This document shows positions 1-28,326 of a DNA stretch of 28,326 bases, piece by piece. The stretch lies in the IMG/VR virus record IMGVR_UViG_3300044617_001214, positions 1-28,326 of that record; one strand, 5' to 3'. The notes under the pieces are model-generated. The model saw nothing but the letters and a program-made list of their open reading frames with translations, ran no database searches and was not told where the DNA came from. Numbering within the stretch: the stretch's first letter is position 1; each line of letters starts with the position of its first letter. The translations under genes were made by a program, and so were the position numbers. This stretch comes from a virus.

Positions 1-2
1 TA

Positions 3-209
3 GTCGAGCGCATCGAGACGCTCGAAGAGGAGAAGAAGGGCGTCGCGGGTGACATCAAGGACATCTACACCGAGGCCAAGGCCCGTGGGTATGATGGCAA
101 GATACTCCGCGAGATCGTCCGCATCCGCAAGATGGCCAAGGATGACAGGGATGAGCACTTCGCCGTGCTCAGCACCTACGCCAAGGCTATTGGCATGGAC
201 CTCCTGTAG
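3..209 (+). CDS. GapR-like (DUF2312) DNA-binding protein, C-terminal part
   Basis: The reading frame is open from the left edge and ends with TAG, giving 68 visible residues; the start lies outside the window. The translation has the GapR/DUF2312 pattern: a charged helix (RIETLEEEKK), then DIKDIYTEAKARGYDGK, ILREIVRIRKM and a C-terminal helix ending in YAKAIGMDLL. GapR of Caulobacter is a small nucleoid-associated protein that binds overtwisted AT-rich DNA and stimulates topoisomerases. A phage copy directly upstream of the polymerase operon could act in replication or compete with the host protein, which is inference. The family is concentrated in Alphaproteobacteria, so this gene is the best host clue in the window. 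It is followed by a hairpin that may end its transcript. Confidence 0.8.
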   Translation, partial: VERIETLEEEKKGVAGDIKDIYTEAKARGYDGKILREIVRIRKMAKDDRDEHFAVLSTYAKAIGMDLL

Positions 210-221
210 GTCTATATAACG

Positions 222-262
222 GGCGTGCCCACTCTGCTGACCCCCAATGGGGTGGGCACGCC
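222..262 (+). terminator. Hairpin after the GapR-like gene, possible terminator or attenuator
   Basis: An exact 11-bp inverted repeat, GGCGTGCCCAC (222-232) and GTGGGCACGCC (252-262), encloses a 19-base loop. A smaller CCCC/GGGG stem could form inside it as an alternative. The position just after a stop codon suits a terminator, but the downstream tract (CTCTGTTCTGG) is not a clean U-run, so strong intrinsic termination is doubtful. Its right arm shares bases 261-262 with the next, larger hairpin. Confidence 0.5.
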
Positions 263-342
263 TCTGTTCTGGTGAGCCGCGCGTGGGTGCGGGTCTCCTC
301 GCGTTGCTGATACACGAAGCGCGCGGCTCTCCCGAACAGAGG
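261..342 (+). promoter_or_regulatory. Long imperfect hairpin in the nuclease leader, overlapping its ribosome binding site
   Basis: Two exact inverted repeats nest in register: CCTCTGTTC (261-269) with GAACAGAGG (334-342), and GAGCCGCGCG (274-283) with CGCGCGGCTC (320-329). Two further G-C pairs and two mismatches join them, giving a stem of about 21 positions with a 36-base loop. The right arm contains part of the ribosome binding site AGAGGAG (338-344), which lies 9 bases before the ATG at 354. The stem could control translation of the nuclease or be an RNase III processing site like those of T7 mRNAs; both roles are inference. Confidence 0.55.
301..315 (-). repeat. 15-bp inverted repeat, copy 1 (leader of the nuclease gene)
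   Basis: GCGTTGCTGATACAC here is the exact reverse complement of bases 3803-3817. The 9-base core is also inverted locally: TGCTGATAC (305-313) against GTATCAGCA (344-352), the latter ending just before the ATG at 354. The copies lie in the only two leader regions of the plus-strand arm, which suggests a shared regulatory site. Confidence 0.55.
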
Positions 343-353
343 AGTATCAGCAC

Positions 354-998
354 ATGATCAAAGCAATCGAAACCCGCTACAAAGGCTATCGCTTCCGCAG
401 TCGCCTTGAGGCACGCTGGGCGATCTTCTTTGATCATCTCGGCCTGCGCTGGCAGTTTGAGCCCGAGGGGTTTGACCTGACCGAGCGTGGCCTCGGCTAT
501 TATCTGCCGGACTTTTTCCTGCCTGATCTCAATTACTGGATCGAGGTGAAGCCCGATAATTTTGACGATGAGGTCGCCTACAAGAAACTGGCTTACGTTG
601 CTCAAGCAACCAAATCGCAGGGGTTGGTCGTCGCTGGCGAGCCCTACATCAACGTAGAGTTGGGCTCTTTTGAACATTACGGCAACGCTGGCGACAGGTG
701 GTGGACTGTAGCCGTAGACGACTACGAGTGCGCCGGCATGTCGGATGGTCCGTACCTGTTTTGCGTCTGCCCGCTGTGCGACAAGATCGGTATTCAGTTC
801 GATGGGCGCGGCGAGCGCATTTGCAGCGACGAGGGCTGCGGCACCAAGCGCACGCGCGAGCACGCGTTTGCCTTGGGTTTCTGGCGCAGCCTGTATCACG
901 GCGACAAGGCTTACAGCGGCGACCACCCCCTGATCGTGGCTGCTGCCGAAGCGGCGCGCAGCGCGCGGTTTGAGCACAGCGAGACTGGTGCGGCGTGA
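354..998 (+). CDS. PD-(D/E)XK-type nuclease with C-terminal zinc ribbon
   Basis: A 214-residue protein starting at ATG 354 behind the ribosome binding site AGAGGAG. The N-terminal half has the phage PD-(D/E)XK arrangement: RSRLEARWAIFF with E19, then YLPDFFLP with D53, then WIEVKP with E64 and K66. These would be the metal-binding catalytic residues. The C-terminal half holds cysteines C137, C139, C142, C157 and C162, consistent with a zinc ribbon that may bind DNA. Such nucleases next to phage polymerases are thought to act in replication, recombination or host DNA breakdown; the substrate here is unknown. Its stop overlaps the polymerase start (GTGA), so the two are probably translationally coupled. 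Its leader is unusually structured. Confidence 0.7.
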   Translation: MIKAIETRYKGYRFRSRLEARWAIFFDHLGLRWQFEPEGFDLTERGLGYYLPDFFLPDLNYWIEVKPDNFDDEVAYKKLAYVAQATKSQGLVVAGEPYINVELGSFEHYGNAGDRWWTVAVDDYECAGMSDGPYLFCVCPLCDKIGIQFDGRGERICSDEGCGTKRTREHAFALGFWRSLYHGDKAYSGDHPLIVAAAEAARSARFEHSETGAA

Positions 999-2953
999 CC
1001 ACCCTCTACCTTGACTTAGAGACTTTCTGCGAAACTAAGATCACCTACGGCGCGTACCGCTATGCGGAGGACGCCGAGGTGCTGTTGGTGGCGTGGGCGT
1101 GGGACGACGAGCCCGTGAGCGTCTGGGATACGCAGGACATGCCGCACTGGCGTGATGCGCTGCAGATGATGATCGACACCGCCGAACGCATCGTGATCCA
1201 CAACAGCAACTTCGACCGCACCGTGCTGCGCGAGCAGCGCGTCCACATCCCCGTGGAGAAGATCGCCGACACCATGGTGCTGGCCCTGCAGCACAGCCTG
1301 CCCGGCTCGCTGGGCCAGCTCTGCGACGTGCTGAACGTGCCGCAGGACAAAGCTAAAGACAAGGCGGGGAAGAAGCTGATACACCTGTTTACGAAGCCAA
1401 GGGCCAGCAACGTGAAGGTACGGAGAGCCACCCGTGACACACACCCCGCCGAGTGGGATGCCTTCGTCGAATACGCCCGGCTGGATGTGGACGCAATGCG
1501 AGACGTACTTGGACGACTGCCGCCTTGGAACAATTGTGATCATGAGCGGCACCTGTGGCGGTGTGACCAAGGAATTAACGACCGTGGCGTTGCCGTGGAT
1601 ACTGTTTTCGCCCGAGCTGCTCTTCGAGCTTTCGACCGAGCTGGACGATCTCTGGCCACTCGTGCCTCCGCTCTGACGGGCGGCAGCGTCACGTCCGCCA
1701 CACAGCGCCAGCGCCTGCTCGACCACCTCAAGGACGCTCACGGCTTCGAGACCGAGGACCTGACGCGCGCCACGCTCGGCAACCTGCTCGGCGGTGACCT
1801 CAATCCGCAGGTGCGCGAGCTGCTGGAGATACGGCAGCAGGCCGCCGCCACGAGCCCAGCCAAGTACAGCGTGCTGCTCAACGCCACGAACCGAGACGGC
1901 CGCCTGCGCGGCCTGATTCAGTTCTGCGGCGCGGCGCGCACTGGGCGCGATGCCGGCCGTCTGTTCCAGCCGCAGAACCTGCCGCGCAGCCCCGACTGGT
2001 TCGACGACGACGTGCAGGCGACCACTGTCGCCGCCATGAAGGCCGACTGCGAGCACCTGATCTGGGACAACATCAGCGAGCGCTGCGCCTTCGCCGTGCG
2101 CGGTGCGCTGGTCGCCCCTGAGGGCAAGAAGCTCGTCATCGCCGATCTGTCGAACATTGAGGGCCGCGTGCTGGCGTGGCTGGCCGGCGAGGACTGGAAG
2201 GTCGCGGCCTTCAAGGCCTACGACCGGGGCGAGGGGCACGACCTGTACAAGGTCACCGCCGGCCGCATCCTCGGCAAGGACCCCGGCGACATCACCAAGG
2301 CCGAGCGCCAGCTTCAGGGCAAGGTGCCCGAGTTGGCCGGAGGCTATCAGGGCGGCGTGGGCGCATACCGGGTGATGGGCGGGAAGGTGTTCGACGCCAT
2401 GACCGATGAGGCCATCCAAGAGATCGTGACGGCGTGGCGCAAGGCGCACCCGCGCACGCGCAACCTGTGGTACGATATGGAGGCGGCCGCGCGGTCAGCC
2501 ATCAACAATCTGGGCGAGAGCTTTGGCGACCTGATCACGTGCGACGTGAAGCCGGACGGGCAGGGCATCGCGTGGCTGCGGATGCGGCTGCCGAGCGGTC
2601 GGTACCTGTGCTACCCGCGCCCGGAGGTGTCGGACAGCGGCAGCCTGTCCTACGAGGGCATGAACCAATTCACGCGCAAGTGGGAGCGCCTCGACACCTA
2701 CGGCGGCAAGCTGGTCGAGAATGCCGTGCAGGCCATCGCCCGCGACGTGTTCATGTCCGGCATGCTGCGCGCCGAGGAGGCCGGCTACAGCGTCTGCATC
2801 CGCGTACACGACGAGCTGGTCTGCGAGACGCCGGACGAGCCGGCGTACAGCAGCGAGGGGCTGGCCGCGCTCATGTCCACCAATCCGGGCTGGTCGGTGG
2901 GGCTGCCGCTTGCCGCCGCCGGCTTCGAGGCGTACCGTTACCGCAAGGATTGA
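995..2953 (+). CDS. Family A DNA polymerase (PolA-like) with 3'-5' exonuclease domain
   Basis: A 652-residue replicative polymerase of the phage family A type, starting at GTG 995, which overlaps the upstream stop. The exonuclease domain shows Exo I LDLET (D7, E9), Exo II HNSNFDRTVL (D74) and Exo III YARLDVDAM (Y160, D164), so proofreading looks intact. The polymerase domain shows motif A VIADLSNIEGR (D384), motif B QGKVPELAGGYQGG (K443, Y451) and motif C IRVHDELVCE (H605, D606, E607). The residue equivalent to E. coli Pol I Phe762 appears to be Leu447. There is no 5'-3' exonuclease domain, as usual for phage enzymes. It should copy the phage genome with the SNF2-like helicase and the nucleases encoded around it. 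Confidence 0.93.
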   Translation: MTTLYLDLETFCETKITYGAYRYAEDAEVLLVAWAWDDEPVSVWDTQDMPHWRDALQMMIDTAERIVIHNSNFDRTVLREQRVHIPVEKIADTMVLALQHSLPGSLGQLCDVLNVPQDKAKDKAGKKLIHLFTKPRASNVKVRRATRDTHPAEWDAFVEYARLDVDAMRDVLGRLPPWNNCDHERHLWRCDQGINDRGVAVDTVFARAALRAFDRAGRSLATRASALTGGSVTSATQRQRLLDHLKDAHGFETEDLTRATLGNLLGGDLNPQVRELLEIRQQAAATSPAKYSVLLNATNRDGRLRGLIQFCGAARTGRDAGRLFQPQNLPRSPDWFDDDVQATTVAAMKADCEHLIWDNISERCAFAVRGALVAPEGKKLVIADLSNIEGRVLAWLAGEDWKVAAFKAYDRGEGHDLYKVTAGRILGKDPGDITKAERQLQGKVPELAGGYQGGVGAYRVMGGKVFDAMTDEAIQEIVTAWRKAHPRTRNLWYDMEAAARSAINNLGESFGDLITCDVKPDGQGIAWLRMRLPSGRYLCYPRPEVSDSGSLSYEGMNQFTRKWERLDTYGGKLVENAVQAIARDVFMSGMLRAEEAGYSVCIRVHDELVCETPDEPAYSSEGLAALMSTNPGWSVGLPLAAAGFEAYRYRKD

Positions 2954-2954
2954 T

Positions 2955-3491
2955 ATGAACACCGCCAGCGCGTCACTACCCCACCACCAGTATGTCTGGG
3001 TCGATCAATCGTTCATCCGCGAGGGCGGCACCGGGTACGAAGAGGCGGTTTGGTTCGGGCTGCACAGTCACCCCACTAGGGCGTGGGGCTGTACTGTGAT
3101 GCTTGAGTGCGGTGCCGTGTATAGAAATCTGCCCCCACACGCCCTCGCGTTCAGCGCCGAGCCTGACGACTGGACGCTGCCACAGGCTCAGATGTGGGAC
3201 TGCTACGGCACCCAGTTCTCGCTGCTGCGTTACACGTTCCTGACCGGGCTGCAGGCGCGCAGCACGGCCGGCATATTGTGCGACTATCTGTTCACGGCGG
3301 TGCCCATCGGCGACGGCTACAGCGAACATCCGAGCCAGAGCAAAGAGTTCATGTTCATGCGGACAAAAGGTGAACGCTTGTTGATCCTGCCGACCAACAA
3401 GCTGCGCTTCATCGACAAGAGCTTCACCGTCGAGGGCGAGCGGCCGAGGCTGAAGCTGTCCGACACGGTGTGGAGCTGCGAGGAGCAGTGA
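2955..3491 (+). CDS. Hypothetical phage protein (178 aa)
   Basis: Starts at ATG 2955, one base after the polymerase stop, with AAGGA in the end of the polymerase gene as ribosome binding site. The frame is open further upstream, but that part lies over the polymerase and is low-quality shadow sequence. I do not recognise the family. The protein is rich in aromatic residues (YVWVDQSF, WDCYGTQFSLLRYTFL), has no predicted membrane segment and shows no catalytic motif I can name. Its place between the polymerase and a VRR-NUC nuclease suggests a role in DNA metabolism or early takeover. The stop overlaps the next start. Confidence 0.72.
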   Translation: MNTASASLPHHQYVWVDQSFIREGGTGYEEAVWFGLHSHPTRAWGCTVMLECGAVYRNLPPHALAFSAEPDDWTLPQAQMWDCYGTQFSLLRYTFLTGLQARSTAGILCDYLFTAVPIGDGYSEHPSQSKEFMFMRTKGERLLILPTNKLRFIDKSFTVEGERPRLKLSDTVWSCEEQ

Positions 3492-3784
3492 CGCCCGCCG
3501 GCAAGCTGCAGGAGCACCTGAAGTACGTCGTGAACCACAGCGGCGGGCAGTACCGCAAGACGCGCTGGGAAGGCCGCAGGGGCTGCCCTGACTGCTTCAT
3601 CTGGTGGGAGTGGCCGCGCGCCGCCTTCATCGAGATCAAGGCCGACGGCGATCGTCTCAGCGGCCACCAGCAGCGCGAGATCGAGCGCATGCGCGGCGAC
3701 GGCGTGCCGGTCTTCATCGCCCGGTCGATTGAGGACATCGACGAGATCGTGAAAAAAGTCAGGGAGGGGGGTTGCAATGCCTGA
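3488..3784 (+). CDS. VRR-NUC domain nuclease
   Basis: A 98-residue stand-alone VRR-NUC protein. The domain runs almost the full length: E8, then GCPDCF with D35, then FIEIKAD with E49 and K51, then LSGHQQREI with Q61, the usual order of active-site residues in this PD-(D/E)XK subgroup. Family members cut branched or structured DNA, and small phage versions are common near polymerases. I place the start at GTG 3488 because it overlaps the upstream stop as GTGA, like other junctions in this operon, with GAGGAG just upstream although only 2 bases away. GTG 3470 would add six residues. The end overlaps a short leader frame. Confidence 0.8.
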   Translation: MTPAGKLQEHLKYVVNHSGGQYRKTRWEGRRGCPDCFIWWEWPRAAFIEIKADGDRLSGHQQREIERMRGDGVPVFIARSIEDIDEIVKKVREGGCNA

Positions 3785-3884
3785 TTGCATGTGCCATATG
3801 CTGTGTATCAGCAACGCAAACAGGAGTTACCCAAATGGCACTTTCTTTTCGAGTTCGCGACGATCTGGTCGATCTGGGTCGTGA
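3777..3884 (+). other. Possible 35-codon cysteine-rich leader ORF
   Basis: A short frame begins at ATG 3777 behind a strong purine tract (GGGAGGGGGG, 3762-3771) and encodes MPDCMCHMLCISNANR followed by a Ser/Arg-rich tail. It overlaps the nuclease end by 8 bases and the start of the next gene by 50 bases in another frame. Four Cys/His residues sit within the first ten, giving a metal-binding look. It may be a regulatory leader coupled to the next gene, or chance. The tail is out-of-frame coding sequence of the next gene, which argues against a conserved protein. Confidence 0.22.
3803..3817 (+). repeat. 15-bp inverted repeat, copy 2 (leader of the acidic-protein gene)
   Basis: GTGTATCAGCAACGC is the exact reverse complement of 301-315 and lies 18 bases before the ATG at 3835, just upstream of the ribosome binding site AGGAG (3822-3826). 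A match of this length could occur once by chance in a genome segment this size. Finding both copies within about 200 bases of leader sequence makes chance much less likely. Confidence 0.55.
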
Positions 3885-4263
3885 TGAAGACGGTTCGGTT
3901 ATCGTGGGTCGTTCGTTTTACGTAGTGGCCGAGGATGAAGCCGGTCATCGTTGGGCGCATGCGCATTCGTTTCTGGATCACGCCAAGCGTTACGACGAAG
4001 AAGAAGGCGCGTATTGGGCCCGTCGTTGGAACAACGAAGCTCAAGACGCAGTCGTTGCTCTTCTAGCTCGTATCGAAGCTCACGTTGCTGCCGGCGGCGC
4101 TCTTAACGAAGCTCATTGGGACGAGGTCGATCCGGGTTACGGTTCGGACGCTTATCAGGAGCTGGACGCCGTTGGTTATTTCGCGGCTCGTGAGCGTCAC
4201 GAGGCTCGTCAGGCCGGTGAAGCGGTTCCTTTCGATCAGGTCTACGATTATCATTTCGCTTGA
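3835..4263 (+). CDS. Acidic hypothetical phage protein with distinct codon use (142 aa)
   Basis: I choose ATG 3835 because AGGAG sits 8 bases upstream. A TTG-initiated extension from 3772 would add a Cys-rich segment but has poor spacing. The protein is small, soluble and strongly acidic, with runs such as DLGRDEDGS and RYDEEEGAYW, and the patterns VVAEDEAGHRWAHAHSF and HWDEVDPGYGSDAYQ. I have seen similar unassigned proteins in phages but cannot name a function. Codon choice differs clearly from its neighbours: CGT, GTT, GGT, GAA and TCG predominate where flanking genes use GCC, GGC, CTG and GAG. That pattern suits high expression early in infection or a different recent origin. Acidic charge also fits a DNA-mimic or host-enzyme inhibitor, which is speculation. 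Confidence 0.75.
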   Translation: MALSFRVRDDLVDLGRDEDGSVIVGRSFYVVAEDEAGHRWAHAHSFLDHAKRYDEEEGAYWARRWNNEAQDAVVALLARIEAHVAAGGALNEAHWDEVDPGYGSDAYQELDAVGYFAARERHEARQAGEAVPFDQVYDYHFA

Positions 4264-4274
4264 GAGGAAGGCAC

Positions 4275-4958
4275 GTGACCCTGCGCGTGGCGACGCTGCC
4301 GGAAGCCAAGGCTTGGTTCGCCCAGTACCACTACACGGGTACTGCGGCGGGCCACCGCTTCTACGCGTGGATCGGAGACGGCGCGATTGAAGGCGTTGTC
4401 GGCTTTGGGCGCGGCGGCAACCGTTTTGGCGTGGCTGACAAGTTTGGCCTCAACGCGTGGGCCGGCGGCCTTGAGATCACGCGCGTGGCTTGCCACCCTG
4501 ACGCCCCGAGGAACACCGCCTCGAAGATGGTCGCCGCCGCCCTGCGCCAGCTTGCGGCAGACGGGGAGCAGTGGGTCTTCACTTATGCGGACACCGCCCA
4601 CGGCCACCACGGCGGCATCTATCAGGCGCTCAACGCCGTGTACGTCGGCACCGACGCCAAGCAGTGGGTCAACTTCGAGCTGGACGGCCTCCGCGTCGCC
4701 AAGCGCGCCGTCAGCGGCCGCTTCGGCCACACGCGCTGGCCCGAGGTTCGCGACCTCGCGGCCGAGGCCGGACACGTCCTGTGCAAGGTGGCGTGGTGCC
4801 CGAAGCACACCTACGTGCTGCCGATCACGGGCGACCGCAAAGCGCTCCGCGCGATACGGGCCGCGCTGCAGCCGCTCGCGCTGCCGTACCCGAAGCCGGG
4901 GCAGCCCGTGGTGCCGACGCCCTACCGCAACCATCGACCGAAAGCGGACAGCCAGTGA
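4275..4958 (+). CDS. Mom-like DNA-modification acyltransferase (GNAT fold)
   Basis: A 227-residue protein starting at GTG 4275 behind AGAGGAAGG; a TTG at 4260 is a weaker start. The sequence follows the pattern of Mom-family proteins: an N-terminal AKAWFAQYHY segment, then LEITRVACHPDAPRNTASK (residues 66-84), then TYADTAHGHHGGIYQALN (103-120), and a late KHTYVLPI (177-184). Mu Mom converts adenine in phage DNA to a methylcarbamoyl-type derivative that blocks many restriction enzymes. The likely role here is hypermodification of phage DNA for protection from host nucleases. The partner and target base cannot be read from the sequence. Placement between early genes and the helicase fits action on replicating DNA. 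A generic GNAT acetyltransferase is the alternative. Confidence 0.65.
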   Translation: MTLRVATLPEAKAWFAQYHYTGTAAGHRFYAWIGDGAIEGVVGFGRGGNRFGVADKFGLNAWAGGLEITRVACHPDAPRNTASKMVAAALRQLAADGEQWVFTYADTAHGHHGGIYQALNAVYVGTDAKQWVNFELDGLRVAKRAVSGRFGHTRWPEVRDLAAEAGHVLCKVAWCPKHTYVLPITGDRKALRAIRAALQPLALPYPKPGQPVVPTPYRNHRPKADSQ

Positions 4959-6313
4959 CCTTCAAGCCGCACGACTACCAGAAGGAGGCCCTCGCGCACC
5001 TGTACAAGGAGCGCAGGGCCGCCCTGTGGATGCCCATGGGCGGCGGCAAGACCGTCACCACCCTGACGGCGCTGGAGGCGCTCTCCGTGGTCGAGGACGT
5101 GTACCCAGTGCTGGTGCTGGCCCCCTTACGCGTCGCGCGCTCCACGTGGCCGGACGAGGTCAAGAAGTGGCCGCACCTGTCGCACCTGCGCGTCAGCGTC
5201 ATCACCGGCACGCCCAAGCAGCGTCAGGCGGCGCTCGACACGCCGGCCGACATCTACACGACCAACTACGACAACCTCGTGTGGCTGCGCGAGACGCTCG
5301 GCGACGCGTGGCCGTTCCGCACCGTGGTCGCCGACGAGTTCACTCGCCTGAAGAGCTTCAGGCTGCGTCAGGGTGGCTCACGGGCACGTGCGCTGGGTCA
5401 GGTGGCCCACACGCACGTCACGCGCTTCATCGGCCTGACAGGCACCCCTGCGCCCAACGGCGTGAAGGACCTGTGGGGACAGGTCTGGTTCTTGGACAAG
5501 GGCAAGCGTCTGGGCCACACCTTCTCCGCCTTCAGCGAGCGCTGGTTCCGCAAAGGGTACGACGGCTACAGCCTCGTGCCCTACGACCACACGCAGGAGG
5601 AGGTGCAGGAGCGGCTCAAGGACATCTGCCTGACCGTGCGCGGCCTGCCCGTCGATGAGCCCATCACCAGCCCGATCTACATCGACCTGCCGCCTGCGGC
5701 GCGGCGCGTGTATGACGACATGGAGGAGGAGATGTACGCCGTCATCGGCGCGGAGGGCGTCGAGGCGGCCAACGCGGCGGTGCGGACCCAGAAGTGCTTG
5801 CAGCTCGCCAACGGGGCGCTGTACATCGACGAGTACGGCAACTGGGAGGCGGTGCACGATGCCAAGCTGGAGGCGCTGGACAGCGTCATTGAGGAGGCCA
5901 ACGGCGCGCCCGTCTTGGTGGCCTACAATTTCAAGCACGACTTGGCCCGGCTACGCAAGCGCTACCCTAAAGGCCGGGTGCTGGACGCTGACCCTGATAC
6001 GATCAAACGGTGGAACCGGGGGGAAATTGAACTACTTTTCGCTCACCCTGCATCGGCAGGCCATGGTCTGAACCTCGCGGACGGGGGCAACATCCTCGCC
6101 TTCTATGGGGTCAACTGGAGCCTTGAAGAGCACATGCAGATCATCGAGCGCATCGGCCCGATGCGGCAGGCGCAGGCCGGCTATGATCGGCCGGTCTTCG
6201 TCTACCCGATCCTCGCCCGCGACACGGTGGACGACCTCGTCATAGACCGGCTCACGTCGAAGAAGAGCACGCAGGAAATCCTGCTGGAAGCACTGAAACG
6301 GAGGAAGAAATGA
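4955..6313 (+). CDS. SNF2-type superfamily 2 DNA helicase/translocase
   Basis: A 452-residue ATPase starting at GTG 4955, which overlaps the upstream stop (GTGA); the open frame upstream is shadow of the Mom-like gene. Motifs in order: HDYQKEAL near the N-terminus (Q-motif-like), Walker A MPMGGGKT (26-33, K32), APLRV (56-60), Walker B/DExx VVADEFTRLKS (D127, E128), motif III LTGTPAPNG (161-169), motif V AGHGLNLADGG (368-378) and motif VI MQIIERIGPMRQ (394-405). It is a compact SNF2 core without accessory domains, the usual phage form. It probably remodels or unwinds DNA during replication or recombination, alongside the polymerase and the two nucleases. Its end overlaps the next start (ATGA). 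Confidence 0.9.
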   Translation: MTFKPHDYQKEALAHLYKERRAALWMPMGGGKTVTTLTALEALSVVEDVYPVLVLAPLRVARSTWPDEVKKWPHLSHLRVSVITGTPKQRQAALDTPADIYTTNYDNLVWLRETLGDAWPFRTVVADEFTRLKSFRLRQGGSRARALGQVAHTHVTRFIGLTGTPAPNGVKDLWGQVWFLDKGKRLGHTFSAFSERWFRKGYDGYSLVPYDHTQEEVQERLKDICLTVRGLPVDEPITSPIYIDLPPAARRVYDDMEEEMYAVIGAEGVEAANAAVRTQKCLQLANGALYIDEYGNWEAVHDAKLEALDSVIEEANGAPVLVAYNFKHDLARLRKRYPKGRVLDADPDTIKRWNRGEIELLFAHPASAGHGLNLADGGNILAFYGVNWSLEEHMQIIERIGPMRQAQAGYDRPVFVYPILARDTVDDLVIDRLTSKKSTQEILLEALKRRKK

Positions 6314-6576
6314 ATGAGCTGACTGGCGGCAGCAGCGACTACTACAAGGTGCGCGTCGAGCGGCCCACGTCCGGCGGAGAGCCGTACACGGCCGAGTGCA
6401 ATGACATCATCGAGGCGCTGCGGATGGAGTACGACGTGGCCAACGCCTTCAAGGCGGCGTGGCGCGTTGCTGCACTGCGGCAGGGCCGGGGCAAGCCGGG
6501 TCAGGACAGCCCAGTGTACGACGGCGAGAAGATTGTCTTTTTCGGCCAGCGGATTGTGGAGCGGGCGAAGAGTTAG
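6310..6576 (+). CDS. Small conserved phage protein (88 aa), last gene of the early operon
   Basis: Starts at ATG 6310 overlapping the helicase stop, with GGAGG at 6300-6304 upstream. The sequence has the patterns DYYKVRV, PYTAECNDIIEALRM, NAFKAAWR and YDGEKIVFFGQR. These resemble small phage proteins of the DUF3310-like kind that sit next to replication genes, but I cannot assign it firmly. It is mostly helical and has no membrane segment. Its stop codon TAG (6574-6576) overlaps the TAA of the convergent minus-strand gene, so no terminator separates the two arms. Confidence 0.72.
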   Translation: MNELTGGSSDYYKVRVERPTSGGEPYTAECNDIIEALRMEYDVANAFKAAWRVAALRQGRGKPGQDSPVYDGEKIVFFGQRIVERAKS

Positions 6577-8492
6577 CAGCCGTACTTCACAGCGAGACCG
6601 CCACGGGCCTTCTTAACAGACATCGGGTTGCGGCTGAAGCAGCGATCTGCAGACACGCGGCCGCCGACGGCGTAGCCCTCGAAGAACGGGGAGAAGTCCG
6701 CCCAATCGTCGGCATTCATAAACGAGGGATCACGCGGGAACTTTTTTGGGAACCCGCCGCCAGCAAGTTGGCCATACGCTCTGTCCAGATTGTTCTGGGC
6801 AACAATGTTGTCCATCTGCTGTTGCGTGATGTACCGGCCGTCAGGCAGCTTGACCAAGCCGGTGTTGCCCAGATCGCCGACGTTGCCCCACTGGCCGCTC
6901 TTCACGAAGTCCTGCACGAAGGGTAGGTAGTCGTCCTTCGGCGCGCGGTTCTGCTTGCCCTTGATCTGGACGATGTCGTCGGCCGAGGGGTTTTTCGCGA
7001 GTAGCGCCCGCACCAACTCATCTTGCCGATCCCGGAAAAACAGCTCCTGCTCATCCTCGTTGAGCCCTTTGAGTTCTGGGTTAGCGCGTATTTCCTCGGA
7101 GACTTGTCTGTTGATGGCGTTTGCTTCATCTCGGGTGAGGCTGCGTCTAGTGGGTGTCGTCTCAATCGTCACGTGCGGCTCGCCCTTGGCGTCACGCAGC
7201 GAGAAGATGCGCGACCGGCCTGACATGACATCGGGGCAGTAGCCGCCGACGCAGTGACCCATCGTGTCGCCCTCGTAGCGCAGCGCGTCCTCAAGAAAAG
7301 GTCGGCGCGGGTCTCCCGCCCCGCCAGCGGGCCCCTCGCTGCCGTACTTGGTCATGATTTCGCCGGTTTCTGGGTTGAGAGAGTAGCCCTCTGGCAGGTC
7401 GGGTGCCCGCAGCTCCGTCCAGCGCAGCCCCATCGGGTTGTTATCGGGATACTCCTTGAACGTCTGCACCGCCGGGCTGTCGAGGTTGCTTAACGCCGCG
7501 CGCTCCATCTCCTTGACGCGGAACTGGTTGATCCTGTTGACGCGCTCAGCGGCAGCGGGAAGGCTCATGCGGCTAAGACTTTCTGGGCGCAGCAACAGCT
7601 CTGGAGGCAGTCCGCTACGAGGATCGAGGGCGTTCTTCATCTCGTCCAAGAGATGGCTCATTCCCATCTGATCCTGCAAGATGCGGGTGTTTGCGATGCC
7701 GTATAGCTTATCCGTTACCGGAGCCTTTTCGAGCCACGGCATGTTGAGCAATACGTTCGCGCGATAGTCATCCCCAGCGCCCGGAAAAGCGCCTTGCGGA
7801 ACGAATGGAGCATTGAGGCCAATTACGTCCCCGATTGTCTGCTCTTTGAGAACCTTTTTAGCAGCCTCAGACCACTCATCTGGACTGAGCCCAACATGAA
7901 GAGACCCGCTTTCAGCAAGCGCACGCATCGGGTCTTCAGGCGTCCCGAAATCGCTCTTGAGGTATTTTGGAGCTGTTTTATTAAACCAGTTTTTAAGTTG
8001 GGAAAGCGGGCCGTCTGCATCGGGGGCGAGACGTAATGCGTCGTCCGCAATTCGCCGTACTGCGTTTTCCGGCGATCTGTTAGGATTGGCCTCGCTCACG
8101 ACGCGATTGACGTATGCGCGCGCCTCATCCTCGTTACCAAAAAGTTTTAACTTTCCGTCCTCGCCTCGGACAGCCCAAGTGTCTGTGTCGGGCAGTTTTG
8201 CCATCTTAACGCCAAGATCGGATTGCCGCATGGCACCGATGTTCTTGTCGGCCCAGAACTGGCCGCCGCGCGGCTTGACTGCGAACTTCGGGAGCCCCGG
8301 CCCCGGCGCAGGCAGCGCAAGTTGCTTCGGCGGCGCGGGCAGCGCGAGGGGCTTCGGCGGTGCGCGCTGCGCCACGGCCTTCTTGATCACCTCCGGGTCG
8401 GCGTCACGGCCGAGAACGGACAGCACCTCATCAACGGCAGGTTTGCCGAAGTCTTTGTACAGTTGTCCGATGAGGCGGCCGAGTGCAGCCAT
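6573..8492 (-). CDS. Large phage protein with PcfJ-like domain, end of the virion operon
   Basis: A 639-residue protein whose ATG directly abuts the TAG of the preceding gene. After a helical N-terminus there is a Pro/Ala/Leu linker with a repeated ALPAPP motif (about 45-66). The recognisable part is residues 408-515: GDTMGHCVGGYC (H413, C414), RIFSLRDAKGEPHVTIE (428-444) and DIVQIKGKQN (506-515). This order matches the core of PcfJ-like proteins, found on plasmids and phages and of unknown biochemistry. The C-terminus has a GYAVGGRV motif and ends in Cys. Location at the end of a run of Ala/Gly-rich virion proteins suggests it is packaged and perhaps ejected into the host, which is inference. 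A stretch around 7820-8170 is visibly poorer in GC than the rest. Confidence 0.6.
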   Translation of the reverse strand: MAALGRLIGQLYKDFGKPAVDEVLSVLGRDADPEVIKKAVAQRAPPKPLALPAPPKQLALPAPGPGLPKFAVKPRGGQFWADKNIGAMRQSDLGVKMAKLPDTDTWAVRGEDGKLKLFGNEDEARAYVNRVVSEANPNRSPENAVRRIADDALRLAPDADGPLSQLKNWFNKTAPKYLKSDFGTPEDPMRALAESGSLHVGLSPDEWSEAAKKVLKEQTIGDVIGLNAPFVPQGAFPGAGDDYRANVLLNMPWLEKAPVTDKLYGIANTRILQDQMGMSHLLDEMKNALDPRSGLPPELLLRPESLSRMSLPAAAERVNRINQFRVKEMERAALSNLDSPAVQTFKEYPDNNPMGLRWTELRAPDLPEGYSLNPETGEIMTKYGSEGPAGGAGDPRRPFLEDALRYEGDTMGHCVGGYCPDVMSGRSRIFSLRDAKGEPHVTIETTPTRRSLTRDEANAINRQVSEEIRANPELKGLNEDEQELFFRDRQDELVRALLAKNPSADDIVQIKGKQNRAPKDDYLPFVQDFVKSGQWGNVGDLGNTGLVKLPDGRYITQQQMDNIVAQNNLDRAYGQLAGGGFPKKFPRDPSFMNADDWADFSPFFEGYAVGGRVSADRCFSRNPMSVKKARGGLAVKYGC

Positions 8493-9380
8493 CTAGCGAC
8501 CCTTCTTCACCGCGAGCAGCTTGCGGAACTCTTTTGCCTCGTTGTCCCAGATTTCCACATCCTTGGCGCGTACTGCGCGACCCTGCGGGATGCGGCTCGA
8601 CGGCACGCGAATGTGCATGGCTTGCTGATTGGCAGCGGACGGCACCTGCCGGTCGGTCATCGTGAAGTATTTCTGCTGCCCTTTTTTACCCCCCGGTGGA
8701 GGCCGCATGAAACCGGAACTCACGATGTCGTCCAACTCGGCCGGCCTGAAGATGTTCCGCACGCCATAAGCCGGCAGCGTATCGCCCGGTTTATACTCAG
8801 GCCCACCGATCTTCTCGCTGTACATGCGGTTGACGACCCTCGGCCCCAGCACCCGGTCGCCAACCGCATTGGCCACCTTCACGCCGAGCTTCTTAAGAGG
8901 CGGCGCGGCGGCAGCGCCAGCGCCGTACATAGCGAGTGCCTGCGCTCCCTCGGACAGCACGCTGCGCGGGATGTCTGCCATGCTGTCGGCTGCGCCGACG
9001 CCGTACAGCGCTGCCTCGCCGACCACAGGCGCTGCCGCAGCAAGACGCGGTGCCTTGGCCGCCAGAGAGGCCATGCGCGCACCAGCGAGGCCCTGAGCGC
9101 CCGGCAGCAGCGCCGGCAGCAGTGCGCCGCCAATCTCAAGGCCGGCGCTCTCGTAAGGGTTGGCCTCCTCGTATGCCGCCTGCTGCGCCCGGATGCGCGC
9201 CACCTCCCGCTGGTAGGCCGCCGGGTCGAGCTGCGCGAGTGCCCGCAGACCAGCCTCGATCTCGTCGTTGAAGGCGAACGTCGCGCCCTTCGCGACCGTG
9301 CGAGCCCGGTCAGCGAACGACGGGCCGCCCTTGTCGAAGCGGCGCGGCGTCACGGCGAAGGGGAAGTCGGTGGAGCGCAT
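8493..9380 (-). CDS. Putative internal virion/ejection protein (295 aa)
   Basis: Starts at ATG 9380, one base after the preceding stop. The N-terminal part, FADRARTVAKGATFAFNDEIEAGLRAL (20-46, in two adjoining segments), is a pattern I associate with phage virion proteins. Residues about 80-170 are Ala/Gly/Leu-rich and could insert in membranes. The C-terminal 90 residues are different: polar, with ELDDIVSSGFMRPPPGGKK, KYFTMTDRQVP and MHIRVPSSRIPQGRAVRA, and look like a small folded domain. I cannot name it. The layout of amphipathic or hydrophobic core plus distinct C-terminal domain fits an ejected protein carrying an effector domain, but that is inference. Confidence 0.58.
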   Translation of the reverse strand: MRSTDFPFAVTPRRFDKGGPSFADRARTVAKGATFAFNDEIEAGLRALAQLDPAAYQREVARIRAQQAAYEEANPYESAGLEIGGALLPALLPGAQGLAGARMASLAAKAPRLAAAAPVVGEAALYGVGAADSMADIPRSVLSEGAQALAMYGAGAAAAPPLKKLGVKVANAVGDRVLGPRVVNRMYSEKIGGPEYKPGDTLPAYGVRNIFRPAELDDIVSSGFMRPPPGGKKGQQKYFTMTDRQVPSAANQQAMHIRVPSSRIPQGRAVRAKDVEIWDNEAKEFRKLLAVKKGR

Positions 9381-9381
9381 G

Positions 9382-11517
9382 TCAGCGATACTTCCTCGCC
9401 AGTTCCATCAGGCCGCCATTATACATGCCGACCGGCTGCTCGTCACGCGGCTCCTCCACGCCTGCCGCCTCGATGGCGGCTATGCGCTTGGCGATCTCCT
9501 GCAGGCGCTGCGGGTCTTCAGTCCGGCTGGCCTGCAGCAGCAGGTTACGGACCGCCGGGCTTTCGTACAGCCGGGCTGCCCCGCCAATGCTACCGGCCGC
9601 CGCCATGGCCGTGAGGAACCCCTCCAACCCGCCGCCAAACGCGCCGATGCCACCGACTGCAGCGGTAGGCAAGAACGCCTGCGCTCCCGTTGTCGGAAAG
9701 GCACCTGCCTCACCCGCCCGCCGTGTTGCGTTCAGCACCCGCGTCAAACCCTGCAGGCGGATGAGATCGTCGCCGTTAAAGAAAACGCCAACGGATTGGC
9801 CCAATTTTCTGATTTCATTTGCAAACCGGGTTGGGGATACAACCTCTTCACCCGCACCTGTCGCCCTCGCCGCAGCGCGAGCGATAATGGCTTGGCGAGC
9901 GATGGCCCGACCCTGCGGCGACAGATTACGATACAAAGCTGCAACGTCGCTGGGCTTGCTGCTGAACAGCAAACTTTGGACAGCTTCCGGGGTGGCATCT
10001 CCGGTTTTCAGCACACGCTTGAGCGACTGCTTTTGCAGTTCATTTGCCTCTTCAGACAGCCGCCTGTTGGCCACCGTCCATCTGTCGTAATCCCGGCGTT
10101 GGCCGTTCTGGCGGATGAAATCGCCCATGTCCTGACGCACTGGGTCATAGATTGCGCGCAAAGCCTTCTCACCAACGTCACGCGCACCCGGTGAAATCTG
10201 ATTTGCGGGATCGTTCCTGAAGACGTTAGACAGCACATCCTTGCGGTACGCCTCTAACTCAAACAGGTTGCGGCCCTGAATATCGTTCATGATCTGCTCA
10301 AGCGCGGCAGCCGCCTCGTCGCCCTCCGCCGTTCTGCGGCTACGAAGATCGGCAATTTGAGAACCGATCCTCTGCATCGTCGCCTGCATAGGGACTTGGC
10401 CCGCGCTTGCCAGCCGATTGATGACCTCGTTCTTGCTGCCGGTATATTGCTGAATGGCAGCAGAGCGTCGTTGTGCCAAGTCAGTCACGATCTGCTCTGG
10501 AAGCGCGTCAATGTTTGTTGCGCTGTAATCGTTGACGATGTCTCGCACCGCATCGATGCGGGCCTGCTGTTGCGCTTCGCGCACAGGGCCTGTGCCTGCT
10601 ATCGGAATACGCTCACCGGTGGCCTGCGCGGTTCGCCCAGCGAAAGTGCGCGGCGGCAAGACATCACTAGTCATCAGCGGGATGTTGGCTTCTCTAGCTT
10701 CCTGCACGATTGCGGGCAGCGGAGCGCGCGGGCGCGGTGCGGCAACTCCACCAAGTGTGCCGAAGGCCAAGCCAGAGGCAAGCTGTGCCATGGGCCCACC
10801 ACCAGCCTCTGCGGCCATCTGCGAGCCTGCGGCGCCGGTTCCACCACCAACAAGCTGCGCCGCCGGCTGCGCGGCCAACACGTCGCCAACAGCTGCGGCG
10901 AGAGGTCGAGCCGAAGAGGCTAACGTGCGGCCAAGGCCGATTGCGCCGCCAGCGCCGCCAACACCACCAGCAGCGGATTGGATGACGCGCTCTGTCGCCG
11001 TCTCCGGCTCCGGCACGCCGGCCGCCGTCAACAGATTGTTCAGCGCCTCGGTTGGCGTTGAGAAGTCGGTGCCGAGGAGCTTGTTCACGCCCTCAACAAG
11101 GGGGTCGCCCACGATCGGCCCGAGGGTGGTCAGGGCGGCACCCGCCAGTGCGCCGGGAGGGCCAGCACCCGTCATGAAGCCTAGACCTGCGCCCAGCGCG
11201 GCCGGTGCCAATCCGCGCCCAACCGCGCCGAACACACCGCCAGCGGTGGTCTCAGGCTCAGCAACCTCGCTCGGAGGAACGTCTATCGTCGTGACATCTT
11301 CGGGGATATCGCCGGCCGAGCCGCGCAAATAATCCGCAATCTCTCGTTCGGAATAGCCCGCTGCCTTTGCGCCTTCAACGTCAAAGCTGCCGCCGCCAAC
11401 CGTAACTTGCAACGGCTTGCCCGCCGCAGGGCCGCCACCCGCTGGCTGGTCAGCCAAAAAGGCATCGATCTCTGCGTCAGTATACCCGGCAGCTTTGGCC
11501 GCAGCGCGATCCAACAT
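9382..11517 (-). CDS. Large internal virion/ejection protein (711 aa)
   Basis: Starts at ATG 11517 behind GAGG, 3 bases after the preceding stop. The N-terminus carries two copies of a short helical motif, AKAAGYTDAEIDAFLAD (7-23) and AKAAGYSEREIADYLRG (50-66). A long Gly/Ala-rich hydrophobic region follows (about 90-260), then a helical, charged region (about 270-590) rich in Arg, Gln and Glu. A second Gly/Ala stretch precedes the C-terminal GGLMELARKYR. Length and composition resemble podovirus ejection proteins that form a channel across the cell envelope. No enzymatic motif such as a transglycosylase Glu signature is evident. I infer a structural or DNA-transfer role from composition and position only. 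Confidence 0.62.
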   Translation of the reverse strand: MLDRAAAKAAGYTDAEIDAFLADQPAGGGPAAGKPLQVTVGGGSFDVEGAKAAGYSEREIADYLRGSAGDIPEDVTTIDVPPSEVAEPETTAGGVFGAVGRGLAPAALGAGLGFMTGAGPPGALAGAALTTLGPIVGDPLVEGVNKLLGTDFSTPTEALNNLLTAAGVPEPETATERVIQSAAGGVGGAGGAIGLGRTLASSARPLAAAVGDVLAAQPAAQLVGGGTGAAGSQMAAEAGGGPMAQLASGLAFGTLGGVAAPRPRAPLPAIVQEAREANIPLMTSDVLPPRTFAGRTAQATGERIPIAGTGPVREAQQQARIDAVRDIVNDYSATNIDALPEQIVTDLAQRRSAAIQQYTGSKNEVINRLASAGQVPMQATMQRIGSQIADLRSRRTAEGDEAAAALEQIMNDIQGRNLFELEAYRKDVLSNVFRNDPANQISPGARDVGEKALRAIYDPVRQDMGDFIRQNGQRRDYDRWTVANRRLSEEANELQKQSLKRVLKTGDATPEAVQSLLFSSKPSDVAALYRNLSPQGRAIARQAIIARAAARATGAGEEVVSPTRFANEIRKLGQSVGVFFNGDDLIRLQGLTRVLNATRRAGEAGAFPTTGAQAFLPTAAVGGIGAFGGGLEGFLTAMAAAGSIGGAARLYESPAVRNLLLQASRTEDPQRLQEIAKRIAAIEAAGVEEPRDEQPVGMYNGGLMELARKYR

Positions 11518-11520
11518 GTC

Positions 11521-12276
11521 TTATCGCCTCACAAACTGGCTAAGCGGCGGCCGCTTGTCACCCTGCAGAGCCTTCTGTGCCCGGCCGGCGTAATAGTCAG
11601 CCCAAGACTGGCGGTTGGGGTTCAGGTTGCCGGACTTGTCAAAGATGCGGTTGGCGTTGGTATACTGCTTCCAGAGCGTTTCCACCCCCTGCAGAGTGCC
11701 GTTGGCCTGCACAAACGCTTCGCGGAACCGCTGCTTTTCATCGGCCAGTTCAATCGCTGCTTTTTGTGCCTTAACAAACTTCTCGTTGGTCGCTTTGTCC
11801 TTCTCCAAGCCGCCCGTCATCTTCAAGAACTGCGCGGCGTCGAAGTCGGACACGGTGCCTTCGCCCGGAACGCGTTGGCCCCGCGCCATTCCCGAAGCAA
11901 GCTGCACGGCCCGCTGCTGATCCGCCGATGTCATAAACGACGGCAGCATTGCGGCCACTTGAGGAGGGAAAAAGCCGGGGAAGTAGCGCCTGTTGAGCTC
12001 CTCGAACTCGGTCAAGTCGCGAAGAGCGGCCTGTCTTTGCTGCGCTGCTGGTTGCTCCGCAACCGCCGCTTTTTCCGCAACACTCAGAGCTTGGGTCTGC
12101 GCCATGGCGCGCTGCTTCGGATCGCGGATACCGTAGACCGGGTTTCTCTCGGCGCGGAGTACAGGTAGGCCAAGCGCCTGCTTGCGCAGCAGGTCTTCCT
12201 TCGTCGGGCCGGCATCTCCGAGCATGCCTTCCGCGATGGCAATCTCAGACGGGTCTGTTACCTCTTCCCAAGGCAT
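11521..12276 (-). CDS. Hypothetical virion-associated protein (251 aa)
   Basis: I choose ATG 12276, which overlaps the preceding stop as TAATG and follows GGAG; a GTG at 12291 would add five residues. The protein is helical and polar, with MPWEEVTDPSEIAIAEGML at the start, FEELNRRYFPGFFPPQVAAML in the middle (two adjoining segments), and a Lys/Gln/Glu-rich second half ending in NRQSWADYYAGRAQKAL. No family is recognised and there is no membrane segment. It sits within the block of likely internal virion proteins and shares their style, so a packaged or assembly role is likely but unproven. Confidence 0.6.
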   Translation of the reverse strand: MPWEEVTDPSEIAIAEGMLGDAGPTKEDLLRKQALGLPVLRAERNPVYGIRDPKQRAMAQTQALSVAEKAAVAEQPAAQQRQAALRDLTEFEELNRRYFPGFFPPQVAAMLPSFMTSADQQRAVQLASGMARGQRVPGEGTVSDFDAAQFLKMTGGLEKDKATNEKFVKAQKAAIELADEKQRFREAFVQANGTLQGVETLWKQYTNANRIFDKSGNLNPNRQSWADYYAGRAQKALQGDKRPPLSQFVRR

Positions 12277-12992
12277 TATCCGGGACTCCACTTATATATC
12301 TTGGTGCCAACGCGATTGTATTTCGGATTGCCGGCCTTCGACGACGGAGGCGGCTTCGTGGCCTGTATGGCTGCAGCCCTAGCTCCCGCCGCCGCGATGT
12401 TTTCAGGCGTGCCGGTTATAGACGCAAGGATCAGTTCGCGCTCTGGATCACCCTTGGGGAGTGATAGCGCTCGCGCGATCAGGCGCTCCTTTTCACCCGG
12501 CCGGTTGGCTGCTTTGGCCGCCGCGGCGGCCCTCGCCGCTGCAGTCTCTTGCGCCACAGCAACGCCCAGCAATTGTCGCGCTGACTGCGTGTCGCCCTGC
12601 AGCAACTGAAGCTGGCCCATGCCCGCCTTCATCTCCAGCTCGCGCTCCTTGAGAGCACGCTCCGCTTCAGCCTCGCGCGTTGCGCCCGCGTACTTGCTCA
12701 GCAGCGAACCAAGGTTACCCACGGTCTCGCCGAACGATCCGGTGCGTGTCGGCTGGCCCAGAGCGGCCGCGATGGCAAACCACTTCTCGGCGTCGGACGG
12801 GCCGACGCGCCTGTTTCGTATGTCGGCGCGGGCGGCGTTGATTAAGTCCAGATTGGCCTGCATCTGCTTGCGCTGGACACCTTCCGCCGTCTGCACGCCC
12901 TTCATCGCCACCGGAACCGGCAGCCCCGGCGCCATCAGCGCAGCAATGCTCTCGCCTGTCGGGAGGGCGCCGATATCTTCGTCTTCGTCCAT
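12276..12992 (-). CDS. Hypothetical virion-associated, Ala-rich helical protein (238 aa)
   Basis: Starts at ATG 12992 overlapping the preceding TGA (TGATG) and ends overlapping the next start (TAATG). The sequence is strongly helical and Ala-rich, with a likely coiled-coil at about residues 105-165 (TREAEAERALKERELEMK, then AAARAAAAAKAA). It ends in NPKYNRVGTKIYKWSPG, a basic, aromatic tail. No enzymatic motif is seen. The same strand and tight overlaps place it in the virion operon; an internal core or scaffold-like role is plausible. Confidence 0.6.
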   Translation of the reverse strand: MDEDEDIGALPTGESIAALMAPGLPVPVAMKGVQTAEGVQRKQMQANLDLINAARADIRNRRVGPSDAEKWFAIAAALGQPTRTGSFGETVGNLGSLLSKYAGATREAEAERALKERELEMKAGMGQLQLLQGDTQSARQLLGVAVAQETAAARAAAAAKAANRPGEKERLIARALSLPKGDPERELILASITGTPENIAAAGARAAAIQATKPPPSSKAGNPKYNRVGTKIYKWSPG

Positions 12993-13849
12993 CAGCCGCC
13001 CCCGAACAGTTTTTCAAAGCCCTTGACCGTTGCGAACGTCGATCCGAGCGAGGCCAGCAGCGACGGGCTCATCGCGCCCGGCACTTCCATGCCGACCTTG
13101 GTCGCGCCCTTCGGCACCGCAGGCGCAACGCCCTGCAGCGCGCCGATCATGCCCTTGACCTGCTCCTGCGGGTAAGCGAACTGCCGCTCGAAGTCGGCGG
13201 CGGCGAGGTCGAGGTTGCGCTGGGTCTGGCCCTGCTGCATGCCGCCGGCTTGCTGCAGTGCACCAACGCCCGTCAGGCCGAGTTGCTGCGCCGTCTGCGC
13301 CAAGCCGCCCTGCCGCGTCAGTTCGCCCTGCGCCGCCTGCTGCGCCTGACCGAAGCCGCGCTCCAGTGCCTGCGACTGCTGGGCCGAGATGCCCTCCATG
13401 GCGTCGCGGATGGCGCGGCCGGTCAACTCAGCCTGCCGCGTGCCGCCGAACTGGCCGGCACGGATCATCTCGCCCTCGATGCCCGGCAGCACCTGCTCCT
13501 TGAGCGTGCGCGTGCCAAGTTGGCCGATGCGGTTGACGACGTTCTCCGTGTACGGGTTCATGAACTGCTGCGTGACATCGGCCGTGCTCTGCGAGGCCTG
13601 CTGCAGATACGGCTGGTACGCCTGCGCCGCCTGCGGCGTCTGCTCGAAGGCCTGCTGCTGCAGGGCCGTGAAGTCGGCGATGCGCGGGCCTTGGTACAGC
13701 GGGAAGGCGCGATTGGCGAGCGCCTGCTGATTGGACAGGATGTCCATCGCGTAGTTCGTGTACCAATCGGGCAGCACGGACTGTTCCATCGAGGAGACGG
13801 GCACAGCCTGCGGCGCTTTGCCTTCAGTCAGGAAGTCCAGAAACGACAT
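12992..13849 (-). CDS. Phage internal/ejection-type protein, Gln/Ala-rich (285 aa)
   Basis: Starts at ATG 13849, overlapping the preceding stop as TAATG. Characteristic blocks are FMNPYTENVVNRIGQLGTRT, LKEQVLPGIEGEMIRAGQFG and GGTRQAEL, followed by long Gln/Ala helices (QQAAQGELTRQGGLAQTAQQ). I have seen this arrangement in many podovirus-like genomes next to the tail hub and large internal proteins, with no assigned biochemical role. The helical Gln-rich centre suggests a coiled oligomer. It begins MSFLDFLTEGK and ends with a Gly-rich tail. A role in the ejection apparatus or tail interior is the best guess. Confidence 0.65.
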   Translation of the reverse strand: MSFLDFLTEGKAPQAVPVSSMEQSVLPDWYTNYAMDILSNQQALANRAFPLYQGPRIADFTALQQQAFEQTPQAAQAYQPYLQQASQSTADVTQQFMNPYTENVVNRIGQLGTRTLKEQVLPGIEGEMIRAGQFGGTRQAELTGRAIRDAMEGISAQQSQALERGFGQAQQAAQGELTRQGGLAQTAQQLGLTGVGALQQAGGMQQGQTQRNLDLAAADFERQFAYPQEQVKGMIGALQGVAPAVPKGATKVGMEVPGAMSPSLLASLGSTFATVKGFEKLFGGG

Positions 13850-16305
13850 TAAACGAGTCCCCCAGAGAGGTAGCGCTCGGGCCGCTTAGCATTAGCACTA
13901 AACTTGCCCTTGGCCAAGTTGCGGCCTTTGTGTTTGCGGACTTTGACGCGGAAGTCGTCGAGGCGTTTGGCGCCCGCCCTACTCGACCCGTCGCCCAGCA
14001 TGGCCACGGTCTCGGCGTCGATGACGTACTCGCCGTCGCTGAGCAGCGCCGGGATCTCGTCGCTGCGTCCGGTGCCGACGCCGTCAACGGCGAAGCTCTC
14101 GCGGCCCCGGCCGTCTCCGCCCATCTTGCCGCCCTTGGCGCGGGGCTGCGCACCCATGTCTTCGAATATCATGGTGAGTGCCTGCCGCCCCTCGGGCGTG
14201 TTCAAGAAGGCCTCGATCTCGGCGTCCGACGCGCCCGGCATGGCTGCGCGCAGCATGTCGAGGCTACTGCTGAGCACCGAGGTCGTCGCGCCAACCGGCG
14301 CAGCGCCCGTGCTGAACACAGAGCCAACGCCCACGCGCGGTGCCGGTGCGGCCGCGGTGGCGAAGGCTGCGCGCTCGGCCGCTGTCTCGGGCACGTAGTT
14401 GAAGAACGAGCGCGCCGGGCCGTAGCCGTAGCGCGCATAGTCGATGTCGCTGCGATCGCGCTGAGTGAGCGCTGACGGCGCAAACTGGCCGCGCGGCGTC
14501 GGCAGTTGGGCGCGGAATATCGGCGCGAGCGCGTCGAGGCCGGTGCCAGTGCCGCCAGTGCCGCCGCGCTTGCCGCCGAGCAGCTTGCTCAGGGCGTCGA
14601 GGATGGCGAGGCCGCCGGTGACCGTGGCGATTTTCTTGGACAGGTCTGTTTTCTTCTCACCTGGAGGCGTACCGGTGTCCGTAACTGTAGTTGGCGATTG
14701 GCTAAGCAAGATGGAAGCAGGTATTGTAGCGAGACCACCAGTGAAATCGACCTTTGGAGGCGGTTGGTTCGTGACAGTGATCAAAGGCTCTTCGCCAGCG
14801 ACTGCAGGTGGCGTTTGGCTGGGCACGAGTGCGCCAGTGGCAGCGGCAAGACTATCGCTAACGCGGCCCGGACGGATGCGGCTGGCTTCGGCCAGAAGCT
14901 CTTTACCGGGCAAATTAAAGTCAACGGCGCCTGCAGCCCCTGCTGCGAGGCCATCGCTAACGCGCGTCTGCGGAATGCGCCTGCCAACAGACTCAAGCAA
15001 AGTCTCATCGGGCAGCAGATTAACGGCGCCAGCCGTACCCGTTGCGAGGGCATCGCCGACGCGCGTCTGCGGAATGCGCCTGCCAACAGACTCAAGCAAA
15101 GTCTCACCGGGCAGACTTGTGTCGGTCGGCGTGCCGACGTTCAGTGAAGACGGCACTGCGCCCGCAAGAATGCTATCAAGTCCAGCCTGCGGAATGCGCG
15201 AGCCGCTGACGACCATGTCGCCGAGACCGAACTCGTTGTCCAGACGCGCTTGATCGAGTGCCTGTTTGAACGGATCAAGCGACTTGCCGACATCGCCCAG
15301 CAGAGATCCGCCCGCTGCGCCGAGACCGCCGAGACCGCCGAGAACAGACGGCGCGAGGCGCGACGCCGAAACGACGATTTCGCCGGGTAACGACGCGGCT
15401 GCCTGACCGGCAGCTTGGCCGCCAACTTCGCCAGCAAGAGCGCCCTTTCCGCCGCTTAACGCGCTGCCCAGCGCTTTATCAATTCCGGTCGCACTCAACA
15501 GACCGGCCGTAGCGCCAGAAGTCAGGCCGCCGATAGCACCAGCCTTGAGCGCTTCGCCAAGATCCTCGCCGGTCACAAGACCCGCACCAGTACGGCCCAG
15601 CGCGGAGGTCAGGCCAACGCCCGCTATCTTGGCGCCAAGGCCGCTCAGCCCGAGTTTAGCCCCGAGGGCGGTGCCCAAGCCCGGAACGAACTGAAGCGCG
15701 ATGGGCGCAACAATCTTCGCGATGTCGCCAACGACGGCGGTACCCGGACGGTTGTACAAGTCGCCGCCGAGCAGCGTCACCGCCTCGCCGGTCGTTGGGT
15801 CGGTATACTGGCCGAAGCCGCCAGTCGGCGCGCCGCCGACCTGCTCGATCCGGTAGTCAGCCATGCGGCCCTGATTGGCCAAGCCGCGTGCGATGTCCTG
15901 CAGCCGCAGCAACTCTTCAGGCGTGCTGCCCGAGGCGATGACTTGGCCTTCGTTCTTGCCGGTGTAGTCGCGGATCTGATACTGCGTGCCGGGAGTGAGC
16001 GTGATCTGGCTCGCCGGATCTAGGCCGCGCACGTCCCGGTTAGCGCCGGTCATCCACGAACTGAGCGTGATGGGATCCTGCAGCCGGCGCTCGTACTCGG
16101 CCAACTCCTGCTGCTGACGGACGCGCGGATCACCGCCGCGCATGGTGCTGTAGCGCTCAGGCTCACCGTCGGGGCCCATGCGCCCGGTGTAGTCGTCGTA
16201 ATCGCCGAACACGGGCTGTGCTGCGGTGAGACCGCTTACCGGCTGCGTCATTGGCTGCGTTGCAGCGGAGAGGCCGCCCACCGGATCGTTTACGCCGTTA
16301 GCCAT
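13849..16305 (-). CDS. Large repeat-containing virion protein (818 aa)
   Basis: Starts at ATG 16305, overlapping the preceding stop as TGATG, with AAGGA upstream. The N-terminal third is polar; residues about 185-300 are Gly/Ala/Leu-rich and hydrophobic. From about 305 to 496 a motif of about 33 residues recurs: LPGETLLESVGRRIPQTRV, then DALATGTAGAVN, with one nearly identical second copy and more diverged copies (LPGEIVVSASR, MVVSGSRIPQ, LPGKELLAEASRIRPGRVSD). The C-terminus contains GRSDEIPALLSDGEYVIDAE (two Asp/Glu-rich turns) and a basic tail KVRKHKGRNLAKGK. The DGEYVIDAE type of motif is frequent in phage virion proteins. No catalytic site is visible. I infer an internal or tail-associated structural protein. 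Confidence 0.65.
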   Translation of the reverse strand: MANGVNDPVGGLSAATQPMTQPVSGLTAAQPVFGDYDDYTGRMGPDGEPERYSTMRGGDPRVRQQQELAEYERRLQDPITLSSWMTGANRDVRGLDPASQITLTPGTQYQIRDYTGKNEGQVIASGSTPEELLRLQDIARGLANQGRMADYRIEQVGGAPTGGFGQYTDPTTGEAVTLLGGDLYNRPGTAVVGDIAKIVAPIALQFVPGLGTALGAKLGLSGLGAKIAGVGLTSALGRTGAGLVTGEDLGEALKAGAIGGLTSGATAGLLSATGIDKALGSALSGGKGALAGEVGGQAAGQAAASLPGEIVVSASRLAPSVLGGLGGLGAAGGSLLGDVGKSLDPFKQALDQARLDNEFGLGDMVVSGSRIPQAGLDSILAGAVPSSLNVGTPTDTSLPGETLLESVGRRIPQTRVGDALATGTAGAVNLLPDETLLESVGRRIPQTRVSDGLAAGAAGAVDFNLPGKELLAEASRIRPGRVSDSLAAATGALVPSQTPPAVAGEEPLITVTNQPPPKVDFTGGLATIPASILLSQSPTTVTDTGTPPGEKKTDLSKKIATVTGGLAILDALSKLLGGKRGGTGGTGTGLDALAPIFRAQLPTPRGQFAPSALTQRDRSDIDYARYGYGPARSFFNYVPETAAERAAFATAAAPAPRVGVGSVFSTGAAPVGATTSVLSSSLDMLRAAMPGASDAEIEAFLNTPEGRQALTMIFEDMGAQPRAKGGKMGGDGRGRESFAVDGVGTGRSDEIPALLSDGEYVIDAETVAMLGDGSSRAGAKRLDDFRVKVRKHKGRNLAKGKFSANAKRPERYLSGGLV
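14952..15114 (-). repeat. Tandem 99-bp-period repeat inside the 818-aa virion gene
   Basis: Bases 14952-15015 and 15051-15114 match at 61 of 64 positions, 99 bases apart, encoding two near-identical copies of a 33-residue unit. More diverged units flank them on both sides (about 14850-14915 and 15160-15205). The high DNA identity of the central pair points to a recent duplication. Confidence 0.85.
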
Positions 16306-16538
16306 CAGCCTTGTCCTTCAAGCATCGGATAGACCCGCATTGCCCACTCACGCCAGTCATCAAATTGATATGGGTCTGGCACAGCGCGTGTTGAAAAGGG
16401 TGACGCCTTCAAAAAGCCTGTAGCCCAACCCTGCCAGTCGTTCTCGTCGTTTAGCCGACCAAACGCCCACGCATCGCCAACCGACAGTATAACGCTATCG
16501 GCCCAATCAATCAAACCCATGCCACGCGGGTCGATCAT
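16305..16538 (-). CDS. Small conserved phage protein (77 aa)
   Basis: Starts at ATG 16538, overlapping the hub gene stop as ATGA. It is Trp- and Asp-rich (LIDWADSVILSVGDAWAFG, then DENDWQGWATGFLKASPF, then YQFDDWREWAMRVYPMLEG). Proteins with this Trp pattern occur between hub and internal virion genes of related phages, to my recollection. I know no function. The lack of a membrane segment and the fixed position suggest a small virion or assembly factor. Confidence 0.7.
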   Translation of the reverse strand: MIDPRGMGLIDWADSVILSVGDAWAFGRLNDENDWQGWATGFLKASPFSTRAVPDPYQFDDWREWAMRVYPMLEGQG

Positions 16539-18157
16539 CCAATCACGGTTCCATCGCCGGGCTGTATGTGCGCCAGCACCAATCCCATTTGGTAATCGCC
16601 CCCGAGCGTGTTGCTCTCGAAGCGGAAGCGCAACTCACGGCGCTGTGTCTTAAAGTACACAACCTGATCCTGCGGCGTCGGCGGCGTCTCGTAGATGGTG
16701 TGCGGCTCCGTTGACACCTCGGGCGCCTTGGCGTTGGCGCGGCCCGTCACCTGCATCGTCATGTCGCCGCTCTGCACGAAGTCCGGCTCAATCATAAGCA
16801 CCTGCAGCGCCTTGTTCTCTTGGCTTGATACCGGCAGCGACAGGTCAGCCGTCTCGAAGTAGCTCAGCACAGGCTGCAGGTTGAGCCCGTCAATGTCGTC
16901 CACGCCCACCTCGTGTACCCACAGGCGGTACTGATCGACGCCGCTGTCTTCCGTGACGCGCACGTTGTCGTCCGTCTCCGTGATGCGCGTGTCGTCGGCC
17001 TCAGTGACGCGCACCTGATCTGGGGCGATGCTCGGCACGACGCCCGTCATGATCGGCTTGGGGAAGACAGTCGGCGACACGGCCGCGCTGCGCCCGCCGT
17101 TGGGCAGTTCGCAGTCGTACCACGTATTCTCGCGGATGTTGTAGATGACGGCGTGCGACGGCTCGATCGCCTCACCGCGCGGGTAGCACCACCAAATCTC
17201 GCCGTAGCGCGGCACCTTCATCGCGAACACCTTCTGGCGCTGCGACTGGTTGAGGCCGTCGAAGAAATAATTGAGGTTGAGATTGTTCGGCACCTCGCGC
17301 ACGACGCCGTTGAACATCAGGAAGCGATCGGTGCCCACCCAGTAGAAGATGCCGTCGTACTCGATGACCGTGTTCGCTCCGAGGATCGAGCTCTGCGTGC
17401 TGATCGTGTCGAACTGGAACACCGGCGCGCCGCCGATGAACGAGGCGCGCACCAGCGCATCGGCCGACCAGAACAGACCCGACGGCGAGTTACCGGGACC
17501 ACCGCGCAGGGCCACGCCGCGCACGATCTTCTGGGAGGCGATGTTCGCCGCGCCGGAGCCGAGGCTGGTGTAGTCCGTGGGGTCGCCCGCCACCGAGAAC
17601 GCCACGTAGCCGTCGTTGCCGAAGATGAACGTGTACGGGTGCAAAACGGCGACGCCGCCGGTGGCGCTGTAGCCGGCCGGCAGGTTGGTGATCGGCTGCA
17701 GCGGCGCAGTGCCAAACAGGTCGCCGAAGAAAAGCTGGCCGCCGTCCGCATTGCAGATGCACCCGAGGTTCGGCGCGACCTGCGCCACGAGCTGCAGACC
17801 GCCAAGGCCCGGCGCCGCGATGGCGTCGAACTGCCACATGTTGTTCGGATCCGCCGTTAGCGTCGACGGCGTGCGGTTGGTGATGACCGACGTGTTGAAG
17901 CCATTGTCGATGTAGAAGCGCTCGAGCAGGTTGGCCGAGCCGCTGTGCACGTAGGTCAGGTTGTTCTGCGTGAACTCATGCATCGCGCGGCTGATCTCGC
18001 GCAGGTACTTGCTGATCGCGCGGTAGCCGCCGATCTTGCGCGGCAGGCCACGCTGGAAGCGCACCCACTGCCCGTCGACGTAGTTGTCGCCCTCGAACTT
18101 GGTGCCGTCGCGCTTGATGCCCGGCTGCGAGCGTATCTGGACGACGCGCGACGCCAT
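16535..18157 (-). CDS. Tail hub/nozzle or packaged-DNA stabilisation protein, P22 gp10-like
   Basis: A 540-residue protein whose ATG abuts the preceding TAA. The start, QPGIKRDGTKFEGDNYVDGQ followed by WVRFQRGLPRKIGGYRAI, is the opening typical of the phage DNA-stabilising/hub family related to P22 gp10. The body shows beta-propeller-like repeats (HPYTFIFGNDGYVAFS, FYWVGTDRFLMFNG, WWCYPRGEA). Between about 380 and 405 there is a short repeat VRVTEADDTRITETDD that may form an acidic surface strand. In P22-type podoviruses the hub plugs the portal and connects the adaptor to the tail needle. The adjacent SU10-type adaptor supports this assignment. Confidence 0.65.
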   Translation of the reverse strand: MASRVVQIRSQPGIKRDGTKFEGDNYVDGQWVRFQRGLPRKIGGYRAISKYLREISRAMHEFTQNNLTYVHSGSANLLERFYIDNGFNTSVITNRTPSTLTADPNNMWQFDAIAAPGLGGLQLVAQVAPNLGCICNADGGQLFFGDLFGTAPLQPITNLPAGYSATGGVAVLHPYTFIFGNDGYVAFSVAGDPTDYTSLGSGAANIASQKIVRGVALRGGPGNSPSGLFWSADALVRASFIGGAPVFQFDTISTQSSILGANTVIEYDGIFYWVGTDRFLMFNGVVREVPNNLNLNYFFDGLNQSQRQKVFAMKVPRYGEIWWCYPRGEAIEPSHAVIYNIRENTWYDCELPNGGRSAAVSPTVFPKPIMTGVVPSIAPDQVRVTEADDTRITETDDNVRVTEDSGVDQYRLWVHEVGVDDIDGLNLQPVLSYFETADLSLPVSSQENKALQVLMIEPDFVQSGDMTMQVTGRANAKAPEVSTEPHTIYETPPTPQDQVVYFKTQRRELRFRFESNTLGGDYQMGLVLAHIQPGDGTVIG

Positions 18158-19366
18158 TTAGAACGTGCCGCCGTTGACGGTGCCCGCCGGAGCGACGCCC
18201 AGCACCGTCCACGCGTCATTGGTCGTGGCGGCCGTGAACAAGCCCGTGCCAACGGCCGTGCCGCCGAGGTTGATCAATGCCGCGCCCGCACTCGTTGCGC
18301 CCGTACCGCCGTCGGCAACAGCGACCGGCGTGGCAATGCCGCCCGTCTCGGCGTCCACCACCTCATTGCCGTCGCAGTACAGGATGGCGCGGCTGCCGCG
18401 CGCGACCAGCACACCCGGCGACTGCGTGTTCGTCCTGACGCGCAGGGTGAACGAGCCGCCCGTTGTGTCGTTCGAGACCCAGTACTGTTGGGTCGTCTTC
18501 GGCACGACGATCTCGACGTTGCCCGTGATCGCGCCCGTGAACTCGTAGGCGATGCGGTTCAACTCGGCGCCCGAGAGCGTGTAGTTGCCGCTCACGCCGC
18601 CGAGGTTGACCGACGTAAAGTCGAAGGCAAACACGGCGCTCTGGCCGAGGCCCAGCGTGTACCAACTCGTGCCGTCCGTCACCGCCGTGGCGCTGTCACC
18701 GGGCGTCAGTGTCAGGCTGGCTGCGCCGTTGATCGTGTCGAGGCCCTGCGGGGTGAGGACGAGGTTGCCGCTACCGCCGTTGCGGACGGCGACGAAATAG
18801 TCGGCGCCGACGCCCGCCGCTGTCGGCAGCGTCAGCGTGCCGAGGCCGCCCGTCCAGACAAACATCTTGGCGCGGTCGGAGCCGCCGGCCGTGTAGTTCG
18901 TGTTGAAGAGCGTGACGGGCGTGGACTGCGAGAGCGTTGAGCCGGTCGCCGTCAGGCCGAAGCCGGCCAGCGCGGAGGCCTGCGCCTGCGCCGTTGCCGC
19001 GCCGTAGCGGAACACGCGCCACGAACCGGCGGCGGTGGTGTTGTTGGTTAGGTAGATCTGCCACTGCTCGCCCTGCGCGATCGACAGGAGCGTGCCGCCA
19101 ACGCTGTTCTTGACGGTGATGGTGGACGGGCCGAGGTTGTTGAACAGGACGGTCTGGCCGACGCCGGTCTCGTCCGCGGGCGGCATGAGGATCGAGAAGG
19201 CACCGGTCGGCGTCACGTCGATGATGCGCGCCGCCGGCCGCAAGAGCGTGTTGCTCTCAAGCGGCCAGTCCAGCGCCGTGTCGGCCGTCAGCGAAAGCGC
19301 CAGATACGACACATCCGACGGGTAGATCGTCGTGCCACCAAATATTTGTGTATAGGTGTTGCTCAT
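18158..19366 (-). CDS. Tail fibre/appendage protein (402 aa)
   Basis: Starts at ATG 19366, 5 bases after the adaptor stop, with GAGG about 10 bases upstream. The N-terminus MSNTYTQIFGGTTIYPSDVS and the following ALDWPLES resemble virion-attachment segments of phage fibres. The body is beta-rich with Gly, Thr, Asn and Ser and recurring turns. Near the C-terminus the motif VAVADGGTGATSAGAALINL is the NGGTG-type fibre repeat seen in the two larger fibres, and the last residues VNGGTF match the end of the 867-residue fibre (DGGTF). I infer a fibre or fibre-adaptor that docks near the tail hub. Confidence 0.65.
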   Translation of the reverse strand: MSNTYTQIFGGTTIYPSDVSYLALSLTADTALDWPLESNTLLRPAARIIDVTPTGAFSILMPPADETGVGQTVLFNNLGPSTITVKNSVGGTLLSIAQGEQWQIYLTNNTTAAGSWRVFRYGAATAQAQASALAGFGLTATGSTLSQSTPVTLFNTNYTAGGSDRAKMFVWTGGLGTLTLPTAAGVGADYFVAVRNGGSGNLVLTPQGLDTINGAASLTLTPGDSATAVTDGTSWYTLGLGQSAVFAFDFTSVNLGGVSGNYTLSGAELNRIAYEFTGAITGNVEIVVPKTTQQYWVSNDTTGGSFTLRVRTNTQSPGVLVARGSRAILYCDGNEVVDAETGGIATPVAVADGGTGATSAGAALINLGGTAVGTGLFTAATTNDAWTVLGVAPAGTVNGGTF

Positions 19367-19371
19367 ACCGC

Positions 19372-20025
19372 TTATGCCTCTTTCCGAACCGACGCACGGT
19401 CGAGGATCTTGGCGAGATCCTCGCCGTTCAGCATCGCGGCCGCACGATCATACATGTTCTGCCAGACGGGGATGCGCTCATCGTTCTTGAGGAAGGGCGT
19501 TGCCTCCAGCAGCGTGCCGTACAGCAAGAGCTGCGGCGCATATTCGGTCAGCCAGTTGGTCTGCACGGCGTCGTCCAGCAGCGGTGGCAGCTCGTAGTAC
19601 AACACCTCGAAGGGGTAGTTCGCGTCGGGCGTCGGCGCATACAGCCAGTGGCTGTAGTCGTAGTCGCTGTAGTACTCGGGCTGATCCGTGGCGGTGCGAT
19701 CGGGCCAGTAGCTCAGGAGATATTCGTAGGCGCGTGTGAACAGAACCTTGCGCGTGTTGTTGTTGGTTCCGGTGCCAATGTTGATGCTGACCGTGTCGCG
19801 CCAGCGGTCGGGCTTGGCGTACACGGACACGCCCGTCTGCAGCGTGCCGCTCACGACGTTGATGAAGCCTTGGATCTTCAGCTCGCGCGCGATGCGGCGC
19901 TCGGCCAGATTGATCAGCCGCGGGATCTGCTCAAACACAACCGGGTCAGACGCATAGGTTGTGCCGCGCTCAAGGTAGCGCCGCACGTCCTGCTGGAGCG
20001 TCGTGAAGGTCATCGTCGTGGCCAT
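19372..20025 (-). CDS. Head-tail adaptor protein, SU10-type
   Basis: A 217-residue protein from ATG 20025. Blocks that match the SU10-type adaptor family are TFTTLQQDVRRYLERGT, IPRLINLAERRIARELKIQG, KPDRWRDTVSI, YWPDRTATDQPEYYSDYDYS, FEVLYYELPPLL, and LLLYGTLLEATPFLKND. Such adaptors bind below the portal and link it to the tail nozzle. The next two genes downstream are a fibre and the gp10-like hub, as expected for this module. The assignment is from remembered family patterns, so moderate to high confidence. Confidence 0.75.
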   Translation of the reverse strand: MATTMTFTTLQQDVRRYLERGTTYASDPVVFEQIPRLINLAERRIARELKIQGFINVVSGTLQTGVSVYAKPDRWRDTVSINIGTGTNNNTRKVLFTRAYEYLLSYWPDRTATDQPEYYSDYDYSHWLYAPTPDANYPFEVLYYELPPLLDDAVQTNWLTEYAPQLLLYGTLLEATPFLKNDERIPVWQNMYDRAAAMLNGEDLAKILDRASVRKEA

Positions 20026-20063
20026 CGGCGCACCCTACATCAGTTTTGGGCAGAATGCCACGG

Positions 20064-20243
20064 TCAGGATAGGTACTCAAACACAAGGCCGGCGATGGCC
20101 AGCACGAGGGCACCGAGCGTCATCTTGCCCTTGGAGAGGGTCGGTTTCTTGTCGGTCGGCAGCACGGTTCCGACGACACCCTTGAAGGCGGCCTTCTCGG
20201 CCTCCTTCTTGACGGCGTTGAGCGCCAGTTTCTTCAGGTTCAT
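20064..20243 (-). CDS. Small membrane protein with C-terminal TM segment (59 aa)
   Basis: ATG 20243 follows a strong ribosome binding site (GAGGAGG, 20247-20253), and the frame closes with TGA at 20064-20066. The translation begins MNLKKLALNAVKKEAEKAAF, a basic amphipathic helix, and ends LGALVLAIAGLVFEYLS, a likely membrane span. It starts 10 bases after the stop of the neighbouring small membrane protein and belongs to the lysis block. It is a candidate holin-like or lysis accessory protein. No family is recognised; the ribosome binding site and coding-like composition are the main support. Confidence 0.65.
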   Translation of the reverse strand: MNLKKLALNAVKKEAEKAAFKGVVGTVLPTDKKPTLSKGKMTLGALVLAIAGLVFEYLS

Positions 20244-20253
20244 GGTAGCCTCC

Positions 20254-20517
20254 TCACTTAGATTTGCTCTCGATGACCCCGACGCGAACTTTCAGGTCAT
20301 TTATTTCGCCCGTCAGATGCTCACGTAACTCCGCTCTAGCCTTAGCTGAATGCGGACTGTCCGTAGGTACACCGTCTGGCGTGACGAGAACAGGCATCGA
20401 CGCTTCGATCTTGGTCAGCCGCGTCTCGAAGGTGTTCACCTGCCCCAGCAGCCACGCAATGCAGGCGATCAGGATGGGCACAGCGCCCTTCAGGATGTCG
20501 CCCCAGTTGACGTTCAC
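20254..20517 (-). CDS. Small TM plus coiled-coil protein next to the endolysin (87 aa)
   Basis: I place the start at GTG 20517, which overlaps the endolysin stop as GTGA; GTG 20526 would add three residues. A membrane span (about residues 9-25, ILKGAVPILIACIAWLLG) is followed by an extended segment and a charged helix, SAKARAELREHLTGEINDLK, predicted to coil. This N-terminal anchor with a long polar domain is consistent with an inner-membrane spanin or a holin partner. Phages often place such proteins beside the lysozyme gene. Function is inferred from topology and position only. Confidence 0.7.
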   Translation of the reverse strand: MNVNWGDILKGAVPILIACIAWLLGQVNTFETRLTKIEASMPVLVTPDGVPTDSPHSAKARAELREHLTGEINDLKVRVGVIESKSK

Positions 20518-21128
20518 GGCAGCCACCCGGCGAACTTCTTCGTCTTAGCCTTGCGGTCATCGAGGCCGTGCGTGCCGCCGTTGATGCGCTTGGTCAGCGC
20601 AAGGATGGCGGCGTCGTTGATGCCTTGGTCGCAGATAGACCAGAGCTTGTTCTTGTCGAAGAACCACAGGGCGCTCTCGAAGCACAGCTCAGTTGCCACG
20701 AGGTTCGGGTTCTCCATCACGTCCGGGCGGTCGATGTAGTCCGAGAACGCTTGATAGTTCGCCTTGCCCGTAAGCTGCAGCGCGCCGCGCCCACGGTACT
20801 TCCAGCCGTCGCCGGACGCCTCGACCCCGTTGCCCATGCGGCCGCCGTAGACGCGGTTGGCGATCTTCTGCGGTTGGCGCTCATACGCCTTGGCCATAGC
20901 TTCCGTGGGGAAGTACTTGCCGAAGATGCCGCGCAGGCCCTTCGCGCCGTAGTTCAGGTTCTCACTGAAGGCCGTGAAGTTCCCTGACTCGTGCGCCGTC
21001 TGAGCGAAGAAATGCGCCGCTCGGTTCTTGTTCAGCTTGTAGTAGGCAGCAGCGGCCTTGAACGTGCCCGGGCCGAACGCACCGTCAGCGGTGACGCCGA
21101 TCTTCTGCTGGAGGGTTACGAGGCTCAT
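20514..21128 (-). CDS. Endolysin, glycoside hydrolase family 19 (chitinase-like)
   Basis: A 204-residue lysin. I choose ATG 21128, which overlaps the preceding stop as ATGA; an in-frame start at 21140 would add four residues. The first 30 residues (LVTLQQKIGVTADGAFGPGT) resemble a short peptidoglycan-binding repeat. The GH19 core follows: FFAQTAHESGNF with the likely catalytic E47, then GDGWKYRGRGALQLTGKANY (107-126 approx.), and TKRINGGTHGLDDR (179-192). It should cleave the peptidoglycan glycan backbone at the end of infection. No signal peptide or SAR segment is seen, so a holin is required, and the five small membrane proteins around it are the candidates. Confidence 0.88.
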   Translation of the reverse strand: MSLVTLQQKIGVTADGAFGPGTFKAAAAYYKLNKNRAAHFFAQTAHESGNFTAFSENLNYGAKGLRGIFGKYFPTEAMAKAYERQPQKIANRVYGGRMGNGVEASGDGWKYRGRGALQLTGKANYQAFSDYIDRPDVMENPNLVATELCFESALWFFDKNKLWSICDQGINDAAILALTKRINGGTHGLDDRKAKTKKFAGWLP

Positions 21129-21283
21129 TTCTTGTTCCACAGATCAAAGAGCGCCTTGACCTTCTCCTCAACCACAGCGAGGCGAACGTCCATCTTGGCA
21201 AGGATAATCACCAGCGAAATGAAAGCCAGAACAATCGGCCAAAGCTGACCGATCAGTTCAACGGTAGAAAGATTGCCAGCCAT
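21125..21283 (-). CDS. Holin-like small TM plus coiled-coil protein (52 aa)
   Basis: Starts at ATG 21283, overlapping the preceding stop as TAATG, and ends overlapping the endolysin start. One membrane span (about 11-29, IGQLWPIVLAFISLVIILA) is followed by a short charged helix, KMDVRLAVVEEKVKALF. Size, single span and immediate position before the endolysin make it a good holin or pinholin candidate. A reading frame extension upstream would cover the neighbouring gene and is rejected. No family name is offered. Confidence 0.7.
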   Translation of the reverse strand: MAGNLSTVELIGQLWPIVLAFISLVIILAKMDVRLAVVEEKVKALFDLWNKK

Positions 21284-21765
21284 TACGCCCTCGGGTTGCG
21301 CCAGTCTGGGAAGTCGTCCTCGTCGACCACGCCGTCGCCGTTGGCGTCGTAGCGCAGGTCGTTGCGGTACTTCTCCCACGGGGCCATGTCATCGTCGTCG
21401 TCTTCAGCTTCAGGCTCCGGCGCAGCAGCCATAGGCGCAGGCGCAGGCTCAGGCTCAGGCGCCGGCAGAGGCTCAGGCTCGACCGGAGTGGGCTCTTCGG
21501 GCTTCGCGTCACGCGCGTTGGCGTTGAGGCTCAGGCCGCCCAGAAGGCCGACGAAGGCACCGATGACCATGTTGAAGGCAGGGCCGACGATCTCGAACAC
21601 CTTGTCGCTGTCCACCACGTCATTGGACGCGAACAGGCCAACGACCAGTGCGGCCACGACGACCAGCACGACGCAGGCCAGTGTGATTACCGCCACGCGG
21701 ATCGTGAACTCGACCGTGTCCTCAATGCCCTCGCGGCTGCTTTCAAAGCGATCCCAGAAGCTCAT
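21283..21765 (-). CDS. Two-TM membrane protein with acidic Pro-rich linker and EF-hand-like tail (160 aa)
   Basis: Residues 22-45 and about 58-80 are two hydrophobic spans (VAVITLACVVLVVVAALVVG and VGPAFNMVIGAFVGLLGGLS). A Pro/Glu/Ala linker (about 88-122) and an Asp run (122-126) follow. The C-terminus has DANGDGVVDEDD (140-151), a textbook EF-hand/dockerin-type calcium loop: D140, N142, D144, G145, D148 and an Asp at position 12. The protein sits between other small membrane proteins upstream of the endolysin, so a holin, antiholin or lysis-timing role is plausible. Calcium binding and any effect on lysis are inference. The linker DNA is a low-complexity GGCTCA-type repeat. Confidence 0.72.
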   Translation of the reverse strand: MSFWDRFESSREGIEDTVEFTIRVAVITLACVVLVVVAALVVGLFASNDVVDSDKVFEIVGPAFNMVIGAFVGLLGGLSLNANARDAKPEEPTPVEPEPLPAPEPEPAPAPMAAAPEPEAEDDDDDMAPWEKYRNDLRYDANGDGVVDEDDFPDWRNPRA

Positions 21766-21777
21766 GAGGCCTCCCCT

Positions 21778-21999
21778 TCAGTTAAGTGGTCGGTCAGCCA
21801 CCTGCTGCAGACGATCTTCAATGCGCCTCAGGTGAGTGATCATTTCATCAAACCGGCGGTCGATCAACTGAAAGCGCTCGTCGCCAAACTGCAGGCGCGT
21901 CTCCAGCTTCGTCAGCCGACTGCTCAGCGTCGTCCATACACCGATCAAGCCACCCAGAAATGTCAGGACGGTTACGATTGTGTTGATGTCGACCATCAT
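21778..21999 (-). CDS. Small TM plus coiled-coil protein (73 aa)
   Basis: Starts at ATG 21999 (a second ATG follows directly) and overlaps the preceding stop as TAATG. A membrane span covers about residues 6-24 (NTIVTVLTFLGGLIGVW). The rest is a charged heptad-like helix (LSSRLTKLETRL, then FQLIDRRFDEMITHLRRIED). The topology resembles that of its neighbours at 21125-21283 and 20254-20517, so the three may be diverged paralogues or act in one complex. A lysis-related role is inferred from location. Confidence 0.7.
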   Translation of the reverse strand: MMVDINTIVTVLTFLGGLIGVWTTLSSRLTKLETRLQFGDERFQLIDRRFDEMITHLRRIEDRLQQVADRPLN

Positions 22000-22352
22000 T
22001 ATCGGAGGTTTTCGAGCTTGTAGATCGTCGAGAGGTAGATGCCCGTGACGTTGTCGATGAGGTTACCGACGGCACGGTTGCCCCCGCTGATTTCTTCGTG
22101 GTTGGCTTCGATCCACTCGGCGTCCGCCTTGAGGATCTTGAGGCTGTCGCCCTTGGTGTCGGTCGGCGAGGGGATGCTGCCGATCAGGCCGTTGAGGCCC
22201 TGATGCGCCTCGATCAGCGCGTCGAGCGCCTCGATGATCTCGTCGTAGAACTTGCCCAGCGCCTTGTGCTGGGCGTAGCTCTTCGTGCGCCAGTGCTCGT
22301 AGTGGGCGAGGTTGCGGGCGTAGAAGACCCGGCTGATGAGCTGCTCGATCAT
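21999..22352 (-). CDS. DUF5856-like helical protein, ferritin-like (117 aa)
   Basis: Starts at ATG 22352 behind AAGGAGA. The N-terminal half, VFYARNLAHYEHWRTKSYAQ followed by HKALGKFYDEIIEALDALIE, matches the pattern of the phage DUF5856 family. The His/Glu-rich helices (H17, H20, H29 and E/D residues) recall ferritin-like helical bundles, but a metal site is not proven. The function of the family is unknown. It lies between the fibre-associated protein and the lysis block and is probably expressed late. Confidence 0.6.
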   Translation of the reverse strand: MIEQLISRVFYARNLAHYEHWRTKSYAQHKALGKFYDEIIEALDALIEAHQGLNGLIGSIPSPTDTKGDSLKILKADAEWIEANHEEISGGNRAVGNLIDNVTGIYLSTIYKLENLR

Positions 22353-22377
22353 GGGGTCTCCTTACATGTTCACGCCG

Positions 22378-22725
22378 TTAGACAGTCGCTTCCGCCCAAG
22401 CTAAGGCCGCTTCGTCCCAAAAGTACCGCTTGCCGTCATCTGGTTTGGCTGTCGGCGCATTCCACAAGCAGGTGTCTTCATCCAACACCCATGAAGCAAA
22501 TGGCTGCGGCGCGATAAAAGCATCGCGTGCTGCGTCGTATATGTACCCAATACCAGCATAATTTTTACGTAACGGACGCCCTTCTGGGTGCTGCCCGCCA
22601 TGCGTATTGTATGACGTTTGCACCCATAGCGAAGAATCGCCAAACAGGCCCGTGTCAATAGCGTCCTGCTCGGCTACAATGACCTGAGTGACTATGCCAT
22701 CAATAACTTTTGCAAAATGAGCCAC
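22378..22725 (-). CDS. Conserved phage protein, probably tail-fibre associated (115 aa)
   Basis: I place the start at GTG 22725 because GGGAGA precedes it and the family begins (M)AHFAKVIDGIVTQVIVAEQ; an upstream ATG at 22761 lies inside the sulfotransferase gene. Later blocks are SLWVQTSYNTHGGQHPEG, LRKNYAGIGYIYD, RDAFIAPQPFASWVLDE and DDGKRYFWDEAALAWAE. I have seen this pattern often in marine and freshwater phages close to fibre genes, without known function. Repeated Trp/Tyr-containing beta motifs suggest a surface protein or fibre chaperone. Base composition is intermediate between the AT-rich gene upstream and the GC-rich rest. Confidence 0.72.
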   Translation of the reverse strand: MAHFAKVIDGIVTQVIVAEQDAIDTGLFGDSSLWVQTSYNTHGGQHPEGRPLRKNYAGIGYIYDAARDAFIAPQPFASWVLDEDTCLWNAPTAKPDDGKRYFWDEAALAWAEATV

Positions 22726-22739
22726 GATGCTCTCCCTTA

Positions 22740-23543
22740 CTAAGAATGACCAAAGGCCCATTCGCCGTCGATTTGTTTATCGTAAACCATTTTGTTTAGT
22801 TCTTCGCAGAACTCGGCAACTTTAGGCGGTAGGTTAACATTAACCTTCTCAACAGAAATAGTTTCTCTAATTTTGTGCATACCGTCAAGACCATGATAAT
22901 TATCATCTTCGGCAAAAACTTGCTCAACTTTCTCGACATTATGCTGGAATTTATCCCAACCGTAAAAAGTGTAGATTAGGTCTAAAACTTTAAGTGGATC
23001 GGAAACTAAATCCCTGTAGTCTACGTACAGAAAGTTTTCTTGCGGTTGAGTTTTGCAAAGAGCAATAGCTTGCGCAGCCCTATAAATAGGTTCTGCTCCC
23101 GGCTGCATTAAGTCTTCGTACAGATCGCCTTGGTAGTCATTCTTAATACGCAAAGAGACTAACGATTTTACGACATCTTCAATAGGCCGGACAAGCACAA
23201 CAAATTTCTGATCTGGGTTAATATTATCCCGCCACATTTGTACGTTTGCGGGGTGGCACCACGTCCTGCCTTTTTCTATTATAATCGGCTTTTCGATGTC
23301 TTTGTAATAAAGGCTAGGCAAAGCAGACACGATGTCTTTTTTTGTGTTTTGTTTATTGTTTGCAAAAAGAGGTGGGTGGTTGTCGCACATCTGCTGCGTC
23401 TGCCACATCAGTTCGCAAAGAAGCGATGCACCCTCCCCGTGTATATTAGGGTTTTGCATAAGCAGATTGATTAGCAGCGTCGATCCCGTTCGGGGCAAAC
23501 CGCAAAACACCGCAAACTGCTGGTTTTTGCTATTCGCTACCAT
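22740..23543 (-). CDS. Sulfotransferase family protein (267 aa)
   Basis: Starts at ATG 23543, overlapping the fibre gene by 7 bases, without a strong ribosome binding site. The N-terminal CGLPRTGSTLL (14-24, with R18, S21 and T22) is the 5'-phosphosulfate-binding loop. VVLVRPIEDVVKSLVSLR (115-132, R119, S127) is the 3'-phosphate-binding motif. YVDYRDLVSDP (173-183) is a further family block. The enzyme should move sulfate from PAPS to a hydroxyl or amine of a glycan, lipid or protein. The gene is strikingly AT-rich (about 40% GC by eye) among GC-rich neighbours and uses A/T-ending codons, so transfer from another source is likely. Between receptor-binding genes it may modify the host surface or the virion, an inference. 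Confidence 0.8.
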   Translation of the reverse strand: MVANSKNQQFAVFCGLPRTGSTLLINLLMQNPNIHGEGASLLCELMWQTQQMCDNHPPLFANNKQNTKKDIVSALPSLYYKDIEKPIIIEKGRTWCHPANVQMWRDNINPDQKFVVLVRPIEDVVKSLVSLRIKNDYQGDLYEDLMQPGAEPIYRAAQAIALCKTQPQENFLYVDYRDLVSDPLKVLDLIYTFYGWDKFQHNVEKVEQVFAEDDNYHGLDGMHKIRETISVEKVNVNLPPKVAEFCEELNKMVYDKQIDGEWAFGHS

Positions 23544-25105
23544 GTAATCGTTCCAGACGCATTGAACGTGTAGATTTTGAAGCCCCCTGTGTTGGTTAGT
23601 GTCGGTGAGCCAGTTACGACTGCGTTCGGGAAAGTGTTGGGATAGCGAATAATAACAATTCCCGACCCACCAGCTCCGCTTCGTCCGCCGCCGCCGCCGC
23701 CTCTATTAGCAGTGCCTGCGGTGCCGTTGCCCAACCCGCCGCCGCCAGTGCCGCCAAGACCGTTATTGTAGCCGCCGCCGCCGCCGCCGTAAAAGACACT
23801 GCTTCCACTCAAACTGCTAGATGCACCCGCGCCACCGTTACCGCCACCGCCACCTGTAGCAGTGCCGCCCCCTCCGCCCGCGCCGCCGCCGCCGCCGCCC
23901 TTATATGCAGCAGCGCCGCCGCCGCCTGCGAAGCCCTGTCCAGCCGTGCCCGCACCGCCGACGCCGGCGTCTGCGCCACTAGCGCCGCCGCCGCCGCCCG
24001 ACCCGCCGCTTAAGCCATCCCTCTCAGAAACCAAATACCTGCCGCCGCCGCCGCCGCCTGTAGATGTAATGGTCGCAAAAACAGAGTTACTTCCGCTGTT
24101 TCTACCTCCAGCGCCGCCGCCGCCAACAGTGACAGTGTACGTAGTTCCAGAAACAATGGGTGTAAGCGTCCCCGTCCTAAAACCGCCCGCACCGCCGCCA
24201 GCATATCCGCCGCCGCCGCCGCCAGCAACAACGAGGTATTCTACAGAAGAGACAGCCGGACCCAAGGCATCTCCTGAAATTAACCATTGAGTAGATGTGA
24301 TCTTGATGCAAGTTGCCGAGCCGTTTGAGTCCAAGACTAATGTACCAGAGGTGCCTCCGGGGGACAAGGTTAGGGTATCTGTCGTAATGGCAATCCTAAC
24401 GAATGCCGCCGCCATGTTGATAAACTTGATTACCGTTCCGACTGGAAAAGCTACACTACTGTTGGCGGGGATTGTAAATGTTCGGGCATTGTTGTCTCCC
24501 ACTGGGTGGAATATCTGTTTCCCTGCGTCGCCAAGAACCAGCGTGTAGTCTGCTGACTGGCTGTTCTGCGGGTATTGAACCGCACCTGATGGCGCTGCCG
24601 CCGAGGTCCACGTCGTACCGTCGCTGGTCAAAACGTTACCCGTCGTGCCCGGAGCAACTGCTTGCAATGCCGACGTGCCGTTGCCCAGAAGGACGTTGTT
24701 GGCAGTTAATGTCGCTGCGCCTGTGCCGCCGTTCGCTACGGCAAGCGTGCCCGCCAGTGTGATCGTCCCAGACGTAGTAATGGGAGAGCCGGACACTGTG
24801 AGGCCCGTCGTGCCTCCAGAGAGAGCAACGCTAGACACCGTGCCAGTGGATGCAGCGGCAAAAGACAAAACGCCCGAACCGTTCGTGGAGATAACCTGCC
24901 CCGCCGTGCCGTCCGCAGTCGGATAGACCAAGCCAGCCGGATTGTTCATAATCCGCGTGACGGTGCCCGCCGAGTTTTCCGCGAACAGCGCCACGTCAGC
25001 CAAGTTGATCGCCAGTTCGCCCGCCAAGAGATTGGCGGCATTCGGCACTGCACTGGGCGTGGACGTGCGATACAGTTGGATCGGCGTGAAGTTTGTGGCC
25101 GCCAC
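23537..25105 (-). CDS. Tail fibre with glycine-rich receptor-binding domain (522 aa)
   Basis: Starts at GTG 25105, overlapping the previous stop by one base (TAGTG), with GGAGG upstream. The N-terminus (FTPIQLYRTSTPSAVPNAAN, then LLAGELAINLADVALF) is a common fibre opening. Residues 88-129 are one GTVSSV...GGTTGL...NGGTG repeat shared with the 867-residue fibre. About 180-285 is a beta-rich domain. From about 288, SSVEYLVVAGGGGGG, to about 487, GIVIIRYP, lies a glycine-rich domain with many GGGG runs, like polyglycine-sandwich adhesins such as gp38 of T-even phages. This part probably recognises the host receptor. Terminal residues form a small beta segment ending GTITW. Confidence 0.82.
   Translation of the reverse strand: MAATNFTPIQLYRTSTPSAVPNAANLLAGELAINLADVALFAENSAGTVTRIMNNPAGLVYPTADGTAGQVISTNGSGVLSFAAASTGTVSSVALSGGTTGLTVSGSPITTSGTITLAGTLAVANGGTGAATLTANNVLLGNGTSALQAVAPGTTGNVLTSDGTTWTSAAAPSGAVQYPQNSQSADYTLVLGDAGKQIFHPVGDNNARTFTIPANSSVAFPVGTVIKFINMAAAFVRIAITTDTLTLSPGGTSGTLVLDSNGSATCIKITSTQWLISGDALGPAVSSVEYLVVAGGGGGGYAGGGAGGFRTGTLTPIVSGTTYTVTVGGGGAGGRNSGSNSVFATITSTGGGGGGRYLVSERDGLSGGSGGGGGASGADAGVGGAGTAGQGFAGGGGAAAYKGGGGGGAGGGGGTATGGGGGNGGAGASSSLSGSSVFYGGGGGGYNNGLGGTGGGGLGNGTAGTANRGGGGGGRSGAGGSGIVIIRYPNTFPNAVVTGSPTLTNTGGFKIYTFNASGTITW
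23684..24224 (-). repeat. CCG/GGC triplet tracts encoding the glycine-rich fibre domain
   Basis: Several runs of five or more CCG triplets on the plus strand occur here, for example near 23684-23701, 23771-23787, 23881-23898, 24041-24059 and 24209-24221. They encode the glycine runs of the adhesin. Triplet tracts can change length without frameshift, so glycine loops could expand or contract. Confidence 0.7.
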
Positions 25106-27708
25106 TAGAAAGTCCCTCCGTCAATACCACCAAACGCAGGCGCTGAGGCCCCGTTAGATACCAGAACTTGGCCGGCAGTGCCAGCACTCGTGAAATTGTA
25201 AGCCGTACCCGTGCCGAAGGCAACGCCCCCGGCAGTCGGGGCATTCGTGCCGTTCGTGCCGCCATTGGCAATGGCCAGCGTCCCGGCCATCGTGATCGTG
25301 CCCGCAGCCGTCACCGGGCCGCCGCTGAACGTCAGGCCAGTGGTGCCGCCGCTGACATCAACCGACGTGACAGTGCCGCCGCCCGTGGCCGATATGGTGA
25401 AGCTGGGGTAGGTGCCGCTGATTGAAATACCACTGCCCGGGGTCAGCACAACGGTCTGATCGGGTGCGCTGTTCGTGACAGTGATTGAGCCAGAGCCGTT
25501 TGTGATGCTGATGGCCGTGCCCGCCGTCAACGTCGCCTTGGCCAGCGTGTTGCCGCTGGTGTTGCCGATCAGCAACTGGCCGTCGGTGTAGCTCGTCTGC
25601 CCCGTGCCGCCCGAGGCGACAGGCAGCGTGCCAGTCGTCAGGGCCGAGGTCGATGTCGCGTAGACCGCGCCGTTCGTCGTGAAGCTCGTCAGGCCCGTGC
25701 CGCCCAGTGTTGTAGCTACAGGCGATGTCAGGCTGAAGGTGGTGCCGGTCAGCGTCAGACCAGTACCCGCGCTGTAAATCTGCGTTGCGGAAATCTGCGC
25801 GAAGGTGATCCCCGTCGTGCCGAACGTGATTACGCCCGAGGTGTTGCAGGTGTAGGTCTCACCCGCGCCGGTCGTGCCCTGCTGGACGAACACGGTCGAG
25901 CCCTCGCTGAGGCCGTTTGCGCTGTTGATGACGTAGGTGTCCGCGTCGCTGGAGCGCGTCAGTATCCAGTTTGTCGAGACCGAACCTACGTCCGTCACAA
26001 CGTAGATGCCGTTCTGCACCGGATTGGTCTGCTCGTAGACGAGGACGCGATCAGCAACGCTCACCGTCACGCCGTCGATGACCAGTGCAAGCTGCGTGCC
26101 GGCGTTGGTCAGCGTGGCGCCGACACCTGCAGTGCCGTTGTTGTACGTCGCGTTCAGGTTCAGCGGTGCCTCAACCCGCACCGGCTGGTGGAAGTGAATG
26201 CCGCTGGCGATCAGCGTATCCACATACTGCTTCGTCGCCACCTCAAGCGCAGCAGAGGGGTTACCCGCCACCGTCACCTGCGTCAGCGACGGCGTCATGC
26301 TGTAGCTGGGGTTGCCGCCGGCGTTGACTAGCACGCCCGTGCCAGCCGCCAAGAACGTCGTCGCGCCCGCGCCGCTCTGATACGGGACAGAGCCCGCCGC
26401 GCCGCCTGCGATGTTCGTTGCGGTCGTCGCCGACGTGGCCGAGGTGGCAGTCGTCGCCGTCGTGGCAGTGACCGCATTGGTCGCGTTGCCCACGGTCACC
26501 GTTGACGGGTTGACGTAGGCCGGAGCCGTGCCGTTCGACGCCAGCAGGAACGTGGACGCGCCCACCGGCAGCTTGTCGAGGGTCGTCGTCGTGTTGGCGA
26601 AGAGCAGGTCGCCGACGCCGTAGCTGGTGATGCCCGTGCCGCCGTTGACCGCGACCAGTGCGCCAGCCAGTGTCAGTGTACCGGCGCTGGTTATCGGCCC
26701 ACCGCTAAAGGTTAAACCGGTCGTGCCACCGCTCGCGTTGACCGAAGTCACGGTGCCCGCGCCCGTGATCGAGATCCACTCGACATCGGTGCCGCCAGCG
26801 TTCAGGACAAGCGCCTTACCGGCATTGCCGCTGTAGCTGGGCAGCAGGTTGACGCGCGCGGCCGGCACCGTCGTTGCGTTCGTGCCGCCGTTGGCAATGG
26901 CCAGCGTGCCGCCGAGCACCCAGTCAACGCCGGAGATGCTGAAGTTCAGGCCGGTCGTGCCGCCCGTAATGCCGCGCCACGTCGGCGCCGCCGCGCCGGC
27001 CGAGAACAGCACCTGATTGGCGGTGCCCGGGTTGGACACGTTCACGTTGGAGCCGTCGCTGTAAAGTATGGCACCGGCAACAGGGGATAGATTGCTGCCG
27101 GTGCCACCACGAGACATGGGGAGCACGCCAGAGGTCTCAGTGGTATCGGACAGGTCCACAGCCGGGTGGACGTGATCTTCGCGCGCCGCAACGCTGTTCG
27201 CGCCGGCGCTGGGCGTGCCGCCAGACTGCGGCAGCGCAGTCGAGAGGATCATTGAGATGGTGCGGTCAGCCGCCAGCGTGCCGCCGCCCGTCAGACCTGC
27301 GCCCGCCAAGATGCTGCGCGAGGTCGGGACGTAGGCGGCAAGGTTGATCGGCGTGGTGCTGGCAATAGTGACGCGCCCCTTGGCGTCGATGTCTAGAACC
27401 GGGATATTCGCGGCATCGCCGTAGGCACCCGCGACGACACCACTGTCAGCAAGCTGGCTAAAGCCAACACCGCCAGCAGCAATAGATATGACGCGGTCAG
27501 CAGACAGATCGCCGCCACCAGTGAGGCCGCCTCCGCCAGTGATCGTCCGGCTCGACGGCACCGCGCCCACAGCCGCGATGTTGCTGAACTGAACCTTGTA
27601 GGTGACGCCACCGAGGACATAGGGCAGATATCCAGCCGTGCTTGCGCCGCTGTACTCAGGCAGCTGCGTAATGGTTGTGGGGATGAGGTTGCTGGGTACG
27701 GTTGTCAT
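25105..27708 (-). CDS. Long tail fibre protein with GGTTGL/NGGTG repeats (867 aa)
   Basis: Starts at ATG 27708, directly after the preceding stop. The N-terminus MTTVPSNLIPTTITQLPEYS and the following GGVTYKVQFSNIAA form a typical virion-attachment region. The GTVTSV...SGGTTGLTFSGG...NGGTG repeat occurs at about 318-359 and 777-819, with a weaker copy near 247-276. A Thr/Ala microrepeat (TATTATTATSATSATTAT, about 414-431) precedes the fibre motif ATKQYVD (491-497). The middle region (about 500-640), beginning IHFHQPVRVEAPLNL, looks like a separate folded domain. The C-terminus ends GGIDGGTF, like the 402-residue fibre. It is the main structural fibre or a receptor-binding protein. Confidence 0.83.
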   Translation of the reverse strand: MTTVPSNLIPTTITQLPEYSGASTAGYLPYVLGGVTYKVQFSNIAAVGAVPSSRTITGGGGLTGGGDLSADRVISIAAGGVGFSQLADSGVVAGAYGDAANIPVLDIDAKGRVTIASTTPINLAAYVPTSRSILAGAGLTGGGTLAADRTISMILSTALPQSGGTPSAGANSVAAREDHVHPAVDLSDTTETSGVLPMSRGGTGSNLSPVAGAILYSDGSNVNVSNPGTANQVLFSAGAAAPTWRGITGGTTGLNFSISGVDWVLGGTLAIANGGTNATTVPAARVNLLPSYSGNAGKALVLNAGGTDVEWISITGAGTVTSVNASGGTTGLTFSGGPITSAGTLTLAGALVAVNGGTGITSYGVGDLLFANTTTTLDKLPVGASTFLLASNGTAPAYVNPSTVTVGNATNAVTATTATTATSATSATTATNIAGGAAGSVPYQSGAGATTFLAAGTGVLVNAGGNPSYSMTPSLTQVTVAGNPSAALEVATKQYVDTLIASGIHFHQPVRVEAPLNLNATYNNGTAGVGATLTNAGTQLALVIDGVTVSVADRVLVYEQTNPVQNGIYVVTDVGSVSTNWILTRSSDADTYVINSANGLSEGSTVFVQQGTTGAGETYTCNTSGVITFGTTGITFAQISATQIYSAGTGLTLTGTTFSLTSPVATTLGGTGLTSFTTNGAVYATSTSALTTGTLPVASGGTGQTSYTDGQLLIGNTSGNTLAKATLTAGTAISITNGSGSITVTNSAPDQTVVLTPGSGISISGTYPSFTISATGGGTVTSVDVSGGTTGLTFSGGPVTAAGTITMAGTLAIANGGTNGTNAPTAGGVAFGTGTAYNFTSAGTAGQVLVSNGASAPAFGGIDGGTF

Positions 27709-28011
27709 TTACGGCTCCAGATACTCATCGTTGCCCTCGTTGATCAGGAACTGATCGCCGTTTTCAGCAATGAGGCCAGCGGGGTTTGTGCCGATGGGCG
27801 TGTCGGGGCGTGCGAAGCGCAGCGTGATGTTCTCAGGCTGGCGCGCGGGCAGGCGGTACGGATCGTAGTTGTCGCGGTCAACGTCGCACACGAGCAAGCC
27901 CGGATAGTTCGGGTCTGGCGCCAGTTCGGTCATGGAGAACTTGCGCGAGCAGCGTCCGCAGATGCCAATCGCCAGTGTGCTCTTACCGCGAGTGTCGAGG
28001 AAGACCGGCAT
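27709..28011 (-). CDS. Small Cys-containing phage protein (100 aa)
   Basis: Starts at ATG 28011, 4 bases after the preceding stop. Residues 16-22 (ICGRCSR) give a CxxC pair (C18, C21), followed by SMTELAPDPNYPGLLVCDVD with C42 and the block DPYRLPARQPENITLRFARP. This is the layout of small phage zinc-ribbon proteins that lie between head-completion genes and fibres. The expected fourth Cys appears to be replaced by Asp (D45), so the site may be incomplete or use Asp. Function is unknown; a virion role is inferred from position. Confidence 0.72.
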   Translation of the reverse strand: MPVFLDTRGKSTLAIGICGRCSRKFSMTELAPDPNYPGLLVCDVDRDNYDPYRLPARQPENITLRFARPDTPIGTNPAGLIAENGDQFLINEGNDEYLEP

Positions 28012-28015
28012 CGCG

Positions 28016-28326
28016 TTACCTCGTGTAGACGGCGATGTTGGGCGCCATCATCATCGGGCTGTTGTCGCGCTCCTCGGCCTGCGCCGTGTACAGCGCGACG
28101 TTGGCCTTCTGGTCGAGCAGCGGAATCAGCGACGTGTCGACTTCGGCAATCTCGAGTGCCAGCTTAGACGCCAGCATAGCGACAATCGCCTCGTACCAGC
28201 GCTGCGGCACTTCAACTTGCTGGGTCATCGTCCCAACGTCCATGATGTAGCGCTGCACCCACAGGACGATTTGCGACGTAATCGCGCCACTGTTTGGCAC
28301 AGGCCAGAGCCGCATCACGGGATTTG
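28016..28326 (-). CDS. Tail-completion-like protein, C-terminal part (partial at window edge)
   Basis: The frame is open through the right edge, so the N-terminus is missing. A GTG-ATG pair at 28318-28313 is an internal start candidate but lacks a clear ribosome binding site. Visible residues include RLWPVPNSGAITSQIVLWVQ, RYIMDVGTMTQQVEVPQRWY and EAIVAMLASKLALEIAEVD, and a helix ending in ALYTAQAEERD. The pattern 'RLWPVP, RYIMD, P-x-RW, ASKLALE' recurs in podovirus-like proteins near the head-tail region, as I recall, perhaps a tail tube or adaptor component. The 3' end is complete. Confidence 0.6.
   Translation of the reverse strand, partial: NPVMRLWPVPNSGAITSQIVLWVQRYIMDVGTMTQQVEVPQRWYEAIVAMLASKLALEIAEVDTSLIPLLDQKANVALYTAQAEERDNSPMMMAPNIAVYTR

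Follow-up and report, generated by a model that had tools for sequence, protein, structure and literature searches.

Between the end of a GapR-like gene and the start of a nuclease-like gene, a linear virus record (IMG/VR IMGVR_UViG_3300044617_001214, G000; the whole 28,326 bases analysed are referred to below as the window) carries a short stretch predicted to fold into alternative RNA structures, which raises the question of whether this stretch controls translation and, if so, of which gene. The gene order at the window start is, on the + strand, the GapR-like gene end, the leader, the nuclease-like gene and a family A DNA polymerase. The reading favoured here, with a probability of roughly 0.65, is that the DNA polymerase operon of this phage has a conserved and structured 5' leader by which the initiation of translation is controlled in cis. 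The features on which the argument is built are as follows.

3..209, + strand: 3' part of the GapR-like gene (PF10073, DUF2312, E 7.1e-27; phrog_4212), with its TAG at 207-209
190..218, + strand: promoter-like signal put forward from conservation, TTGGCA (190-195), 17 nt, TATATA (213-218)
222..262, + strand: hairpin 1, with 222-236 paired with 248-262 plus 2 inner pairs (MFE fold)
261..342, + strand: hairpin 2, from the alignment of 58 distinct leaders
261-269/334-342 and 271-272/331-332, + strand: lower stem of hairpin 2 (alignment)
273..330, + strand: 1x1 mismatch between lower and upper stem, U273.U330 in the window
274-283/320-329, + strand: upper stem of hairpin 2 (alignment)
291..300, + strand: small inner helix of the apical region, 291-293 with 298-300 (RNAalifold; changes one-sided only)
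305..313, + strand: loop strand UGCUGAUAC of the loop-start pairing (S2), with 9 Watson-Crick pairs to 344-352
338..344, + strand: Shine-Dalgarno (SD) sequence AGAGGAG, partly or wholly inside the lower stem of hairpin 2
344..352, + strand: spacer strand GUAUCAGCA of S2, between SD and AUG, covarying with the loop in relatives
354..998, + strand: first gene, nuclease-like, between leader and polymerase (phrog_21138, E 3.2e-38; phrog_9019, E 9e-10)
995..2953, + strand: DNA polymerase family A (phrog_17, E 1.9e-105; PF00476)

The N-terminal part of the nuclease-like protein (354-998) is resolvase-like, and a Pfam search with this protein gave no match. The sequence places the GTG start of the polymerase over the stop of the preceding gene, with an overlap of 4 nt. 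Named phages are distant relatives only, the best polymerase match among those listed being Caulobacter phage RW with 58.5% identity.

The original prediction had proposed two mutually exclusive hairpins ahead of the nuclease gene, one of them hiding the ribosome binding site, together with a third pairing between loop and start region, and had suggested folding of 205-370 and a search for compensatory changes in relatives. This region folds at -75.1 kcal/mol (z = -3.4) and is far more stable than its shuffles, none of 200 dinucleotide shuffles being as stable. The first stem was correctly located at 222-262 but had been given as 11 bp, whereas it comprises 15 continuous pairs plus 2. For hairpin 2, placed at 261-342 with ca. 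21 positions, the alignment gives 21 main-stem pairs in the window, and both fold and alignment locate part of AGAGGAG (338-344) in its 3' arm, as had been proposed. The two hairpins do share 261-262, yet they are not mutually exclusive: both form together in the window and their competition is limited to C261 and C262. When hairpin 1 is complete, P(G222-C262) is 0.73, P(C262-G341) 0.27 and P(C261-G342) 0.12, and the 5-nt SD core of the window is then only partly masked (mean unpaired probability 0.41). When the transcript is instead taken to begin 7 nt past the -10 box, C261 and C262 both go to hairpin 2, the mean for the core falls to 0.19 and GAGG is 0.00-0.01 unpaired; across 60 leaders, the mean unpaired probability of the SD core is 0.10-0.19.

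The leader was examined in 84 elements from related uncultivated phages, counts for the family being lower bounds ("at least"). In the close nuclease relatives (L001-L013), hairpin 2 is present with differing letters, as is hairpin 1 where the DNA extends far enough. DNA patterns derived from hairpin 2 further detected the same leader ahead of other genes. These patterns gave 75 listed matches with distinct cores, of which 9 were dropped as false positives and 66 kept; the final set comprises 65 leaders, L231 (cut at a contig end) being out and L123 being included after reading by hand. The first gene after the leader encodes the polymerase in 27 of the 65, a protein of 97-100 aa in 25 (two members tested: phrog_23243), a nuclease in 9, a PAPS-reductase-like protein in 2 (one tested: phrog_424), and a Mom-like protein and an unassigned protein in one case each. 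Of the 38 leaders with an inserted gene ahead of the polymerase, 32 show an overlap between the stop of that gene and the polymerase start. Describing the element as a nuclease leader is too narrow (nuclease first in 9/65), the constant neighbours being GapR upstream and the DNA polymerase downstream. A GapR end is readable in 61 of the 65 leaders, those without it being L133, L135, L235 and L129. In L135 (reverse strand, match 6463-6571), the GapR-like frame upstream of the leader runs on without interruption into the 3' half of hairpin 1; a deletion or misassembly affecting the GapR end together with the hairpin's 5' half would give this picture.

A polymerase profile detected at least 80 loci, 73 with a + strand match of the covariance model R1, and a second, outward polymerase scan added at least 6 further contigs, 4 of which carry the element. 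Among the matches listed, the leader precedes the family A polymerase or the small inserted gene in 77 of 79 relatives with upstream DNA, a figure that leaves out 7 contig-end cuts (6 of the 80 loci, cut inside the polymerase, plus L357). The leader element is absent from L302, in which the upstream gene differs, and from L361 (53% identity, GapR-like gene present), which is also devoid of hairpin 2. R1 indicates one leader copy per record in 21/21 records up to 60 kb; weak extra matches (E 0.08-0.8) were taken as chance.

Bacterial copies were sought with the exact hairpin 2 pattern, which gave 0 matches in the genome_contigs collection, and via the nuclease alignment, which gave none. For distant nuclease homologues, 47 of the 71 loci L030-L100 were read and, among the matches listed, the leader was found in none. 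Comparison of the leader DNA of L133 and L154 with named phages returned only a 22-nt match that was taken as chance, and R1 found no match on stretches of Caulobacter phage RW, Erythrobacter R22L and Azospirillum Cd.

Recurrence of the leader in related phages with compensatory changes argues that it is more than chance. In the alignment of 58 distinct leaders, 10 of the 24 predicted pairs of hairpin 2 changed on both sides and 97.6% of the cells of the main helix are paired. For the whole structure including S2, 94.9% of cells pair and changes on both sides occur in 107 cells versus a mean of 32.8 when shuffled and at most 7 when slid. Hairpin 1 is variable in sequence with compensating changes: its own arms form 8.6 Watson-Crick pairs out of 10 versus 6.0 after swapping arms between elements. 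Six tests of hairpin 1 on the GapR tree revealed independent changes that follow and none (0) that is opposite, each test being too small for significance, as are the single tests of hairpin 2 on the tree. Judged by these substitution patterns, the leader hairpins are real, conserved RNA structure. The compensatory changes whose search had been suggested are therefore present in relatives, and the proposal of alternative structures, one of which hides the ribosome binding site, is supported by this covariation.

A DNA-level element (a replication origin, a recombination site or a protein-binding palindrome) rather than an RNA could also account for a sequence that is near-palindromic on both strands, opposite-strand R1 matches being the mirror of the palindrome, and the same leader is indeed joined to different genes and adjoined by replication genes. 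However, a functional + strand RNA is expected to show more G.U than A.C, and this is what was counted (12 versus 1 in hairpin 2, and 13 versus 5 in hairpin 1). This asymmetry, together with an SD and a start-region pairing that a DNA element leaves unexplained, renders it highly improbable.

One position of the long stem departs from pairing. At the border between lower and upper stem, a C.A is found in 47 and a U.U in 11 of the 58 rows, a standard pair in none, and the position is unpaired, as read by eye, in all 19 diverged folds (19 elements of the 84, excluding the near-copies L304, L305, L312 and L335). When the mismatch was scored over the 84 elements, 12 were unscored since the stem chain is broken at a neighbouring internal loop; 8 of these 12 were examined individually and the mismatch was present. 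Such a geometry brings in RNase III processing, the main rival, in which the host enzyme would cut the long stem, the lower strands would part and the SD would be freed, with the mismatch steering or limiting the cut. The length of the stem (median 23 pairs for hairpin 2) is compatible with an RNase III processing site, and the conserved mismatch lies just before the start codon. In adhE and lambda cIII, RNase III is described as relieving an occluded ribosome binding site, which lies in secondary structure there as it does here; loop-start pairing is absent from their description in the excerpt of that source (PMC5371410). It is precisely the covariation between the loop and the SD-AUG spacer (see below) that this explanation leaves without a cause, and RNase III processing is considered a serious but somewhat unlikely account of the leader.

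The beginning of the leader bears on another alternative. TTGG occurs in 61/61 readable leaders, with TA at the -10-like box, 17 nt beyond the end of the TTGG hexamer, in all of them and TATA there in 55. The codon that supplies TT is ATT (39) or CTT (22) in all 61; in the genes of the window, by contrast, ATT represents 19% of Ile codons and CTT 11% of Leu codons. The first pair of hairpin 1 falls 3-5 nt past the -10 box in 50/50 distinct hairpins. The case for a candidate promoter is thus one of sequence conservation. Since a strict sigma-70 scan called no promoter at 190-218 and L359/L360, the members that have diverged most, lack the signal by eye, transcription is only proposed here to begin at hairpin 1. 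A single-subunit RNA polymerase (PF00940), the candidate owner of a CTATAGG-like signal, gave 0 matches in 12 records but likewise 0 in the control genomes, so that this search carries no weight either way.

Hairpin 1 might instead end GapR transcripts, with hairpin 2 acting as a read-through control. It is rich in GC and has a readable GapR stop before it in 61/65 elements, and L361, which has no hairpin 2, displays by eye, at the corresponding position after GapR, a GC hairpin followed by CUCUUUU, which would fit an origin of hairpin 1 from a GapR terminator. Such a terminator or attenuator is nevertheless unlikely: in the window, a scan found no terminator-like site at 222-262 and no T-rich tract, hairpin 1 is followed by a CU-rich tract with complementarity to the SD, and the promoter-like signal precedes hairpin 1.

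The third pairing had been proposed between loop positions 306-313 and 344-351, which are indeed complementary; it extends to 9 pairs (305-313 with 344-352) and has p = 0.003 in the window when compared with 300 shuffles of the start region. S2 with at least 7 pairs occurs in 48 of the 84 elements, window included, and is weak or absent in the other 36, in which a pairing of this length is missing. With the start region shuffled, p is at most 0.05 in 32 of 62 distinct loop-spacer combinations. In the group whose loop reads GCUGAUA, the base that follows and its partner in the spacer are C/G in 24 cases, A/T in 11, C/T in 1 and A/G in 0. The strongest evidence for S2, which is of a comparative nature, is provided by diverged members in which the predicted helix has other sequences: GCUGAUCCUUC with GAAGGAUCAGC in L299 and L300; GUUGCUGACA with UGUCAGCAAC, spanning the AUG, in L323; GGUUGUCCCA with UGGGACAACC in L359 and L360; UCGUUGCUGA with UCAGCAACGA in L139; and GUUGCUCU with AGAGCAAC in L355. 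In this last element (L355:1903-2012), S2 appears to use the loop of the inner hairpin (GUUGCUCU) and not the usual loop strand, so that the pairing site may have shifted.

S2 of at least 7 pairs is absent from the whole GUUGUUGGUAAC group and from L145, L214 and L258, near polymerase-first relatives of the window, all of which keep the loop sequence despite the missing pairing. Within the window clade, loop-spacer pairing is kept in members with an inserted first gene (the window, L110, L222, L218 and L220) and is missing in polymerase-first members (L145, L214, L239, L173 and L258). Switches of S2 on the tree amount to three well supported independent pairs, two of which follow and one of which shows no difference, a comparison that is underpowered and not significant.

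Loop letters that are nearly invariant within groups, even where S2 is missing, could also point to a ligand riboswitch, in which a small molecule would be bound by the conserved apical region. SD-masking pseudoknot leaders are one style of riboswitch, which fits, and some of the first genes concern DNA modification chemistry. Against this, no pathway is common to the first genes, L359/L360 have had their loop sequence replaced yet keep S2, and Rfam has no matching family, so that a ligand riboswitch is very unlikely. At the gathering score, Rfam gave 0 matches in the window and 0 in six related loci, the sub-threshold matches being only at E up to 5. 

Returning to a translational leader of the polymerase operon, the best reading of its structure is that of two competing states, an SD-masked hairpin and an SD-exposed pseudoknot. 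In most elements, the gap between the lower stem and the spacer strand is 0-2 nt, and because it is so short S2 should be excluded, on geometric grounds, while the lower stem stands. We thus infer from geometry that the lower-stem and S2 pairings compete; the third pairing stands as an alternative whose sole competitor would be the SD-masking lower portion of hairpin 2. Once the lower stem has opened, an SD strand of ca. 13-15 nt spans an upper stem of 10-12 pairs, with the invariant mismatch at the border, which is the usual shape of an H-type pseudoknot.

In state I, the lower stem would keep the SD masked. In state II, hairpin 2 would open at the mismatch, losing its lower stem and retaining the upper one; loop and spacer would form an H-type pseudoknot, and the freed SD strand of 13-15 nt would cross the upper stem. 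The 30S subunit could then dock on the SD and melt S2, a short helix, as it does on rpsO. The balance between these states may be biased by a factor of phage or host origin, possibly the polymerase. Located at the foot of this putative transcript, hairpin 1 might protect its 5' end and tune the balance via the shared bases 261-262. Nearest-neighbour energies value the lower stem at 14.3-25.5 kcal/mol (mean 19.4) and strong S2 duplexes at about -14 to -19 kcal/mol before any pseudoknot penalty. These energies favour state I, so that unaided the hairpin state should dominate, and it is therefore proposed that the leader is masked by default and that S2 is reached with help. Since the conserved shape hides the SD and the loop may pair with the start region, the leader probably times polymerase synthesis. 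Going further, it could represent an undescribed class of RNA switch of uncultivated, probably alphaproteobacterial, phages, in which the two states meet at the mismatch, the balance senses the replication state (free polymerase or another replication protein) and inserted genes are co-controlled; this extension is tentative and, on balance, doubtful.

The leader resembles several known operators. The E. coli rpsO operator (ribosomal protein S15) also has a pseudoknot at the ribosome binding site which, according to the excerpt of PMC3858243, base-pairs with the beginning of the coding region as 30S binds at the SD, and which S15 then traps. A loop-start pseudoknot of this type is predicted in the 48 elements mentioned above, window included, and not in the other 36; the present leader differs from rpsO in that the alternative is a long SD-masking hairpin and the gene that of a phage DNA polymerase, with no sequence relation. 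The polymerase of T4, gp43, belongs to family B. In T4 and RB69, gene 43 is preceded by an RNA hairpin that overlaps the ribosome binding site and mediates autogenous repression, these operators being of 18 and 16 bases with no pseudoknot evidence in the excerpt of PMC3014915. Here too a phage DNA polymerase gene is preceded by a structure that overlaps the ribosome binding site, directly so in the 27 polymerase-first leaders, whereas the polymerase is of family A, the leader is ca. 130 nt and neither the polymerase family nor the hairpin is shared by homology. UAAC, found in the loop of T4 gene 43, recurs in many of the present loops, perhaps by chance. T4 gene 32 is another case of a phage mRNA pseudoknot ahead of a replication protein gene, used for translational autocontrol; in the same excerpt (PMC3014915) it lies 67 nt upstream of the AUG, the bound A+U-rich stretch extending over the ribosome binding site, whereas here the start region itself would be a pseudoknot strand. 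By analogy, the best reading is that the leader would work like the rpsO or T4 gene 43/32 operators while being unrelated to them in sequence. Judged by title and the opening of the abstract, none of the open-access papers listed on phage polymerase or pseudoknot operators, DUF2312 in phages and structured phage RNAs deals with it, and it is filed here as a cis-acting translational leader outside the described families.

Detailed knowledge of translational operators of phage replication proteins comes mainly from T4-like phages. The present data point to a compact leader guarding a family A polymerase across diverse uncultivated phages, and two competing pairings in this leader have support at the base-pair level. 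Bistable control of translation in phage replication thereby becomes open to direct tests in vitro, and the leader provides a marker for polymerase operons in viral metagenomes. Because small genes (nuclease, Mom-like and others) sit before the polymerase with stops overlapping its start, the leader slot also suggests a landing site where newcomer genes inherit ready-made control.

The first gene after the leader in L160 (L160:416-709) has no Pfam or PHROG match; from its motif, its product begins like what we take to be a 6-pyruvoyl-tetrahydropterin synthase/QueD, hinting that base modification genes use the leader slot. In L139, the position right after the leader is taken by a Mom-like gene. 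In the window, a Mom-like DNA modification protein is encoded at 4260-4958 (PF25680, E 8e-24), a VRR-NUC domain protein (PF08774) lies downstream of the polymerase at 3470-3784, and a sulfotransferase-like gene (PF13469) is found at 22740-23543 among minus-strand genes.
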